Assembly: GCF_014696925.1 (NCBI RefSeq)
Contig: NZ_JACJQY010000028.1
Coordinates: 1-64,000 of the forward strand
Source of the DNA: Phormidium tenue FACHB-1050
GTDB lineage: Bacteria > Cyanobacteriota > Cyanobacteriia > Pseudanabaenales > Pseudanabaenaceae
Direction: 5' to 3'
Length of the DNA stretch: 64,000 nucleotides
The stretch's first letter is position 1, and the number at the start of each line of letters is the position of its first letter. The notes under the pieces were generated by a model. The model saw nothing but the letters and a program-made list of their open reading frames with translations. It was not told where the DNA came from and made no database searches. The position numbers and the translations under genes were made by a program. Of the stretch, positions 1-64,000 are shown one piece after another.

Positions 1-585
1 TTGCTCTTGGGGTTACTCTCTATAAATTCAGTTAATTCTTCCAAGTCTTTTCTTTGATTTCTTCTTCTCTATTTTTCCACAACTCATTTAGGATTGCTAT
101 AGCAAAAAAAAAGAGTTAGCTAATACAAACTAAAGCCCAAGAATCGAGGGGCGGCGATTCGCGCCGCCCCTCGATTCTTGGGCTTTATGTCCTAAGCAAA
201 ACTTGCTTTGCTATATCGTCAAATCTCGTCACCGCCATCTCTGAAAAACAAGAAAAATAAGACCATACAACTTGTATTTTGATTTGTCCTTGATACAGGT
301 GGCTATAGCTAGCGCTTATCAGTCTAGTTATACCAAATCATAAAATGGCTACGCCATTTTGTGATTTTAAAACCCTTACAAGGTTTAGTTTTTAATTCGC
401 AAAAGTGTTGACACACTTTCGTGAATTGGTATTAAGTATGAGTTTGCCCCACCAGCAATTCTCATTATGAAACTGATTTTGGTGTGTTTCCAGCGCCGAG
501 GGCGCTGGAAACACACCAAAATCAGTTTTGTTTCTCCGCTGAAGGCGGAGAAACAAAACTCTGTACCTCGCTTGCTTGTAAAGTG
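1..585. other. Gene-free left edge, repeat-rich
   Basis: I find no convincing gene here. The first ~97 bases are AT-rich and show only short open frames. The rest consists of palindromic elements: a MITE-like element (98-215), a second palindromic stretch (about 330-432) built around ATAAAATGG-type and GTGTTGACAC-type hairpins, and a strong hairpin (about 480-522) with arms TTTCCAGCGCC/GGCGCTGGAAA, followed by a further GTTTCTCCGC hairpin running to about 560. These lie downstream of the znuB stop codon and could contribute to transcription termination. Confidence 0.6.
98..215 (+). repeat. MITE-like element, family I, copy 1
   Basis: This 118-bp element has terminal inverted sequence TATAGCAAA...TTTGCTATA. 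The conserved left part includes GAGTTAGCTA and TACAAAC. The conserved right part includes TTTATGTCCTAAGCAAAACT. The centre is a perfect palindrome with arms AAGCCCAAGAATCGAGGGGC and its complement. Related copies lie at 42904-43002, 50155-50251 (inverted) and 56871-56985. No transposase is encoded in it. Confidence 0.8.
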
Positions 586-1452
586 CTATAGCTTATGAAA
601 TAAACTTTTCGTTCTTTTCACGATCGCTTTCTTCGTTAAAATTCCCTGCGAAGGACTGAATAATAGAGCTAATAGGAAAAGCCCTGAAATAATCAAAACG
701 ATCGCACTGCCCGAAGGAACGTTTTGATAATAGCTAATGTACATACCGCTAACACTAGCAATAACACCAAACAAGGCTCCTAGCAACATCATTAGGTGTA
801 ATTCCTTCACTAATAGGTAGGCTGTGGCAGCGGGTCCAGTGAGGAGTGAAACCACTAACACCACGCCGACCAATTGCATACTAGCAATAATCGTGAGGGT
901 GATGCCTGCCATCAGTCCAAAGTGAATGAAATGGACAGGTAATCCCATTGCTTTGGATGCTAATGGATCGAAGCAGTAGAAGATTAATTCACGGTAGAAG
1001 ATGATTACACAAGCTAAGACAGCGATCGCAATAATCAACGTTCGCCATAGGTCAGCAGTGGTCACTCCCAAAATATCGCCAAATAGAAAACTATGCAGAT
1101 CTAATTTGCTTTTAAGGGTAGTAATTAACATGACACCCAATGCTAAAAATCCAGAAAACACCAGCGCCATCGCCGTATCAACTTTAATTTTGGAATGGGT
1201 CTGAATCCAAGCCACGACAAAGGTGCTAATCGTACCTGCGATGAATGCCCCCAGAAAAATATCCATGCCAATGTAAAAGGCGATCGCCAGTCCTGGCAAG
1301 ACTGCATGGGCGACAACATCACCTAAAAGCCCCATGTGCTGCACGATCAGATAACTTCCAATTACTGCCGATAGAATCCCAATGAGAATACCAATCGCGA
1401 TCGCATTTCGCATAAACTCAAAGCCCAAAGGCTCTATTAACCAATTCAACAT
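586..1452 (-). CDS. znuB: Metal ABC transporter permease, ZnuB type
   Basis: Inner-membrane permease of the ABC-3 family (ZnuB/MntB/TroC). It forms the channel for Zn2+ or Mn2+ import with the ATPase encoded just upstream (1503-2255). The 288-residue protein has the family's usual length and consists almost entirely of hydrophobic segments. It contains the family-typical stretches GDVVAHAVLPG near residue 45 and GVVLVVSLLTGPAATA near residue 195. It lies 50 bp downstream of the ATPase gene on the same strand, so the two are probably co-transcribed from the Zur-box promoter at 2274. Zinc rather than manganese specificity is inferred from that operator. No substrate-binding protein (ZnuA) gene is in the window. 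Confidence 0.85.
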   Translation of the reverse strand: MLNWLIEPLGFEFMRNAIAIGILIGILSAVIGSYLIVQHMGLLGDVVAHAVLPGLAIAFYIGMDIFLGAFIAGTISTFVVAWIQTHSKIKVDTAMALVFSGFLALGVMLITTLKSKLDLHSFLFGDILGVTTADLWRTLIIAIAVLACVIIFYRELIFYCFDPLASKAMGLPVHFIHFGLMAGITLTIIASMQLVGVVLVVSLLTGPAATAYLLVKELHLMMLLGALFGVIASVSGMYISYYQNVPSGSAIVLIISGLFLLALLFSPSQGILTKKAIVKRTKSLFHKL

Positions 1453-1473
1453 AATTTTTATTCCTAAAATATG

Positions 1474-1504
1474 AACTTAAACGGCGCTTCGCGCCGTTTA
1501 AGTT
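1474..1504. repeat. Palindrome between znuC and znuB
   Basis: A perfect 14-bp stem (AACTTAAACGGCGC and its complement) with a TTC loop. The right arm overlaps the znuC stop codon (1503-1505). It lies inside the putative znuCB transcript and could attenuate znuB. There is no clear U-tract after the stem on the minus strand. Confidence 0.7.
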
Positions 1505-2255
1505 AGATGAGTTCTTTTTGCATCAAAATCACGCTATCGCCATAGGCGCGTTTAATATTCTGGGTGGTAATCACAGTATCGCGATCGCCATCGGCAATTA
1601 GTTCTTTATTCATTAGCAATAGGCGATCGTAATTATCTAAATTGGAACCAAGATCGTGAGTGATTACTAACAGAATTTTGCTTTGGGATTTTAATTCGGC
1701 AAATACATCAAAAATTACCGCCTCCGTTTTCTTATCGACACCCACAAATGGCTCATCGAAAAACAGTAATTCTGCTTCTTGGGCGATCGCCCTTGCTAGA
1801 AATACTCTCTGTTGTTGACCGCCTGATAACTCACCAATTTGGCGATCGCGTAGTTCCCACATACCAACACGCTGAAGTGCAGATTTGACAATGCTCTCGC
1901 AGTGACAGCCTGTCTTTTTGATCCAGCCTAGCCAATTACGATGACGGGTACGCGCCATCATCACCGCGCCCCAAACCGTCACAGGAAAATCCCAATCCAC
2001 CTGCGATCGCTGCGGTACATAAGCAACAGTCCGCAGTTGTCGATACAAAGCCCGCGATCGATAGCGCACATGACCATTACTAGCAGGTACTAATCCCAGA
2101 ATTGCCTTAAAAATCGTACTTTTGCCAGCACCATTAGGACCAATCACCGCCACCATCTGCCCAGAAGCGATCGCAAAGCTGACATCCTCCACGGCTTTGA
2201 CATCGTGATAGCTGACTGCTAAATGCTTAACTTCTAGCATATTTTTTGTTTGCAA
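1503..2255 (-). CDS. znuC: Metal ABC transporter ATP-binding protein, ZnuC type
   Basis: ATPase that powers zinc (or manganese) import with the permease at 586-1452. Visible motifs are Walker A GPNGAGKST (near residue 40), the Q-loop region YVPQRSQVDWDFP, signature LSGGQQQR (near 143), Walker B LLFFDEPFVGVD and the switch histidine in LVITHDLG. The 250-residue length is normal. The sequence around VPQRSQVDWDFP is typical of the ZnuC/MntA branch. The gene is divergent from the small gene at 2334. The 78-bp gap between them carries a Zur box at 2274-2288, about 19 bp upstream of the ATG, so it may control both directions. Confidence 0.88.
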   Translation of the reverse strand: MQTKNMLEVKHLAVSYHDVKAVEDVSFAIASGQMVAVIGPNGAGKSTIFKAILGLVPASNGHVRYRSRALYRQLRTVAYVPQRSQVDWDFPVTVWGAVMMARTRHRNWLGWIKKTGCHCESIVKSALQRVGMWELRDRQIGELSGGQQQRVFLARAIAQEAELLFFDEPFVGVDKKTEAVIFDVFAELKSQSKILLVITHDLGSNLDNYDRLLLMNKELIADGDRDTVITTQNIKRAYGDSVILMQKELI

Positions 2256-2273
2256 CTAAATGTAGGATTAGAG

Positions 2274-2288
2274 TGATAATGATTATCA
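2274..2288. promoter_or_regulatory. Zur box, divergent znuC / 2334 promoter
   Basis: TGATAATGATTATCA is a perfect 7-1-7 palindrome matching the known cyanobacterial Zur operator core. It occurs nearly unchanged at 9761 and 12268. It lies between two divergent genes, both plausible members of a zinc regulon. Fur boxes have a similar AT-rich palindrome, so Fur is the main alternative. The zinc-related genes downstream favour Zur. Confidence 0.8.
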
Positions 2289-2333
2289 TTCTAAGTATAT
2301 AATCAAATTACCTTAGCGCCATATTTTCGTCCC

Positions 2334-2603
2334 ATGTCCATCGATCTGTTCCCCAAAAAACCTGCCGTTAGTGCCGAACAGTCGCAGCAGGTCAAGGATT
2401 GGCTATATGAAATCTTGCGGATTGATCACCAAACGGTTATTTCTCTTAGTCAATTACAATGCCAAGATTCTGGATGTCCGCCCATTCAGACGGCGATCGC
2501 GATTATGACTAGCCCACATCGGATCATTCGGATTCACAAAGCAATTTCCGATATTACTTATGCTGATGTGGTACAGGTGATCGCTGTAAAAATTACAGTT
2601 TAA
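2334..2603 (+). CDS. Small protein with CxxxxCPP motif, COG0523-associated
   Basis: An 89-residue protein with no named function that I can assign. It has a central motif C43-x4-C48-P-P (QCQDSGCPP) followed by a hydrophobic beta-like segment (IQTAIAIM) and a charged C-terminal half (RIIRIHKAI). I recall similar short proteins with a GCPP motif beside CobW-family genes in other bacteria, but cannot verify this here. The gene starts 45 bp after the Zur box and is followed 30 bp later by the COG0523 GTPase, so the two look co-transcribed. The cysteine pair could bind zinc or hand it over, which is inference only. Confidence 0.75.
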   Translation: MSIDLFPKKPAVSAEQSQQVKDWLYEILRIDHQTVISLSQLQCQDSGCPPIQTAIAIMTSPHRIIRIHKAISDITYADVVQVIAVKITV

Positions 2604-2633
2604 GCAAGTTATAAACTCACTATTTCAAAAAAA

Positions 2634-3638
2634 ATGCAAACTCTTCAACTTGATATTCCTAAACGGGGAATGCCTGTGACAATTGTTACGGGATTCCTCG
2701 GCAGTGGCAAAACGACACTTCTCAATCAAATCCTTAAAAACCGTCAGGATTTGAAAGTGGCGGTTTTAGTGAATGAATTTGGCGACATTAACATTGATGG
2801 GCAGTTACTTGTTGATATTGAAGATGGCATGGTGGAGCTAAGCAATGGTTGTATTTGCTGCACGATCAATGACAGCTTAGTTGATGCGGTATATAACGTT
2901 TTAGAACGGCAAGAGCGAATTGATTATATGGTGATCGAGACAACTGGCGTTGCTGATCCTCTGCCGATCGCCTTAACTTTTTTGGGAACAGAGCTAAAGC
3001 ATTTTACGCGCCTTGATTCCATTCTCACAGTGATAGATGTAGAGACTTTTACTTCCGAACATTTTAAAAGTGAGGCAGCACTGAGTCAGGTGGAATATGG
3101 CGATATTGTGCTGTTGAACAAAACTGATTTAGTTCCTGAAGAGCAAGTTGAAGAGCTAGAAGAGTACCTCCGCAAGAAGAAATCCAAAGCGCGAATTTTG
3201 CGATCGCAATATGGAGAAGTTCCATTACCCCTAATCCTAGATGTAGATCTAGCCCAAACTAGTGTTTATCAACAAGTAGAGAAAGAGGATGAGATTCATC
3301 AACATGAGCATCACGAACACCATGAACATCATCATCACAACTCTGATCATTTAGCCAATGATGGATTTATCTCTGTCTCGTTTCAAAGCGATCGCCGATT
3401 TGATCTAGACAAGTTCACCCATTTCCTCGACAAGGTAATGCCTAACGATGTATTTCGAGCTAAGGGTGTTCTTAGTTTTGTATCTCAAGACTTGCGGTTT
3501 ATTTTTCAGCTAAGTGGAAAGCGCTACGAATTAAATTATGACCATCGGAAGAAACCTATTGATAATCAATTAGTTCTTATTGGCAGAAATCTTGATGCCC
3601 AAATGCTTCAGAGGCAATTACAGGAATGCTTGGTATAG
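2634..3638 (+). CDS. COG0523 (CobW/ZigA-type) GTPase, His-rich zinc chaperone candidate
   Basis: Putative GTP-dependent metallochaperone. Residues 20-28 form the P-loop GFLGSGKTT. Residues 72-76 carry the metal-binding GCICC motif. NKTD near 162 is the guanine-specificity motif, and the C-terminal CobW_C domain spans about 245-330. A histidine-rich linker at about residues 222-239 holds eleven histidines, a feature often seen in zinc-handling members. The gene is in a Zur-box-led operon with the mini-protein upstream and HisI 28 bp downstream. Delivery of Zn2+ to an apo-enzyme is the likely role, and HisI (a zinc enzyme) is an obvious neighbour client. That link is inferred from context. Confidence 0.85.
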   Translation: MQTLQLDIPKRGMPVTIVTGFLGSGKTTLLNQILKNRQDLKVAVLVNEFGDINIDGQLLVDIEDGMVELSNGCICCTINDSLVDAVYNVLERQERIDYMVIETTGVADPLPIALTFLGTELKHFTRLDSILTVIDVETFTSEHFKSEAALSQVEYGDIVLLNKTDLVPEEQVEELEEYLRKKKSKARILRSQYGEVPLPLILDVDLAQTSVYQQVEKEDEIHQHEHHEHHEHHHHNSDHLANDGFISVSFQSDRRFDLDKFTHFLDKVMPNDVFRAKGVLSFVSQDLRFIFQLSGKRYELNYDHRKKPIDNQLVLIGRNLDAQMLQRQLQECLV

Positions 3639-3666
3639 TTTGTTTTAACAATATAAAATCTAAAGA

Positions 3667-3999
3667 ATGTCTGATAACTGGATTGAAAATTTGAAATATG
3701 ATGCGGGAGGATTAATCCCTGCGATCGCTCAAGATCATCAAGATGGAACAATTTTGATGATGGCATGGATGAATCGTCATGCGCTGGAATTAACAATTTC
3801 AACTGGTGAAGTGCATTATTGGAGTCGATCTCGTCAAGAGCTATGGCATAAAGGCGCAACTTCAGGGCATATTCAAAAGCTCAAAAAGCTCTACTACGAT
3901 TGCGATCGCGATGTAATTCTCGTCAAAATCGAGCAGATTGGCGATATCGCCTGTCACACTGGTGCAAGAAGTTGTTTTTTTACAGAAGTTCCAGTATGA
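3667..3999 (+). CDS. hisI: Phosphoribosyl-AMP cyclohydrolase
   Basis: Catalyses hydrolytic ring opening of phosphoribosyl-AMP, the third step of histidine synthesis. The 110-residue protein is the monofunctional form without the HisE pyrophosphatase domain. Visible signatures are MMAWMNRHAL (about 31-40), YWSRSRQELWHKG (51-63) and the metal centre: C79 in DCDRD, C96 in ACHTG and C103 in GARSCF, all three zinc cysteines being present. It sits at the end of a putative Zur-regulated operon behind a COG0523 GTPase. It may therefore be a second, zinc-limitation copy of HisI. Whether a HisIE fusion exists elsewhere in the genome cannot be seen. Confidence 0.9.
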   Translation: MSDNWIENLKYDAGGLIPAIAQDHQDGTILMMAWMNRHALELTISTGEVHYWSRSRQELWHKGATSGHIQKLKKLYYDCDRDVILVKIEQIGDIACHTGARSCFFTEVPV

Positions 4000-4003
4000 A
4001 CAT

Positions 4004-4063
4004 TTAACAACTAATGAATGACCTAATTGTTGATTTTGTCAGTGCTGGCACAATGTGATCGCT
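4004..4063 (-). pseudogene. C-terminal remnant of oxidoreductase-like gene (left copy)
   Basis: The minus strand reads SDHIVPALTKSTIRSF..C and then stop. This matches the end of the fragment at 8913-9161 (ASDRIVPALTKSTIRS). The underlying 4019-4063 DNA matches 8925-8969 at about 41 of 45 positions. The frame is closed by a stop a few codons upstream, so only the tail remains. The plus strand here also has an unassigned 45-codon frame (4027-4164) ending in NFAAAMS, with no supported function. Confidence 0.55.
4019..4063. repeat. Left 45-bp direct repeat bounding the RM-like insert
   Basis: This copy begins TGACCTAATTGTTG and contains GTCAGTGCTGGCACAATG. It pairs with 8925-8969 in the same orientation with four mismatches by eye. 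The pair encloses the regulator, methylase and nuclease-like genes. Confidence 0.7.
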
Positions 4064-4232
4064 ACGATATTACCCCACAAAACCCTGCTGCCCGTCAACT
4101 TCGTAACATCTCTGCCCGACACAGCGATTTCTGTCTGGACAATTTTGCGGCGGCGATGAGTTAGACGCTCAAACCAGCATAAGTGTTTATTAGGAATATC
4201 AATAAAACAACTAACTACGCCCTAACTACGCC

Positions 4233-4757
4233 TTATGAAATCATAAGCTCTTGAGTATACTGAACTTTTGCTCTTTGTTTAAAGCTGTCAAAATTAATAA
4301 CTGATGATTTTGTAGCAGCTTCCCAAACCTCATTAACGATTTCTGTCAGTGCTGGCAATACAAGTAAAGTGTATTGCCCTACACCTTTGTTACTTCTACC
4401 TCCAACCTTCATCGCAGAAGGCATTTTTTCTGGAAAATCTTGCCAGTCTTGCTGAATCCAAAATACTTCATCATCTACTACAACAAGCTGTTTGTACCTT
4501 AAATTATCGTCAAATCCACTTTTGTTCAGAAATTCTACTATTTTGCGGACGGTCTGAAGTGATATTTCTTGCCGAAGGTGCTTGATTGCCCGAATTTCCA
4601 GAATTTGTTCCCAAGTATAGATAACGGTAGGCTTTCGAGACTTGCCAATCCTTTGAGGTATTACAAGCTCTTTCATCTCTAAATACTGGAGTCGATTTGA
4701 TGTAGTTTCAGTAAGAGCTAGTGTCTCTGTTCGTGTAAAACCTTCTATAAGAGCCAT
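4233..4757 (-). CDS. MerR-like DNA-binding regulator
   Basis: A 174-residue protein. The N-terminal ~75 residues resemble a MerR-type winged helix: TRTETLALTETTSNRLQYLEM, then a wing-like PTVIYTWEQILEIRAIKHLR and a helix around LQTVRKIVEFL. The remainder, with VFWIQQDWQDFPEK, has no recognised domain. It is divergent from the methylase gene at 4951. The 193-bp AT-rich gap carries an inverted repeat (4776-4809) just upstream of its own start. It probably controls the expression of the downstream methylase/nuclease pair, as controller proteins do in other restriction systems. This is inferred from position. Confidence 0.65.
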   Translation of the reverse strand: MALIEGFTRTETLALTETTSNRLQYLEMKELVIPQRIGKSRKPTVIYTWEQILEIRAIKHLRQEISLQTVRKIVEFLNKSGFDDNLRYKQLVVVDDEVFWIQQDWQDFPEKMPSAMKVGGRSNKGVGQYTLLVLPALTEIVNEVWEAATKSSVINFDSFKQRAKVQYTQELMIS

Positions 4758-4775
4758 AAGTTGAAGGGCAGCATT

Positions 4776-4809
4776 AATGTATTATCTTTTGACAAGTTTA
4801 TAATACATT
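4776..4809. promoter_or_regulatory. Inverted-repeat operator candidate
   Basis: Perfect 10-bp inverted repeats AATGTATTAT (4776-4785) and ATAATACATT (4800-4809) are separated by 14 bp and include a TTGACA hexamer (4789-4794). The site is 19 bp upstream of the MerR-like start and about 140 bp upstream of the methylase ATG. It is a plausible autoregulatory operator. Confidence 0.5.
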
Positions 4810-4950
4810 TGATTAGAATTTACATTTAAAGTGATATTATCTTTGTAAAATAGCTTTAATCTAGATAGCTAAACTAAATCTTGAATTTTTAAGAAATAGC
4901 TCATTGATTATTTAATTTAAGTTGATCTTGAGTGCAATTGGTTTGGAATT

Positions 4951-7900
4951 ATGTCGCAGTCTGGGATGCTAGAACTAGCTCACAAAAAACTTTATTGGCC
5001 GAAACCTGATCAGATCTGGGAACCTAGTGGATCTGGTCCAAAGGTTTATGCTCAATTAGCTAAAGAAAAAATCGGGGAGAAAATCAAGCGGGAATTCCCA
5101 AAAGATGCCAAAGGTGTAAAAGTTAGTGTATTAGCAGCTAACCCAGATGGTGATGAAACAGAAGCGCCAATTGCTATCGTCTGCCAGTTTAATAGACCTA
5201 TCTCTTCAGCAGTAATTAAAGAAGTACATAGATTAGCGTGGAGCTTTAGTCGGGCGCGATCGCTAATTACAATAGAACCTAGCTTAATTCGAGTCTGGTC
5301 GTGCTGTGAACCTCCAACAGAAAAAGGAGAACTTAAAGCGGTTGCAACTGTAACTAAGGCTCATCTTTCTGAACAAGCTAACCCTTCTGACCAAGCAGCA
5401 AATGCTCTGCAATGGGTTGAATTAGTTTCTGGGAATTTTTTCCAGAATCATGAAAATCGCTTTAAGAGAAGCGGTGCTGCTGACCAAATGCTATTGGATA
5501 ATCTCAAACAAGTTCGACAACAGCTTGAGACCGATGGTTTGGATGTTGAAACTATCCATGATTTATTAGCAAGGATTATTTTTATCCAGTTCCTATTTCA
5601 GAAACAAGATTCTAAAGGTGAACCTGTTCTGAATGAGAGGATTTTGCAAGATTTACATTCACAAGGAGTTTTATCTAAATCTTATAGGGAATTATCTGAG
5701 ATTCTTGATAATTTTGATGATACTTACCATCTTTTTCGTTGGCTGAATGACAAGTTTAATGGCGATCTATTTCCTGGGAAAGGCGAAACAGAAGAAGAAC
5801 GTGAGGCTGAATGGCAAGAAGAAATACAAAAAATTAGAGTAGAAGAAAACCGATATCTAAAAAAGCTTGCAGATTTCGTCAGAGGCGATCTGAAGATGCA
5901 AGATGGGCAACTTTGCTTATGGAAGTTCTATTCTTTTGATGTCATTCCCCTTGACTTTATTAGCAGTATTTACGAAGAGTTTGTTAATAAAAAAGCAGGA
6001 GAAGGTGTTCACTATACTCCAGAATATATTGTTGATTTTATCTTAGATGGTGCTCTTCCTTGGGATGAAACAGAATGGGATCTCAAAATTTTAGATCCTG
6101 CTTGTGGTTCTGGCATCTTTTTGGTAAAAGCTTTCCAGAGATTGATTTACCGATGGGAATTAGCTCATGATAATGAAGGAATTCCAGCAAACGTTTTAAG
6201 GAATTTACTTGTCAACAATATATTTGGTGTTGATATTGATAAAGAAGCGGTTAGGGTTGCATCGTTTAGTCTCTATATGACGATGATAGATAGTATTGAT
6301 CCTCTGAAATATTGGGAAAATCAAGTTCGGTTTCCTCGGTTAAGGAATCAAAGACTAATTCATTCAGATTTTTTCGCAGAAGACATAGAAGGATTTCGTA
6401 CCGATCAAGATGCTGAAACTTATGACTTGGTTTTGGGTAATGCACCTTGGGGCAATGGGACGCTTACACCCTTAGCGTCTGAATGGCAAAAAAGAGATAA
6501 AGGTCGGTGGTTTGTTCCTGACAAAAATATTGGTCCGCTATTTTTACCCAAAGCGGCTGTTTTGACCAAGCTAGGTGGGCAGATATCGATGATGCAACCT
6601 GTATTCATACTGATTTTGAGTCAACTAGGTACTGCAAAGGAGTTTAGGAATAATTTGTTTTCAGAATTTTGTGTGGAAGAGATTATTAATCTAGCAATTT
6701 TACGCTTTGAGATTTTTAAAAATGCAATTTCTCCAGCTTGTATTATTACTCTTTCTGTACAAAAGCCTGATATCGAACATTCAACTGTTTATATATGCCC
6801 TAAGCCTAATTGTAGCAATGAAGATAACTACTATATAAAAATTGAGCCACAAGATATTAACACCATATATTTACAAGAAGCTATATGGCAACCTTTGGTA
6901 TGGACTGTCTTAATGTGGGGAGGTAGGCGAGATTTAAATCTGATACAACATTTAGCTAGACATGAAAGCTTATCTAAGTATGAAAAAAAAGGTCTTGTAA
7001 AAACGCGGCAAGGTGTAATTCCAGGAGATAGGAAAAAGTATCAAGAAGAACTACTTGGAAGAAGAAGAATATGGAAAGCCAAGTTCCCTCAAAATACTTT
7101 TCTGAAGCTAAATGCTGAAGATATACCTATTAATAACGATCCAATGACTCACTCAAGAGATTCAACGGATTTCTCAGCGTTTGAAATTCCACAGCTTATT
7201 CTCAAACAGAGTTGGCAGGCTTCAAGTAAGCGATTTCAAGCTGCTATTATTGAACCTGATGAACATAGTCATCGAGGTGTGATTTGTTCTGAAACTTGTG
7301 TGAGTGTGCATATACCTAATGATCATGCAGATCTCCTTAAGACTGCGTGTCTAATTTATAACAGTAGAATAGCAGTATATTACTTATTTCTATTAAATGC
7401 TTCTTTCGCTTCTGAGCGCCCAAAAGTTACTGTGGGGAACTTGTTAAGTGTACCAATTGTACAAAGAGAAGGATTAGATTTAGATATTGTCAAAACTTAT
7501 AATGATATTGACAGAATTGCGGGTGAATTATTTGCTCTTAAAGATAGTGAATATGTATTAATTAATGATCTTATAAACTACACACTGGCAGACTTTAAAG
7601 GGGATAAATTTTCTCCAGGAAGACTGAAAACCCAACGTTTTGGGCAAGCTTTACTTGATAATAACGAAGAACCAGAACTTAAAGAATATTGCGAATATTT
7701 TTTTCGTGTAATTAAAGGTGGATTTGGACAGGATAAGAAGGTTTGTGCAACTATTTTTCAGGAAGCAACAAATTATCATCTCCCTGTTAGGTTAGTAGCA
7801 ATATATCTAAATAAGTCGATTCATGACGGGATCAAGATAGAAACTATTAATTCTCAACACTTACTCAGTAGATTAGAGCAACTGAATAAGTTATTTATGG

Positions 7901-8127
7901 AGCAACCTAATTCTGATAATGGAGGAATTTTTTATCAACGTGTAGCCAGAATATATACCTCAACTACTTGGAATGGTGAGCAAGTACCAACAATATATTT
8001 GGTTAAACCAGACAAAATTCGTTACTGGACTCGTTCTATGGCTTTGCGTGATGCGGATGAAGTTGCCGCAGATATAATGCTTGGAAGGAAAGAGTTGATT
8101 AGAGAAATAGAAGTGGTAGCTCTATAA
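4951..8127 (+). CDS. N6-adenine DNA methylase, large class I-type
   Basis: A 1058-residue S-adenosylmethionine-dependent DNA methyltransferase. The catalytic core starts with GEGVHYTPEYIVDFIL (351-366). Motif I is LDPACGSGIF (381-390). NNIFGVDIDKEAVRVA (422-437) follows. The catalytic motif IV is NAPWG (497-501), where the usual NPPY/F/W has alanine at the second position. The N-terminal ~340 residues (PIAIVCQFNRPISSA near 73-87) show no clear nuclease signature. The C-terminal half probably holds target recognition. It is followed after 4 bp by the PD-(D/E)xK-like gene at 8132. The pair is probably a restriction-modification or related anti-phage system. A PglX role is unlikely because no pglZ or brxC is present. 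Confidence 0.82.
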   Translation: MSQSGMLELAHKKLYWPKPDQIWEPSGSGPKVYAQLAKEKIGEKIKREFPKDAKGVKVSVLAANPDGDETEAPIAIVCQFNRPISSAVIKEVHRLAWSFSRARSLITIEPSLIRVWSCCEPPTEKGELKAVATVTKAHLSEQANPSDQAANALQWVELVSGNFFQNHENRFKRSGAADQMLLDNLKQVRQQLETDGLDVETIHDLLARIIFIQFLFQKQDSKGEPVLNERILQDLHSQGVLSKSYRELSEILDNFDDTYHLFRWLNDKFNGDLFPGKGETEEEREAEWQEEIQKIRVEENRYLKKLADFVRGDLKMQDGQLCLWKFYSFDVIPLDFISSIYEEFVNKKAGEGVHYTPEYIVDFILDGALPWDETEWDLKILDPACGSGIFLVKAFQRLIYRWELAHDNEGIPANVLRNLLVNNIFGVDIDKEAVRVASFSLYMTMIDSIDPLKYWENQVRFPRLRNQRLIHSDFFAEDIEGFRTDQDAETYDLVLGNAPWGNGTLTPLASEWQKRDKGRWFVPDKNIGPLFLPKAAVLTKLGGQISMMQPVFILILSQLGTAKEFRNNLFSEFCVEEIINLAILRFEIFKNAISPACIITLSVQKPDIEHSTVYICPKPNCSNEDNYYIKIEPQDINTIYLQEAIWQPLVWTVLMWGGRRDLNLIQHLARHESLSKYEKKGLVKTRQGVIPGDRKKYQEELLGRRRIWKAKFPQNTFLKLNAEDIPINNDPMTHSRDSTDFSAFEIPQLILKQSWQASSKRFQAAIIEPDEHSHRGVICSETCVSVHIPNDHADLLKTACLIYNSRIAVYYLFLLNASFASERPKVTVGNLLSVPIVQREGLDLDIVKTYNDIDRIAGELFALKDSEYVLINDLINYTLADFKGDKFSPGRLKTQRFGQALLDNNEEPELKEYCEYFFRVIKGGFGQDKKVCATIFQEATNYHLPVRLVAIYLNKSIHDGIKIETINSQHLLSRLEQLNKLFMEQPNSDNGGIFYQRVARIYTSTTWNGEQVPTIYLVKPDKIRYWTRSMALRDADEVAADIMLGRKELIREIEVVAL

Positions 8128-8131
8128 CATT

Positions 8132-8863
8132 ATGAGTAGGAGAAGAACAGCATCCCAAACGATAGGTGAAGCAAGGTATCCTGATAATCCCGATTTTGTC
8201 GAGTTGGCTAAAATATGGAATCCTGCTGCTACCTCAATTCTTTTAAATTTAATTTGGCAAGGCTATAACCTATGTTTCCAAGAAATTTTGTCAAGAGTTG
8301 ACGTATTACAGTCAGATGATCAACTAGAACGAGAACTTACTCAAATTCTCGATTTATATATTCGTAAAGGTATGCAAGGATTTGAGCCTTTTATTTTACA
8401 ACATGAGTCATACGAGATGGAGCTACGGGGAGCATATCGACCTAGACAATACGATTTAGCATTTGTATGGTTTGCAAACCCCAAAATAAAGTATCCTTTG
8501 GAGGCTAAAGTATTGCGCTCAGACATCTCTGTTAATGAATATGTTAATGAGATTACAAGTAACTTTCTTACCTGCCAATACTCCCCTTTTTCAAGTGAAG
8601 GAGCAATGCTTGGATATTTGCTTCAAGGAAATCCTGCAACAGCATTTAAAAATATTGCAACATCAGTTCCCTGTACTTTATCAGATCATCCCGATTTTAT
8701 AGGACGTGATCACAAGATTTCAGATCATCAGCGTGTAGTTCCAGAAGATAAAACTTATCCCGACAAATTTCGCTGTCATCATTTGCTTTTACAATTGAGC
8801 AAGGAAACCAATGTTAAACAAGCATCTAGAAAAAGAAAAAGTCAAAAAAAATTGAGCGATTAG
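8132..8863 (+). CDS. Putative PD-(D/E)xK nuclease partner of the methylase
   Basis: A 243-residue protein of no family I recognise by name. It contains a plausible PD-(D/E)xK core: RQYDLAFVW with D108, then YPLEAKVLRSD with E124-x-K126, preceded by a helix-rich segment and an acidic YEMELRG strand. This is the layout of many restriction nucleases. The C-terminus is lysine-rich. It starts 4 bp after the methylase stop, which indicates translational coupling. The likely role is the cleavage subunit of the methylase system. The alternative is an accessory specificity protein. Confidence 0.6.
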   Translation: MSRRRTASQTIGEARYPDNPDFVELAKIWNPAATSILLNLIWQGYNLCFQEILSRVDVLQSDDQLERELTQILDLYIRKGMQGFEPFILQHESYEMELRGAYRPRQYDLAFVWFANPKIKYPLEAKVLRSDISVNEYVNEITSNFLTCQYSPFSSEGAMLGYLLQGNPATAFKNIATSVPCTLSDHPDFIGRDHKISDHQRVVPEDKTYPDKFRCHHLLLQLSKETNVKQASRKRKSQKKLSD

Positions 8864-8912
8864 AAATCTTGCAATCTAGACTTAGCTTTTGTTGATTGGC
8901 TGAAAATTTATT

Positions 8913-9161
8913 CTATGAATTAGTTGACCTAATCGTAGATTTAGTCAGTGCTGGCACAATGCGATCGCTTGCCATTCTTGCGCCAGAAATATTTCTTGCT
9001 GTTGGTCCCACACGCAAAGCAGCTAGACCTCCCATGATAAATAAATCGCAGCCATGCCATCGCAAATGTTCGTCAAGAATTGGAAATCCGTTAACGAGGG
9101 GTCGGGGAGAAGCTAAAATTGCTGAAACTCGATCTAGATTATGGATTAGAGGATTACCCAT
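8913..9161 (-). pseudogene. C-terminal fragment of a SidA/IucD-like FAD oxidoreductase
   Basis: The 82-residue frame reads like the end of a larger flavin-dependent oxidoreductase. It has NGFPILDEHLRWHGCDLF, then MGGLAALRVGPTARNISGARMASDRI, resembling the C-terminal FAD/NADPH-binding region of ornithine/lysine N-hydroxylase-like proteins. The N-terminal several hundred residues and all dinucleotide-binding GxGxxG motifs are absent. Its ATG overlaps the stop of the upstream winged-helix gene. Its last ~15 codons are repeated at 4004-4063. It is probably non-functional, a remnant of the gene into which the RM-like block was inserted. Confidence 0.55.
8925..8969. repeat. Right 45-bp direct repeat bounding the RM-like insert
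   Basis: This is the partner of 4019-4063. It lies 61 bp after the stop of the nuclease-like gene. It could result from a duplication during insertion or from recombination between related gene copies. Confidence 0.7.
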
Positions 9162-9657
9162 GAAACCTCTTTTTCAATTCCAAAGCGGCTAACTCCTGCT
9201 CTCTCACTTGACCTATTCGCAAACCATCCACCAAACACAACATTTCATAAAACCGAGAATCCTGATCTACAACCTCTGGCACAGAACGGTATAGGGGCTT
9301 AATTCCCAAACCTTTGATTTTTCCTTGAGGAGAAGCCCAAACATATACACTGTTATCGCTGATCATCAATAGACTTTTTAGCGGTTCCGCCGAATGTGCC
9401 GTAGGTACACCGCGAACTGGACTACCTACTTTCGCCGCAAAAACATATTTCAGTCCATGAACTAAAAATTCCTCTAAAGCTCCTTTGAGTACAATTCTTT
9501 TTTTCACATTATATAAATGACATTCCTCACAACGCTGAAGAGAATCATGGACAACCGAAGTGCTAGTTTTCAAACTTTCCGCTAACTCTGCATAAGTCCA
9601 CCCTGAATTTACGCAGTAAACCTTAAGCAGTATGACGATATCTTGAGGCTTGAGCAT
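9154..9657 (-). CDS. Winged-helix DNA-binding protein, MarR-like
   Basis: A 167-residue protein. The N-terminal ~65 residues form a helix-turn-helix/winged-helix (DIVILLKVY, then WTYAELAESLKTSTSVVHDSLQRC). The middle carries YVFAAKVGSPVRGVPTAHSAEPL, and the C-terminal helix is YEMLCLVDGLRIGQVREQEL. I recall this architecture from small bacterial regulators or antitoxin-like proteins often found beside nucleotidyltransferase genes, but no such partner is here. The gene overlaps the truncated oxidoreductase frame by 8 bp. It is divergent from the Zur-box gene at 9788. Its function is unknown and its DNA-binding role is inferred. Confidence 0.6.
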   Translation of the reverse strand: MLKPQDIVILLKVYCVNSGWTYAELAESLKTSTSVVHDSLQRCEECHLYNVKKRIVLKGALEEFLVHGLKYVFAAKVGSPVRGVPTAHSAEPLKSLLMISDNSVYVWASPQGKIKGLGIKPLYRSVPEVVDQDSRFYEMLCLVDGLRIGQVREQELAALELKKRFHG

Positions 9658-9760
9658 AAATTAACTTTGTCTAAACTTGCATTTATTCTATATTCTCGAA
9701 TCACGAATATAACAGATCTCACCTTTGATTTGGCAAACAATGTAGTAAGATTGTATAGAA

Positions 9761-9775
9761 TGATAATCATTATCA
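9761..9775. promoter_or_regulatory. Zur box upstream of 9788 gene
   Basis: TGATAATCATTATCA differs from the box at 2274 only at the central base. It ends 12 bp before the ATG of the CobW-like gene, so repressor binding would cover the transcription or translation start region. The mRNA leader must be very short if transcription starts here. Confidence 0.8.
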
Positions 9776-9787
9776 CTTTATTGCTAA

Positions 9788-10609
9788 ATGTCTATGCCTG
9801 TCGTCAAAGCATTAACTCAGAAAGATCTATCTGCTCAAGTATTGGCGATCGCAGGAGCAGTGGGAATTGGCAAAACTGGTTGGATCTTTCAGCAAATTGA
9901 GCAAATATCTGCACCAGTTGTTTATTTCTGTCCTAGTGCTGGTAATGTTCCCATCGATCCAACTTGTCTTATCGCAGAATTTCCCCATGTGCAAATTTTC
10001 GCCGATGGGCAGGAATTAGAACTGATTGAAAAAGTAGAGCAGGGCGCGATCGCTTTTATAGAGTTGGGCTTTCACTTAGATTTGCGATCGGGCGATATGC
10101 TGCTAGATACTCTTGCCGATCGCCATGCTTGTAGACGGATTGCCCTTGTTCCCTCTGAGTTAACCAGTTCTGAATGGCATGACTGGGCGAATGAAGTAAT
10201 AGAAGTCAAATATAATTTAGATTTACATGATTTGCAGATCTGGCGATCGCCCTTTACAGGACAGGTTTTTGATCCTTCAAGTTTGAATGTCTTATGGTAC
10301 GAAATCACCCAAGGTGCTTATGGAGAAGTGACGCGAGTGAAAGGGATTTTTGATCTGTTTGACGGTAGAGCTTTTCATCTTGATTTTGTCGCAGGTATGG
10401 AAGATAGCCTCTATTTACCCCTTGATGTCCCGCTTTGGTTGGATGGTCGCCCTGAACGCTTTAGTGGAATTGAAGTCGTTGGGCGCAATCTCGATGGTAA
10501 GGCGATCGCGCAGTGCATTATCGATTGCTGCCTGTCCGAAGAAATCATGCTCCATTATCAAAATCAAATCAAACAATCGCGCCAACAATCAAGCCAAATG
10601 GCAGCGTAA
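9788..10609 (+). CDS. Degenerate CobW/COG0523-like protein
   Basis: A 273-residue protein with P-loop GAVGIGKT (23-30). A C-terminal CobW_C-like domain runs from GEVTRVKGIFDLFDG through FSGIEVVGRNLDG (about 178-240). The CxCC metal motif and the NKxD guanine motif of true COG0523 GTPases are missing, and the middle region is short. It may have lost GTP specificity and serve as a partner or regulator of the two intact COG0523 proteins in this window. The gene is headed by a Zur box and followed after 65 bp by the metallophosphoesterase pair. A role in zinc homeostasis is inferred. Confidence 0.72.
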   Translation: MSMPVVKALTQKDLSAQVLAIAGAVGIGKTGWIFQQIEQISAPVVYFCPSAGNVPIDPTCLIAEFPHVQIFADGQELELIEKVEQGAIAFIELGFHLDLRSGDMLLDTLADRHACRRIALVPSELTSSEWHDWANEVIEVKYNLDLHDLQIWRSPFTGQVFDPSSLNVLWYEITQGAYGEVTRVKGIFDLFDGRAFHLDFVAGMEDSLYLPLDVPLWLDGRPERFSGIEVVGRNLDGKAIAQCIIDCCLSEEIMLHYQNQIKQSRQQSSQMAA

Positions 10610-10617
10610 ATCCTATA

Positions 10618-10648
10618 AAAGTTGGTCAGGCAAAGCCTGACCAACTTT
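10618..10648. repeat. Palindrome between CobW-like and phosphoesterase genes
   Basis: A perfect 14-bp stem AAAGTTGGTCAGGC with an AAA loop. It follows the stop at 10607-10609 and lies 27 bp before the next ATG. There is no T-tract, so it is more likely an mRNA processing or attenuation hairpin than a full terminator. Confidence 0.7.
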
Positions 10649-10674
10649 ACCTACCTAACGGAATAAATCACAAA

Positions 10675-11499
10675 ATGAAAATCGCTGTAATGTCTTGCAT
10701 TCATGGCAACTATGAAGCCCTTGATGCAGTTTTGAGAGATATTGACCATCAAAAAGCCGAAAAAATCTTCTGCTTAGGCGATCTCGTTGGTTATGGACCT
10801 TTTCCCAGTAACGTCGTGGAAATGGTGCGATCGCTCGATATTCCCACGACACAGGGATGCTGGGATGAGGATATTGTAGAAGGATTGAATTCCTGTGAAT
10901 GTAGCTATCCATCGATGCTTGCCGAAAAGCGCGGGCGGCTTGCCCATGAATGGACAAATGAGCATATATATCCTGAGACAAAGGAATATCTAGCTGCTTT
11001 ACCGAAAGTGATTAAGCATGACAATCTCGCTTTTGTGCATGGCAGTCCGCAAAGTCAGCATGAATATCTTTTGCCAGAACTAGATGGATTTATTGCCCTA
11101 GAGAGAGTTCTCTCGACGGGAGCCGATATGCTCTTTTGTGGACATACTCATGTGCCTTATGTGCGAACCTTAGATGCAGGTAAATTACGCCTCTTGGTGA
11201 GAACTGGTACAGAGGTTCCAGAAGCAGAAATGCGTGAATTTAATGCACCCTTAAAACGAATCGTCAATGTTGGCTCAGTCGGTGAGCCGCGTCATGGTCG
11301 CCCCAATGCCACCTATGTGATCTATGACACCGATAGCGATCGCGTTACCTTGCGGGAAGTGGAATATGACTATCAAAAAACCTGTGCAGCAATTATTGAG
11401 AGAGGTTTACCACCAATTTTTGCATGGCGCTTAGCTAAGGGTTTAGAATTTGCCGAACGTGCTGATGATGCTTCTCATTTATGCGAGAGAGGTGTGTAG
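10675..11499 (+). CDS. Metallophosphoesterase with substituted metal ligands
   Basis: A 274-residue calcineurin-like phosphoesterase of the YfcE/MJ0936 type. Conserved parts are HGNYEAL, CLGDLVGYGP, AFVHGSP and FCGHTHVP. The first motif, normally DxHGN, reads SCIHGN, so the metal-bridging region aspartate is cysteine. The third motif, normally GNHD, reads GCWDED, so the metal-ligand asparagine is cysteine. Other ligands remain. This suggests a changed metal site, perhaps zinc, or altered activity. The start at 10675 is preferred because upstream in-frame codons read through the preceding gene and palindrome. The stop abuts the ATG of a paralogue at 11500. The pair is co-transcribed from the Zur-box promoter. 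Confidence 0.82.
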   Translation: MKIAVMSCIHGNYEALDAVLRDIDHQKAEKIFCLGDLVGYGPFPSNVVEMVRSLDIPTTQGCWDEDIVEGLNSCECSYPSMLAEKRGRLAHEWTNEHIYPETKEYLAALPKVIKHDNLAFVHGSPQSQHEYLLPELDGFIALERVLSTGADMLFCGHTHVPYVRTLDAGKLRLLVRTGTEVPEAEMREFNAPLKRIVNVGSVGEPRHGRPNATYVIYDTDSDRVTLREVEYDYQKTCAAIIERGLPPIFAWRLAKGLEFAERADDASHLCERGV

Positions 11500-12231
11500 A
11501 TGTCATATTGGGCAATTTTAAGCGGTATCGAAGCTAATCTCACGGCTTACGAAGCAGTGCTAGAAGATATTAAGCGACAGGTTCCGAAAGTTACCGAATT
11601 GTATATTCTTGGTGATGTGATTAATGCGACTACTGCTAGTGAGAAGGTCGTAGAGAGGATTCGCAATCCCCGTATTGGTGAGCTAGTGCCGCAGGTTTGT
11701 AAAGGCTGGTGGGAAGAGCAAGTAATGATGCTGCATGGATTCGTTCCCGATCTTGAGCCAAATCCTTTGGTAGAAAAATATGGCGCGGCTGGGGTAAAAG
11801 CTCTTTGGGACAGTATTTCCAAAGAAACTGTGGAATGGATTAGCAATCTCCATTTTGCCTTCATGGAATTTGATTGTCTATTAGTACATGGCAGTAGTTT
11901 GAGTGTGTTTGAAGAACTCACGCCTGAAAGTTCACCTTTACTACTTTTAGATCGAATTGCACGGAGTAATGCTAATCGTCTATTTTGCGGACGTTCTGGG
12001 CAAACCTTTCGCTATCAGATTAAGGATGGTTCCCTCAATTCCCATGTGTTAACCCTTGATGGTGCAGAGGCTTTGGAGACTTTTAATACTAGCGATCGCC
12101 TTGCGATCGGTGTTGGTAATGTTGGCGGTACTCCTAACCAAGCGACTTATACCATCTATAGCCCTAATACTGACATCGTAAAATTTCGTACAGTGCGGTA
12201 TGGCAAAAGTAAAGGCTTTGGAAAAACTTGA
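11500..12231 (+). CDS. Metallophosphoesterase-like paralogue lacking metal ligands
   Basis: A 243-residue paralogue of the upstream phosphoesterase. The first motif has become ILSGIEANLTAYEAV, so both ligands of DxH are lost. LYILGDVI is kept. The GNHD position reads KGWWEE. LLVHGSS keeps the histidine. The final GHTH reads CGRSGQTF. With at least four ligands gone it is unlikely to be an active enzyme and may be a regulatory partner. It directly abuts its neighbour (stop at 11497-11499, ATG at 11500), which supports a stoichiometric complex. The Zur-operon context points to zinc limitation. Confidence 0.75.
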   Translation: MSYWAILSGIEANLTAYEAVLEDIKRQVPKVTELYILGDVINATTASEKVVERIRNPRIGELVPQVCKGWWEEQVMMLHGFVPDLEPNPLVEKYGAAGVKALWDSISKETVEWISNLHFAFMEFDCLLVHGSSLSVFEELTPESSPLLLLDRIARSNANRLFCGRSGQTFRYQIKDGSLNSHVLTLDGAEALETFNTSDRLAIGVGNVGGTPNQATYTIYSPNTDIVKFRTVRYGKSKGFGKT

Positions 12232-12267
12232 GAACAGTATGTGGTCAAGAATGTTATGATCCAAATA

Positions 12268-12282
12268 TGATAATGATTATCA
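12268..12282. promoter_or_regulatory. Zur box upstream of porin gene
   Basis: TGATAATGATTATCA is identical to the box at 2274. The palindrome extends one more base pair on each side (A and T). It lies 40 bp upstream of the porin ATG. Confidence 0.82.
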
Positions 12283-12322
12283 TTTTTAAAATCAAACAAT
12301 GTCTCTAAAATTCTGAAAAATT

Positions 12323-13918
12323 ATGTTCAAGCAATTTTCCAAATCCATATCAAAAGCGATCGCTATTTCTGCGATCGGGATTCTACCTAGTGCCGTATCC
12401 AGTGTGTCGGCTCAATCTATCCCTCCAAACAAAGATGTCATTGGACAGAACGTTACATCAGTTTCGCAACTAAGCGATGTAAGACCCACCGATTGGGCTT
12501 TTACGGCTCTGCAATCCTTAGTAGAACGCTATGGCTGTATCGCAGGATATCCCGATCGCACCTTTCGCGGTAATCAAGCCACCAGTCGTTATGAATTTGC
12601 GGCGGGGCTAAATGCTTGTTTAGATAAAATCAATGAGATTATTTCCGCAGGGCTTGCCGATAAAGTTGGGAAAGAAGATCTTGCCACATTACAAAAACTG
12701 CAAGAGGAATTTGCCGCCGAACTAGCCACATTGCGCGGTCGGGTGGATGCCCTAGATGCTAAAACCGCCAAATTGGAAGCACAGCAGTTCTCTACTACCA
12801 CGAAACTAGAAGGTCAAGCGATCGCGGCTGTTTCGGCAGGAACTTCAGGCTCTAATTTCCTTTTGGACTCAACAGGAACACCGACTACCAATGCTGGTAA
12901 GGTCAATACAACTGTGATCAGCCGAGTACGTCTGAACTTTAAGACGAGTTTCACAGGTGAAGATTTACTGCTCACACGTATCGAGCTTGGCAATGGTGGC
13001 ACAGGACTAGGCAATTCTCTTGAGGCTCCTGAGAGCTTATTAGGGTTCACAGGATTTGGGAATAGTTCTAAATTTGATTACAGTGGCGTTGGCACTACGG
13101 CAACACTCAATCGCTTACGATACGATTTCCCGATTGGTAAAGATATTCAAGCTTCAATTGGCACAAATATGTCACTGAATGATCATCTGGATGCCAATAG
13201 TTTTGCCAATGATGAGTCGGCAGACTTTTCCAGTGGGATGTTTATCAATAATCCTTTGATTTTGCCTGTGAATGATGGTGCTGGAGCCGCGATCGCTTGG
13301 AATTTTGGTGGTAGTGCTTTCACTCTAAGAGCAGGTTATGTCGCTCAGAATGCGAGTCTTCCGACCTCTGACGGAACGATCAATCGTGGCTTATTTGGCG
13401 ATCCCTATCAAGGTACAGTTGAGCTAGAGTTTGCGCCGAAAAATGCTGAAGATGCTAGTCCCTTTGCAATTCGTCTGCAATATACTCGCGCCTCGGTAAA
13501 TAATCTGGACTACAACACAGGCGGCGTAAATCTTGAGTGGGCATTTAATAAAGCTGTAGCCGTTTTCGGACGCTATGGATTCGGCAATATCAGTAATCGC
13601 GGTACTGCCATTTCTGCCGCACTTCCTAGCTATACAACTACAGCCAATGACTCTCTAAGTCCCCAGACTTGGTCTGCGGGTTTTGCTTTTCCTGATTTGT
13701 TTAAGGAAGGGGCGATGGCAGCGATCGCGGTTGGACAACCTTTCATTGAGAACCAAGTGGGTAATGCTACTCAAACCAATGTGGAACTGTTCTATCGCTT
13801 CCCTATCTCTAACAATATCAGCATCACTCCAGACTTACAGTTTATCTTCAATCCCAATAACAACAGCAACAATAGCACCATCACTGTCGGCACATTGAGA
13901 ACTGTGTTTACTTTCTAG
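12323..13918 (+). CDS. SLH-domain OprB-type outer-membrane porin
   Basis: A 531-residue outer-membrane channel. A signal peptide covers about residues 1-30, cut near VSAQ. An S-layer homology domain spans about 50-110 (LSDVRPTDWAFTALQ, YPDRTFRGNQATSRYEFAAG). A coiled coil of about 45 residues (LATLQKLQEEFAAELATLR...) follows, and the rest is a beta-barrel domain ending in phenylalanine (TVFTF), as is usual for outer-membrane proteins. The family allows passive uptake of small solutes and ions. The Zur box directly upstream suggests induction under zinc starvation to admit zinc or zinc complexes. The next gene (COG0523) follows after 45 bp and is probably in the same operon. Confidence 0.88.
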   Translation: MFKQFSKSISKAIAISAIGILPSAVSSVSAQSIPPNKDVIGQNVTSVSQLSDVRPTDWAFTALQSLVERYGCIAGYPDRTFRGNQATSRYEFAAGLNACLDKINEIISAGLADKVGKEDLATLQKLQEEFAAELATLRGRVDALDAKTAKLEAQQFSTTTKLEGQAIAAVSAGTSGSNFLLDSTGTPTTNAGKVNTTVISRVRLNFKTSFTGEDLLLTRIELGNGGTGLGNSLEAPESLLGFTGFGNSSKFDYSGVGTTATLNRLRYDFPIGKDIQASIGTNMSLNDHLDANSFANDESADFSSGMFINNPLILPVNDGAGAAIAWNFGGSAFTLRAGYVAQNASLPTSDGTINRGLFGDPYQGTVELEFAPKNAEDASPFAIRLQYTRASVNNLDYNTGGVNLEWAFNKAVAVFGRYGFGNISNRGTAISAALPSYTTTANDSLSPQTWSAGFAFPDLFKEGAMAAIAVGQPFIENQVGNATQTNVELFYRFPISNNISITPDLQFIFNPNNNSNNSTITVGTLRTVFTF

Positions 13919-13963
13919 ATTTGCTCCTTAACTTGACTTTCCTAACAAATCCTAAAAAAATCA

Positions 13964-14926
13964 ATGATCACCAACACACAAATTCCCGTCACCGTCCTCA
14001 CAGGCTACCTCGGCGCAGGAAAAACCACATTACTTAATCGCATTCTCACCCATGAACATGGTAAAAAAGTTGCTGTCATCGTCAATGAATTTGGCGAAGT
14101 GGGCATCGATCACAAATTAGTGGTCAATGCCGATGAAGAAATCTTTGAGATGAATAATGGTTGTATTTGCTGCACTGTGCGCGGTGACTTGATTCGGATT
14201 ATTACAAACTTAATGCGCCGCCGTGACAAGTTCGATCATCTAGTCATTGAAACTACGGGACTCGCTGACCCTGCCCCCGTAATTCAAACCTTCTTTGTTG
14301 ATGAAGATGTCAGTGCCAAAACAAAGCTAGATGCAGTAGTCACCGTCGTTGATGCTAAACATATCTCTCAGCATTGGGATGCGGAAGAAGCTCAGGAACA
14401 AATTGCTTTTGCGGATATTATTCTGCTCAACAAAACTGATTTGGTCAGTGAAACAGAACTATTAGAACTAGAACAACGCATTAAATCCATGAACTTAATG
14501 TGTAAAATCTATCGCACGCAAAACTCAGAGATTGAAATGGATGCAGTTTTAGGTGTTGGTGCATTTCAGCTAGATCGGGCTTTGCAAATCGATCCTGAGT
14601 TTCTTGGCGAAGATGCCCATGAGCATGACGACACGGTGAAATCTGTGGCGATCGTTGAAGAGGGTGAACTCTATTTACCTAAAGTCAATGCTTGGATTAG
14701 CGACCTATTAAGAGAGCAAGGCGTTGATATTTTCAGGATGAAAGGTATTCTCAATATCAAAGGAATTGATGAGCGCTTTGTGTTTCAAGGTGTGCATATG
14801 TTGTTTGACGCTACCCGCGATCGCCTATGGAAACCCGATGAGCATCGCCATAATGAACTCGTATTCATCGGACGAAACCTTGACTCAGTAAAGTTAAAAT
14901 CAGATTTTCTTGCTTGTATGTATTGA
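13964..14926 (+). CDS. COG0523 GTPase (CobW family)
   Basis: A 320-residue putative GTP-dependent metallochaperone. It has P-loop GYLGAGKTT (14-22), metal motif GCICC (66-70), Walker B-like [12 protein letters not shown] and guanine motif NKTD. The CobW_C domain (about 225-315) ends with [16 protein letters not shown]. The linker has only a few histidines (EDAHEHDD), unlike the His-rich paralogue at 2634, so the two may serve different clients. It lies downstream of the Zur-box porin gene without an obvious terminator between them. A zinc role is inferred from context. Confidence 0.85.
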
Positions 14927-15243
14927 TTGATAAAGCATCGCAAAGCAATGCTTTTACTGTTTTGTCTCCCAGCAAAAGTTCAATCCACGCCCCCCTGCTT
15001 AGTATTTGCTTAACTCAGATCTTGCACCATTTTAGAAGAAACAGTCCACTAGTTTTGGATGACAAGAAACCTGTAAATGCACAGATCCCCGACTTTTTCT
15101 AGGCAAGCAAAGGCAACTTACAAATTCACAAAAAAAGTCGGGGATCTCAAACTCGCGCTTTTTAAATAGGTTCTACTTTTTTGATAGTGGTTGATATAAA
15201 ATATATTGAGCATACTGCGGTTTACAAATAAGCGATCGCGATT
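14927..15243. other. Gap before dnaG with dispersed repeat
   Basis: No credible gene. A 62-codon frame overlapping the COG0523 stop looks like chance. The region contains the hairpin-forming repeat at 15057-15148. HIP1 sits next to the dnaG start (GCGATCGCGATT ATG). Confidence 0.6.
15057..15148 (+). repeat. Dispersed repeat, family III, copy 1
   Basis: Contains AGAAACCTGTAAATG, then ATCCCCGACTTTTTCT, a spacer with GGCAAGCAA, and the inverted arm AAAAAAAGTCGGGGATCT, forming a long hairpin. A related copy lies in the opposite orientation at 43155-43249. It encodes nothing. Confidence 0.7.
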
Positions 15244-17202
15244 ATGTCTGCACAGTTCCAAATCCACAAAGACACCATTGACCAAGTAAGTCAAAGGGCA
15301 GACATCGTAGATATCGTCTCCGAGCGTGTTGTGCTACGCAAAAGTGGGGCGAATTTTCGGGGAGCTTGCCCTTTTCACAATGGCACAAACGCTACAGCGC
15401 TGACGGTGAACCCATCACGGCAGATGTATCACTGCTTTAACTGTGGGGCAGCAGGTGGGGCGGTTAAGTTTTTGATGGAGATCGATAAGCGATCGTTCTC
15501 TGACGTAGTTTTGGATTTAGCGAAACGTTATAACGTTCCTATTCAAACTGTCGAACCCGAAAAAGCAAAGGAAATTCAGCGTCAAATCTCCCATCGCGAT
15601 CGCCTCTATGAAGTGATGGCTTTGACGACAAGTTTTTATCAACATGCGCTCTATGCACCACAGGGAAGGCAGGCTCTTGCCTATCTTGTCGAAAAGAGAC
15701 AAATGAGCAAAGAGACAATCCAGAAATTTCAACTGGGTTATGCGCCTGCGGGTTGGGAAACCTTAATGGGATATCTGGTGCAGCAAAAACAGATTCCTGT
15801 CAGTTTAGTGGAAGAAGCAGGATTAATCGTTCCTCGCAAAACGGGGAATGGATTTTATGATCGCTTTCGCGATCGCTTAATGATTCCCATTCACGATACT
15901 CGTGGGCGCGTGATTGCCTTTGGTGGGCGATCGCTTGGTGATGAAGAACCAAAATATTTAAACTCTCCTGAAACGGAACTCTTTAGTAAGGGTACGGTTC
16001 TGTTTGGGATGGATAAGGCGCGAGATGCTATATCTAAGTCTGATCAGGCGATTGTCGTAGAGGGTTATTTTGATGCGATCGCTTTACATCAAGCGGGAAT
16101 CGAACAGGCGATCGCCACAATGGGAGTAGCGCTTAATGCCGATCAAATGAAGCAGTTATTACGCTATAGCGAATCAAAAAATGTAATTTTAAATTTTGAT
16201 GCGGATAAGGCAGGGATTACGGCGGCAGAAAAAGCGATCGCAGGTTTTAAGGAATTAGTTTTTAATGGCACAGTGCAGTTGCGAGTGTTGACGATGCCCG
16301 ATGGCAAGGATGCCGATGAATATCTCAAACAACATAGTGCTGAAGCTTATCGAGATTTACTGACAAACGCACCATTATTTCTTGATTGGCAGATCGATCA
16401 AATACTTACAGGGCAAGATCTTAATCAAGCTGATCGTTTTCAAAAGAGTAGTCAAGCGATCGCGCAATTACTCAATAATCTACCCGTTGATTCCTTCTTT
16501 CGCACCCATTATATCCATACTTCTGCTCAGAAACTATCTCAAGGTAATTCCTATCTAGCTCTGCGACTAGAGCAAGACCTGCGCCGCCAATTACGGAATA
16601 CGCGCTGGAATAGCAATAAACCTGCTCCTTCGTTGACAACGACCACAAATTCGCTACATATTGCCGAAACTCAACTTTTGCAAATCTATCTGCATTTCCC
16701 CCAACATCGCGCTTATCTATATCAAGAGATAGCCGAAGAAGAGAATATTGAATTTACGCAATCGAATCATCGCTATCTTTGGCAAACAATTCTCAATCTG
16801 CTTCAAGAAAACAAAACTTCTCTCGCTGCTGAAGAGCCCTATCCTGATCATTTAGTGCAGCAACTACAGATTCTCTGTGCTGAGCAAGAAGAAGTTGCCC
16901 AGCAATTGCAGCATCTGCTTTGGCTCGATGAAAATTCGCGTATTGGTTTATTACGTCCACAAATCGTGGTGAGAACTGCGATCGCTAAGATTCAATACAT
17001 CATGTGTGAGAAGCATGAAAAGGACTGGTTAAGCAAATATCAAAGTATTGATGTGATTGCTAATCCCGCCTTTGGCTATGAATGTCAAGCCAAAGTTAAT
17101 GAAGCAAGGCAGCGTAAAGCCGAAATTCGTAAACAGATAGAGGTTAATTATCTTGATCTCTCTGGTACTAGTACGAATGAGAAGAATGTGATTGAGTTTT
17201 GA
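15244..17202 (+). CDS. dnaG: DNA primase
   Basis: Makes RNA primers for chromosomal replication. The 652-residue protein has an N-terminal CHC2 zinc finger (C42, H45, C64, C67). The DnaG catalytic core contains YAPAGWETL, RLMIPIHDTRGRVIAFGGRSL and YLNSPETELFSKG. The TOPRIM motifs VVEGYFDAIALHQAG and LNFDADKAG follow. The C-terminal ~200 residues form the helicase-interaction region. Between H45 and the next zinc strand the usual charged segment (EKTPSF type) is NGTNATALTVN, a mild oddity. It is transcribed alone. Confidence 0.93.
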   Translation: MSAQFQIHKDTIDQVSQRADIVDIVSERVVLRKSGANFRGACPFHNGTNATALTVNPSRQMYHCFNCGAAGGAVKFLMEIDKRSFSDVVLDLAKRYNVPIQTVEPEKAKEIQRQISHRDRLYEVMALTTSFYQHALYAPQGRQALAYLVEKRQMSKETIQKFQLGYAPAGWETLMGYLVQQKQIPVSLVEEAGLIVPRKTGNGFYDRFRDRLMIPIHDTRGRVIAFGGRSLGDEEPKYLNSPETELFSKGTVLFGMDKARDAISKSDQAIVVEGYFDAIALHQAGIEQAIATMGVALNADQMKQLLRYSESKNVILNFDADKAGITAAEKAIAGFKELVFNGTVQLRVLTMPDGKDADEYLKQHSAEAYRDLLTNAPLFLDWQIDQILTGQDLNQADRFQKSSQAIAQLLNNLPVDSFFRTHYIHTSAQKLSQGNSYLALRLEQDLRRQLRNTRWNSNKPAPSLTTTTNSLHIAETQLLQIYLHFPQHRAYLYQEIAEEENIEFTQSNHRYLWQTILNLLQENKTSLAAEEPYPDHLVQQLQILCAEQEEVAQQLQHLLWLDENSRIGLLRPQIVVRTAIAKIQYIMCEKHEKDWLSKYQSIDVIANPAFGYECQAKVNEARQRKAEIRKQIEVNYLDLSGTSTNEKNVIEF

Positions 17203-17209
17203 AATTAAT

Positions 17210-17293
17210 TTAAGTCAAAGTGTCAGGATCAACGCCAAGTTCACGTAACTTCGCTGCTAATATTTCAGCCTTTTCAGCACTCCATAACAGCAA
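17210..17293 (-). pseudogene. Remnant of a Uma2-family C-terminus
   Basis: The minus strand reads WSAEKAEILAAKLRELGVDP and then DTLT and stop. This is the typical coiled-coil end of Uma2 (DUF820) proteins (A-E-x-x-A-x-x-L-x-A-x-L-R-x-L-G-x-x-P). No upstream catalytic domain is present. It is a fossil of a lost Uma2 gene between dnaG and chrA. Confidence 0.6.
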
Positions 17294-17321
17294 CGTTTAG
17301 TATAGCTTTGAAAGCTCTTGA

Positions 17322-18548
17322 TTAAATTGCCTTAAATTTAAGCAGCCAGCCAATCGCACCTCCTGCAATTACTAACCAAGCCGAATTAACTTTAGGGAAT
17401 TTGAGTAAAATCCCTAAACTAGCGATCGCTACCACTATTGTCCAAATATCAATTAAAGTACCGCGACCTAACTCCCAAGCTACAGCCGCCATCAAACCAA
17501 TGGAAGCAGCATTAACTCCATCAAGAAAACCTGCTGTCCAAGGAGATTTGCGTAATTTGGAGACAAAGGGATTAATCAGAGGAACTAAAATAAAAGCTGG
17601 TAAAAAGATGCCAATCGTAGCAGCGATCGCCCCCAAATTTCCTGCCAATAGATAACCGATAAATGTTGCGGTAGTTAGTACGGGACCGGGGGTAAACTGT
17701 CCAATCGCGATCGCATCTAATAACTGTTGCGAAGTCAACCAATGATTGCGATCGACAAATTCCTGCTGAACAAAGGCTAATAGCACATAACCACTACCAT
17801 AGAGAACTGAACCAATTTTTAGAAAGCTTAAAAATACAGCAGTCCAAGGTTTAGGCGCGATTTCGGTAGCAACAGTGCTTAAGGGAAACGGGAAAAAAGA
17901 AAAAGGAAAAAGAATGCTAGGGAGGGATTTAGGATTTTTGAGGAAGTTAAGGTTACGAACTAGGGTTACGGCGATACCTGCACCGATCATCAAAGCAACT
18001 TCGTTGACTCCGAGAAAATATAAAGCCAATACCAAAATTCCTGCGCTCCAAGTTGCGGCATTTTTTAGTCCCGATCGCCCTAATTTCCATAATGCTTGAG
18101 CAATAATCGCGATAATTACGGGCTTAACTCCATACAACAACCATCCAACTGTGGGAATAGTTTGATACTGAACATAAACAATTGCTAATCCCCATACTAA
18201 TAACATTGCAGGAATAATAAAACTCGCTCCTGCGACGATCGCTCCTAATATTCCAGCCTGTTCTAATCCCACATGAATTACCAATTCAGTCGAATTAGGT
18301 CCTGGGATTAAGTTACTAATACTCAATAAATCTAGTAATTTCTCACGACTCAACCATCGACGATTCTGCACCACTTCCAACTCAATTTGAGCAACATGGG
18401 CGGCTGGGCCCCCAAAGGCGATCGCGCCAAGCTTGGCAAAAACTAAAGCTAATTCGGATAATTTGGGCTTTGTGGATAACTGGGCTTTTTGCTCTTGATC
18501 ATCTAACAAAGATTCTGGTTCTAGATCTTTTTTTGTATATTCGGGCAT
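17322..18548 (-). CDS. chrA: Chromate transporter, ChrA family
   Basis: A 408-residue inner-membrane protein with the duplicated CHR domain of long-chain ChrA. Each half carries the family motif: AFGGPAAHVAQIE (about 41-53) with LIPGPNSTELVIHVG, and in the second half LYGSGYVLLAFVQQEFV with FTPGPVLTTATFIGY. About ten hydrophobic segments are visible. The family exports chromate by proton coupling. The real substrate here is untested. A short hydrophobic insert (SLPSILFPFSFFPFPLS) separates the halves. It stands alone. Confidence 0.87.
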   Translation of the reverse strand: MPEYTKKDLEPESLLDDQEQKAQLSTKPKLSELALVFAKLGAIAFGGPAAHVAQIELEVVQNRRWLSREKLLDLLSISNLIPGPNSTELVIHVGLEQAGILGAIVAGASFIIPAMLLVWGLAIVYVQYQTIPTVGWLLYGVKPVIIAIIAQALWKLGRSGLKNAATWSAGILVLALYFLGVNEVALMIGAGIAVTLVRNLNFLKNPKSLPSILFPFSFFPFPLSTVATEIAPKPWTAVFLSFLKIGSVLYGSGYVLLAFVQQEFVDRNHWLTSQQLLDAIAIGQFTPGPVLTTATFIGYLLAGNLGAIAATIGIFLPAFILVPLINPFVSKLRKSPWTAGFLDGVNAASIGLMAAVAWELGRGTLIDIWTIVVAIASLGILLKFPKVNSAWLVIAGGAIGWLLKFKAI

Positions 18549-18713
18549 ATTTTTTTTAAATTAGGTGCGACATACTTTATTAGATCAATTAGCAATAGAG
18601 TCTTTTTAGCTCAAAAAATTCATCTAATTGTTAACTCTGATGAGCATACACAAAGCCTTATACTTTTGGCAGGTATCCCAGAATACTAAAAAGCTTTTGC
18701 CTAACTTACAGAT

Positions 18714-19289
18714 ATGGTAGATCCGCTCAAATCACAGCAAATACAACAGTTACAGACTTCAGAAAATTCTGATCTGGAGTTATGTGGTCAATCAGAACCG
18801 ATGTTTTATTATTTCGCTTACGGTTCCTGTATGTGTCCTGTGGATTTGAAGCGATCGCTTGGGGAGACAGCCCATCATTATGTTGTAGGTGTGGCGCGTT
18901 TGAGTGGATATAAGCTTGGTTTTTATTATCGATCGCCCCATCGTGATTGTGGCTGCTTAGATATTGTCAAAGATGCAAATTCTTATGTAGAAGGCGTTTT
19001 GTATTGTTTACCGATGCGTCTAAGCGAGCAGCTTGATATTCGTGAAGATGTATCAAGGGGTGGCTATCAGCATGAACTGATTACAGTTACTGTTGGTCAA
19101 ACTGTTTACACCAATGTCAGAACCTATAGCGTAGTCAATAAGCTATCTCGTGAACTTGCTCCCAATGATTGGTATTCCAATGTTGTTTTGCGAGGTGCTT
19201 CTACCTGTGGATTAACCGAAAAATATTTTTGGCAATTGTTTTATCATATTTACCAATTGCAGTCCTATCACAAACGCCAATACAGTTAA
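18714..19289 (+). CDS. Gamma-glutamylcyclotransferase-fold protein
   Basis: A 191-residue protein. The first ~30 residues are low-complexity, followed by a GGCT/AIG2-like domain starting at FYYFAYGSCM, where the family usually has YFAYGSNM. The interior keeps YVEGVLYCL and LSEQLDIREDVSRGGYQ, with a candidate catalytic glutamate in the latter. Such enzymes cyclise gamma-glutamyl dipeptides or gamma-glutamylamines to 5-oxoproline. The substrate cannot be assigned. The stop codon lies inside a long palindrome (19286-19323). Confidence 0.78.
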   Translation: MVDPLKSQQIQQLQTSENSDLELCGQSEPMFYYFAYGSCMCPVDLKRSLGETAHHYVVGVARLSGYKLGFYYRSPHRDCGCLDIVKDANSYVEGVLYCLPMRLSEQLDIREDVSRGGYQHELITVTVGQTVYTNVRTYSVVNKLSRELAPNDWYSNVVLRGASTCGLTEKYFWQLFYHIYQLQSYHKRQYS

Positions 19290-19323
19290 CTATTGGTGGG
19301 CGCTTCGCGCCTACCAATAGTTA
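19286..19323. repeat. Stop-codon palindrome
   Basis: Arms TTAACTATTGGTGGGCGC and GCGCCTACCAATAGTTAA flank a TTC loop, with one mispair. The GGCT-protein stop TAA (19287-19289) is inside the left arm. Confidence 0.75.
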
Positions 19324-19379
19324 ATACCTATTCCCGAAAGTATGGCAACACTTTTGGGATTTGTCTCATGTGAAATCGC

Positions 19380-20078
19380 CTAAATCACCTCATCCCGCAC
19401 TACATTTTCTCTTACCCATTTACGAAATTCCCTTAAGGTTCCACTTTCTCCTAAAGTTAGACGCTTCTGCACATATTCCACAATTATCGCGGCTGGCAAA
19501 TCAGGAAAAGATAAACTCTTTGCTATTGGCTGATACGCTCCATTTTCTAAGGCAAGAAATTCTAAGCTATAGCCATCATAGCGCCAGACTTCAGGCACAG
19601 CTAGCAAAGCATAAATTGGTAAACGGCGATCGCTTGGATTGGTAATATCCACTTCTAAAACTAAGTCGGGTGCTGGATCTTGTCCTACGATAATTACTTC
19701 TTTACCACGAATTATTGGCTCATTTTGGATGTAGTAACAAGAATCTGGCTCTGCTCCTAGCTTGAGATCGGGGATCTTCATCAGCAAAGAGCCAAGCTTT
19801 CGCAAATCAATTGCTAATTCATCAGAAAATGCTCGAATTAAATCATCAATAAACCGATTACTACCTTCATGGAGCGAGAGGGGTGACATAATTTCTAAAG
19901 TACCGTTGATGAAATGAAATAAGGTTTTACGGCGATCGCCAATATCAGCAAGTAATCGCTCAAATGTATCCCAGCTAATGTTATTCAAGATCACGCGATT
20001 TTCGGCAAGTGGTCTAACTTGCTCAGCGATCGCAGTGGAAGTTAAGTTAGTAGGTTTACTGAGTGGTGTGGCAATCAT
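19380..20078 (-). CDS. Uma2-family (DUF820) putative endonuclease
   Basis: A 232-residue member of the PD-(D/E)xK-fold Uma2 family, which is greatly expanded in cyanobacteria. Visible motifs are WDTFERLLADIGD, FINGTLEIMSPLS, LKLGAEPDSCYYIQN (an acidic active-site strand) and DPAPDLVLEVDITN, where E-V-D is the catalytic core, followed by LPIYALLAVPEVWRYDG. The biological role is unknown, and a DNA-related or mobile-element role is often proposed. It is convergent with the GGCT gene. A second Uma2 gene is at 62955 and a remnant at 17210. Confidence 0.85.
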   Translation of the reverse strand: MIATPLSKPTNLTSTAIAEQVRPLAENRVILNNISWDTFERLLADIGDRRKTLFHFINGTLEIMSPLSLHEGSNRFIDDLIRAFSDELAIDLRKLGSLLMKIPDLKLGAEPDSCYYIQNEPIIRGKEVIIVGQDPAPDLVLEVDITNPSDRRLPIYALLAVPEVWRYDGYSLEFLALENGAYQPIAKSLSFPDLPAAIIVEYVQKRLTLGESGTLREFRKWVRENVVRDEVI

Positions 20079-20246
20079 CGTAGTTTCCTATGTTTTTCAA
20101 ATTCTTGTTTTTTTGCTCTTAGATTAAAGAACGTAGGCGATCGCCTTTTTCCTATTGTTTCCTCTCCCCAAGTTAATTATAGGTAGTTTTAGAAAACAAA
20201 TGCTAGTATAAATATTACCTAAAATTATGCCTTAACATTTGTCCAT

Positions 20247-23000
20247 ATGCCTTTAAGTTGGAATGAGATTAAGCAAAGGGCGATCGCCTTTTCTAAGGAA
20301 TGGGAAAATGAGACTTCAGAGAAGTCAGAATCTCAATCTTTCTGGAACGAATTTTTTAATGTGTTTGGCATTTCACGGCGGCGGGTGGGGAGTTTTGAGT
20401 TGCCTATTAAAAAAGCGGATAACAAACAAGGCTTTATTGATTTGTTGTGGAAGGGGACGATTTTGGTGGAGCATAAGTCTAGGGGCAAGGACTTAGATAA
20501 GGCGACACAACAGGCTAAGGATTATTTTCCCAATTTAAAGGAGCATGAGTTACCCAAGTATATTTTGGTGTCGGATTTTCACAAATTCAGGCTCTATGAT
20601 TTAGATACAGATGTTAATGCAGAGTTTGAGCTAAAGGATTTTGTCAACCATGTGCATCTATTCGGCTTTATGGCGGGATATGAGAAACGGGTTTATAAGG
20701 ATGAAGATCCTGTCAATATTGCGGCGGCGGAGTTGATGGGAAAACTACATGATCGCCTTAAGGAGATTGGCTATACGGGGCATGACTTAGAGGTGTATCT
20801 AGTCAGGCTGTTGTTTTGTATGTTTGCCGATGATACGGGGATTTTTAACAAGGGGATTTTTTGGGAATATATCGATCTGCATACTAAGGAAGATGGTAGC
20901 GATTTGGCGATGCACATTGCTTCGATTTTTCATATTTTGAATACACCCAATGAACGCCGCTTAAAAAATTTAGATGAGAATTTGGCGCAGTTTCCCTATG
21001 TGAATGGGAAGTTATTTGAGGAGACTGTGCAACCTGCGGCGTTTGATAAGCAGATGCGCGAGATGTTGCTAGAGGCTTGCGCGTTTGATTGGGGTAAGAT
21101 TTCGCCTGCAATTTTTGGGTCGATGTTTCAGGCGGTGATGAATCAGACGGAACGGCGTAATTTGGGGGCGCATTACACTTCTGAGAAGAATATCCAAAAG
21201 TTGATTAAGCCGCTTTTTTTGGATGATCTTTATACTGAATTTGAGAAAGTAAAGGGTAATCGCAACAGGTTAAACGAGTTACATCAGAAGATTGCGAATC
21301 TGCATTTTCTCGATCCTGCTTGTGGTTGCGGTAATTTCTTGATTATCACTTATCGGGAGTTGCGCGATTTAGAGATTTTGATTTTATTGGAGTTGAATAA
21401 GGGTGGGCAGTTGGTGACGGATGTTAGCTCAATTATTCAAGTGGATGTGGATCAGTTTGCGGGGATTGAATATGATGAGTTTGCGGTGCGGGTTGCTGAG
21501 GTGGCGATGTGGTTGATCGATCATCAGATGAATATCAAGGTTAGTAATGAGTTTGGACAGTATTTTGTGCGTTTGCCTTTGAAGAAGGCGGCGAAGATTG
21601 TGCATGGTAATTCGTTGCGGATTGATTGGGAGTCGGTTGTTGCAAAGGAGAAGTTAAATTTCATTTTAGGTAATCCTCCATTTGTTGGGAAAGCTTTTCA
21701 AGATACTCAACAAAAGGCAGATATGCAAGAAATATTTGCAGGTGTGAAAGGTGCAGGGGTTTTAGATTATGTTGCAGCTTGGTATGTCAAGGCGGCTCAT
21801 TTTATCCAAGAAACAAATATTCATATCGCTTTTGTTAGTACAAGTTCTATTTCGCAAGGTGAGCAAGTCGGAATTCTTTGGCAAGAACTTTATAGCAAAT
21901 ATAAAATCAAGATTCATTTTGCTCATCGGACTTTTAGTTGGAGTAATGAAGCTAAAGCCAATGCTGCTGTGCATTGTGTGATTATTGGCTTTGGGTTGTA
22001 TGATGTTGAAAATAAAAGGATTTTCGATTACATAGACATTAAAAGTGAACCGTCAGAGAAGAAAGTTAAGAATATAAATCCCTATTTAGTGGAAGGTAGC
22101 GATCTAGTAATTTTAAGCCGTAAAACTCCTATTTCTAATGTCCCAAATATTAATTTTGGTAGTATGCCAAATGATGGCGGACATTTGATTTTGACTGAAT
22201 CTGAAAAAGATGAGTTTTTAAAAAATGAACCAGAAGCCGAAAAATGGATAAGACCTTACACAGGTGGGCATGAGTTTATTAATGGATATTCACGTTATTG
22301 TTTTTGGCTTATTGATATCCAGCCTCAAGACCTCAAACGATTTAAGGGTATTGCTCAAAGAGTTGAAGAAGTTAAAAAAACTCGTAGTCAAAGCAATAGA
22401 GACGCAACTCGAAAACTGGCAGATTTCCCAACGCTTTTTGGAGAAAATAGGCAACCTCAGAAAGATTATCTTGCAATTCCAGAAGTTTCTTCTGAGAGAA
22501 GAAAATATATCCCAATCGGCTTTTTGAAGTCTCATATTATCGCCAGTAACAAACTTCAGCTTATACCTGATGCAACGCCTTATATTTTTGGTGTTCTCAC
22601 ATCTGAAATGCACATGACTTGGATGAAGTATGTCTGTGGAAGATTAGAAAGTCGTTTTGATTATTCAAGTACAATCGTTTACAACAACTATCCATTTCCT
22701 GAAAACGCAAACGACAAACAAAGGCAAAAAGTGGAAACTGCCGCGCAAGCAGTATTAGACACAAGGGCAAAATATCCCGATAGCAGCCTCGCCGATCTCT
22801 ACGATCCTCTCACCATGCCGCCCGACTTGGTAAAAGCACATCAAACCCTAGACAAAGCCGTAGACCTTTGCTATCGTCCCCAACCCTTCGTTAGCGAACT
22901 AAACCGCATTGAGTATTTATTTAGCCTCTATGAAGCCCTAAGTGCGCCACTGCTCAAAGTCGAAAAGAAAAAACGGGTTAAGAAAAACCCTGAAACGTAG
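20247..23000 (+). CDS. MmeI-type IIL restriction-methylation enzyme
   Basis: A 917-residue single-chain restriction endonuclease and adenine methyltransferase, about the length of MmeI. The N-terminal nuclease core is GFIDLLWKG with D65, then E75-H-K77 (ILVEHKSRGKDLD), the D-x9-E-x-K pattern of the MmeI family. A helical linker follows, then methylase motif X/I around GAHYTSEKNI (307-316) and LDPACGCGNFL (355-365), and motif IV NPPFVG (476-481). The C-terminal target-recognition region includes RLESRFDYSSTIVYNNYPFP. Such enzymes cut at a fixed distance from the site and protect by hemi-methylation, so no separate methylase is needed. It is transcribed alone. Its stop overlaps a 28-bp palindrome. 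Confidence 0.9.
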   Translation: MPLSWNEIKQRAIAFSKEWENETSEKSESQSFWNEFFNVFGISRRRVGSFELPIKKADNKQGFIDLLWKGTILVEHKSRGKDLDKATQQAKDYFPNLKEHELPKYILVSDFHKFRLYDLDTDVNAEFELKDFVNHVHLFGFMAGYEKRVYKDEDPVNIAAAELMGKLHDRLKEIGYTGHDLEVYLVRLLFCMFADDTGIFNKGIFWEYIDLHTKEDGSDLAMHIASIFHILNTPNERRLKNLDENLAQFPYVNGKLFEETVQPAAFDKQMREMLLEACAFDWGKISPAIFGSMFQAVMNQTERRNLGAHYTSEKNIQKLIKPLFLDDLYTEFEKVKGNRNRLNELHQKIANLHFLDPACGCGNFLIITYRELRDLEILILLELNKGGQLVTDVSSIIQVDVDQFAGIEYDEFAVRVAEVAMWLIDHQMNIKVSNEFGQYFVRLPLKKAAKIVHGNSLRIDWESVVAKEKLNFILGNPPFVGKAFQDTQQKADMQEIFAGVKGAGVLDYVAAWYVKAAHFIQETNIHIAFVSTSSISQGEQVGILWQELYSKYKIKIHFAHRTFSWSNEAKANAAVHCVIIGFGLYDVENKRIFDYIDIKSEPSEKKVKNINPYLVEGSDLVILSRKTPISNVPNINFGSMPNDGGHLILTESEKDEFLKNEPEAEKWIRPYTGGHEFINGYSRYCFWLIDIQPQDLKRFKGIAQRVEEVKKTRSQSNRDATRKLADFPTLFGENRQPQKDYLAIPEVSSERRKYIPIGFLKSHIIASNKLQLIPDATPYIFGVLTSEMHMTWMKYVCGRLESRFDYSSTIVYNNYPFPENANDKQRQKVETAAQAVLDTRAKYPDSSLADLYDPLTMPPDLVKAHQTLDKAVDLCYRPQPFVSELNRIEYLFSLYEALSAPLLKVEKKKRVKKNPET

Positions 23001-23024
23001 GGGCAATTCATGAATTGCCCCTAC
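22997..23024. repeat. Perfect 28-bp palindrome at MmeI-like stop
   Basis: GTAGGGGCAATTCA followed directly by its complement, with no loop bases. The stop TAG (22998-23000) is in the left arm. It may act as a terminator or be a short repeat. Confidence 0.7.
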
Positions 23025-23040
23025 ACTTTTAATTGTTTGA

Positions 23041-23074
23041 TGTGGCGAACGCTAATTTATATCACTACTTTCAA
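23041..23074 (+). repeat. Direct repeat A around toxin-antitoxin genes
   Basis: TGTGGCGAACGCTAATTTATATCACTACTTTCAA-type sequence. It is nearly identical to part of repeat B (23377-23460) and related to repeat C (24086-24170). It lies upstream of the DUF2281 antitoxin. Confidence 0.65.
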
Positions 23075-23108
23075 TAATTTATTTATCAAACAACCGAAAA
23101 ATAAAATT

Positions 23109-23348
23109 ATGCAAACATTACCTAAAATCGAAGAAACCTTAATCGCAGTCATCAAAACCTTACCTGTTGAGAAACAGCAAGCATTATTAGAATTTGCCGA
23201 ATTTTTGCAAGCCAAAACAATCTCTAAAGCCCCCAGCAAAAACATCAAAGGCTTATGGGCAAATGCAGATATTAATCTCACTGAAGAAGATCTCGCTCCA
23301 ACTAGAAAAGAAATGTGGGCAAACTTCCCCAAGGATATTGAGATCTAA
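23109..23348 (+). CDS. DUF2281-type orphan antitoxin
   Basis: A 79-residue protein starting at MQTLPKIEE. It has a helical N-terminus (LPVEKQQALLEFAEFLQAK) and a C-terminal toxin-binding tail (IKGLWANADINLTEEDLAPTRKEMW). This pattern is typical of DUF2281 antitoxins, usually paired with a VapC-like PIN toxin. No toxin gene follows, so it is probably an orphan that neutralises a toxin elsewhere or a leftover of a decayed pair. The ATG at 23109 is chosen because conserved sequence starts there. Confidence 0.75.
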   Translation: MQTLPKIEETLIAVIKTLPVEKQQALLEFAEFLQAKTISKAPSKNIKGLWANADINLTEEDLAPTRKEMWANFPKDIEI

Positions 23349-23376
23349 AACTTATAGAATATTCAGACAATTTGGT

Positions 23377-23460
23377 AGCTTTAAATGTAGAGGTAGTTAA
23401 ACAATCGTCTGTTGTGGCGATCGCTAATTTATATCACTACTTTCAAGAAGCATAATGAGG
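23377..23460 (+). repeat. Direct repeat B, left flank of YoeB/YefM
   Basis: This ~84-bp stretch starts AGCTTTAAA, contains GTAGTTAA and GGCGATCGCTAAT, and ends CAAGAAGCATAAT. About three quarters of its bases match repeat C at 24086-24170 by eye. The two copies flank the YoeB/YefM pair. Confidence 0.65.
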
Positions 23461-23474
23461 CGGACTTTTCTAAT

Positions 23475-23756
23475 TCAATAGTGATATCTACATTGCAAAA
23501 ATTTAATGTAATTTTGCTCAACTAGATAAACCAAGCGATGCTCTTGAGTAATACGACGTGACCAAATACCAGAACCAAGATATTTTAAAGGTTCAGGCTT
23601 CCCAATTCCGTTAAAAGGATCGCGCATGACCGCATCGACTAAATCCATTACCCTCAAAGCAACCTTACGATCAACAGAAATCCAATGGGTTAAATCTGTA
23701 CGAAAATCTTGATCGAAAATAGATTCTCTATTCAATGGAGAATTACTCTTTGACAA
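23475..23756 (-). CDS. yoeB: YoeB-family mRNA interferase toxin
   Basis: A 93-residue RelE-fold toxin of the Txe/YoeB family that cleaves mRNA at the ribosome. Family motifs are FDQDFRTDLTHW, PFNGIGKPEPLK, SRRITQEHRLVYLV and the C-terminal CRYHY. The catalytic glutamate, arginine and histidine positions of YoeB all appear to be kept. It overlaps the antitoxin gene by 14 bp, the usual antitoxin-first arrangement with translational coupling. The first ~13 residues are an extension before the conserved region, so the true start may be slightly downstream. Confidence 0.9.
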   Translation of the reverse strand: MSKSNSPLNRESIFDQDFRTDLTHWISVDRKVALRVMDLVDAVMRDPFNGIGKPEPLKYLGSGIWSRRITQEHRLVYLVEQNYIKFLQCRYHY

Positions 23757-24027
23757 GCCCTAACTCCTTTCGCAAATCATCAGGTGTTTGAGAATCTTCT
23801 ACATTCGCTCTAGCGCGACTAATAGCATTTAACAAACGTTCTGCATTCTTAGGTGATCGCAAAAGATGCATAGTTTCTAACAAGCTTTGTAACTCATCAG
23901 CAGCAATCAGAGCAACATTTTCACCATTTTGACTTTTGATGTAAATAATTTCACGATCATTAACAACGCGATCGAGCAATACATTCAAATTTGGTGTTGT
24001 CAGTGCATAGCTAGTTTCAACAATCAT
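23743..24027 (-). CDS. yefM: YefM/Phd-family antitoxin
   Basis: A 94-residue antitoxin. The N-terminal DNA-binding Phd/YefM fold is seen in TTPNLNVLLDRVVNDREIIYIKS and ENVALIAADELQSLLE, and the C-terminal half wraps and blocks YoeB. It normally represses its own operon with the toxin as co-repressor. It is first in the two-gene operon and overlaps yoeB. Confidence 0.9.
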   Translation of the reverse strand: MIVETSYALTTPNLNVLLDRVVNDREIIYIKSQNGENVALIAADELQSLLETMHLLRSPKNAERLLNAISRARANVEDSQTPDDLRKELGLVKE

Positions 24028-24085
24028 AATGACTTCCTGAAATCTTACTAAGATTATAGTCGGTTCTCTAAAAACTATGGCATAA

Positions 24086-24170
24086 AGCTTTAAAAGCAGA
24101 TGTAGTTAAGCTATTGTCTGATATGGCGATCGCTAATCTTTCCCATTACTAGCAAGAAGCATAATAAGCG
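24086..24170 (+). repeat. Direct repeat C, right flank of YoeB/YefM
   Basis: Starts AGCTTTAAAAG and ends CAAGAAGCATAATAAG, matching repeat B across its whole length with substitutions. It lies in the promoter-proximal region of the YefM/YoeB operon. Confidence 0.65.
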
Positions 24171-24190
24171 CGATCGCAAGTTCATATCTA

Positions 24191-24235
24191 AAACAAAAGA
24201 GGCAACTTTACTAAGTAAAGTTGCCTCTTTTGTTT
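24191..24235 (-). terminator. Terminator of the rplC-infA operon
   Basis: A stem of about 21 bp (arm AAACAAAAGAGGCAACTTTAC) with a short loop lies 3 bp beyond the infA stop. On the minus strand it is followed by TTTTAGA, a modest U-run. It is a good rho-independent terminator candidate. Confidence 0.75.
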
Positions 24236-24238
24236 GTT

Positions 24239-24478
24239 TTATTTCTTGCCGCCGCCTTGATTTTTGAGACGGTAGGTAATGCGTCCTTTAGTAAGGTCAT
24301 AGGGCGTTAGCTCCACCTTAACGCGATCGCCTGGCAAAATCTTGATATAGTTCCGACGAATCTTACCCGAAATGTGAGCAAGTACATTAAAGCCATTATC
24401 GAGAGCAACCCGAAACATAGCGTTAGGAAGAGACTCAGTTACCGTCCCTTCCATTTCAATAGAATCTTCTTTTGACAA
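24239..24478 (-). CDS. infA: Translation initiation factor IF-1
   Basis: A 79-residue single OB-fold protein that binds the ribosomal A site during initiation. Typical sequence includes [40 protein letters not shown] and [16 protein letters not shown]. It is the last gene of the ribosomal operon here. In most cyanobacteria rpmJ, rpsM, rpsK, rpoA follow, but here a terminator and toxin-antitoxin genes follow instead. Confidence 0.95.
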
Positions 24479-24591
24479 ACAAACTCTCCCAAATTTAGTA
24501 TTAGTTCTTTATGTATTTGTTGTGAGCGCAAAGCACTTGCAACAGAGGATAGATATTTGGTGAAGCATCACTTGATCAAATATCACCGTAT

Positions 24592-25149
24592 CTATGCAAA
24601 GAATTTTTTGATTGTCTCAGTTACTTCTGGCATCGACGGTGTGCCATCAATTTGAGTAACATGCTTTCCATAAAATTCTAGCAAAGGTCGAGTTTTGGCA
24701 TTGTACTCTTCCAATCGATTTTTGATGACTTCCTCATTATCATCAGCACGTCCTTGGTCGATCGCCCTTGCTAACAAGCGATCGACTAAAAACTGATCTG
24801 GCACATCCAGATTTACCACTGCATCATAGGGTTGGTTAATCTCCGCTAATAGCGCATCAAGAGCCTCAGCTTGGGCTACTGTGCGCGGAAAGCCATCAAG
24901 AATCCAACCAACTTGAGTATCAGGCTGTCTCAAGCGTGACTCAATCACCTCAATTACAACCTCATCAGGCACAAGTCGCCCAGAATCACTAAAAGACTTA
25001 ACTTTCAGTCCTAGCTCAGTCCCTTGCTTAATTTCAGCACGAAAAATATCACCAGGTGCAATTTTGGGCACTTGCCAAGCTTCAGCCAAAATTTCGCCCT
25101 GCGTACCTTTACCTGCTCCAGGTGGCCCCATCAAAATCACTCTAGGCAT
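24592..25149 (-). CDS. adk: Adenylate kinase
   Basis: Converts AMP and ATP to two ADP. The 185-residue short form lacks the LID zinc finger domain. P-loop GPPGAGKGTQ (8-17), AMP-site PGDIFRAEI, LDGFPRTVAQAEAL, and LID residues near LEEYNAKTRPLLEFY are visible. It starts at the base where the secY stop ends, so it is translationally coupled to secY, as is common in cyanobacteria. Confidence 0.95.
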   Translation of the reverse strand: MPRVILMGPPGAGKGTQGEILAEAWQVPKIAPGDIFRAEIKQGTELGLKVKSFSDSGRLVPDEVVIEVIESRLRQPDTQVGWILDGFPRTVAQAEALDALLAEINQPYDAVVNLDVPDQFLVDRLLARAIDQGRADDNEEVIKNRLEEYNAKTRPLLEFYGKHVTQIDGTPSMPEVTETIKKFFA

Positions 25150-26489
25150 TACTGTTTCACCATGCCTTCATAACGTTGAGAAATCACATAGGTTTGAATT
25201 TGCTTCGAGGTTTCGATCGCCACACCAACCAAGATCAGTAAAGAAGTTGCACCAATGCCACTAAAGGTTGATACACCAGTAGCTTTTTCCAAAGCACTAG
25301 GAATAATCGCAATGCCGCACAAGAAAATTGAACCAAGCAAAGTCAATCGATTCAAAATACGGCTGATATAATCCGAAGTTGCCGTCCCTGGGCGCACGGT
25401 GGGAATACTGCTGCCCATCTTCTTGAGGTTCTGTGACAATTCCACAGGATTAAGAACTAAGGTCGAGTAAAAGAAGCTAAATCCTAGAATTAGCAACATA
25501 TACACAGGAATGTGACCAGCACCACTAGGAGAAATCCAAGTCGCGATCGCCACAAACACCTCATTATTAATGCTTTGGCTGAGATAGGCTGGCAAAATCA
25601 TCACCGATGAAGCAAAAATAATTGGCATCACACCGCCCTGATTTAAGCGTAATGGCAAGTAAGAAGCTTGCTCGCGATAAAGCTTGCGCCCCACTTGTCG
25701 GCGTGCCGAAATAATGGGAATCCGCCGCGTTCCTTCCTGCACAAACACAATGCCAATGATCATGACCAAGAAAATAAACAGCAGCAAGATTACGCCACCA
25801 ACCCGTGAGCTATCTTTTTGAGCTAGCGCGATCGTATCTCCCAAAGAAGATGGCAAATTGGCGACAATACTAATAAAAATCAGTAAAGATGCACCATTAC
25901 CAACGCCTTTCTCGGTAATCAGTTCACCAGCCCACATCACAAACATTGAGCCAGCAGCCAAAGCTACTGTTGTTTGAAAGATAAAGCTAGACATAATTAC
26001 GCGACCGTCACCAACTGTGATCCAGTTAGATGTAGCTTCAGAAAGTACGCCAGAGTTCTGCACCCAAACCCCAAGTCCCCAACTTTGGATCACACCCCAC
26101 ACAAAAGCGACATAGCGCGTGTATTGGGAAATCTTTCTGCGTCCAGCTTCACCTTCATTTTTTTGAAGATTTTCTAAACTTGGGAGCGCCGAAGTCATCA
26201 ATTGCATGATGATCGAGGCATTGATAAATGGCAGAATCCCAAGGGCAAAAATACCGAGCAGTGACAAGCCACCACCAGAAAAAATATCCAAGAAATTAAC
26301 TACCGCATTATTTCTGACAATTTCTGTAAAGCGGAGACGATCAACCCCTGGTAATGGCAAATAGATGCCAAGTCTAACTAATATCAAAACACCAACAGTA
26401 ACTAACAAACGACCTCTTAGCCCTGCGGCTTGAGCCATTTGCATAAAAGTTTCTTGTGCTGTCGGGTTCTTTCCTTTACTGACAACCAT
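25149..26489 (-). CDS. secY: Preprotein translocase subunit SecY
   Basis: Channel-forming subunit of the Sec translocase in plasma and thylakoid membranes. The 446-residue protein has ten predicted membrane spans. Family motifs include FSGGGLSLLGIFALGILPFINASI, GVGNGASLLIF (TM5 region), MPIIFASS and the cytoplasmic loop with RRIPI. Its stop overlaps the adk start. It is separated from rplO by a 173-bp gap that contains a strong palindrome. Confidence 0.95.
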   Translation of the reverse strand: MVVSKGKNPTAQETFMQMAQAAGLRGRLLVTVGVLILVRLGIYLPLPGVDRLRFTEIVRNNAVVNFLDIFSGGGLSLLGIFALGILPFINASIIMQLMTSALPSLENLQKNEGEAGRRKISQYTRYVAFVWGVIQSWGLGVWVQNSGVLSEATSNWITVGDGRVIMSSFIFQTTVALAAGSMFVMWAGELITEKGVGNGASLLIFISIVANLPSSLGDTIALAQKDSSRVGGVILLLFIFLVMIIGIVFVQEGTRRIPIISARRQVGRKLYREQASYLPLRLNQGGVMPIIFASSVMILPAYLSQSINNEVFVAIATWISPSGAGHIPVYMLLILGFSFFYSTLVLNPVELSQNLKKMGSSIPTVRPGTATSDYISRILNRLTLLGSIFLCGIAIIPSALEKATGVSTFSGIGATSLLILVGVAIETSKQIQTYVISQRYEGMVKQ

Positions 26490-26608
26490 AACTACACTTA
26501 CCTCAAGCTATTGATTGGGTTAGGCAGCGATCGCCTAACCTAAGATATTTAAATATTGTAAAGCGATGTCGAGTCACAAGGGGCTGAAGCCCATTGTCCA
26601 AAAACAAC

Positions 26609-26659
26609 AAAAGAGAATATGTGGCGAAACGCTTAGCGCTCCGCCACATATTCTCTTTT
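26609..26659 (-). repeat. Intra-operon hairpin between rplO and secY
   Basis: 18-bp perfect arms (AAAAGAGAATATGTGGCG and its complement) enclose a loop that can itself pair (GCGTTTC/GAGCGC region). It begins 3 bp past the rplO stop. On the minus strand it is followed by TTGTTGTTTT. It may partly terminate and so set the secY-adk-infA level. Confidence 0.7.
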
Positions 26660-26662
26660 TGA

Positions 26663-27106
26663 CTAGGCAACTTCTACAGTGCCGCCAGCAGCTTCGATTT
26701 TAGCCTTGGCAGATGTGGTAATCGAATGAGCGCGAACTGTAAGCGCTACACTCACATCACCTCTACCCAATACGCGCAATACACCATCATTTTGAGTAAT
26801 AATGCCTGCATCCATTAAGGATTCAAGGGTTACTACCGTACCTTTAGGTAATTCGCTTAATTGATCAAGATTAACAATTGTGAAATGTTTAGGATTAACA
26901 ATTGTGAAATGCTTAAGTTTGGGTACTCGTCTGTAAAGGGGGATTTGACCACCTTCAAAACCAGGTCTGGTGGGGCGACCTGAACGAGATTTTTGACCAC
27001 GCATACCGAAACCACCGCTAGCACCTTGCCCTGCGGCAATACCACGTCCTAAACGACGTTTGCGATGCTGTGAGCCTTCTTGAGGCTGAAGATCGTCAAT
27101 TCTCAT
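26663..27106 (-). CDS. rplO: 50S ribosomal protein L15
   Basis: A 147-residue large-subunit protein. The glycine/arginine-rich N-terminus ([20 protein letters not shown], then [10 protein letters not shown]) binds 23S rRNA. The fold then continues through [16 protein letters not shown]. The near-duplicate [14 protein letters not shown] occupies the place where L15 proteins normally have two similar strands. It is part of the minus-strand ribosomal operon. Confidence 0.95.
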
Positions 27107-27128
27107 AGTTTTTCCTTTTCACTTTTGA

Positions 27129-27155
27129 CAATAACGGCGCTTAGCACCGTTATTG
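27129..27155. repeat. Palindrome between rpsE and rplO
   Basis: CAATAACGGCGC-TTA-GCACCGTTATTG has an 11- or 12-bp stem with one mispair, 3 bp after the rpsE stop. It may modulate readthrough into rplO. Confidence 0.6.
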
Positions 27156-27157
27156 CA

Positions 27158-27772
27158 TTAATTAAATAACTGTTCAAGGGTAATACCACGCGCTCTGGCA
27201 ACTTCACCAAAGGTACGCAGGGTTGAAAGTGCGTTAATTGCGGCTCGAGCATTGTTGAGAGGGCTGCTAGAACCGAGTTGCTTAGCCAAAATGTTTTTGA
27301 CTCCAGCTAGTTCTAGTACAGTTCTGACAGCGCCACCAGCGATTACCCCAGTACCTGGAGATGCAGGACGAATCATCACTTTAGCGCCACCGCCAATTCC
27401 GTTAGTTGGATGAGGGATGGAATTGCTCTTGGTCAAAGGTACGTCGATCGCGTGCTTTCTAGCATCGGCAACACCTTTCTTGACGGCGTTAATAACATCA
27501 GCAGCTTTGCCAACACCAACACCGACTTGACCCTTCTCATTACCGACGACCACGATCGCACGGAAGCTGAGTTTTTTACCGCCCTTGACAACCTTAGTGA
27601 CTCGACGGATTTGGACTACCCGTTCTTGCCATTCAGATTCTTTCTCGGTACGAGCGCGATCACTCTTTTTACTATCGCGCTTACCTTTGCGTTTTTCATC
27701 GCGGTTATCGCCACTGTCGCCGCTGCCACTGTCGCGACCACCACCTGGTCTTGATTCTCTATTCTTAGCCAT
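27158..27772 (-). CDS. rpsE: 30S ribosomal protein S5
   Basis: A 204-residue small-subunit protein involved in decoding fidelity. The first ~45 residues are a low-complexity charged extension ([21 protein letters not shown]), longer than in E. coli and common in cyanobacteria. The S5 dsRNA-binding domain starts at [19 protein letters not shown]. The C-terminal domain contains [20 protein letters not shown]. It is located between rplR and rplO. rpmD (L30), which follows rpsE in many bacteria, is absent, as in other cyanobacteria. Confidence 0.95.
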
Positions 27773-27807
27773 ATTTATTTCTATCTACTGATTCACTGCT
27801 GGATGAT

Positions 27808-28173
27808 TTAGAAATCGAGACCTGCTTCGCGAGCAGCTTCAGCGAGAGCTTGGACTCTTCCATGATAGAGGTTGCCACCACGGTCGAATACAACCTTGGT
27901 AATTCCCTGTGCGATCGCTCTTTCAGCAATCAACGCACCAACCTTAGCCGAAGCTTCAGAATTGGCTGTAGTGCTGAGGCTCTCACGAACATCTGATTCG
28001 AGGGTTGAAGCAGCAACGAGAGTATGTTGAGCCACATCATCAATTACCTGCGCCACAATATGATTGTTAGAGCGATAAATTGCAAGGCGAGGACGTTCGG
28101 GTGTACCTGTCATCCCCTTACGAATTCGCTTATGGCGGCTTATGGTTGCTTGTCTACGACTATTAGCACTCAT
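27808..28173 (-). CDS. rplR: 50S ribosomal protein L18
   Basis: A 121-residue 5S rRNA-binding protein of the central protuberance. The basic N-terminus ([31 protein letters not shown]) and the C-terminal [29 protein letters not shown] are standard. It lies between rplF and rpsE in the operon. Confidence 0.95.
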
Positions 28174-28239
28174 GTTTTTTATATATGAAAATTACAAAAA
28201 TTAAGAAGATTAAATAAAGAAGCTAGAAAAAGCTTAGCT

Positions 28240-28803
28240 TTACTTCTTACCAGTCTTACCAGCCTTACGTCTGACGAATTCGCCAAAGTAACGAATACCC
28301 TTGCCTTTGTATACTTCAGGAGGACGTACAGCACGAATTTTGGCTGCTAAGTTACCAACGATTTCTTTGTCAATACCTTCTACAACAATAAATGTGCCTT
28401 GAGGTACTTTCTTGCCAGAGGCATCTTCAACTGCGAGGGAAACTCCTGTAGGAGGAATAATATCAACAGTGTGGCTGTAGCCAACGGTCAGAACAATATT
28501 GCTGCCGTTCAAGTTAGCCCGATAACCAACACCTTGAATTTCCAACTTACGCTGAAAGCCAGTGGACACACCTTCGACCATGTTGGCAACGAGGGTGCGG
28601 AAAAGTCCGTGCTGTTGCCTTGCAGGACGAGATTCATTGGCACGATTAACAACTAAGTTGTTTTCTTCTTGCAGAACTTCCACAGTGGGTGGCAACACCC
28701 GTTTAAGTTCTCCTTTAGGTCCTTTGACGGTTACCTCTTGCCCAACGATCGAGACCGCAACTTTAGGGGGAAGAGGAATGGGACGTTTTCCAATACGAGA
28801 CAT
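28240..28803 (-). CDS. rplF: 50S ribosomal protein L6
   Basis: A 187-residue protein with the duplicated L6 fold. MSRIGKRPIPLPPKV marks the start. The C-terminal signature is PPEVYKGKGIRYFGEFVRRKAGK. It binds near the GTPase-associated centre of 23S rRNA. It lies between rpsH and rplR. Confidence 0.95.
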   Translation of the reverse strand: MSRIGKRPIPLPPKVAVSIVGQEVTVKGPKGELKRVLPPTVEVLQEENNLVVNRANESRPARQQHGLFRTLVANMVEGVSTGFQRKLEIQGVGYRANLNGSNIVLTVGYSHTVDIIPPTGVSLAVEDASGKKVPQGTFIVVEGIDKEIVGNLAAKIRAVRPPEVYKGKGIRYFGEFVRRKAGKTGKK

Positions 28804-28875
28804 GTCTGTTTTCCGTTGCTTGTAATGTTATGTGCTGAGTTAACAGCCTGAATTACCAGATCTTGAGGATCTGAA

Positions 28876-29277
28876 TTACCAGATATAGCAAAGGACTTCA
28901 CCGCCGACACCCTGTTTACGGGCTTCGCGATCGGTCATGATCCCTTTAGAGGTGGAGATGATCGCAATGCCGATCCCACCTAATACACGGGGTAATTCTT
29001 TGGAGTTCGAGTAAACCCGTAAACCAGGTTTGCTAACGCGCTTGAGGCGCTTAATAATCGATTGACGATTTTTGCCTTCATACTTGAGGGCGACGACCAA
29101 AGCGCGGTCGATACTTTCGCCTGTTTCTTCAAAATCTGCGATAAAACCTTCTTGTTTCATCACTCGGGCTATGCTCAACGTCATTCTTGTAGCAGGAATG
29201 GAAGTTGTCTGGTGCTTTGCAAGTGTTGCATTGCGAATGCGGGTAAGCATGTCCGAGATGGTGTCGTTGGTAGCCAT
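28876..29277 (-). CDS. rpsH: 30S ribosomal protein S8
   Basis: A 133-residue 16S rRNA-binding protein. The N-terminus is [14 protein letters not shown]. The C-terminal signature [31 protein letters not shown] is complete. It follows rplE directly. The rpsN gene (S14), found between rplE and rpsH in many bacteria, is absent here. A 13-bp direct repeat (TGAATTACCAGAT) lies just after the stop. Confidence 0.95.
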
Positions 29278-29300
29278 CCTTATCTCCTAATTCGATCTAC

Positions 29301-29846
29301 TTATGATTCTCTAAAGGGCATACCAACTGCTTTCAGGAGCGCACGTCCTTCTTCGTCCGTGTTGGCAGTGGTAATGATGGAAATATCAAGCCCCCGAATT
29401 TGCTCAATACTGTCGTAGCTGATTTCGGGGAAGATAAGTTGCTCGCGAACACCGAGGGTATAGTTACCACGTCCATCAAAGCTCTTGGGGCTAACACCGC
29501 GAAAGTCACGGATGCGAGGCAAGGAGAAGTTGATTAGACGATCCAAGAAGTTATTCATCTTGTCGCGGCGGAGGGTGACCATCATGCCGACGGGCATTCC
29601 TTGACGCAATTTGAAACCAGCGATCGCTTTTTTAGCTCTAGTTACCACGGGCTTTTGACCAGCGATCGTGGCAATTTCGGTTAAAGACGCTTCTAGGGAT
29701 TTTGCATTTTGTGCAGCTTCACCTAGACCACGGTTGATCACAACTTTCTCAAATCTGGGAACTTGATGGATGTTGGTGTACTTGAACTGCTCCATTAATT
29801 TAGGAACAGCTTGTTTGGCATAGACTTCGGCAAACGGTGTCAGCAT
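29301..29846 (-). CDS. rplE: 50S ribosomal protein L5
   Basis: A 181-residue 5S rRNA-binding protein of the central protuberance. Standard stretches are [39 protein letters not shown] and [17 protein letters not shown]. It lies between rplX and rpsH. Confidence 0.95.
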
Positions 29847-29894
29847 TTTATCTTCCTCGATGATTTTTCCTGGGCTTGGTCAGGTTGTGTAGAA

Positions 29895-30278
29895 TTATTT
29901 CTTTTCAGTCTTAACGGAATCAACGATTTCGCCAGTCTTTTTCAACATTCTTACTTTCTTGCCATCATCCGTAAAGGTGAAGCAAGAACGACTAGCGGTC
30001 TTTTCCTTTTCGGAATATAACAACACTTTAGAACTGTGGATCGGGAACTCGCGAGTGATGATTTGTCCAGACTCGCCATCAGCTTGAGGCTTGACATGCT
30101 TAGTCTTAACATTCACACCTTCAACGATGATGGTGCTGTCTTTAGGGAAAACCTGTAACACCTTTGCTACAGTCCCTTTAGAGCTTCCTGAAATTACTTG
30201 AACCACATCATCTTTTTTGACATGAATCTTAAAAGACTTGCGGTTGCCGCGATAGGCAGGTTTTGACTTGAATGACAT
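29895..30278 (-). CDS. rplX: 50S ribosomal protein L24
   Basis: A 127-residue protein that initiates 50S assembly. The KOW motif is in [31 protein letters not shown] and [13 protein letters not shown] follow. The N-terminal ~17 residues are an extension relative to E. coli L24. Its ATG abuts the end of rplN (30278). Confidence 0.94.
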
Positions 30279-30646
30279 TACAGTACCTCTGGCGCTAGGG
30301 AGATAATTTTAGTGAAATTTTTATCCCGCAACTCACGCGCAACTGGACCAAATACGCGGGTTCCTTTGGGGTTGCCGTCTTGGTTAATGATTACAGCGGC
30401 ATTGTCGTCAAAGCGAATTCTCATGCCGCTTTCACGGTTGATGGATGCTTTAGTACGAACAATCACGGCGCGGACAACATCAGATTTTTTGACTGGCATA
30501 TTGGGAGCAGCGTCTTTGACAGTAGCGATGATGACATCACCAACTCCGCCAAAGGCGCGATTACCACCAGCTAGGACGCGAATACATAGCAGCTTCTTAG
30601 CCCCGCTATTATCCGCAACGTTTAGATAAGACTCTTGTTGAATCAT
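30278..30646 (-). CDS. rplN: 50S ribosomal protein L14
   Basis: A 122-residue protein at the subunit interface. [19 protein letters not shown] and the C-terminal [25 protein letters not shown] are diagnostic. It overlaps rplX by one base. Confidence 0.96.
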
Positions 30647-30649
30647 GAC

Positions 30650-30901
30650 TTATGCTTCCGAGCTAGATGAGAGAATCTCTACAACTTCCCATCGCTTTGT
30701 ACGGCTGAGGGGACGGGTTTCCCGAATTTTGACGCGATCGCCTTCACGGGTTTTATCTTCTTCATCGTGGGCTTTAAACTTGGTAGTTTTGACCACGATT
30801 TTTCCATATTTGGGATGAGAGGTACGATTTTCAACCGCAACCACCACCGTTTTTTGCATTTTGTCGCTGACGACAACGCCAACTTTTTCTTTAACTGCCA
30901 T
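30650..30901 (-). CDS. rpsQ: 30S ribosomal protein S17
   Basis: An 83-residue OB-fold 16S rRNA-binding protein. [17 protein letters not shown] and [20 protein letters not shown] are diagnostic. It lies between rpmC and rplN with a 3-bp gap to rplN. Confidence 0.95.
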
Positions 30902-30934
30902 TGCTAAAATTCCTATGTTTTGTAAATAGCTTTC

Positions 30935-31138
30935 TTAAGCTCTGGACTGACGTTCGCGTTCGACGGTCATCAGTTGAGACAAACGATGCTTAGCATGTTG
31001 GAACTGATGTGGCTGGACAGGTTGTCTAGTAGCCTGCTTGAAGCGCAGATCAAATAGCTCTTTCTTGACGGTCAAGATCTGAGCTTGCAACTCATCATCA
31101 GATAGCTCTCTAGTTTCTTGGACTTTTGGGAGTGCCAT
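30935..31138 (-). CDS. rpmC: 50S ribosomal protein L29
   Basis: A 67-residue two-helix protein near the exit tunnel. The start at [12 protein letters not shown] (31138) is preferred over an upstream one that would overlap rplP and add 20 unusual residues. Signatures are [21 protein letters not shown] and [13 protein letters not shown]. Confidence 0.93.
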
Positions 31139-31142
31139 ATCT

Positions 31143-31556
31143 TTACTCCTTCTCACGGATAACAAATCTGGTTTTGATCGGCATTTTGGCTGCGGCAAGA
31201 CGAATAGCTTCTCTTGCAGTTTCTTCGGCTACGCCAGCAACTTCAAACATGATGCGACCGGGCTTGACCACTGATACCCAAAACTCGGGAGCACCTTTAC
31301 CAGAACCCATACGGGTTTCAGCAGGACGCATTGTTACGGGCTTGTCTGGGAAAATGCGAATCCAAATCTTGCCACCGCGACGGATGTAGCGGTTCATGGC
31401 ACGACGGGCAGCTTCGATTTGACGGGCGGTAATCCAAGAAGGTTCTAAAGCCTGCATGGCATAATCACCAAAGTTGATTTCAGTTCCTCTGGTAGCGGGA
31501 CCTGCCATCCGACCGCGTTGCTGCTTACGAAATTTTGTACGTTTAGGACTTAACAT
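31143..31556 (-). CDS. rplP: 50S ribosomal protein L16
   Basis: A 137-residue protein near the A site. [17 protein letters not shown], then [25 protein letters not shown], then [17 protein letters not shown] are all standard. It lies between rpsC and rpmC. Confidence 0.96.
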
Positions 31557-31583
31557 GGTTCAAAACTTAAGGGTGACAGAAAT

Positions 31584-32330
31584 TTATCCTTCAGCGCTAG
31601 AACGATCCTCAAATTGAGGACGACGTTGCTGGCGACGACGGGGTTGAGCGGCTGGAGCAGGAGCTTCTTCGCCTTGAATGATTTCGCCTTTAAAGATCCA
31701 GACTTTGATGCCAATGACACCATAAATAGTTCTGGAAGTTTTGTAGCTGTAGTCGATGTCCGCTCGCAATGTATGCAAAGGAACACGACCTTCACGAACC
31801 CATTCAGTTCTCGCAATTTCAGCACCGTTAAGACGACCACTGATTTGCACCTTGATGCCTTCGATGCCTGCACGTTGCGCTCTTTGAATAGCTTGACGAA
31901 CAACACGACGGAAGGAAACACGACGTTCGATTTGCTGAGCGATGTATTCAGCGATGAGAGGCGCTTCCGCATCAACTCTGGTTACTTCGGTGACGTTAAT
32001 CCGAACTTGGCTAGTACCTGTCTTTTTCAGGGAACCGTCTTGTTCGAGATACTTGACTAGTCCGACGCGCAATTGCTCGATACCAGCGCCACCACGACCA
32101 ACAACAACTCCAGGACGAGCTGTGCGAATTTCGAGATCTACTTGATCAGCTTTGCGATCAATCAGGATTTCAGCGATACCAGCATTACTCAAAGTTTTTT
32201 CAATAAACTTACGGATTTTGCTGTCTTCTTCAGCCAAGACACCGTAGCGATTGACATCAGCGTACCAACGAGAAAGATGGGACTTGGTGATGCCGAGGCG
32301 TAACCCTGTTGGGTGAATCTTCTGACCCAT
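31584..32330 (-). CDS. rpsC: 30S ribosomal protein S3
   Basis: A 248-residue protein with an N-terminal KH domain ([14 protein letters not shown]) and C-terminal S3 domain ([35 protein letters not shown]). The start [14 protein letters not shown] at 32330 is chosen over a longer frame overlapping rplV. The last ~25 residues ([15 protein letters not shown]...) are a low-complexity extension. Confidence 0.94.
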
Positions 32331-32332
32331 AC

Positions 32333-32689
32333 CTATTCTTCCTCCGATGGTTTGACGGTGATCGTAATGTGGCACGTTGGCTTACGGATTTGGTAAGCAC
32401 GACCTTGAGCGCGGGGACGGAAGCGCTTGAGGCTAGGTCCCATATCGGCGAAGGCTTGGTTAACTACTAAAGATGCGGGATCTAGTCCTGCGTTATGTTC
32501 AGCATTAGCTACAGCAGAACGCAATACTTTCGTAATTGGTTCGCAGGAGCGATAAGGCATGAACTCAAGAATCATCAATGCTTCGCGGTAGCTACGACCA
32601 CGGATTTGGTCTAGTACTCGACGCACCTTATGGGGTGACATCCGAATATATTTGGCTACGGCAGGGATTTCGTTTTGGGCGAGGATCAT
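32333..32689 (-). CDS. rplV: 50S ribosomal protein L22
   Basis: A 118-residue protein lining the exit tunnel. [21 protein letters not shown] is the N-terminal rRNA-binding part. [20 protein letters not shown] is the tunnel loop. It is 2 bp upstream of rpsC. Confidence 0.95.
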
Positions 32690-32707
32690 TTTTAACTACC
32701 TGTCTAC

Positions 32708-32986
32708 CTATCTCTTAGCCTTTTTGTCGCTCTTGGCATGGCCGCGGAAGGTGCGAGTAGGGGCAAACTCACCGAGTTTGTGTCCTACCATTTGCTCCGT
32801 GACATATACAGGAACGTGCTGTTTTCCGTTGTGACAAGCAATGGTATGCCCGATCATTTGAGGAAGAATGGTGGAAGCGCGTGACCATGTTTTGATAACT
32901 TGCTTTTCGCCTTTGGCGTTGAGCTTTTCAATTTTGGTCAATAAGTGATCGGCAACAAAGGGACCTTTTTTTAGCGATCGCGTCAT
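32708..32986 (-). CDS. rpsS: 30S ribosomal protein S19
   Basis: A 92-residue protein of the 30S head. [38 protein letters not shown] and [16 protein letters not shown] are diagnostic. The gap to rplB upstream has a small hairpin (33017-33044, arms GGCGACTG and CAGTCGC). Confidence 0.96.
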
Positions 32987-33050
32987 AATTTTTTATTCTC
33001 TAAATAAATCTTCGCGCTAGGCGACTGATTGGCAGTCGCTTAGCAAAAAA

Positions 33051-33917
33051 TTAGGCGTTACGTCCGCCCTTACCGCGCTTCGAGGACTTGCGACGGCGAC
33101 GAACAATAAGGGCATCACTGAGTTTACCCTTCTTGCGAGTCTTGTAACCCAAGGTTGGTTTACCCCAAGGCGTAACAGGACCACTGCGACCAATGGGGGC
33201 GCAACCTTCACCACCACCATGGGGGTGATCGACGGGGTTCATGACCATACCACGGACTTTAGGACGACGGTTCAACCAACGGCTGCGACCTGCTTTACCA
33301 AGACTGGTATTGCTGTGATCGAGGTTGCCAACTTGTCCGATGGTGGCGAAACAATCTTTGCGAATCAAACGAACTTCACTAGAAGGAAGCTTGAGGGTGA
33401 CGAAATCACCTTCCTTAGCTGCAATTTGAGCACCAGCACCAGCTGAGCGCACAATTTGCCCACCTTTACCAGGGACGAGTTCCACATTGTGAACAATCGT
33501 ACCAAGAGGGATGTTTACCAATGGCATTGCGTTACCGATTTCAAAAGGTACATTGCTTGTACCTGCTTGAATCTTGTTACCAACAGCGATTCCTTTGGGA
33601 GCAAGGATGTATCTCTTTTCGCCGTCTTCGTATTGCAACAGTGCAATACGAGAAGTGCGGTTGGGATCGTACTCGATCGCAATTACTTCGGCGATAATGT
33701 CGCGTTTATTGCGTTTGAAATCAATAATCCGATAGAGTCTCTTATGACCACCACCGCGTCTGCGGCTGGTGATAACACCACGGTTATTGCGTCCTCTTTT
33801 ACGATGGACGTGGCTTGTTAAAGACTTTTCGGGTTCTGATTTAGTGATTTCCGAGAAGTCCGAGACAACAGTTTGTCTGGTACTTGCGGTATACGGTTTA
33901 TATGCACGAACGCCCAT
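33051..33917 (-). CDS. rplB: 50S ribosomal protein L2
   Basis: A 288-residue protein required for peptidyl transferase activity and subunit joining. The N-terminal RNA-binding part has [19 protein letters not shown]. The C-terminal signature is [17 protein letters not shown], with the functionally important histidine in HPHGGGEG. The C-terminal [12 protein letters not shown] is basic. Confidence 0.96.
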
Positions 33918-33968
33918 AATTGTCTGGTTTTGTTAAAGAACAGTTCTCTGGTTTTTTTAAGCTAGTGC

Positions 33969-34283
33969 TTATACATCGGGGAACAAATCAATTTTGCTGC
34001 CTTCGGCAAGGGTGACGATCGCTCTTTTGATTTGAGCGCGTTTGCCTGCAAACTTACCAATCCGACGCGCTTGCGCGGGTGGGTTATGGGTGTTCACTTT
34101 TTTGACCGTAACTGAGAAAAGGCTTTCGATAGCTGCCTTGATCTCAGGTTTAGTAGCATCATGAAAAACATCAAATGTGTATTTGTTGCTTTCAAGTTGT
34201 CGGGTTGCCTTTTCATTGAGCAGAGGGCGACGAATGATATCGGGCAAGCGACGGGGATCGAATTCGGTAGGGATCTTAGCCAT
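33969..34283 (-). CDS. rplW: 50S ribosomal protein L23
   Basis: A 104-residue protein at the tunnel exit where SRP and trigger factor dock. [21 protein letters not shown] and [19 protein letters not shown] are typical. It lies between rplD and rplB. Confidence 0.95.
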
Positions 34284-34311
34284 GGTGTTTCTTTCTTCTA
34301 CTTAGATTCCG

Positions 34312-34983
34312 TTATTCTGCATCTTCGACCGTAACGATCTCTGTTGCTAACTTTGCATCGCCACCGTACACTTCATGAATTCTGGCGATCGCCGAGCGAG
34401 TTGCCACAATTTTTTCAGAGTTTAAAATGTCGAACATGTTGAGCTGATCAGCCGCAAGCAATTGTAGGTTCTGAATATTACGTGCAGAAAGAACAATGTT
34501 TTCATCTTTGCGATCGGTGATAATCAGCGTCTTTTTGCCAACAGTCACACCCCAACGCTCAAGAGCTTGACATAGTTCCTTGGTCTTAGGCTGAGTAAGG
34601 TTTATGGCAAAATCTTCAACGATAATCAAATCGGCTGTACGACCGATAAATGCGGTACGAAGGGCAAGACGACGCTCCTTGCGGTTCATCTTGGTTTCGT
34701 AATCTCTAGGCTTAGGTCCAAAAATTGCACCACCACCACGGGTCAAAGGCGATCTTGTCGAACCTGCACGGGCGCGACCCGTACCCTTTTGTCTAAAAGG
34801 CTTACGACCACCACCACGAACTTCGGCGCGAGTCTTACTGCTGGCTGTGCCTTGGCGGGCATTGGCTAACTGTCTGACAAGGGCGCGATGAACCAAGCCT
34901 TTTGCGCTTGCTTCTTTAGCAACGCGCAGTTCTAGGCTTACTTCACCAACCTCATTCCCTGTCCAATCTATTACTGTAGGCAT
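34312..34983 (-). CDS. rplD: 50S ribosomal protein L4
   Basis: A 223-residue tunnel protein. The extended loop is visible as [21 protein letters not shown] then [13 protein letters not shown]. The globular C-terminus contains [26 protein letters not shown]. In some bacteria L4 autoregulates the operon, and nothing here shows this directly. Confidence 0.95.
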
Positions 34984-35049
34984 AACTTATATTCTCTCGA
35001 TCTCACGAACAAACTACTTAGTCTTTATTTCGCGCCTTTACTTGCGCCT

Positions 35050-35691
35050 TTATTTAGCCTTGCCGATAACTACGGTAGGAATGACGTTAAGCAATGCGCC
35101 AGGCTTGCCAGGGACTGCTCCCTTAATTAGCAACACATTGTTCGCTGCATCGACTTTGACTATAGTTAGCTTCTTCACGGTGATTTGCTTACCGCCAAGA
35201 CGACCAGCCATCCGCTTACCAGGGTAAACACGACCTGGGGTAGTACCTGCTCCAGTCGAACCAGGTTGTCTGTGGTTTTTAGAACCGTGAGCCATCGGAC
35301 CGCGACCAAAGTTGTGGCGCTTTTGATAACCAGCGAAACCTTTACCGATGCTAGTTCCAATCACATCAACGATGTCGCCATCCTTGAATTGACTTACGTC
35401 TAGAGTCTGACCGATTGTGAAATCACTAACGTTATCGAGGCGATATTCACGGAGGTGTTTTACAGGCTCAGCACCTGACACTTTCAAATGTCCTAACTCT
35501 GGCTTGCTGAGGAGTTTTTCACGAGTCTTACCGTAACCGACTTGAATAGCTTTGTAGCCTTCTTTAGTTTCAGTTTTAACTTGGGTAATTGTACAGGGAC
35601 CAGCAAGAACAACTGTTACAGGAACAGCGTTGCCATCCGAATCGAATACTTGGGTCATCCCAAGTTTTGTGCCGAGAATTCCGACAGTCAT
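35050..35691 (-). CDS. rplC: 50S ribosomal protein L3
   Basis: A 213-residue protein starting at [16 protein letters not shown] (35691). A longer frame exists, but its extra 24 residues lack the family pattern. [22 protein letters not shown] and [21 protein letters not shown] are diagnostic. It is the first gene of the minus-strand operon that ends at infA. The promoter must lie in the 865-bp gap up to 36556. Confidence 0.95.
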
Positions 35692-36556
35692 TAAAATTAG
35701 CTCCGCTTGCTTGACTTTCAAATTTTCGCGCAGATGTATTCTGCCGATTTTTGACAGGCTCAAAAGAGATCGGTTTCGATCTTAGTAAGAAGTATGAGTT
35801 TTGAAGGCTGTTTAATGGACTTCGAGACGACTTACAGAAGATGTCTAGCCTAGATACTAGACGTGAGAAACACAATCTCTTGGGTTGGTTGTTATAGGTT
35901 AAAGACTTTTAAGTTTCTTTAGATCGCTATACCAATGCATGACTCAGACTTAAGGAAGTATGCACTTGACTTATTTCTCTTAGTTTCTGTTTTTAGTCAT
36001 GATTAGCAATCATAACTCTATGTGAGATATTTTGTCTATGGGTTTTAGAAAAAAAATTAAAAAACTAGCAAAGTCGCTGTGCCGATTCAAAACCCACTAA
36101 TTGCGGGTAGTGCTAAGGACGGCGCGAAGCTCCGCCCATCTTTACCATATAAATCCTTTACTTTTTAGGACTACCTATATTGTGTATTGGCATTGTGAGC
36201 TACTTGCCAAAGAATATTAATAGGCTCACACATAGATTACATTAGGCATATTTTCAGTGGCTGTACACAAGGTATATTAAATGTATTAATTTAAGTGGTA
36301 CATGTCATAGGGGTTTTCCAATAAGTAGGTACTCATTGGAAAACAAAAAACAATCCCAATAAGAGTTTTGAGACTTCATTTGCCCACAGCAAAATGAAGT
36401 CTGAGATACACCAAATAGCCAATTTATTGGTGATACTTAATTGATTGTCTGGATTTTGTAAGACATTTTCAGGGGGAGTTAAAAGCATTTGCTTGAAACA
36501 CCAAAATATTGTTGAACTTTATTCATGTGAAGCAAGTTACGCGGCGAGAGTGGAGA
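35692..36556. other. Long divergent intergenic region
   Basis: There is no gene in 865 bp between rplC (leftward) and the phytochrome gene (rightward). It should hold both promoters and leaders. I see small hairpins: GTCTAG/CTAGAC around 35843-35865 near the rplC side, a GC-rich stretch at about 36115-36140 with GGCGCGAAGCTCCGCC, and an inverted repeat GTTTTCCAAT...ATTGGAAAAC at 36313-36344. None is a clear terminator or known riboswitch. Confidence 0.5.
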
Positions 36557-39322
36557 ATGAAAACAGCACAATCAATATTTTCTAAGGCTTCTAATACTTC
36601 TGAATTGACAGGATACAAAGATTGCGATCGCGAGCAGATTCATTTGCTCGGACATATTCAACCCCATGGAGTTCTAATTTGCATTGATGAATCAGACTTC
36701 AGAATTGTGCAGGTCAGTGAAAATACAGCTAAATTCTTTGGCTTGTCTGCTAATTCTTTACTTAATCAGCCTTTAACAATTCTATTTCCACAAGCTCAAA
36801 TTGAGAAACTCCAGTCTTGTCTTTCTCAAAAAGATATAGAAGTATTTAATCCAATTAAGTTAACCTCACAAATTAGAAGTAAGAAGCATCATCATCAAGG
36901 AGTAATCCATCGCTCTGAAGGTCTACTGATTCTGGAGCTAGAGAATTTGTCGCAAGATGTTGACTCTAATCTAGAGTTTTACCATTTATCGAAAATTGCT
37001 GCGGCTAATATTCGTAGTGCTAAAGATTTTCCTGAAATGGCAAATCTATTGGTGCAAGAGATACGTAAGATTACTCAATTTGATCGCGTACTCATCTATA
37101 AATTTGACTCGGACAATAGTGGTGTAGTAATTGCTGAAAACAAAGCTGAGCATTTGGAATCTTTTCTTGGCTTGCATTACCCCTCCTCAGATATTCCTGA
37201 AATTCCGCGGGCCCTTTATTGTAAAAACTGGCTTAGACTTATCGTCGATGTCAACTATCAACCTGTGCCTATCACTCCTCTCTATAATCCACTTACGCAA
37301 GCAAATCTTGATTTGAGTCACAGCACCCTCAGAAGTGTCTCTAAGTTTCATATCAAGTACTTGCAAAAGATGGGAGTTGCAGCTTCTTTTAGTATTTCAT
37401 TGATAGGTTCAGGAAAGCTGTGGGGATTGATTGTTTGTCATCATTATACTCCCAGATATATTGACTATGAGAACAGAAAAGTCTGTGAATTTTTAGGGCA
37501 AATTATGTCTGTAGAAATTGTTAACAAACATGAGCAGCAAATTAAGAAAGCTCAAGAGAAAATTAGCATACTTCAGTCTAAATTAAAGCAAAATATCTTA
37601 AGCGATCGCCAATCAATCAACTATACTTTTACCCAAGATCCCGATAGCTTATTGAGTTTAGTTAATGCCCAAGGGGCGGTTGTTTGCCTTGGCGAAAACA
37701 TCTCTGAGATTGGGATATGTCCATCTCGTGAGTTTATTGTTGGATTAACTAAATGGATAGAGACTAAATCTCAAGATATCTTTTATACTACCTACTTAAG
37801 TGAGATCTATCCAGAGGCTTTGCAGGCTAAAGATTGCGCTAGTGGATTGTTGTCTATTTCCATCTCTCTTAATTATAGCTCCTATCATATTATTTGGTTC
37901 CGAGAAGAAGTAATCCAAACAGTTAACTGGGCTGGCGATCCAAGTAAGCTGCTAGATATAGATGACGACGATGCTGAGCCATCACCTCGTAGATCATTTG
38001 AGCTATGGAAAGAAACTGTCAAAGCTAAGTCTTTGCCTTGGACTGAAGTAGAAACTGAAGCTGCTTTAGATTTGAGAGGCACACTTATGCTAGCTGCTCT
38101 AGAATTCTCACAACAGTCTCTCAAGTTAGAAGCAGAGAGAGCAAAAGTCGCAAGTCAGGCTAAAAGTAATTTCTTAGCGAGAATGAGTCATGAATTGAGG
38201 ACTCCTCTCAATGCAATTTTGGGATGTACTCAGTTGATGCATCATGAGAATTCTTTGACTCAGACTCTTGGGGAATACGTTAGTATCATTAGCCACAGCA
38301 GTGAACATCTATTGAACTTAATTGATGATGTTTTAGAGATGTCCAAGATTGAAGCTGGAAAGATTGTACTTGAGGAAACCAAGTTTGATTTTTATCTATT
38401 TCTAAATAATCTGCAAGAAATGTTGCAAATTAAGGCAAAGGATAAAAATTTACAGTTGATTTTTGCCATACATCCAAATTGCCCTCAGTATATCAAAGCG
38501 GATGAAAGAAAAATTCGCCAAATTTTATTAAATCTGTTGGGAAATGCGATCAAGTTCACAAATAAGGGGTATGTCCTCCTTCGGGTCTCTCAGGTGAATC
38601 TAGAAGAGGTCTCTTCAAAAGTTGTTATCCATTTTGAAGTAGAAGATTCTGGGCTAGGGATTGCACCAGAAGAGATTGACAAGCTGTTTGAAGCGTTTGT
38701 CCAGACTGCTTCAGGTCGAGCAACGCAAACTGGAACTGGGTTGGGATTAGTAATCAGTCAACAGTTTGCTCATTTTATGGGCGGTCATATTACCGTAAAT
38801 AGCACGCTGGATAAAGGTACAATTTTTCAGTTTGATATTGCAGTTACACAATTATCTAGTCAAGAAATTAAACCAGATCGGCAAATAGATTTTGAGCAAC
38901 CTACTGTAGTAATGATAGAAGATGGGAGTATACCAGCAACTTCCACTTCTTTGCGAATTTTATTGGTTGAAGATAATACCTTTAATCAAATGATTGCTTT
39001 GCGGCTTTTAGCAAAACTTGGTTATCAAGCCGATTGTGCTATCAATGGATTAGAGGTTTTAAAAGCAATAGAACTCAAACCTTACGATCTAATTTTTATG
39101 GATTTGCAGATGCCAGAGATGGATGGGTTGGAAACAACTCGCCGCATCCGATTAATCGAGAAAGATACATTGCCCCTTAACGAGATAAAAATCGTAGCGA
39201 TGACTGCGAATGCAATGGCAGAAGATCGCGAGAATTGCATTTTGGTTGGGATGGATGATTTTATTAGCAAGCCTGTACGAATTGATGATCTGGCTAATGT
39301 GCTGAAAAAGTTTCAACGATAA
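36557..39322 (+). CDS. Bacteriophytochrome-like hybrid histidine kinase
   Basis: A 921-residue red/far-red photoreceptor kinase. Domains are PAS (about 20-130), GAF (145-310), PHY (about 330-500), HisKA with SHELRTPLNA, HATPase_c with N-box LLGNAIKFTNKG, and a C-terminal receiver with phospho-acceptor D849 (MDLQMPEMDG) and conserved lysine in FISKPVR. C23 in KDCDREQIH is at the biliverdin-attachment position of bacteriophytochromes. The Cph1-type GAF cysteine is replaced by F264 next to conserved H265. D212 in SSDIPE and PHY motif PRRSF are kept, so biliverdin binding is likely. The ATG at 36557 has GTGGAG just upstream and puts the cysteine at the family position. Longer starts are non-ATG. 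The output partner is unknown. Confidence 0.9.
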   Translation: MKTAQSIFSKASNTSELTGYKDCDREQIHLLGHIQPHGVLICIDESDFRIVQVSENTAKFFGLSANSLLNQPLTILFPQAQIEKLQSCLSQKDIEVFNPIKLTSQIRSKKHHHQGVIHRSEGLLILELENLSQDVDSNLEFYHLSKIAAANIRSAKDFPEMANLLVQEIRKITQFDRVLIYKFDSDNSGVVIAENKAEHLESFLGLHYPSSDIPEIPRALYCKNWLRLIVDVNYQPVPITPLYNPLTQANLDLSHSTLRSVSKFHIKYLQKMGVAASFSISLIGSGKLWGLIVCHHYTPRYIDYENRKVCEFLGQIMSVEIVNKHEQQIKKAQEKISILQSKLKQNILSDRQSINYTFTQDPDSLLSLVNAQGAVVCLGENISEIGICPSREFIVGLTKWIETKSQDIFYTTYLSEIYPEALQAKDCASGLLSISISLNYSSYHIIWFREEVIQTVNWAGDPSKLLDIDDDDAEPSPRRSFELWKETVKAKSLPWTEVETEAALDLRGTLMLAALEFSQQSLKLEAERAKVASQAKSNFLARMSHELRTPLNAILGCTQLMHHENSLTQTLGEYVSIISHSSEHLLNLIDDVLEMSKIEAGKIVLEETKFDFYLFLNNLQEMLQIKAKDKNLQLIFAIHPNCPQYIKADERKIRQILLNLLGNAIKFTNKGYVLLRVSQVNLEEVSSKVVIHFEVEDSGLGIAPEEIDKLFEAFVQTASGRATQTGTGLGLVISQQFAHFMGGHITVNSTLDKGTIFQFDIAVTQLSSQEIKPDRQIDFEQPTVVMIEDGSIPATSTSLRILLVEDNTFNQMIALRLLAKLGYQADCAINGLEVLKAIELKPYDLIFMDLQMPEMDGLETTRRIRLIEKDTLPLNEIKIVAMTANAMAEDRENCILVGMDDFISKPVRIDDLANVLKKFQR

Positions 39323-39328
39323 GTACCT

Positions 39329-39396
39329 GTGCAAATCAAAACCCGTAAAGTTGCGCCCCCCCACAGAAGCGCAACTTTACGGGTTTTGATTTGCAC
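39329..39396. repeat. 28-bp-stem palindrome
   Basis: The arms begin GTGCAAATCAAAACCCG and continue to TTGCGC, with the exact complement ending at 39396. The loop is about 12 nt and C-rich. It starts 7 bp after the phytochrome stop. Confidence 0.8.
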
Positions 39397-39442
39397 CAAA
39401 GATCGGCGGTGAGGCGCAAAGCGCCTCACCGCCGATCTTTGG
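39396..39442. repeat. 22-bp-stem palindrome
   Basis: CCAAAGATCGGCGGTGAGGC with its complement around an AAA-type loop. It abuts the preceding and following palindromes. Confidence 0.8.
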
Positions 39443-39496
39443 TTTTATACCAATTCACAAAAGTGTTGCCACACTTTTGTGAATTGGTATAAAACC
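39441..39496. repeat. 26-bp-stem palindrome
   Basis: GGTTTTATACCAATTCACAA is the start of the left arm, and the exact complement ends at 39496. A 4-nt loop TGCC sits in the centre. A related ACACTTT-type hairpin with TTGGTAT flanks occurs at about 400-432. Confidence 0.8.
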
Positions 39497-39652
39497 AAAC
39501 CCAGTAAGGGGTTTAAAAACACAAAATGGCTTAGCCATTTTGTGTTTTGGTTTTATGTCCTAACACAATCGACGGCAGCTATAAATCAAGAATACAGAGA
39601 TTCACATAGATGAAAGCGAAGCGAAGTGTCGCTTTCATCTATGTGAGAATTG

Positions 39653-42600
39653 CTATAAACTATTGCTGATCAAAATAAATGCTGACCAATAGTAAGGATG
39701 TGAGAAATTTTTAGAGCGAATTGTGGCAATTTGCGCTTGGCGTAAAGACTCAGCCTTAGAACGATCGCCTTTTTTCACATCATTGTAAAAGGCCTGCATT
39801 AAAGCTTGTGTACCCTCATCGCTAACTTGCCAAAGAGAAGCGATCGCCGCCTTTGCGCCAGCCCTTTGCACCTGATAGCCAAAGCCTAAAACCTCGATGC
39901 CATTGCCTAACTTCCCCACACCTGTCTGGCAAGCACTGAGAACAATCAAATCGACATTGGACATTGGTAAATCCTTCATTTCGCTGAGCAGAACCTTATC
40001 GCCATTGCCAAAAATTAGGAATGAATCTTCAGGCTTACCAGAGTTAAACTCGGCATGGGTCGCCAAATGGACAATATTTTTATTTTGCATTTGAGATTCA
40101 GTTGCTTTACGACTGAAATCATTGGCTACTAGCTTGGTTGTATTGGGTAGAGCCTCAAAAATAGATTGAACTTCGGTAACTGTGGCAGGTAGTCCAATCT
40201 GACCAAACTTGGTAGTGTTTTGTGCGCCGCCAAATGCCCCTGCAAAAATACTTAGTGGCTTTGGTGTTTTTGGCGTGAAATCACTCAGACTGTAGGAAAC
40301 CAAATTGTTGACACGATACTTCTCCACTAGCCATTGGTTGCCATCATAGAGAGATGCGATCGGGACATAGCGTAGTAGTCCATCAGGGGAATAGAGAATA
40401 GTATTTGTATTAGCTAGATCGGCTTCGATTGGCTTAATGAGTAAATTGTAGAGTTTGGTTGCAGGTTCGATTACATCTAGAGAGTTAGGATCGCGTAGTC
40501 CTACTTTAAAATCCATCACTAATTGGGTGACATCTGCTTCTTTAATCGCCACAGATCGATGAATTGGTGTTTTATCGGGGATAAATAGAATTAGTTCTAA
40601 ACGATCGTCTAAAATCAGAGGATATAGCAGTGCGTGACCTTGAGGCAATTTTTGTAAGTATTCGGGAACTTGATTGAGTTGTGCTTGAGGGATTTTACTT
40701 AACTGCTGGGCGATTTTTTGATTGCTATCAATCAGAGTTTGCGAAGATTGTAATGGCTGACTGGCGATCGCTTTAGTTTGCACATCTTCTTCAGGAAACA
40801 TGTACACTCCTTGAGCAGTGCGCTCATTTCCTTTCACATTTTGCAAATAGTCTTGTAACTCTTGGACTTTGAGCAAATCAAGAACTTGTAACGCTTCCAT
40901 TACGCGCCCTTTTTGTAATAGTAAATCTGCTAAAGTCCGATAGTTTCCCGCAACTGTTTGCTGATAGGACTTTTGCTGCTCGATCTCTAGTACCTGTAAT
41001 TCTTTACGAATTGCTTCAGTGATATTCACGGATTGTTTGTAAAAGGCGATCGCTAGTTCAGGGTATTGACGTTGGACTAGTAAGCCCAAATTGCCGATGA
41101 GTTTGCTTTCCTGATTGCGATTGCCGACCTTACGAGCAAATTGGAGTGAAGTTTGAAAGGCGGTAAAGGCTTTATCGCTCTGATTTGATAACGCATAGAC
41201 TAAGCCCAGACTATAAAGTGAATTTCCTACACCTGAGAGATCTCCGATCGCCCGATAGATATCTAACGCTTGTTGGTGAGAGGCGATCGCTTTGTCTGGT
41301 TGTTTTAGCTCCGAATACAAAGCACCAATCTGCGAAAGCATACCTGCTTCTGTGGTGCGATTGCCTGATTGTTTAAAAAATTCTAGTAAACTCAGCGCTG
41401 AGTTTAATTGGCTTTGAGGATTGGATGAGTCAGGATTGTTGCTAAACATGGTCAGCAAAATCTGTCCCATCTGTTGTAGTTGTGGCGAGTTTTGGGTTAG
41501 GGATGGTAGCAGTTTCAAAATTTCTGTAACTTTTTCTGTCTCACCCAATTGCAGATAGACTCCTGCTAAATACATTGCTGCCACACCTTCGCCCAACTTA
41601 TTGCCTACGGAGCGATAAATAGATTTTGCTTCTTGCAATGTACTTATAGCCTTAGGATATTGGCTAAGTAAGGTATAGAGGCTACCTTCATCAACGAGAA
41701 TACTGGCTAAAGTTTGCTGATCGCTAGGTTTAGGATTGGGAACATTGGTCAAATCTTGATAAATTGCCTTTGCTTGACTGAAGAGAGCCAAGGCTTCACG
41801 GTTCTGACCTTGAGCAAGACGAATTTCTGCAATATTTTTTAAGTTGCTTGCTTCACCAGTGCGATCGCCCAAAGCCTGATAAATCTTTTCGGCTTGCAAT
41901 AAGAACTCAATCGCTTTGGTATATTCACTAAGATTTCGATAGGATACCGCAACAGCATTTAATTGCTCAGCTTCGAGAGCGCGATCGCCAGTCTGACGCA
42001 CTAGCTCAAGAGCTTTGAGGTTTAACTGCACAACCTTTGTATAGTTCAACGATAAACTTAAAATATTTGCCTCTAGATTTAGGACATTGGCTTGTCCTAA
42101 GAGGTTGCCGAGAGCCTGATAGGCGATCGCACTTTGTTGTGTAAATGCTAATGCTTTATCTTTCTGACCGAGAAGCCCATAGACAGAAGCTAAAAAAAAT
42201 AGGTTCTGAGCTTCAGCAGCTTGATTTTTCTCAGTCTGATTGATTTGGAGCGCTTTTTCTAAATATTCTAACGCTTTTGGAAAATCAGATTTTTTAACGT
42301 AATAAATAGCGATCGCCGTAAGAGTTTTGCCCTCACGGTAGCGATCGCCTACTTCTCTCCGAATTGATAGGGAATTCTCCAGAATCTTTAACCCATTGGC
42401 GTATTCTTCCAGATTGAGATAGGCTCGACCAAATTGATACTGATTTTCCCCTTCAGCTTTGCGATAGAGTTGCTTGTCTGAGACAGTCGAGTTTTGCAAG
42501 CCCCTTTGTAAAATTAAGTTGGCTTCGAGTAAAGTGTTGAGTGCTTGTTTTTCCTGTCTTAAGCCGATCTGCACTGCCCCGATCCACGTTAGGGTAATGG

Positions 42601-42868
42601 CTTCTCCTAAGCGATCGCCTTGTTGACGATAAATATTCAAGCCCTGTTGATATTGTGTCAGAGCATCCTGATACTTTCCCTGATCAAATAGACGCTCAGC
42701 TTTTTGTAATATTGCATCTACTGAGCTAGCAGATGTACTGGCAGTTTTTTGATCAAGATTTTGTGCAACCACATAGATAGAATTTATGCCAACTTCTGAT
42801 AAGGTCAGCGCCACACCTAAGAGAATGCTAATAATTGATCGGCGATCGCTAATGGATTTTCTTTGCAT
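39653..42868 (-). CDS. TPR-CHAT protein (caspase-like peptidase)
   Basis: A 1071-residue, probably exported protein. A hydrophobic N-terminal segment (IISILLGVALTLSEVGI) ends near VVAQ and resembles a signal sequence. Residues ~50-640 are tetratricopeptide repeats (repeated ALxxxQxALxIYRxIGDRxGEA patterns). The C-terminal ~330 residues form a CHAT domain with the catalytic dyad H938 (HLATHAEF) and C980 (LSACQTG), then GAKAAIASLWQV. CHAT proteins are caspase-like cysteine proteases. Some are activated by binding partners in defence systems (for example with gRAMP), but no such partner is nearby. Cyanobacteria carry many such paralogues of unknown role. Confidence 0.88.
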   Translation of the reverse strand: MQRKSISDRRSIISILLGVALTLSEVGINSIYVVAQNLDQKTASTSASSVDAILQKAERLFDQGKYQDALTQYQQGLNIYRQQGDRLGEAITLTWIGAVQIGLRQEKQALNTLLEANLILQRGLQNSTVSDKQLYRKAEGENQYQFGRAYLNLEEYANGLKILENSLSIRREVGDRYREGKTLTAIAIYYVKKSDFPKALEYLEKALQINQTEKNQAAEAQNLFFLASVYGLLGQKDKALAFTQQSAIAYQALGNLLGQANVLNLEANILSLSLNYTKVVQLNLKALELVRQTGDRALEAEQLNAVAVSYRNLSEYTKAIEFLLQAEKIYQALGDRTGEASNLKNIAEIRLAQGQNREALALFSQAKAIYQDLTNVPNPKPSDQQTLASILVDEGSLYTLLSQYPKAISTLQEAKSIYRSVGNKLGEGVAAMYLAGVYLQLGETEKVTEILKLLPSLTQNSPQLQQMGQILLTMFSNNPDSSNPQSQLNSALSLLEFFKQSGNRTTEAGMLSQIGALYSELKQPDKAIASHQQALDIYRAIGDLSGVGNSLYSLGLVYALSNQSDKAFTAFQTSLQFARKVGNRNQESKLIGNLGLLVQRQYPELAIAFYKQSVNITEAIRKELQVLEIEQQKSYQQTVAGNYRTLADLLLQKGRVMEALQVLDLLKVQELQDYLQNVKGNERTAQGVYMFPEEDVQTKAIASQPLQSSQTLIDSNQKIAQQLSKIPQAQLNQVPEYLQKLPQGHALLYPLILDDRLELILFIPDKTPIHRSVAIKEADVTQLVMDFKVGLRDPNSLDVIEPATKLYNLLIKPIEADLANTNTILYSPDGLLRYVPIASLYDGNQWLVEKYRVNNLVSYSLSDFTPKTPKPLSIFAGAFGGAQNTTKFGQIGLPATVTEVQSIFEALPNTTKLVANDFSRKATESQMQNKNIVHLATHAEFNSGKPEDSFLIFGNGDKVLLSEMKDLPMSNVDLIVLSACQTGVGKLGNGIEVLGFGYQVQRAGAKAAIASLWQVSDEGTQALMQAFYNDVKKGDRSKAESLRQAQIATIRSKNFSHPYYWSAFILISNSL

Positions 42869-42903
42869 GGATTTTTCTGGAAACGTAAATTTTTAATTTG
42901 ATT

Positions 42904-43002
42904 TATAGCAAAAAAAGAGTTAGCTAGTACAAACCAAAACCCAAGAAGCGAGTAGCGGCGCTTCTTGGGTTTTATGTCCTAAGCAAAACTTGCTTTGCTA
43001 TA
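42904..43002 (+). repeat. MITE-like element, family I, copy 2
   Basis: A 99-bp copy with TATAGCA...TGCTATA ends, GAGTTAGCTAGTACAAACC and TTTTATGTCCTAAGCAAAAC. The central palindrome is shorter (ACCCAAGAAGCG arms). Confidence 0.8.
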
Positions 43003-43154
43003 TAAAGGAATTTGCAATGTTAAAGCTATATAGCGTTTTTCAAGTAAGCGAGGTACAAAGGTTTGTTTCCCCGCCGAAGGCGGGGAAACAAACCCGTACT
43101 TCACTAGACTGATAAACGCTATACATAAGAAGAAAACTTAAAAAGCGATGGTCT

Positions 43155-43249
43155 AAGATTCCTGACTTTATTTTGCAAAGTTGCAAATAGTCCTTGCTTG
43201 CTCAGAAAAAGTCGGGGAGCTGTTCATTTACAGGTTTCTTTTGATGACC
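43155..43249 (-). repeat. Dispersed repeat, family III, copy 2
   Basis: The reverse complement matches 15057-15148: AGAAACCTGTAAATG, CCCCGACTTTTTCT, GAGCAAGCAA, then a weaker inverted arm AAAGTCAGGAATCTT. Confidence 0.65.
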
Positions 43250-43374
43250 TACTTATATCAAAGCTTTTGTCGGATAATGTATTTAACTAAACTACCAAAA
43301 AATTAAAACTTCGCCCTATATCCAACAAGATGTACACCATTTGATCGCTGTCCATCTTGTAGATCCGAAAACCT

Positions 43375-43578
43375 ATGAAAAACTTTATCCAAAATTTGCT
43401 CCGCTATCCCCAATTTTTAGTCCTCATCATTGGCGGCGTTTTGTCTGTGGTGATTGCCCCAATTATTCCATTACTTAAACAACCAGTAACCGCGATCGCC
43501 ATGATTACCGCGATCGTTAGTGGATTTATTGGCGTATCACTAGTATTAAGAGCTATGCTAGGACTAGACATCGCTTAG
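43375..43578 (+). CDS. DUF751 (Ycf33-type) small membrane protein
   Basis: A 67-residue protein with two hydrophobic segments (FLVLIIGGVLSVVIAPIIPLL and VTAIAMITAIVSGFIGVSLVL). The start MKNFIQNLLRYPQF and end LRAMLGL are typical of the cyanobacterial/chloroplast DUF751 family. Its function is unknown. It often lies close to rbfA in cyanobacteria, and rbfA follows at 44162 here. Confidence 0.82.
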   Translation: MKNFIQNLLRYPQFLVLIIGGVLSVVIAPIIPLLKQPVTAIAMITAIVSGFIGVSLVLRAMLGLDIA

Positions 43579-43639
43579 AAGCTCTTCTCACCCAGATTCG
43601 ATTCCGAGCCGCAACTTCGCCACATGTTGAAATATCACC

Positions 43640-43954
43640 ATGTTCAGCAATATGTTAGATATCGTCATCATCTTATTAGTGGGTGTAGCGCCACCAATCT
43701 TGTCTCTGTGGATACTTCATCGTACCCAAGCTCACTATCGGCAAATAAATTCGGCTGTAAATACAACAGTAAATGCAACTCCTATAACCCTAAGCCTAAA
43801 AGCCTTGCCACCCGCCGATATGACCTGCATTGATGGGTTTGGTTATGTGATTGGCAAGGTTAGTTGCAAATACAATGCGCGATCGCCATATATTCGCTGT
43901 GCGATCAATCCTAGTGGTCCCTGCCAAGATTGTCGGCATTACGACAGTCTATGA
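43640..43954 (+). CDS. Conserved cyanobacterial small membrane protein (DUF6464-like)
   Basis: A 104-residue protein with one N-terminal membrane span (IVIILLVGVAPPILSLWIL) followed by a cysteine-containing domain: MTCIDGFGYVIGKVSCKYNA, then RCAINPSGPCQDCRHYDS. The pattern NPSGPC-x2-C recurs in a cyanobacterial family of unknown function that I recall as DUF6464. The four or five cysteines could form disulfides or bind a metal. It sits between the DUF751 gene and rbfA. Confidence 0.72.
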   Translation: MFSNMLDIVIILLVGVAPPILSLWILHRTQAHYRQINSAVNTTVNATPITLSLKALPPADMTCIDGFGYVIGKVSCKYNARSPYIRCAINPSGPCQDCRHYDSL

Positions 43955-44011
43955 TCAGAGGTTCTAAGCCCTCACCTCTAGCCCCTCTACTATGGGGCTA
44001 CTCTGTATACA

Positions 44012-44105
44012 CAAGTCCCAAAACCCCCTTTAATTCCCCCTTGCCAAGGGGGAAGACTAGAAATTTTGTTCCCTCCCCTTTGCAAGGGGAGGGCTAGGGA
44101 GGGGT
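44012..44105. repeat. CCCCCTT/AAGGGGG repeat before rbfA
   Basis: It contains TTTAATTCCCCCTTGCCAAG and then GGGGGAAGACTAG, and again TCCCCTTTGCAAGGGGAGGG. Two short palindromes of a type that is widespread in cyanobacterial intergenic regions. It lies in the rbfA leader. Confidence 0.6.
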
Positions 44106-44161
44106 AAAGGGCGCAATTTCAAAAATTAAAGTTTAAAGTTTACTGTGATAAGTACAAATCT

Positions 44162-44545
44162 ATGGCTACTACAAGACGAGTTGCGCGTGTTGCTGAATTA
44201 ATTAAGCGAGAAGTCAGCAATATGTTGCTCAAAGATATTAAAGACGATCGCGTAGGTATGGGCATGGTCAGTGTCACCGATGCCGAACTATCAGGCGATC
44301 TCCAACATGTGAAAATTTTTGTCAGTATTTACGGTACTGAAGAAGCAAGACAGCAAACTATGGAAGCCTTAGCCTCAGCTACGGGGTTTATCAAACGTGA
44401 AGTTGGTCAAAGACTAGCCTTGCGCCGTGTGCCTGAAGTTGTCTTCCATGAAGATCGCTCCTTTGAACGTGGTGTGAAGGTGCTGTCTCTCATCAATCAA
44501 CTCAGCCGTGAACGTGAAGAAAAGGAGTCGAACCCCAGTGATTGA
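44162..44545 (+). CDS. rbfA: Ribosome-binding factor A
   Basis: A 127-residue KH-fold protein for late 30S maturation and cold growth. The N-terminus is [35 protein letters not shown] and [20 protein letters not shown] are diagnostic. Its stop overlaps the likely GTG start of the downstream ExbB-like gene. Confidence 0.93.
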
Positions 44546-45164
44546 GTTGATCAAGGCGGGTGGGCCGATCATGTACCCACTCATAGCGCTATCAGTGTTT
44601 GCTTTGGCTGGGATCATGGAGAGGCTAATTTTTTGGTTCGACATCATTAAGCAAGAACAAAAAACTGCTGAGAATATTTTGGCGATCGCTCGTCAAGATT
44701 TAAAACTCGCCGCAGTGGCGGCTGAGCAGTCCTTAAAAGTCCCTGTGGCAAGGTTTTTACATGCTCCTCTAGCTTTAGAAAATCCTGAACCTGAGCTTTT
44801 TCGCCTCGCGCTTGAAAGTAAGGCTGATGAAGAACTATCAGGAATGCTCAAGGGTGAAAAATTACTAGAAGCAGCAATTACACTCGCGCCTTTGTTGGGG
44901 CTGCTAGGAACTGTAACAGGGCTGATTGCTTCCTTTGGTTCTCTGAAAATTGGTGATGTTGCGGCTAATGCGAAGTCGGGTTCACTAACCGAAGGTATTG
45001 CTGAAGCGTTAATTACGACTGCGGCAGGGCTAATTATTGCCATTTTTGCTTCGGCATTTCACCGTTTATTTTTGGCTCTCCAAGATCAGCAAAGCAAGCT
45101 ATTTATGAAGTTTGGCAATCAGTTAGAGCTAATCTATCGTCAAAATTGGCAACGCCAAGAGTAG
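44538..45164 (+). CDS. MotA/TolQ/ExbB-type proton channel protein
   Basis: A 208-residue inner-membrane protein with three hydrophobic segments: [37 protein letters not shown] (the conserved channel helix) and [19 protein letters not shown]. The GTG at 44538, read as [12 protein letters not shown], has AAAGGAG 11 bp upstream and overlaps the rbfA stop (GTGATTGA). Frames starting further upstream only extend into rbfA. Such proteins use the proton gradient to energise TonB-like or Tol-like partners. No exbD or tolR follows, so the partner must be elsewhere. Confidence 0.85.
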
Positions 45165-45187
45165 CTATAGCTACTCTTAAAACCTAA

Positions 45188-45222
45188 GAAGCGGTGGCGG
45201 CGCTTCGCGTCGCCACCGCTTC
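45188..45222. repeat. GC-rich palindrome after ExbB-like gene
   Basis: GAAGCGGTGGCG arms with a CGCTTCGCG centre form a near-perfect 16-bp stem with a TTC loop. Confidence 0.7.
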
Positions 45223-45232
45223 TATATACTAA

Positions 45233-45267
45233 GCAAAAAAAGAGGTGCTTTGCACCTCTTTTTTTGC
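45233..45267. terminator. Bidirectional terminator
   Basis: GCAAAAAAAGAGGTGC-TTT-GCACCTCTTTTTTTGC is a perfect 16-bp stem with A/T tracts on both sides. It lies between the convergent ExbB-like and carotenoid oxygenase genes, so it can serve both. The right end is 3 bp from the oxygenase stop. Confidence 0.85.
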
Positions 45268-45270
45268 TTG

Positions 45271-46695
45271 CTACGATCGCCAAGTACCATGAAAGCCCAT
45301 TGGCACAATACTGGGCAGAGCTAAACGACAAATCGGTTCGGAATCTAGGCGATCGCTATCAAATACCCATACTTCTGAACATTGGCGATCGCCATCAAAC
45401 ACAACTGTAATTACATAACCGCGATCGGGATTGCTGGAATCAGGGGCAAATAATGGCTCCATCGGATAGCAATTTGCACCCAGATCAGCTTCGATGAGAG
45501 TATGCGTTTGGTAATCGTAACGAGCGATCGCTCCAAATAGCTCTTGATTAATCACCGCATCAGGACGCTGAATTGAGAGATAGGTGTAGCGAGAGTTTTG
45601 ACCAACTTCAGCAGGAGCCACACTAGGAAACTCAGAACCGCGATCTAGCAATTGCGAAGCTTCGAGAAATTCACCTGTTTGCGGATCGAGTCGCATTTGC
45701 CAGAGAGTGCCTTTGGCTTTGGTTTTAGTTTGTCCAGAGGCAACTTCTTTAAGAAATTGATTGGTGGTGAAATCAGGATAGCGGATTAAATCAAAGACTA
45801 CATTGCCATCGCGATCACTATAGCCATTACCAAAATGCCATTGAAACCAATGCTCAGCAACGTTACGACTAACCAATTCAAGATTATGACGATTGAATAC
45901 TAAAATTTCAGTCCCTTCTTGGGGCTTCCATTGCAATGACTCGCTGTAACTCTGTAAGTTTAGCAATACAGGAAATGGATTCATCCGCAAAGGTGGTACG
46001 CAAAAGATCAGGTAATCTCCAGCTAGTACAAAGTCATGAATCATTGGTATTCCATGCAAAGTTACCTGATTCTTTTTTAGCAGCTTACCTGTGCGATCGC
46101 TACGGTAAATATGTAACGTCGCATTCTTTCCATAGGAAAGTCCAAAATTGAAAATCTCGCCTGTAAGAGGATCACGCTTCGGATGAGCCGAATAAGGCAA
46201 CCGATTTTCCAGTCCTTCTAGATTTTCTAAACCATAGGTTTCGAGAGTCTCTAAGTCTAAAGCATGGGGTAAGCCCCCTTCCCAAAGGGCAAGTAGCTTG
46301 TCGGGTAATGCTAAAACGGAAGTATTCGCCACATTCTTAGATGACTTACCGAAACGTTGTAGCCACGAACCAGTGGCAACCATGCCGTAATTGCCATAAA
46401 TTAATTTATTGGCGCGTTCTTCTTCTAAATATCCTTCAGTTTGCACATAGCGATAGGTAGCACGAGCTTGTCCTTCTGCAAAATGTACGGCAAGAATTGC
46501 ACCATCACCATCAAACCAATGTCCCACTTTTAATCCGCCACGTTCTAATCGTGCAGGACCATTACGATAAAGAGAACCTTTAAGAGATTCAGGAATCTTG
46601 CCAGAAATAGTTGAGAGTTGGGTGAGCGGGAATTCTGTAGCTGGTTTCGCGATCGCCTTTGCCCAAGATGTTTGTCTTTGAGTAGTTGTAGTCAT
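45271..46695 (-). CDS. Carotenoid cleavage oxygenase
   Basis: A 474-residue non-haem iron enzyme of the RPE65/CCD family that cleaves carotenoids or apocarotenoids to aldehydes such as retinal. The four iron-ligand histidine regions are visible: SAHPKRDP, MIHDFVL, WFQWHFGNGY and, at the C-terminus, MGFHGTW. LKGSLYRNGPARLERGG and HWFDGDG are typical of the N-terminus. The ATG at 46695 is preferred because a GGAGA lies 6-7 bp upstream. The longer frame begins four codons earlier, with its own GGAGAA inside. The substrate is unknown. Confidence 0.9.
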   Translation of the reverse strand: MTTTTQRQTSWAKAIAKPATEFPLTQLSTISGKIPESLKGSLYRNGPARLERGGLKVGHWFDGDGAILAVHFAEGQARATYRYVQTEGYLEEERANKLIYGNYGMVATGSWLQRFGKSSKNVANTSVLALPDKLLALWEGGLPHALDLETLETYGLENLEGLENRLPYSAHPKRDPLTGEIFNFGLSYGKNATLHIYRSDRTGKLLKKNQVTLHGIPMIHDFVLAGDYLIFCVPPLRMNPFPVLLNLQSYSESLQWKPQEGTEILVFNRHNLELVSRNVAEHWFQWHFGNGYSDRDGNVVFDLIRYPDFTTNQFLKEVASGQTKTKAKGTLWQMRLDPQTGEFLEASQLLDRGSEFPSVAPAEVGQNSRYTYLSIQRPDAVINQELFGAIARYDYQTHTLIEADLGANCYPMEPLFAPDSSNPDRGYVITVVFDGDRQCSEVWVFDSDRLDSEPICRLALPSIVPMGFHGTWRS

Positions 46696-46730
46696 GATAT
46701 TCTCCAATGAATAAATTTCTATTGATTAAT

Positions 46731-46894
46731 TGATGTTACGTGGAAGGAATTCCTATAATGGCATAGGTTTGGGGCAACCACGGGGGCACAGCCCCTACGA
46801 GAATCTTTGAATTTTGGAGTAGGGGCAATCCCCCCGTGGTTGCCCTGCTTCGCTACCAGCAAGAGATTCATCATGTGCGTTCCACGTAACATCA
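46731..46894. mobile_element. 164-bp MITE-like element with 15-bp terminal inverted repeats
   Basis: The perfect terminal inverted repeats are TGATGTTACGTGGAA (46731-46745) and TTCCACGTAACATCA (46880-46894). A TGATTAA heptamer sits one base outside each end (46723-46729 and 46896-46902), consistent with a target duplication. The interior is a large inverted repeat: GGGGCAACCACGGGGG...CCCCCCGTGGTTGCCC. No protein is encoded. The right flank carries the cupin stop codon. Confidence 0.75.
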
Positions 46895-46898
46895 GTGA

Positions 46899-47363
46899 TT
46901 AAGAGAGATAAGGAATTCCATTCTTATGGGTAAATTGCCAGCCTTGCTCTGAAGCGATCGCAATCAGATCATCATCGGGATAGGTTGCGGAATCATCAGG
47001 AGTGCGATCGCCTATTTCTAGATAAGTAGCAACTTCGTCACTATGGTTATAGAGACAATGCCCATTAGCCTCACCCGCAGGAAATCCCGCCGCTTGTCCC
47101 GTTTGTAAAATTGATTCTCCAGCTTCGGTAATCAGGGTTAGCTCTCCTGATAATACATAGATAAACTCATCTTGCTTGGTGTGCCAGTGACGCAGAGCAG
47201 ATCGAGATTTTGGGGACAGGGTGGTCAAATTTACACCAAAGTTTTTTAGTCCTGTTGCCTCACCTAAACGCTTTTTTTCACGTCCAGAAACTACTGGTTT
47301 GAAGCGATCGGGATAGTTAGAACCTGTGCGGCTAGGTAATTGATTAGGATCGATGATAGTCAT
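46899..47363 (-). CDS. Cupin-domain protein
   Basis: A 154-residue single-cupin protein. Cupin motif 1 is RHWHTKQDEFIYVLSGELTL (histidines and glutamate for a metal), and motif 2 is FPAGEANGHCLYNHS. The C-terminal part, with LIAIASEQGWQFTHKNGIPY, looks like a short cap. The start at 47363 (MTIIDPNQLPSRTG) avoids overlap with the DUF1963 gene and begins the conserved region. Such proteins often isomerise sugars or bind small ligands, and the function is unassigned. It is probably the last gene of a three-gene unit with 47395 and 48227. Confidence 0.78.
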   Translation of the reverse strand: MTIIDPNQLPSRTGSNYPDRFKPVVSGREKKRLGEATGLKNFGVNLTTLSPKSRSALRHWHTKQDEFIYVLSGELTLITEAGESILQTGQAAGFPAGEANGHCLYNHSDEVATYLEIGDRTPDDSATYPDDDLIAIASEQGWQFTHKNGIPYLS

Positions 47364-47394
47364 AGTGATGGGTTCATCAATTGGGTTTAGTTCA

Positions 47395-48255
47395 TCAATA
47401 GCATTGGAGAATAGTCCATAATTCATCAAATCGTTTTGATGGAAGTGATGATTCTCGAATCCAGAAATAGAGCCTTCCCATATCTCCCCACATCATCTCT
47501 ACATCGTCATCAGAATCTAACTGAAGTAGAAGCACCCAATCAGAAGCACTAGCCTCCAAGTCTTTAGCAATCAGATCATTGTTTTCACTTGCATCACCAT
47601 AGTTAAGCCCTTGGGAAGTAAGTTGGCATTCTAGTTGCATATCTCCTTGAATATTCGCTGAATGTCCAAAAAACTGATGCATTGGTGCATCTCCTGACAT
47701 CACTTTGCCAACATCTTCAATTAGGTTTAGATAATTATCTAAACTATCTTGAGGAATCGCCATTTGCTCAAATGCTAAAGAATCATAGCTAGGTAGAGAT
47801 AATACTTCACGAAATTGCAGAGCATAAGGAGAGAATAGCCAGCCATTGTCGATGTCTGCACCTTCTGGCAATGAAGACGGAATTAGATTGTCAGTGGAAG
47901 GATGATAAATAATTGCAGAACTTCCCCGATCGCTTGGATCAAACCCCCAAGGTTGCTCGATCGCATCGTAAAAGAAGTAAAGCATTCCAGAATTCGGTAG
48001 ATCCTTTGCAGAACCAAAGCCCTGTAAGTCCGCACAGTTGATCTGAGCTAAAAAGCTAAGCGGACGTTCTTGCCATAACACCCATTGAAAATCTGCTGGC
48101 ACATCAGGTAAACCACCAAAGCGAGAAATACCAATTACGCCTTCTTGAAAATCCACTTTGGAAACATGAATAGCTGGCTTGATTTCTGATTCGATGCGAT
48201 CGGCAAACAGACCTAAATTATGTTTGTTAATTAGTTGTGAGATTTGGTTGTTCAT
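47395..48255 (-). CDS. DUF1963 (YwqG-family) protein
   Basis: A 286-residue protein of the YwqG family. ISRFGGLPDVPADFQWVLWQ, LSFLAQINCADLQGF and GMLYFFYDAIEQPWGFDPSDRG are the family signature. LLLQLDSDDDVEMMWGDMGRLYFWI is the C-terminal signature. The role is unknown. Related proteins turn up in polymorphic-toxin immunity contexts and in housekeeping ones. It overlaps the epimerase gene by 29 bp, implying co-transcription. Confidence 0.85.
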   Translation of the reverse strand: MNNQISQLINKHNLGLFADRIESEIKPAIHVSKVDFQEGVIGISRFGGLPDVPADFQWVLWQERPLSFLAQINCADLQGFGSAKDLPNSGMLYFFYDAIEQPWGFDPSDRGSSAIIYHPSTDNLIPSSLPEGADIDNGWLFSPYALQFREVLSLPSYDSLAFEQMAIPQDSLDNYLNLIEDVGKVMSGDAPMHQFFGHSANIQGDMQLECQLTSQGLNYGDASENNDLIAKDLEASASDWVLLLQLDSDDDVEMMWGDMGRLYFWIRESSLPSKRFDELWTILQCY

Positions 48256-49237
48256 ACATTCTAAAACCTTGTTTTAAACTGTCTTGCGCCAAAAGATGTT
48301 GGCGATACCACGCAATTGTATGGCGAATTGCTTCACGATGCGGTGTGGCAATATCACCAAAGACCCTGACAAACTTAGAACTATCAACAACAAAGGGATT
48401 CTCAAACTGATACATCATCTCGATTGATTCCGCAGCTTCAGGAATAAAAACAGCACCGATTCGCATCATCAATTTGCCCATGCCATTCATTTTTGCTGGC
48501 AATTCCAATTCCTCAAAGAGAATATTCAACATTTCCCTTGTGGAGATTGTTGGTGCATTAGGCACATGCCAGACTTGCCCGATCGCCTCGTCACGCTCTC
48601 CCAAAATGATCATCGCTCTAGCAAAATCTCGGATATAGGTATAGGTATGGGGCAAATCCAAGTTCCCGATCGCTTCTGCTGTTTTGCCTTGAATTGCAGG
48701 AATAAACACGCGATCGCCAAATACAGAATTGAGAACACCTTCACCATAAAAATCAGAGGATCTGGCGATCGCTACTTTGGCTTTGCCTTCACGATGAGCC
48801 GACATCAAGGTTTCCGCAAGAGCCGCCCGCATTTTGCCCTTATTGGTATGCGCTGTATAGGGAAGATCTTCATGCATTGGTTCTTTGACCTTGCCGTAGC
48901 CATAGAGACTATCGCCATATATCAACTTCGCGCCGCTAGCGATCGCCCCAGCGAGAATTCCTTGCTGCAATGGTGGAAATTCCTGAACCCAAGCTTTGAA
49001 GTTATACTTTGGCCCCGCACAGTGATAAATCACCTCTGCACCTTGGCAAACTCTCTGCGTAAAGCTGGGATTAGTTGCATCACCAATCTCTAGCACTATT
49101 CCTTGAGGCAACTGTACTTGATTATGGCGATTGACCATTCGCACTTTTTTGCCCTGCGCGATCAGTTGATGGGCGATCGCCATGCCCAATGCACCTGTAC
49201 CAAAAATAACGTGAAGTCCGTCCCGAGAAGCGTTCAT
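48227..49237 (-). CDS. NAD(P)-dependent epimerase/dehydratase-like protein
   Basis: A 336-residue extended short-chain dehydrogenase. The dinucleotide motif is VIFGTGALGMAIAHQL (an atypical GxGxxG), the acidic/polar residue after beta2 is in VRMVNRHN, and the active-site tyrosine region is YGDSLYGYGK. The start at 49237 (MNASRDGLH) is supported by AGGAG 8 bp upstream. The longer frame runs through the palindrome at 49292. It is divergent from the PadR gene at 49468 with a shared operator-like inverted repeat. It is probably controlled by that regulator. Confidence 0.85.
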   Translation of the reverse strand: MNASRDGLHVIFGTGALGMAIAHQLIAQGKKVRMVNRHNQVQLPQGIVLEIGDATNPSFTQRVCQGAEVIYHCAGPKYNFKAWVQEFPPLQQGILAGAIASGAKLIYGDSLYGYGKVKEPMHEDLPYTAHTNKGKMRAALAETLMSAHREGKAKVAIARSSDFYGEGVLNSVFGDRVFIPAIQGKTAEAIGNLDLPHTYTYIRDFARAMIILGERDEAIGQVWHVPNAPTISTREMLNILFEELELPAKMNGMGKLMMRIGAVFIPEAAESIEMMYQFENPFVVDSSKFVRVFGDIATPHREAIRHTIAWYRQHLLAQDSLKQGFRMYEQPNLTTN

Positions 49238-49291
49238 GATTTGAGTCTCCTGTAACAAGATAGTGATATGGCAATCTTCAATAGTTTGTGG

Positions 49292-49348
49292 AGGGCTTCG
49301 ACTTCGCTCAGCCAGCTTGTACCGTCGGCTGAGCGAAGTCGAAGCCCT
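49292..49348. repeat. 22-bp-stem palindrome in the epimerase leader
   Basis: The arm AGGGCTTCGACTTCGCTCAG..CC and its complement enclose a 13-nt loop. It lies about 55 bp upstream of the epimerase ATG, so it could form in its mRNA leader. Confidence 0.7.
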
Positions 49349-49383
49349 GTTTTTTGAATTGTCTGTAGTATTCAACTAAGCTA

Positions 49384-49435
49384 ATATGCACTTAGTTGAA
49401 TATATTCAATAATGTATACTCAACTAAGTGCATAT
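49384..49435. promoter_or_regulatory. PadR operator candidate
   Basis: A perfect 16-bp inverted repeat: ATATGCACTTAGTTGA (49384-49399) and TCAACTAAGTGCATAT (49420-49435), 20 bp apart. It lies 32 bp upstream of the padR-type ATG in the divergent promoter region. PadR regulators usually bind such palindromes near their own gene. Confidence 0.7.
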
Positions 49436-49467
49436 GTCAACCCTGATTATCGTTAATTTCAAAAAAC

Positions 49468-50007
49468 ATGTCCCTTGCTTACGCTCTCTTGGTTTCACTG
49501 GTTCAGGAACCGAAAAGTGGTTATGACCTCGCCAAACAATTTGATGGATCGGTGGGATTTTTCTGGCAAGCTACTCACCAGCAGATTTATCGAGAGCTAA
49601 CCAAACTAGAGCAGCAAAGTCTTATCTCTGCCGAAGCGATCGCCCAAGAGGGACGACCAGACAAAAAAATATTTTCAGTTACAGATTTAGGTTTGTCGCA
49701 TCTAAAAATATGGCTACTGCAATCTAGTGACGTTGCACCTGTAAAAGATGAGTTTTTGCTTAAAATTTATGCTGGGTATTTAATCCCTGAAGAGGCGATC
49801 GCCCAAAAAATCAAAGATCATCGCCAACTACATCAACAACAACTGGAAATTTATCAAGCGATCGAGCGTAACTTTTTTAGTTCACCTCAAGATTGTCCTA
49901 AAGAGTCTCGTTTTGCCTATTTAACACTCCGACGAGGGATTAACTTTGAAAAAGGTTGGATCGATTGGTGCGATGAAACCTTGGAGATTCTGGGTACTTG
50001 GCAATAA
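49468..50007 (+). CDS. PadR-family transcriptional regulator
   Basis: A 179-residue regulator. The N-terminal winged helix is LAYALLVSLVQEPKSGYDLAK, then FFWQATHQQIYRELTKLEQQ and a wing GRPDKKIFSVTDLG. The C-terminal helical domain (VKDEFLLKIYAGYL..) is used for dimerisation. It is divergent from the epimerase-DUF1963-cupin unit and shares an operator-like inverted repeat. It is likely to repress itself and that unit. The inducer is unknown. Confidence 0.9.
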   Translation: MSLAYALLVSLVQEPKSGYDLAKQFDGSVGFFWQATHQQIYRELTKLEQQSLISAEAIAQEGRPDKKIFSVTDLGLSHLKIWLLQSSDVAPVKDEFLLKIYAGYLIPEEAIAQKIKDHRQLHQQQLEIYQAIERNFFSSPQDCPKESRFAYLTLRRGINFEKGWIDWCDETLEILGTWQ

Positions 50008-50054
50008 CTCAAAAGACAAATTTGGAAGCAGACAAGGATCTCGATTCAATCTTA

Positions 50055-50158
50055 TATAGCTGTCGCCATTCTTGTTAGGACATAAAACCCAAATAGTGTG
50101 AGGCGGCGCTTCGCGCCGCCTCACACTATTTGGCCTAATACACTTGACTACAGCTATA
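50055..50158. repeat. MITE-like element, family II
   Basis: A 104-bp element. The ends are TATAGCTGT...ACAGCTATA. Internal arms are TTAGGACATAAAACCC and GGCCTAATAC around a GC-rich palindrome AGTGTGAGGCGGCGC and its complement. Its last four bases TATA are shared with the start of the next element. A half copy lies at 39549-39583. Confidence 0.7.
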
Positions 50159-50251
50159 GCAAAGCAAGTTTTGCTATCGAGTGGTGGCGCTTCGTGCCGC
50201 CACTCGATTCTGTGGTTTTGGTTTGTACTAGCTAACTCTTTTTTTGCTATA
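50155..50251 (-). repeat. MITE-like element, family I, copy 3 (inverted)
   Basis: Read on the minus strand it starts TATAGCAAAAAAAGAGTTAG, then CTAGTACAAACCAAAACCAC, a central ATCGAGTGGCGGC palindrome, and ends AGCAAAACTTGCTTTGCTAT. The TTTATGTCCTA part is missing. Confidence 0.75.
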
Positions 50252-50385
50252 GATTTGAAGATTTAGTTATGAAAGGATAGTTGTGGCAAAGCCACAACTA
50301 TCCTTTTGGTTTTTAGAGTGGCGATCGCGGATCGCTAGGTTAAACTTTAAGTAAAACTAAAAATCCAAATAGACTATAAAAATCA

Positions 50386-50574
50386 ATGAGCGACAAGATT
50401 GTATGGACTGCTGAAGCTGAAGCTAAGCTAAAAGATATTCCTTTTTTTGTGCGTCCTTTCGCCCGTAAAAAGATTGAAAAATATGCTCAAGATAATAGTT
50501 TCTCGCCAATTACAGTCGAGATTTACGATCAAGCTAAAAAAATGTTCAATAAAAAATACGACCAAATGAATTAA
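50386..50574 (+). CDS. PCP-reductase-like mini-protein
   Basis: A 62-residue protein resembling the small C-terminal domain of light-independent protochlorophyllide reductase ChlB/BchB (PCP_red family): WTAEAEAKLKDIPFFVRPFA, then RKKIEKYAQDNSFSPITVE. In ChlB this domain helps form the active complex. A stand-alone copy may bind chlorophyll precursors or protein partners. The function is unknown. It is probably transcribed alone between repeat elements. Confidence 0.75.
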   Translation: MSDKIVWTAEAEAKLKDIPFFVRPFARKKIEKYAQDNSFSPITVEIYDQAKKMFNKKYDQMN

Positions 50575-50600
50575 AAAACCAACCCAGTAATGGTTTGAAG

Positions 50601-50629
50601 ATCACAAAATGGCGCTGCCATTTTGTGAT
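50601..50629. repeat. Palindrome before the GspE/PilB-like gene
   Basis: ATCACAAAATGGC-GCT-GCCATTTTGTGAT has a 13-bp perfect stem. The same CACAAAATGGC arm occurs near 39520, and a related ATAAAATGGC-type arm occurs near 342. Confidence 0.7.
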
Positions 50630-50687
50630 TAGGGCAAAGCCCTTATTATTAAAATAGGGAAAGCTTCTAACACAGAGCTTATAAAAT

Positions 50688-52382
50688 ATGAGTCAAACAT
50701 CTGAGCAGTCAGTAGGGGAATCAGTCTGGAAAAGACTGCGTCATGGCAACATTGCAACCTGCGAAGAAGCATTACAATTTCTAGTAAATATTGAAGGAAA
50801 TGTGAATTTGGATTGGCTTGACCAAGATCTAACTCACCGTTTCTTTCGAGTATTTGAAGACCGTAGTATATTGCAGCCTGTAATTCCATTATTACTATGG
50901 CGTAATTGCTTTTATGTTGGCAGCCCAAAAACTCTAAACGATGACCACATCAAGCTGATCAGCGATCGCACCTTGACCGAGATCAAAGTGATCAAGATTA
51001 CTACCGATAGCTATCGCAAATGGTTTCGTCATCAAAATATTCCTAATCCTAATCAGATTCATTCAGCACAGGCGATTAATCCACTCACAGGGGAGGCTGA
51101 ACAGGTAGATATTGGTGAAGTTACCGATTTGTATTTGTCGCAAGCTGTAGATCAGACCCGCCGCATTAACGCTTTAATTTCGATCGCTTTGCAGCATCGT
51201 GCTAGTGACATTCACCTAGAGCCAACGCCTACAGGTTTACGAGTTCGCTTTCGCATTGATGGTATTTTGCGCGACATCAAAACCCTACCTCTCGAAATCA
51301 GCCGCAAGATGATTGTTGCCCTCAAGGTGATGTCGGATATGGATATCGCCGATAGTCGTCGCCCTCAAGACGGACGCATTGGCAAAGAATACACCAGTGA
51401 TGAAAGTCTACACCTAAATCTTGATATGCGGGTGAGTACCTTACCCTGTGTATGTGGCGAAAAAGCTGTAATTCGATTATTGCCCCGTGACAACCCTTTT
51501 TCTAATCATTTGGAATGTTTAGGATTTAGCGATCGCCCTCTCAAAATTTATGATAGTTGGCTACGGCAACCCCAAGGATTGATCATCATGACTGGTCCTA
51601 CGGGTTCAGGAAAAACCAGTACTCTTTACACCAGTTTGCAAGCGATCGCCCAAGAACATGTCAATGTAATCACCGTTGAAGATCCCGTTGAATATATCTT
51701 GCCAAATATCACCCAAACTCAAGTTTGTGAACCCGCAGGCATGACCTTTGCGGCAGGATTACGAGCGATTTTACGCCAAGATCCCGATATTGTAATGGTG
51801 GGTGAAGTCCGCGATCCCGAAACTGCGGAAACTGTCGTGCGGGCTGCGCTCACAGGGCATTTAGTCTTATCCACAATGCATACGAACGATGCTGCTAGCG
51901 CCATCCCACGACTTAAGGATTTAGGCCCAGATCCAGGATTGATTAGTGATGCTTTATTAGGTGTGGTCGCTCAGCGTCTAATTCGCAAAAACTGTCCGCA
52001 TTGCTCCGCGCCCCATCAGCCTACATTGGCGGAACTGCAATCCCTGAGACTAGAACGCGAAGATATCGATCCCAGTCATTGGCGTAAAGGTAAAGGTTGT
52101 GAGAAATGCTTTTTTACTGGCTATATTGGGCGTGAAGCTATTGTTGAATTAATCGATATTGATGATGCTTTTCGGCAAATGATTTATGAAGGTACAATCA
52201 CCCAAATGAATCGTTATCTTAATGAAATTGACTTTAATTCATTCCGACTTGCGGCGATCGATAAATTAAATGCGGGTATAACCACAACCGAAGAAATTTT
52301 GCGGGTCTTACCCCGTAGCGCTATATATCGAGTGAACTCACCTACGTCTCGCCAAGCTCATATCAAGGCTATTAACTCATGA
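50688..52382 (+). CDS. GspE/PilB-family secretion ATPase
   Basis: A 564-residue type II secretion/type IV pilus assembly ATPase. The N2 domain has IALQHRASDIHLEPTPTGLRVRFRIDGIL. Walker A is GPTGSGKTSTLY, the Asp box is VITVEDPVEY, Walker B is LRQDPDIVMVGEVRD, and the His box is TGHLVLSTMHTND. A tetracysteine zinc site (C-P-H-C and C-E-K-C) follows. The N-terminal MshEN-like domain of full PilB is short. No pilT, pilC or pilin genes are adjacent, so it is probably a second PilB paralogue. Its function is unassigned. Confidence 0.88.
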   Translation: MSQTSEQSVGESVWKRLRHGNIATCEEALQFLVNIEGNVNLDWLDQDLTHRFFRVFEDRSILQPVIPLLLWRNCFYVGSPKTLNDDHIKLISDRTLTEIKVIKITTDSYRKWFRHQNIPNPNQIHSAQAINPLTGEAEQVDIGEVTDLYLSQAVDQTRRINALISIALQHRASDIHLEPTPTGLRVRFRIDGILRDIKTLPLEISRKMIVALKVMSDMDIADSRRPQDGRIGKEYTSDESLHLNLDMRVSTLPCVCGEKAVIRLLPRDNPFSNHLECLGFSDRPLKIYDSWLRQPQGLIIMTGPTGSGKTSTLYTSLQAIAQEHVNVITVEDPVEYILPNITQTQVCEPAGMTFAAGLRAILRQDPDIVMVGEVRDPETAETVVRAALTGHLVLSTMHTNDAASAIPRLKDLGPDPGLISDALLGVVAQRLIRKNCPHCSAPHQPTLAELQSLRLEREDIDPSHWRKGKGCEKCFFTGYIGREAIVELIDIDDAFRQMIYEGTITQMNRYLNEIDFNSFRLAAIDKLNAGITTTEEILRVLPRSAIYRVNSPTSRQAHIKAINS

Positions 52383-52389
52383 AAAACAA

Positions 52390-52456
52390 AGCCCCACGCG
52401 CCAAGCGCGTAGGGCTTCTAAACAAATAAAAACAAACGCGCTTGGCGCGTTTGTTT
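52390..52456. terminator. Tandem hairpins between convergent genes
   Basis: GCCCCACGCGCC/GCGCGTAGGGC (about 52391-52415) and ACAAACGCGC-TTGG-CGCGTTTGT (about 52430-52454). The second is adjacent to TTTTC on the plus side. They lie between the ATPase gene and the minus-strand DUF427 gene. Confidence 0.6.
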
Positions 52457-52457
52457 T

Positions 52458-52742
52458 CTAAGACTGGACTTTTACACCCCGCCAAAAGGCTATGTAGCCT
52501 TTGATTTGCTTAGCCGCATCCTTTGGCTCAGGGTAGTACCACGCCGCATCCTTATTAGTTTCGCCATTAACTTCGATACTGTAATAGCTAGCAACACCCT
52601 TCCAACCACAAGTTGTATGAGTATTACTAGGTTTAAAATATTCCACATTCAGTGAATCCGCAGGGAAATACTGATTACCCTCCACCACTTCGCAGCGATC
52701 GCTTTCTGCAAGAACAACACCATTCCAAATAGCTTTTGGCAT
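52458..52742 (-). CDS. DUF427 family protein
   Basis: A 94-residue single-domain DUF427 protein. The family signatures AIWNGVVLAESDRCEVVEGNQYFP, TTCGWKGVASYYSIEVNG and WYYPEPKDAAKQIKGYIAFW are complete. The function is unknown, though the fold is related to nucleotide-binding-like beta-barrels in some predictions. It is convergent with the ATPase gene. Confidence 0.85.
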   Translation of the reverse strand: MPKAIWNGVVLAESDRCEVVEGNQYFPADSLNVEYFKPSNTHTTCGWKGVASYYSIEVNGETNKDAAWYYPEPKDAAKQIKGYIAFWRGVKVQS

Positions 52743-52889
52743 AAACTTGAGACTTTTACAATTATTTTATTTGTTATTGTAATGTTTGATAGACTCAGCT
52801 AGTCAACTTTAGCGTTACTATAACTCTCTAGGTATAGAATACTAGAAATGCTGAAAGTTGTTTAGTTTTGATGTAGTAAGGCTTGAGAC

Positions 52890-55031
52890 ATGCTTTTAAT
52901 CACAGTTGGGACAGAACAATATCAATTTAATGCGCTAATGCATTGGATAGAATTGTTGTCAAAATACCAACTAATTAACGAAGATGTATTAGTACAATAT
53001 GGGGCTTCAACACATTTACCCGATGGGGCTAAAGCTTATCGAAATTTGTCTGAGCAAGAATTTTTGAATTTTGTAGAAAGCGCTAACTTAATCATTAGTC
53101 ACTGTGATGAAGATATTGCCCAACTTTTAGAAGATAAAGACACGCCTTATGTTCTTGTACCTCGTTTACATAGGTTTAGAGAATTTATTGATAATCATCA
53201 AATGGAAGTTGCTGATGATTTTGAACGTCGAGGCATTCCGATCGCTAGATCCCCTGGGGATCTAGTTAAATTTATCAAATTACGACAGACATCCTCGGTA
53301 AGCTCTAAAGTATCCGAGGCTCAATTATGTGAATATTTAAAAGATCGATATAAATCTCAAAAAAAGTTGATGCTTGTTTGTGCTGCGGGAGGATACTTTC
53401 GCTATATGCAAAGCCTCCAAGGTTTTTGGGAAAACTATAACGAGCGTCTATGGATATCAGTACGAACCAGTATCACTGAGCGTGAGATCGAAGATAGTAA
53501 TCGTTATTGGGGATACGTTCCTATAAAAGATAATTTACTAAATATTATTCGTAATTTAGTTCTAGCTTTTAGAGCCGTACCGCGCTATAAACCAGATCTA
53601 GTTATTTCTACAGGTTCAGGTTTTTCTCTTCCTTATCTATTAATTGCGAAGTTTCTGTGTGGGAGTAAAGTCGTTTTTATCGAATCGAAAACGCGCTTTC
53701 AAAAAATAGGTTTGCCAGCGTGGGTACTCATGAAATTAAGAGTGCTTGACCTCATTGTGGTGAGAAGTAAGGCGATCGCGAATTTGTATCCCGAAGCTGT
53801 CTATATCCCAGTTAGTGACAGTCTTAGTGATAAAACTAAGCAAAATCGGGATTATAAACAAGCTTCAATAGTTACCTTTGACGAAGTCGCATTTATATTT
53901 AGCCCTGAACGGCTCGTATTTTCTACCGCTAGAGAATTTTTGCTTGATTTTCAATCTATTTGTAATATCGATGAATCTTATAAAAAGGTTGTGATCGATA
54001 TGAGTCACACCACAGTTATGGATAGTGCGGGGCTAGGCGCTTTAACCAATTGCCTACGAATGGCTACAGCAAACAAGACTCAATTAGCCTTATGGAGCGT
54101 TAGTGATGCTGTCAGTGCTTTGATTGGCTTATCTTCAATTAGTAATTTATTTATAGTCGAGCCAACTAGTAACACGTTTAGATTTTCTAATTCCATCCAA
54201 AGAACCAAAGTTAGTAATATTACGATGTTTGGTTTATTGCTATTTCGGACTCAGCTACTACTCAGAAAGATTCCTATACTAAGAATCTTCTATCCAATTC
54301 TCAAATTCCTTTTTCCTTTCATTGACATCGATCCTAGCGTGCCTGTGCATCCTTCAGTACGTAATCCCATTAAAAGAATCATTGATATAGTTGGTTCTTT
54401 AATTGGGCTAAGTTTTACTGCTATTCTATTTGTCCCGATCGCTCTTGCGATTATGCTAGAGAGTAAAGGTAATGTTTTGTTTGGGCAAATTCGTTGTGGG
54501 CTATTGAGCAAGCCGTTCAAAATTTGGAAGTTTCGATCAATGGTAAAGAATGCCGAGCAACTTAAAATCAAGGTGGAGAACCAGGTTGAGGCAAGTTCAA
54601 CTGTTCCTATTATTGGTGGAGATGATACAACTACAAGTGGTAAGTTTTTTAAGAATGCCGACGACCCGCGAGTAACCAGAGTTGGTAAATTCCTAAGAAA
54701 GACTAGTCTCGATGAATTCCCACAATTTTGGAATGTATTAGTTGGAGATATGAGCTTAGTAGGAACTCGCCCCCCTACCTTTGATGAGATTAACTCCTAT
54801 GAATTGGAAGTTGAGTATCATGATGAGCGCTATACAGAATGGAATCGTCTAGATGTTAGACCAGGGATTACTGGTGTGTGGCAAGTAAATGGACGATCTA
54901 ATGTGAGAACCTTTGGGGAAGTGGTTAACTATGATATTGAGTATCGTAAAAATTGGAGTATTTGGTACGATCTCAAATTGATTGTCCAAACTTTTATGGT
55001 TCTATTTGATAAAAAGAATAAGGCGGTATAG
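52890..55031 (+). CDS. PssE-PssD-STAS-sugar transferase fusion protein
   Basis: A 713-residue exopolysaccharide protein with four modules. Residues 1-130 are Alg13/PssE-like (LLITVGTEQYQFNALMHWI, LIISHCDEDIAQLLE). Residues 158-307 are Alg14/PssD-like (LMLVCAAGGYFRYMQSL, PDLVISTGSGFSLPYLL). Residues 325-430 are a STAS domain with DMSHTTVMDSAGLGAL, where S379 is in the phosphorylatable position of anti-anti-sigma proteins. Residues 488-713 are a polyprenyl-phosphate sugar transferase (PIKRIIDIVGSLIGLS, KFRSMV, DEFPQFWNVLVGDMSLVGTRP). The first two modules together form a UDP-sugar transferase in other organisms. The last starts lipid-linked polymer synthesis. The STAS domain suggests control by a partner-switching kinase/phosphatase. 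It stands alone. Confidence 0.9.
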   Translation: MLLITVGTEQYQFNALMHWIELLSKYQLINEDVLVQYGASTHLPDGAKAYRNLSEQEFLNFVESANLIISHCDEDIAQLLEDKDTPYVLVPRLHRFREFIDNHQMEVADDFERRGIPIARSPGDLVKFIKLRQTSSVSSKVSEAQLCEYLKDRYKSQKKLMLVCAAGGYFRYMQSLQGFWENYNERLWISVRTSITEREIEDSNRYWGYVPIKDNLLNIIRNLVLAFRAVPRYKPDLVISTGSGFSLPYLLIAKFLCGSKVVFIESKTRFQKIGLPAWVLMKLRVLDLIVVRSKAIANLYPEAVYIPVSDSLSDKTKQNRDYKQASIVTFDEVAFIFSPERLVFSTAREFLLDFQSICNIDESYKKVVIDMSHTTVMDSAGLGALTNCLRMATANKTQLALWSVSDAVSALIGLSSISNLFIVEPTSNTFRFSNSIQRTKVSNITMFGLLLFRTQLLLRKIPILRIFYPILKFLFPFIDIDPSVPVHPSVRNPIKRIIDIVGSLIGLSFTAILFVPIALAIMLESKGNVLFGQIRCGLLSKPFKIWKFRSMVKNAEQLKIKVENQVEASSTVPIIGGDDTTTSGKFFKNADDPRVTRVGKFLRKTSLDEFPQFWNVLVGDMSLVGTRPPTFDEINSYELEVEYHDERYTEWNRLDVRPGITGVWQVNGRSNVRTFGEVVNYDIEYRKNWSIWYDLKLIVQTFMVLFDKKNKAV

Positions 55032-55068
55032 TCAACAGAAAACTCATGAATCTGAAATCGAGGGAGCT

Positions 55069-55121
55069 ACAATATTTTTATTGAGAGTGATGCAAAGCTC
55101 TACTTTCAATAAAAATATTGT
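55069..55121. terminator. Terminator after the fusion gene
   Basis: ACAATATTTTTATTGAGAGT arm, then a loop with GATGCAAAGC, then the complementary ACTTTCAATAAAAATATTGT with one mispair. A 19-bp AU-rich stem lies 38 bp after the stop. The arm itself supplies a T-run, though none follows the stem. Confidence 0.6.
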
Positions 55122-55175
55122 GGTGATTATCCAGAAATTCTCATTATAAAAATCGGTTTTTTAAAAGCCGATTTG

Positions 55176-55208
55176 GGGGTTTCCAGCGCCTTCGGCGCTG
55201 GAAACCCC
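55176..55208. repeat. Perfect palindrome in the trpD leader
   Basis: GGGGTTTCCAGCGCC-TTC-GGCGCTGGAAACCCC, a 15-bp stem. The core TTTCCAGCGCC is shared with the palindrome at about 487-517. It is preceded by an AATCGGTT/AGCCGATT hairpin (55151-55173). Confidence 0.75.
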
Positions 55209-55302
55209 TCACAAATTGCTAGTGATTATCTCAGGGCAAAGCACTAAAGTCTAAAGCGTTGTATCCTTTTAAGCAACACACAGTACCTGTAGAGAAGAGA
55301 TT

Positions 55303-56349
55303 ATGGAACAGAATTGGTCACAACTGCTAAAGCAGCTTATGGATAGACAAACCCTGATGAGCGAACAGGCTAAAGCGCTGATGCAGGGTTGGCTAGAAGG
55401 AGCGATCGCCCCAGAGCTATCGGGGGCTATTTTGACGGCTCTGCAATTTAAGGGGATTGAGGCTTCTGAATTAGCTGCCATGGCGAATGTGCTGCAATCT
55501 CAGAGTGAAGGGCAAAAGTTTAAAGATCAATTTGGTCATATTGTTGATCGCACTAAACCTTTGATTGATACTTGTGGCACGGGTGGCGATGGTGCATCGA
55601 CGTTTAATATTTCTACCTCTGTTGCGTTTGTAGTTGCCTCGGCAGGAATTCCCGTAGCGAAGCATGGAAATCGGGCGGTTTCGAGTCGCTCTGGCTCGGC
55701 AGATGTTTTGGAAGCGATCGGGATTCATCTTGGTACATCCACAGAAAAAATTTACGAAGCTTTACCTGCGGTGGGGATTACCTTCCTATTTGCTCCAAGT
55801 TGGCATCCTGCCATGAAAGCGGTTGGTGCAATTCGTCGTAGTTTAGGAGTTCGCACTGTATTTAACTTGATTGGACCACTGGTCAATCCTCTTCATCCTA
55901 CGGCTCAAGTTTTAGGAGTTTACAATAAGCAACTAACGCATACCGTAGCTGAAGCTTTGCGTTTACTTGATCGCCAGCAAGCTGTGGTTCTCCATAGTCG
56001 AGAAGGGATGGATGAAGCAGGTTTAGGAGATCTGACAGATATCTCATTTTTGTGTGATGGGGTGGTGACGGAAGAGGCGATCGCTCCCCAAGAGTTAGGA
56101 TTAACTCCTGCTCCAATCGAAAGCCTTAAGGGTGGTAATGTTCAGGAAAATGCTGATATTTTACGGGCTGTTTTGCAAGGTAAAGGAAGCCAAGCGCAAA
56201 CTGATTGTGTTGCCCTCAATAGTGGCTTAGCTTTACGAATTGGTGGTGCGGCGAGTACTTGGGCAGAAGGTGTCAGTCTTGCTTCTGAAATTCTCAAAAG
56301 TGGTGCAGCATGGTCAAAAGCAGAAGAATTAGTTGCATTCTTAAAATAA
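55303..56349 (+). CDS. trpD: Anthranilate phosphoribosyltransferase
   Basis: Transfers phosphoribose to anthranilate in tryptophan synthesis. The 348-residue protein has the PRPP-binding [36 protein letters not shown], and [35 protein letters not shown] is the C-terminal metal/diphosphate region. No other trp gene is adjacent, as is typical in cyanobacteria. A 14-bp-stem palindrome follows the stop directly. Confidence 0.95.
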
Positions 56350-56380
56350 GTAAGTGGCGGCGCGAAGCGCCGCCACTTAC
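56350..56380. repeat. Palindrome after trpD
   Basis: GTAAGTGGCGGCGC-GAA-GCGCCGCCACTTAC has a 14-bp perfect stem. It directly follows the trpD stop and ends 12 bp before the VOC gene ATG. There is no T-tract. Confidence 0.8.
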
Positions 56381-56392
56381 GTTCTTAAATTT

Positions 56393-56800
56393 ATGGAAAT
56401 AGATTACATTGCTTTATTTGTGTCAGATGTGACGCGATCGCTGATTTTTTATCGTGATATTTTAGGTTTTCGCTTTGACAAACCTGCCAAACCTGATGGC
56501 GTGGAGGGCTACAGCGGCAGACTAAAAATTGGCATTTATGATCGCAGTTGGTTGCCAAAATTATTTGGCGATCGTGGCAAGCAGATGATTAGCGGTAATC
56601 CATTTTTGTTATCGATGACCGTTGATGATCTTGATCAGGTTTATCAGCAAATATGCGATCGGCAACTTAGCATTCAAGAAAGTAAGCTATTTGATATCAT
56701 CTCGCCACCCGAAGTTATGCCTTGGGGACAAAGAATTTTGTTTTTAAGCGATCCTGATGGCAACATTCTCGAAATTGTCCAATCAAACCCGAACCAATAA
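56393..56800 (+). CDS. VOC-superfamily (glyoxalase/bleomycin-resistance fold) protein
   Basis: A 135-residue protein with two beta-alpha-beta-beta-beta modules: YIALFVSDVTRSLIFYRDILGFRF and, at the C-terminus, RILFLSDPDGNILEIVQ, with the glutamate that often binds metal. The histidine normally found early in the first module (position of YIAL) is not evident, so metal binding is uncertain. The ATG at 56393 is used because the conserved fold begins there. The longer frame runs through the palindrome. Its last codons and stop lie inside a 30-bp-arm palindrome. Confidence 0.82.
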   Translation: MEIDYIALFVSDVTRSLIFYRDILGFRFDKPAKPDGVEGYSGRLKIGIYDRSWLPKLFGDRGKQMISGNPFLLSMTVDDLDQVYQQICDRQLSIQESKLFDIISPPEVMPWGQRILFLSDPDGNILEIVQSNPNQ

Positions 56801-56851
56801 ATTTTCTAAAACTGTTGCCTCGCAACAGTTTTAGAAAATTTATTGGTTCGG
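56789..56851. repeat. 30-bp-arm palindrome covering the VOC gene end
   Basis: The left arm CCGAACCAATAAATTTTCTA continues to GTTGC, followed by a CTC loop and the exact complement ending GGTTCGG. The left arm holds the last three codons and the stop (56798-56800). No mismatch is seen. Confidence 0.85.
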
Positions 56852-56870
56852 ACAACTGCAAGCATAGATA

Positions 56871-56985
56871 TATAGCAAAGCAAAAGTTAACTAGTACAAA
56901 ACAAAAACCAGAAGACGAGTGGCGGCGTTTTGCCCCGCCACTCGTCTTCTGGTTTTATGCCCTAAGCAAAACTTGCTTTGCTATA
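56871..56985 (+). repeat. MITE-like element, family I, copy 4
   Basis: A 115-bp copy. Ends are TATAGCAAAG...CTTTGCTATA, with AGTTAACTAGTACAAA on the left and TTTTATGCCCTAAGCAAAAC on the right. The central palindrome ACCAGAAGACGAGTGGCGG and its complement is different from the other copies. Confidence 0.8.
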
Positions 56986-57052
56986 TCTTTGGTATTTTGG
57001 AACAGAGAGTATATATTTGACCTTGGTTAAAACTTCAAACGTTTGTATACCT

Positions 57053-57967
57053 ATGCCTACCCAAAACGATATCCCTGTTGCCCAAAGGGTAAGTGATCCT
57101 AATCGATCGCCTCAAAAGCAGCCTGAAAAAGTTAACTCAATTTCGCGATCGCTACAGTCAGTTCCTTGGTGGGCATATGGTTTAGCAGTCTTAGCTTTTT
57201 TATCACCTATTGTCAGCACCCGCATCTGGTTCGCCCTGAACGCTAATGCTATCAATCAACCCAAAGAAATTACTGCACCTGTTGAAAGTTCTCCACCTGC
57301 ATCAGTGTCAGTGCAACCATCTGTAAGTCCCACCGTTGCCCCATTTATAACTTCAACTCCTACAGCTAAAGCCAATGTCGCTGGCGAAAATCCAGAAGCC
57401 ATTGCTAAAGATGCTGACAGTCCACCAGACTTATTTGGTCATCATGCCTTTAGTGAGGCTCCTGCAAATAAATTACGGACTATTGGTAGAGCAGGAGATG
57501 GTTATGAAATTCGTCTCCATGAAGCAGCCGCAAAAAGTTATCTTAAAATGGAGGCTGATGCAAAGGCTGATGGGATTGATTTTGTGGTGATTTCAGGCTT
57601 TCGGACGATCGCTGAGCAGCAAGAACTCTTTTTTGACATCAGCAAACAACGTAATCAAACGCCAGCCCAACGCGCCAAGGTTAGCGCTCCTCCAGGGCAT
57701 AGTGAACATCACACAGGCTACGCTCTAGATATAGGTGATGCAGCCGTTCCAAGTGCCAATCTATCTACCAATTTTGAGAAAACTGCTGCTTTTCAATGGC
57801 TACAAAGTAATGCAGCTAAGTATGGATTTGAGATGTCTTTCCCGCCCAATAACCCTCAAGGTGTAATGTATGAGCCTTGGCATTGGCGGTTTGTGGGTGA
57901 TGATGATAGTCTCGCAACTTTTTACAAGAAATCCAATCGCAGTAGTTCCTTTATTAAAAAGCCATAA
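57053..57967 (+). CDS. VanY-type D-alanyl-D-alanine carboxypeptidase (M15B)
   Basis: A 304-residue membrane-anchored or exported zinc peptidase that trims peptidoglycan stem peptides. One transmembrane segment (WWAYGLAVLAFLSPIV, about 36-55) is followed by a proline/serine/threonine-rich linker. The M15B domain has VISGFRTIAEQQELF, the zinc motif GHSEHHTGYALDIGD (H and D) and EPWHWRF (catalytic glutamate region and second zinc histidine). The ATG at 57053 is preferred because the earlier frame crosses the MITE end. Confidence 0.88.
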   Translation: MPTQNDIPVAQRVSDPNRSPQKQPEKVNSISRSLQSVPWWAYGLAVLAFLSPIVSTRIWFALNANAINQPKEITAPVESSPPASVSVQPSVSPTVAPFITSTPTAKANVAGENPEAIAKDADSPPDLFGHHAFSEAPANKLRTIGRAGDGYEIRLHEAAAKSYLKMEADAKADGIDFVVISGFRTIAEQQELFFDISKQRNQTPAQRAKVSAPPGHSEHHTGYALDIGDAAVPSANLSTNFEKTAAFQWLQSNAAKYGFEMSFPPNNPQGVMYEPWHWRFVGDDDSLATFYKKSNRSSSFIKKP

Positions 57968-58050
57968 TGTTTTTGTAGGGCGGCAAAGCCGCCCTCACCA
58001 ACTTCATAGTGCAGCACATCCCAAACTTGGGTTTATTTTTGAACTTTGCC

Positions 58051-58761
58051 ATGAATGTTAATGCCACAGATTTACTCGCGATCGCCATATTTACAATTAC
58101 GATGATGTCTCTGGTAGGGACGATGGCGGGCTTGTCCCCAATTGTTCCTAGTGCGATCGCCATTACTTTACTCAGCATATGGGGGATTGATGTTGGCTTT
58201 TGGCAAGGGAAATTTGGAGCCTATGCTCAAGCGTGGCTAAGGGCGCGATCTCCTAAATACCGCGAGCGAGTTTCTTATCACGAAGCGGGGCATTTTCTAA
58301 TCGCGCATGTACTGGGTTTTAAAGTTGTCAAATATGCGATCGCGGGTATAGTTGGGCGATCGTTAAGTGAAATTTTAGCTGATGAGAACTTTACGGGTAT
58401 CGAAGGTGGTGTAGAAATTGAGACTACTGATGTGAATAGTTCTGGCAATTTATCGACCAATTTATCGGCAAATTTACTGGATCGCTACAGTACTCTCTAT
58501 ATGGCAGGTATTGCGGCTGAACAACTGATGTGTGAAGGTGAAACTGAAGGTGGTATTGATGATATGCAACGCCTACGTCAAGCCATTTCCCACTTACCAA
58601 ATCCGATGACTCAAGAGCGTTGGGCGTTACTAAATGCCCGTAATTTACTAAGCGATCGGCGTTCAGTATTAATTAAGCTTGCCGAGAAAATGCTCAGTGG
58701 TGCAACTGTCGAAGATTGCTGTCAAACTATTGATCAAGAACTATCTGTTCATAAGAACTAA
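58051..58761 (+). CDS. Stand-alone M41 (FtsH-like) protease domain protein
   Basis: A 236-residue protein with two N-terminal hydrophobic segments (LLAIAIFTITMMSLVG, IVPSAIAITLLSIWG). A peptidase M41-like domain with the zinc motif HEAGH (in RVSYHEAGHFLIAHVLG) follows, with downstream AGIAAEQLMCEGETEGGIDDM, where an acidic residue would be the third ligand. The AAA ATPase domain of FtsH is completely absent. It may act as an ATP-independent membrane protease or help another FtsH. The ATG at 58051 is preferred over an upstream GTG. Its last codons and stop lie in the palindrome 58750-58794. Confidence 0.8.
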   Translation: MNVNATDLLAIAIFTITMMSLVGTMAGLSPIVPSAIAITLLSIWGIDVGFWQGKFGAYAQAWLRARSPKYRERVSYHEAGHFLIAHVLGFKVVKYAIAGIVGRSLSEILADENFTGIEGGVEIETTDVNSSGNLSTNLSANLLDRYSTLYMAGIAAEQLMCEGETEGGIDDMQRLRQAISHLPNPMTQERWALLNARNLLSDRRSVLIKLAEKMLSGATVEDCCQTIDQELSVHKN

Positions 58762-58794
58762 GAACGTCACTTTGTGACGCTCTTAGTTCTTATG
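58750..58794. repeat. Palindrome spanning the M41-like gene stop
   Basis: CATAAGAACTAAGA-aCGTCAC, TTT loop, GTGACG-ct-CTTAGTTCTTATG: about 20 paired bases with a small internal asymmetry. The last three codons and stop (58759-58761) are in the left arm. Confidence 0.8.
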
Positions 58795-58800
58795 ACTTAG

Positions 58801-58861
58801 CATATAAAACCCAAAGATAAAGGCGACGCTTTGCGCCGCCTTTATCTTTGGGTTTTATATG
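58801..58861. repeat. Palindrome spanning the BT1 transporter stop
   Basis: The arms begin CATATAAAACCCAAAGATAA and continue to AGGCG, with the complement ending TTTTATATG. The loop is small (TTT). The right arm includes the last codon and stop of the minus-strand transporter gene (58855-58857). Confidence 0.8.
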
Positions 58862-60315
58862 TTGAGTGCTTCTTCGGTAGAGATAACAGGAACTTGAGGA
58901 GTAATTTCTTGCTTAATACTTTTCTCTTCAGGCAACCACTTTAAAAGCGGTAAGGGCAAAAGACTGGTGAGATTGGCAATTAAAACTAATAACCATAAAT
59001 TATCAAAATTAGATTCAGTAACACCCAATAGATAAGTTAAGCCTGCCCCTAGTTGAAATGAGCATAGCGCCGAAATATTCAACACAGACATCAACAATGC
59101 AAATAAAGTAGCCTCGATCCCTTCGGGACATAGCCGCGCTGCTAACACTAGCACAGGCATAAAAGCAATTCGCCCCGCCACAGTCAAAATTAAATTATCA
59201 CCAAGACTAAACCAGCGATCGTCAATACCAAGTGAGCGGTTAGCATGAGTAACTAACAATAAACTTGTAAGTCCTAATACAGTCGAGACAATCGTAGTCC
59301 AGAAGAATATCTTGCGGGTTGGTACACCTCTAAAAAAGCGCTGAAATAGCCATACACCTAATAGTCCCGCCCAACTTCCAAAAAATCGGATTGTCCCAAG
59401 AAACTCAGGATTAAAGTTCAGTTCATTGGTTGTGAAATAGAAGAAAGCAGTATCTGCACTGGGCGACGCTTGCCAACAGAATAAGAAAGCGGCTGGCAAC
59501 CAAATCGCCTTATTTGTAAAGGCTTGACGCAATTGAATAAAGTTAAACTTGAGCGACATCCAGATCTGCGAATTTCGCGATAACTGTTCTGGCTTTTCTG
59601 GCTTTGTGAATGTTTCTGTCTGTGATGATGGTGTACCATCGGCGGAATTATGAGCAGGATCAGGAGTCACAATAAAAATTGTAGACATGGGAGGGTCGGC
59701 GATCGCAAAGGCAGAAATACCCACCAAAAGCGGCAAAATCGCTGTAATTTCAAAAACGAATTTCGCGCCAAAATGTTCTAATAGATAGCCACTCAAATAA
59801 GCGGAGATGATTGCCCCGATTGACGAAGCAATCCAACTAAAGGACTGCAATGATCCTGCATCGCCTTCTGGTTCTAGTCTTGCGCGTTGGACAATCAGAG
59901 CATCGGTAATCGCATCAGAAAAGGCAAGAGACAAAGAACCAGTCGCAATCATGGCGATCGCCCAAAAAGGAGTCGAAACCCATGAGCTCATGCTTACCCA
60001 TGCAAAAATTCCTAGAAAACTTGATAGCAATAGGTAAGGACGACGACGATAGCCAAAGACAGGAAAGCCATCAGAGATCAAGCCATATAAGGGTTTAACC
60101 GTCCATGGTAACATCGTAATGCCAACCATTGAGGCAACTTCCGTAGGGCTAAGTCCCAAGTCATCCTTAAGGAAAAAGCTTACGGCAAGTTGCGAAATTG
60201 CCATTGCTCCTTGCACAAAATAAATTATTGCGATCGCCCCCAACTCTAGGTCAAACGAGCGCCCTCGTAGTCTTTTGAGCCATTCTGATTGGATTAGCAC
60301 GATACGATTGCCCAA
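58855..60315 (-). CDS. Folate/biopterin transporter (BT1 family)
   Basis: A 486-residue major-facilitator-type membrane protein with about twelve hydrophobic segments. It carries BT1-family features YFVQGAMAISQLAVSFFLKDDLGLSPTEVAS and PWTVKPLYGLISDGFPVFGYRRRPYL. Cyanobacterial members related to Synechocystis Slr0642 import folates. DALIVQRARLEPEGDAGSLQS, in the loop after TM4, is also typical. It is transcribed alone on the minus strand. Confidence 0.88.
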   Translation of the reverse strand: MGNRIVLIQSEWLKRLRGRSFDLELGAIAIIYFVQGAMAISQLAVSFFLKDDLGLSPTEVASMVGITMLPWTVKPLYGLISDGFPVFGYRRRPYLLLSSFLGIFAWVSMSSWVSTPFWAIAMIATGSLSLAFSDAITDALIVQRARLEPEGDAGSLQSFSWIASSIGAIISAYLSGYLLEHFGAKFVFEITAILPLLVGISAFAIADPPMSTIFIVTPDPAHNSADGTPSSQTETFTKPEKPEQLSRNSQIWMSLKFNFIQLRQAFTNKAIWLPAAFLFCWQASPSADTAFFYFTTNELNFNPEFLGTIRFFGSWAGLLGVWLFQRFFRGVPTRKIFFWTTIVSTVLGLTSLLLVTHANRSLGIDDRWFSLGDNLILTVAGRIAFMPVLVLAARLCPEGIEATLFALLMSVLNISALCSFQLGAGLTYLLGVTESNFDNLWLLVLIANLTSLLPLPLLKWLPEEKSIKQEITPQVPVISTEEALNI

Positions 60316-60482
60316 ATATTAAGAAACTTTAATCTAAGTATATTTTAGTATCAATCTAGAAAAGTTGATAGCCATCGTCAGAAGACAATGCTGGAAATCA
60401 CTAACGAAAATACGGTAGGGTAAATAAGAGGAAAGTTAGCACAGATTCTGAATATTCTCTCTTTTTTACTTTGTTAGATCCT

Positions 60483-61097
60483 ATGTCCAATCCCATTTTT
60501 GTCCTTGCTTCCGCTTCGCCCACACGCAAGAGCATTTTAGAAAATGCTGGTATCAAGCCAGTAATCAGAGTGAGTCACTTTGACGAAGAGGCGATTCAGG
60601 TGAGCGATCCCACGTCATTAGTAATGACCTTGGCGCAGTGCAAAGCCAAAGCGATCGCCGCAGAATTTACAGGACAGAATGCATTAGTTATTGGCTGTGA
60701 CTCGATCATGTATCTCAATGGCATGATTTACGGCAAGCCCGACTCTAAGCAAACGGCGATCGCCACATGGCAAAAGATGCGCGGCAATTATTGCGAACTC
60801 TATACAGGACATTGCTTGATTGATGCTAACAATGAGCGATCGGTTCTACGATACGGAGTAACTAAAGTCCATTTCTCAGAAGTAACTGATGCGGAAATTG
60901 ATAGCTATGTGGATTCGGGCGAGCCGCTATGCTGTGCAGGATGCTTTACTTTGGAGAAATTGGGAGGATTGCTAATTGATAAAATCGAAGGATGTCATAC
61001 CAACGTCTTAGGATTGAGCTTACCGATCTTGCGGCAAATGTTAGCTGAACTAGGTTACAGCATTCACTTTAGTGCGAATGGAACTGTAATCAGATGA
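60483..61097 (+). CDS. maf: Maf-like nucleotide pyrophosphatase
   Basis: A 204-residue Maf-family protein that hydrolyses non-canonical nucleoside triphosphates. FVLASASPTRKSILENAG is the N-terminal signature (SxSPxR). The catalytic region LVIGCDSIMYLNGMIYGKP has the conserved aspartate. CCAGCFTLEKLGGLLIDKIEG follows. The ATG at 60483 is used. The upstream TTG lacks support. It overlaps menD by 4 bp (ATGA), so the two are translationally coupled. Confidence 0.9.
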   Translation: MSNPIFVLASASPTRKSILENAGIKPVIRVSHFDEEAIQVSDPTSLVMTLAQCKAKAIAAEFTGQNALVIGCDSIMYLNGMIYGKPDSKQTAIATWQKMRGNYCELYTGHCLIDANNERSVLRYGVTKVHFSEVTDAEIDSYVDSGEPLCCAGCFTLEKLGGLLIDKIEGCHTNVLGLSLPILRQMLAELGYSIHFSANGTVIR

Positions 61098-62884
61098 ATA
61101 CTGCCAATCGGAATACGCTCTGGGCAAGTATTGTTGCTGAAGAACTCTATCGCTCAGGTGTTCGCACAGTTTGTGTGTCTCCTGGATCGAGGTCTACACC
61201 GCTCGTAATCGCTTTTGCGGAATTGCGCGATCGCTGTCCTGATTTTCAGATTTTGGTGCATATTGATGAGCGATCAAGTAGCTTTTTTGCCTTAGGTTTA
61301 GCGAAGGTACGGATGGCTCCTGTTGCCCTACTATGTACATCGGGAACTGCCGCAGCTAATTACTATCCTGCAATTATTGAGGCTTATTATAGTCAGATTC
61401 CTCTTGTAGTCTTGACTGCTGATCGCCCGCCAGAAATGCGTGATTGTGGTTCAGGACAGACTATCGATCAGATTAATATTTACGGAAAGCATGTTCGCTA
61501 TTTTTTTGAAGTGGGGACACCAGAGATTCTCGGCTTTCGACTGCGTTATTTGCGATCGCTGATTAGTCGTTCTGTCAGCATGGCAACGGGTAAAGGTGAC
61601 ACACCCGCAGGGGCGGTTCATCTTAACTTCCCCTTTGCCGATCCGATGCCGCCTATTCCTGTCGCTAATGATGTACCAGAAGATTTAGCACTCAGCAGTC
61701 CAGAAGCCGTGTTTGGCAATCCATCGGGAGCCGCCTATAGTGAAGTAATAGCAGGCATAAAATCGCTGGGTACAGATGCGATCGCGGCTATGGCAAATCA
61801 AATTATTAGTCATCCCAAGGGTGTATTAGTTGTGGGTGTGTATGACGCGCCCACAGATTTTTTAGATGCTGTCCGAAAACTCGCCAAAGCAACAGGTTAT
61901 CCATTGCTGATCGAAGCCACAGGAGCGCATCGTCGAGATGAAATTGGACATTATGATAGTTTTTTGCGATCGCCGAATTTCTCTAAGGCTCATGCTCCTG
62001 AAATAGTGATTCGTTTTGGAGCTATGCCAACTTCTAAAAGTTATCTACTCTGGTTACAGCAGCATATTGGCTGTCAGCAAATCGTAGTTGGTAGCACCAA
62101 TAGCGATCCGACCCACGGACTTACTCAAGCGATAAATGTTCATCCTGTTAGCTTTTGCTTGCAGTTAGCCAATTATTTAGAAAATTATGCTCAACCAATT
62201 TGGCAGGACAAGCAATGGCGCTTAGATTTTGAACTAGCAGAGAGTATCGCCGAACATGCGATCGCCGAATCTCTTGCAGAAATTGATGAATTGTTCGATG
62301 GCAAAGTTTATGCAGAACTTGCCGAGATTCTGCCTGCGGATACTTATATCTATGTAGCTAGCAGTACACCGATTCGCGATCTTGATACATTTTTCCATAG
62401 CGATCGCCCGATTACAGTTTTAGCCAATCGAGGCGCAAATGGCATTGATGGAACTTTATCAAGTGCGCTTGGTGCAGCATGGGGATGCGATCACCCGATG
62501 GTTCTCATCTGTGGAGATCTAGCGTTTTATCATGACCTGAATGGATTGCTGGCAGCTAAAAAATATAATATTTCTCTTACAGTAATTCTGCTCAATAATG
62601 ATGGAGGTGGTATTTTTGATTTACTACCCATTTCCAAATTTGAAGATACTTTTGAAGAATTCTTCGGTACAAGTCATGGGCTGGACTTTGCACCGATTAT
62701 CTCGGCATATAGTTGCGAACATATGCTCATTCAAGATTGGCAGGATTTTCGTGATCGCCTTACTAGTTCTTTGAGTGCTAAGGGAACACAAGTTTTAGAA
62801 ATTAGAAGCGATCGCAAGCGTAATAAAGAACTCCATTTTGCGATCTGGAATAAGGTGATCGCAACTTGCGATCGTAATTTCTAA
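61094..62884 (+). CDS. menD: SEPHCHC synthase, MenD
   Basis: Thiamine-diphosphate enzyme that joins 2-oxoglutarate and isochorismate, in phylloquinone/menaquinone synthesis. The 596-residue protein has the three-domain POX fold. VCVSPGSRSTPLVIAF and HIDERSSSFFALGLAK are the N-terminal substrate and ThDP regions. LLCTSGTAAANYYPAIIEA is next. The ThDP/Mg motif is CGDLAFYHDLNGLLA to NNDGGGIF. Presence of menD supports phylloquinone in photosystem I. No other men genes are in the window. Confidence 0.94.
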   Translation: MNTANRNTLWASIVAEELYRSGVRTVCVSPGSRSTPLVIAFAELRDRCPDFQILVHIDERSSSFFALGLAKVRMAPVALLCTSGTAAANYYPAIIEAYYSQIPLVVLTADRPPEMRDCGSGQTIDQINIYGKHVRYFFEVGTPEILGFRLRYLRSLISRSVSMATGKGDTPAGAVHLNFPFADPMPPIPVANDVPEDLALSSPEAVFGNPSGAAYSEVIAGIKSLGTDAIAAMANQIISHPKGVLVVGVYDAPTDFLDAVRKLAKATGYPLLIEATGAHRRDEIGHYDSFLRSPNFSKAHAPEIVIRFGAMPTSKSYLLWLQQHIGCQQIVVGSTNSDPTHGLTQAINVHPVSFCLQLANYLENYAQPIWQDKQWRLDFELAESIAEHAIAESLAEIDELFDGKVYAELAEILPADTYIYVASSTPIRDLDTFFHSDRPITVLANRGANGIDGTLSSALGAAWGCDHPMVLICGDLAFYHDLNGLLAAKKYNISLTVILLNNDGGGIFDLLPISKFEDTFEEFFGTSHGLDFAPIISAYSCEHMLIQDWQDFRDRLTSSLSAKGTQVLEIRSDRKRNKELHFAIWNKVIATCDRNF

Positions 62885-62887
62885 AAC

Positions 62888-62921
62888 TACGAAGGTCGGA
62901 GCGAGGCTCTGCCCTTCGTAT
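62888..62921. repeat. Palindrome after menD
   Basis: TACGAAGGTCGGAGC, GAG loop, GCTCTGCCCTTCGTA: a 15-bp stem with two mispairs. It begins 4 bp after the menD stop. Confidence 0.65.
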
Positions 62922-62954
62922 ATAATTGAATCAAAGTTGGGAGGCTAAAAACTC

Positions 62955-63524
62955 ATGGTACTTGCAACAACTAAGCGCTACACAGTAGATGAATATCTTG
63001 AACTAGAAGAAAAAGCCGATTTTAAAAGTGAATTTGTCAACGGAGATATCATACCTATGGCAGGTGCAACGGCAAATCATAATATTTTGACTGCTAAGTT
63101 TCTAGCTCGAATTTTGTTAGCTCTAGAAGATTTAGATTACGCTGTCTTTATGAGTGATATGCGTCTATGGATGCCAGATCAGAAGCGCTACACCTATCCT
63201 GACGTGATGGTGGTTGAGGGACAGCCAATTTTTACAGATGAGAAACAGACAGGGATTACTAATCCTTGCTTAATTGTCGAAGTTCTCTCTAACTCTACAG
63301 GAGAATACTATCGCGCCAATAAGTTTAAGCTTTATCGTTCTATTGCTAGTTTTAGAGAGTATATTCTCATCGATCAAAGCAGTTATGGTGTGGATCAATA
63401 TACTAAGCGAAATGATGGTAAATGGGTTTTATCCGATTATGTAGGTGAAGATGCAATTCTGAAACTGGAATCGGTAAATTTTGAAATTAGTTTGCGAGAT
63501 TTATACAAGCGCGTTACATTCTAG
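62955..63524 (+). CDS. Uma2-family (DUF820) putative endonuclease
   Basis: A 189-residue Uma2 protein. YTVDEYLELEEKADFKSEFVNGDIIPMAGA is the N-terminal signature. The PD-(D/E)xK-like core is RYTYPDVMVVEG with the aspartate and NPCLIVEVLSNSTGEYYRANKF with the glutamate, then REYILIDQSSYGVDQY. It is only distantly similar to the gene at 19380. Its role is unknown. The stop lies in the palindrome shared with the next, convergent gene. Confidence 0.88.
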   Translation: MVLATTKRYTVDEYLELEEKADFKSEFVNGDIIPMAGATANHNILTAKFLARILLALEDLDYAVFMSDMRLWMPDQKRYTYPDVMVVEGQPIFTDEKQTGITNPCLIVEVLSNSTGEYYRANKFKLYRSIASFREYILIDQSSYGVDQYTKRNDGKWVLSDYVGEDAILKLESVNFEISLRDLYKRVTF

Positions 63525-63563
63525 TAACTTAAAAGCCATGCGAAGCATGGCTTTTAAGTTACT
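63523..63563. repeat. Palindrome covering both convergent stop codons
   Basis: AGTAACTTAAAAGCCATGC, GAA loop, GCATGGCTTTTAAGTTACT: a 19-bp perfect stem. The Uma2 stop (63522-63524) overlaps the left arm. The minus-strand stop (63559-63561) is in the right arm. Confidence 0.85.
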
Positions 63564-64000
63564 GCAAATAGATAGAATCGGCTATGCCATCAACCATAAA
63601 ATCGGTGATTAGTTTAGCTGTAATTGGTGCGAAGAGAATCCCATTACGATAATGTCCCGTCGCCAAAATTAGGTTTTCATAATCACTTTTCCCTAGCAGT
63701 GGAACTTCATTGGGAGCATGGGGACGGAATCCCCACCATGTTTCAGTGATTTGCATATCAGCGATCGCAGGATATACGGCAATTGCTCTATTTAACAATT
63801 GAGCAATGCCTGAGGCAGTGTTACCATGCGAGAAACCATTATCCTCAACTGTCGCACCGATCACAATGGTTCCATCTTGGCGCGGCACAATATAGCAACT
63901 TGGCGCATAAATTACTCTTTGCAATTTACGATCGCCATCAAATACTGAAAGCATTTGTCCTTTGATGGGCTTGATCGGCAAAGGCAGCAGCGATCGCGTC
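63559..64000 (-). CDS. thiO: ThiO-like glycine oxidase / FAD-dependent oxidoreductase, C-terminal part
   Basis: A partial gene running off the right end of the window. The visible ~146 residues are the C-terminal part of a D-amino-acid-oxidase-fold flavoenzyme: PIKPIKGQMLSV, VPRQDGTIVIGATVEDNGF, WWGFRPHAPNEVPLLGKS, and the FAD-binding NLILATGHYRNGILFAPITAKL. This pattern fits ThiO glycine oxidase, which supplies dehydroglycine for thiazole synthesis. In some cyanobacteria it is fused to ThiG, but here the protein stops after the oxidase domain. The N-terminal part is not visible, so related DadA-type oxidases remain possible. Confidence 0.75.
   Translation of the reverse strand, partial: TRSLLPLPIKPIKGQMLSVFDGDRKLQRVIYAPSCYIVPRQDGTIVIGATVEDNGFSHGNTASGIAQLLNRAIAVYPAIADMQITETWWGFRPHAPNEVPLLGKSDYENLILATGHYRNGILFAPITAKLITDFMVDGIADSIYLQ

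What the first reader, a model, noticed from the sequence alone, without database searches (positions are those of the whole stretch)
10675..12231. Metallophosphoesterase pair with cysteine-substituted and lost metal ligands
In the first protein the DxHGN motif reads SCIHGN and GNHD reads GCWDED, so two metal ligands become cysteine while GD, HG and GHTH remain. In the second, DxH becomes GIE, GNHD becomes GWWEE and GHTH becomes GRSG, so it should be inactive. The genes abut exactly and follow a Zur box. An enzyme with a zinc-thiolate-type centre plus a dead partner could be a zinc sensor, a zinc store or an unusual phosphatase.
Basis: partly seen in the sequence, partly recalled or inferred. 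Interest (0 to 1): 0.65.

Follow-up and report, generated by a model that had tools for sequence, protein, structure and literature searches.

The report
Zinc-starvation metallophosphoesterase with cysteine-rebuilt active site
About a third of sampled cyanobacterial genomes, including the tiny ocean ones, carry the same three genes, very probably switched on when zinc is scarce; one encodes a phosphatase-like metalloprotein whose metal-holding residues were swapped for cysteines and another its apparently dead twin, and as far as I could find nobody has studied them.

Summary
MPE1 (10675-11499) and MPE2 (11500-12231) are an intact, abutting metallophosphoesterase pair in a Pseudanabaena-like cyanobacterium. 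MPE1 has Cys at two canonical metal-ligand positions (Asp8, Asn62) and Trp for the catalytic His; MPE2 has lost most ligands. Neither is decay: Cys62 is invariant in every complete orthologue examined, from Pseudanabaena to picocyanobacteria, Cys8 in all but one small clade (Asp), and dN/dS is 0.04-0.09. The unit is a three-gene operon: a P-loop/CobW_C protein (UP273, 9788-10609), MPE1, MPE2, behind one of only four perfect Zur boxes in the genome. In 195 class genomes the three genes are inherited together (61 of 62). MPE1 also has an invariant Cys74-x-Cys76 pair, shared by position and spacing with metallophosphoesterases of arsenic operons, the family of Car1, an arsenate reductase in which Cys74 and Cys76 are reported essential. 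Best reading: a Zur-controlled, Car1-like thiol metallophosphoesterase whose binuclear site was rebuilt with thiolate ligands, with a dead paralogue and a dedicated NTPase. The chemistry (redox/metal transfer versus hydrolysis) is inferred. In Synechococcus PCC 7002, where Zur control of this locus was measured, MPE1 is deleted, which may be why the operon was overlooked.

The parts
9761..9775 (.). Zur box TGATAATCATTATCA, perfect palindrome, 13 nt before the start codon of UP273
   Evidence: boxes with <=2 mismatches precede 49 of 76 orthologous operons against 0.006 expected per window in shuffled sequence
9788..10609 (+). UP273: 273-aa short G3E/COG0523-like protein (P-loop GAVGIGKT, C-terminal CobW_C-like domain), first gene of the operon
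   Evidence: next to MPE1 in 75 of 76 loci; 54 loci have a 4-nt ATGA overlap of its stop with the MPE1 start
10619..10648 (+). perfect hairpin (core GTTGGTCAGGC-AAA-GCCTGACCAAC, 10621-10645) between UP273 and MPE1, -23 kcal/mol, unique in the genome; possible attenuator or processing site
10675..11499 (+). MPE1: 274-aa metallophosphoesterase with Cys8, Cys62, Trp63, Cys74-x-Cys76 and a His268-x-Cys270 tail
10696..10698 (+). codon of Cys8 (Asp of DxH in canonical enzymes)
10858..10860 (+). codon of Cys62 (Asn of GNHD in canonical enzymes)
10894..10902 (+). Cys74-Glu-Cys76, the CxC pair shared with ars-operon (Car1-type) metallophosphoesterases
11500..12231 (+). MPE2: 243-aa pseudo-metallophosphoesterase (G9-I-E11, GWWEE, GRSG)
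12268..12282 (.). second Zur box, before the porin/COG0523 unit downstream
12323..13918 (+). SLH/OprB-type porin (NCBIfam 'iron uptake porin') of the same zinc island
13964..14926 (+). full-length COG0523 (CobW-type) GTPase of the same island
2274..2288 (.). third Zur box, between znuC/znuB (1503-2255 and 586-1452, minus strand) and a plus-strand unit with an 89-aa ORF, COG0523 (2634-3638) and hisI (3667-3999)

Best explanation
UP273-MPE1-MPE2 is a Zur-controlled zinc-starvation module. MPE1 is the working part: a metallophosphoesterase-fold protein of the Car1 type, with a Cys74-x-Cys76 pair by the binuclear metal site, in which one ligand of each metal (D8 for metal 1, N62 for metal 2) has become Cys and the catalytic His a Trp. 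It most likely does thiol-dependent chemistry (redox or metal transfer) at a thiolate-rich metal centre, not ordinary phosphate-ester hydrolysis. MPE2 is a catalytically dead paralogue kept as a structural or regulatory partner, and UP273 is a shortened G3E-type NTPase that loads or services the metal centre. Shown: gene structure, residue conservation, co-inheritance, Zur boxes, fold, shared CxC position. Inferred: metal occupancy, closeness of the four cysteines, heteromer, NTPase role, reaction.
For: Invariant C62/C74/C76 and near-invariant C8; MPE fold with 3rqz, SapH and 1nnw as nearest structures; CxC with the same spacing after G(N/C)(Y/W)D in ars-operon MPEs, and Cys74/Cys76 reported as essential for the arsenate reductase Car1 (PMC12124457); three-gene co-inheritance 61/62, Fisher p about 1e-43; UP273 adjacent in 75/76 loci and MPE2 in the same locus in 57/64, MPE2 elsewhere in the genome, intact or broken, in 7 of the 8 loci checked that lacked it; Zur boxes; zinc-starvation neighbours znuABC, hemB, folE, thrS, hisI, COG0523; the orthologous promoter gene G0131 rises in a zur mutant and with TPEN (PMC4628125; identity of the locus); dN/dS 0.04-0.09 for MPE1 and MPE2.
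Against: No metal, activity or structure has been measured. C8 is Asp in five sequences of one clade, so a thiolate there is not indispensable. The residue 61-90 stretch is weakly predicted (pLDDT 53-65) and no coordinates were available, so the closeness of C8, C62, C74 and C76 is not shown. The trees do not resolve one origin of the CxC motif. Cys-rich zinc binding in a zinc-starvation regulon is paradoxical unless the metal is not zinc or zinc is being moved. Two thirds of class genomes lack the module.
Confidence: 0.45

Rival explanations
1. MPE1/MPE2 is a zinc-handling protein (buffer, chaperone or sensor): the MPE scaffold holds Zn(II) at Cys/His/Asp sites and passes it to or from partners with the help of UP273, without catalysis.
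For: Zur island and COG0523-type partner; loss of the catalytic His to Trp63; extra invariant Cys/His including the C-terminal His268-x-Cys270 tail; ligand set C8/H10/D36/H159 and D36/C62/H122/H157 suits Zn(II).
Against: A buffer needs neither an 80%-identical active-site cleft across the phylum nor the CxC pair at the catalytic position of Car1. C8 can be Asp.
Confidence: 0.25
2. MPE1 is still a hydrolase (phosphodiesterase or nucleotidase) with an altered metal preference, useful when zinc is scarce, in the manner of the replacement paralogues HemB, FolE, ThrS and HisI nearby.
For: All other ligands (H10, D36, H122, H157, H159) are invariant; nearest characterised fold is the Ap4A hydrolase/phosphodiesterase SapH and 3rqz; neighbours are paralogues of zinc enzymes.
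Against: Catalytic His replaced by Trp and N by Cys without exception. Zinc-sparing paralogues usually lose Cys ligands, whereas this one gains them.
Confidence: 0.15
3. MPE1 is an arsenate (or other oxyanion) reductase like Car1, with zinc regulation incidental.
For: CxC at the Car1 positions (PMC12124457).
Against: In the annotated and clustered neighbourhoods the context is the zinc island; two ligands that the ars-operon MPEs keep are replaced; MPE1+CAR is not recovered as one clade.
Confidence: 0.07
4. The cysteines hold an iron-sulfur cluster instead of zinc.
For: Four conserved Cys (8, 62, 74, 76) around one predicted site.
Against: C8 is Asp in one clade; no iron-sulfur partner genes seen; Zur rather than Fur context.
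Confidence: 0.05
5. Sequencing error or decaying genes.
For: None.
Against: Conserved across the class, intact frames, dN/dS 0.04-0.09.
Confidence: 0.01

Closest known systems
Car1 arsenate reductase of Rufibacter tibetensis and ars-operon metallophosphoesterases (Shen et al. 2024, cited through PMC12124457; MrMe1/MrMe2 in PMC10652896)
   Same: MPE fold; Cys74-x-Cys76 with the same spacing after G(N/C)(Y/W)D; about 35% identity to the plasmid-borne relatives
   Different: Those keep D8 and N62 and have Tyr63, and sit in ars operons; MPE1 has C8, C62 and W63, a C-terminal HxC tail, and sits behind a Zur box with UP273 and MPE2
Sphaerobacter metallophosphoesterase 3rqz and SapH/Spr1479 (3qfm, asymmetric Ap4A hydrolase)
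   Same: closest solved folds (VIA-align Z 27.4 and 26.4)
   Different: 3rqz has the canonical D, N and H ligands and no CxC
COG0523/G3E GTPases (YjiA, CobW, ZigA)
   Same: UP273 has a P-loop and a CobW_C-like domain; best PDB hit is YjiA
   Different: short, with no CxCC and no NKxD motif in its consensus
Cyanobacterial Zur regulon (znuABC, hemB2, folE2, thrS2, COG0523; PMC6103462, PMC4628125)
   Same: same regulator site and neighbours
   Different: the metallophosphoesterase pair is not described in the reviews and papers that could be searched

Membership tests
Calcineurin-like metallophosphoesterase superfamily (MPE1) | Pfam Metallophos/Metallophos_2 match and fold | tested here: met
   PF12850 E 9.6e-20, PF00149 E 7e-11; fold matches
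Calcineurin-like metallophosphoesterase superfamily (MPE1) | complete ligand set D-x-H, GD, GNH(D/E), H, GHxH | tested here: not met
   D8 is C and N62 is C, catalytic H63 is W
Calcineurin-like metallophosphoesterase superfamily (MPE2) | fold and homology | tested here: met
   no Pfam hit alone, but profile match to MPE1 E 1e-32 and Foldseek to 1nnw and 3rqz
Calcineurin-like metallophosphoesterase superfamily (MPE2) | catalytic metal ligands | tested here: not met
   only D39 and H130 of the ligands kept
Car1-type arsenate reductase | Cys74-x-Cys76 pair | tested here: met
Car1-type arsenate reductase | otherwise canonical binuclear ligands, as in the ars-operon relatives | tested here: not met
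   C8 and C62
Car1-type arsenate reductase | arsenic operon context | tested here: not met
   zinc island instead
Car1-type arsenate reductase | one clade with the ars-operon MPEs | tested here: inconclusive
   not recovered; AU p 0.095 without MPE2 rows, 0.0044 for MPE1+CAR when MPE2 rows are present but outside the group
Car1-type arsenate reductase | arsenate reductase activity | not testable with these tools
   needs purified protein
COG0523/G3E GTPase (UP273) | P-loop plus CobW_C domain | tested here: met
   P-loop nearly invariant, CobW_C in 38 of 39 members at E<=0.1
COG0523/G3E GTPase (UP273) | CxCC metal motif and NKxD guanine motif | tested here: not met
   absent from the A3 consensus
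Zur regulon member | Zur box in the promoter, conserved across species | tested here: met
Zur regulon member | derepression without Zur or with TPEN | not testable with these tools
   reported for the orthologous first gene in PCC 7002, G0131 (PMC4628125); not measured for MPE1

The most novel reading that the evidence does not exclude
A new kind of metallophosphoesterase-fold enzyme with a thiolate-ligated binuclear centre and a redox-active CxC pair, working as a heteromer with a pseudoenzyme and loaded by its own G3E-type NTPase, that performs thiol-dependent metal release, transfer or redox chemistry during zinc starvation in cyanobacteria.
Probability: 0.35. Interest if true: 0.82.

Novelty: new variant of a known kind. 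Interest (0 to 1): 0.62.

Why it matters
Zinc limits cyanobacteria, including the most abundant ocean ones, and the known zinc-starvation response consists of importers, COG0523 chaperones and replacement paralogues. This is a tightly co-inherited three-gene component that I did not find described, with a protein more conserved than its partners and an active site in which two ligands of a classic binuclear centre became cysteine. I know of no other metallophosphoesterase with such ligands (own knowledge, not a search). It makes testable what the MPE fold can do once it stops hydrolysing phosphoesters, and whether Car1-like redox chemistry is wider than arsenic.

Tried and rejected
Decay or sequencing error: rejected. 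The five D8 sequences as a mark of decay: rejected, since C62, C74 and C76 stay invariant there and the other clade-specific changes touch none of the ligand positions checked. Phage origin: one weak phage hit at 28% identity and no viral-contig relative. Plasmids outside cyanobacteria: identities drop from 74-77% to at most 36%. CxC as proof of common descent with Car1: the trees join MPE1 with MPE2 and place the ars-operon proteins with Vampirovibrionia ones, supports below or near threshold, long branches; left open. Laying the whole genome in the script box was not possible. The Napolitano 2012 and Shen 2024 papers are not held, so what I recall of Shen's mechanism is not used as evidence beyond what PMC12124457 states. 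Structure models gave no coordinates, so ligand geometry could not be measured. A fused-chain prediction of MPE1-MPE2 was considered but not run: without coordinates or an interface score it would not have tested the heterodimer.

Full report
What is there. The two genes are intact and abut as described. MPE1 (274 aa) matches Metallophos_2 and Metallophos in Pfam. MPE2 (243 aa) has no Pfam match of its own, but its profile matches MPE1's at E 1e-32 and its predicted fold (pLDDT 91.9) matches 1nnw, 3rqz and SapH. MPE1's model (pLDDT 81) gives the same neighbours, with VIA-align Z of 27.4 for 3rqz and 26.4 for SapH. Residues 61-90, which hold Cys62, Cys74 and Cys76, are the weak part of that model.

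The substitutions are conserved. In 81 cyanobacterial orthologues (71-97% identity) C62, C74, C76, H10, D36, H122, H157, H159, H207, C237, H268 and C270 are invariant and C8 is Cys in 76; the other five, from one Crocosphaera/Cyanothece-type clade, have Asp8. That first set was found partly with a pattern covering GCWDED, so I repeated the survey with a profile: all 41 complete orthologues read from it, including picocyanobacterial ones near 60% identity, have C8, C62, C74 and C76. In a sample of 195 Cyanobacteriia genomes the orthologue is present in 62, in 43 of 107 genera; apart from fragments its scores run from about 430 to 570 bits, while the more distant phylum members score about 120 or less. 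MPE1 and MPE2 evolve under strong purifying selection (dN/dS 0.04-0.08 and 0.07-0.09). In the canonical enzyme (superfamily knowledge) metal 1 is held by D8, H10, D36 and H159 and metal 2 by D36, N62, H122 and H157, so each metal gets one Cys here. The catalytic His of GNHD is Trp63. In MPE2 only the D39 and H130 equivalents remain; H10 is Glu (Lys or Gly in picocyanobacteria) and GHTH is mostly GRSG, so it should be a pseudoenzyme.

The operon has a third member. UP273 has a P-loop and a CobW_C-like domain but lacks the CxCC and NKxD motifs of COG0523 proteins. It directly precedes MPE1 in 75 of 76 loci, with a 4-nt ATGA overlap of stop and start in 54 loci; MPE2 lies in the same locus in 57 of 64. 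In eight loci without a neighbouring MPE2 (seven with enough downstream sequence to judge, plus a short contig), the genome carries MPE2 elsewhere, intact in five, broken or partial in two, absent in one. Across the 195 genomes, 61 of 62 with MPE1 have MPE2 and 61 of 62 have UP273; only five genomes have MPE2 alone, four of them as fragments, and four have UP273 alone (Fisher p about 1e-43).

Zinc control. A perfect box TGATAATCATTATCA lies 13 nt before UP273. Only four perfect boxes exist in this 5.6-Mb genome, three of them in this window; the fourth lies at a znuA-like gene. Boxes with at most two mismatches precede 49 of 76 orthologous operons; shuffled sequence would give 0.006 per window. 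The neighbours are those of the zinc-starvation response: znuABC, hemB, folE, thrS, hisI, COG0523, Fur-family genes. Synechococcus PCC 7002 gives experimental support. There the gene G0131 is strongly induced in a zur mutant and by TPEN, while G0129 and G0130 are not (PMC4628125). Reading that plasmid and matching genes to locus tags by order and description, I find that G0131 is UP273 cut off after residue 147, MPE1 is entirely gone, G0129 is the last half of MPE2, and G0130 is an unrelated 235-aa ORF. So the promoter responds to zinc, but in the one strain where I found it measured the key protein is missing.

Relatives. Outside cyanobacteria the nearest plasmid-borne relatives (about 35%) include metallophosphoesterases in arsenic operons of Hymenobacter, Pontibacter, Pedobacter, Paraclostridium and Rubrobacter. 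These keep D8 and N62 but share Cys74-x-Cys76 with the same spacing, in the context G(N/C)(Y/W)D-x9-C-x-C. PMC12124457 reports that such a protein resembles Car1, an arsenate reductase of Rufibacter tibetensis, and that Cys74 and Cys76 are essential to its activity. 3rqz, the Vampirovibrionia and the haloarchaeal relatives lack the pair. The trees join MPE1 with MPE2 (95/85), consistent with MPE2 being a cyanobacterial duplicate, but do not decide whether the CxC pair arose once.

How it probably works. With Car1 as precedent, the simplest reading is that MPE1 is a thiol-dependent metalloenzyme: C74/C76 form the working pair, and C8 and C62 give the binuclear centre a thiolate character that suits Zn or Co and not ester hydrolysis. 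The invariant His268-x-Cys270 tail, absent from the non-cyanobacterial relatives compared, may add a ligand or a lid. UP273 may load or drive it, and MPE2 may scaffold or regulate it. Whether the output is a reduction, movement of zinc out of thiolate stores, or something else is unknown; I put about 0.45 on the thiol-catalytic reading and 0.25 on non-catalytic zinc handling. A protein that gains Cys ligands in a regulon whose known replacement paralogues save zinc is the real puzzle.

Limits. No coordinates, no metal data, no activity data; the Car1 paper and the main Anabaena Zur paper were not held; the sample outside cyanobacteria is plasmids only. That the pair is undescribed rests on a library restricted to open licences.

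Noticed in passing
L154 (pAQ7 of Synechococcus PCC 7002) 28717-30488: The operon is wrecked: UP273 cut after residue 147, MPE1 lost, MPE2 N-terminal half lost, an unrelated 235-aa ORF in between; this fits the odd expression pattern of G0129-G0131 reported in PMC4628125.
   Followed up: yes
window 10619-10648: Perfect 14-bp-stem hairpin between UP273 and MPE1, unique in the genome, kept with two changes in a related locus (L005); possible attenuator separating the two genes' expression.
   Followed up: partly
window 4951-8863: A 1058-aa ORF that reads as a DNA methyltransferase-type protein and a 243-aa ORF without a Pfam match lie between the two halves of the zinc island; possibly a later insertion. 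The function of the large ORF was judged by eye, not tested.
   Followed up: no
L147 4001-5512 (Pedobacter plasmid): Tandem metallophosphoesterase pair in an arsenic operon, the first with the CxC pair, the second with canonical GNHD; a parallel to the cyanobacterial pair. Similar pairs are named MrMe1/MrMe2 in PMC10652896.
   Followed up: partly
window 2334-2603: 89-aa ORF with no Pfam match directly behind a perfect Zur box and before a COG0523 gene and hisI.
   Followed up: no
genome G432 C30:44001-44678; genomes G005 and G416: Rare genomes with a seemingly intact MPE2 but no MPE1 (G432), or UP273 but no MPE1 (G005, G416).
   Followed up: no
L065, L076, L077, L082, L084: Clade in which Cys8 of MPE1 is Asp again; MPE2 is unlinked in the loci where this could be judged and partial in L084's genome.
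   Followed up: partly
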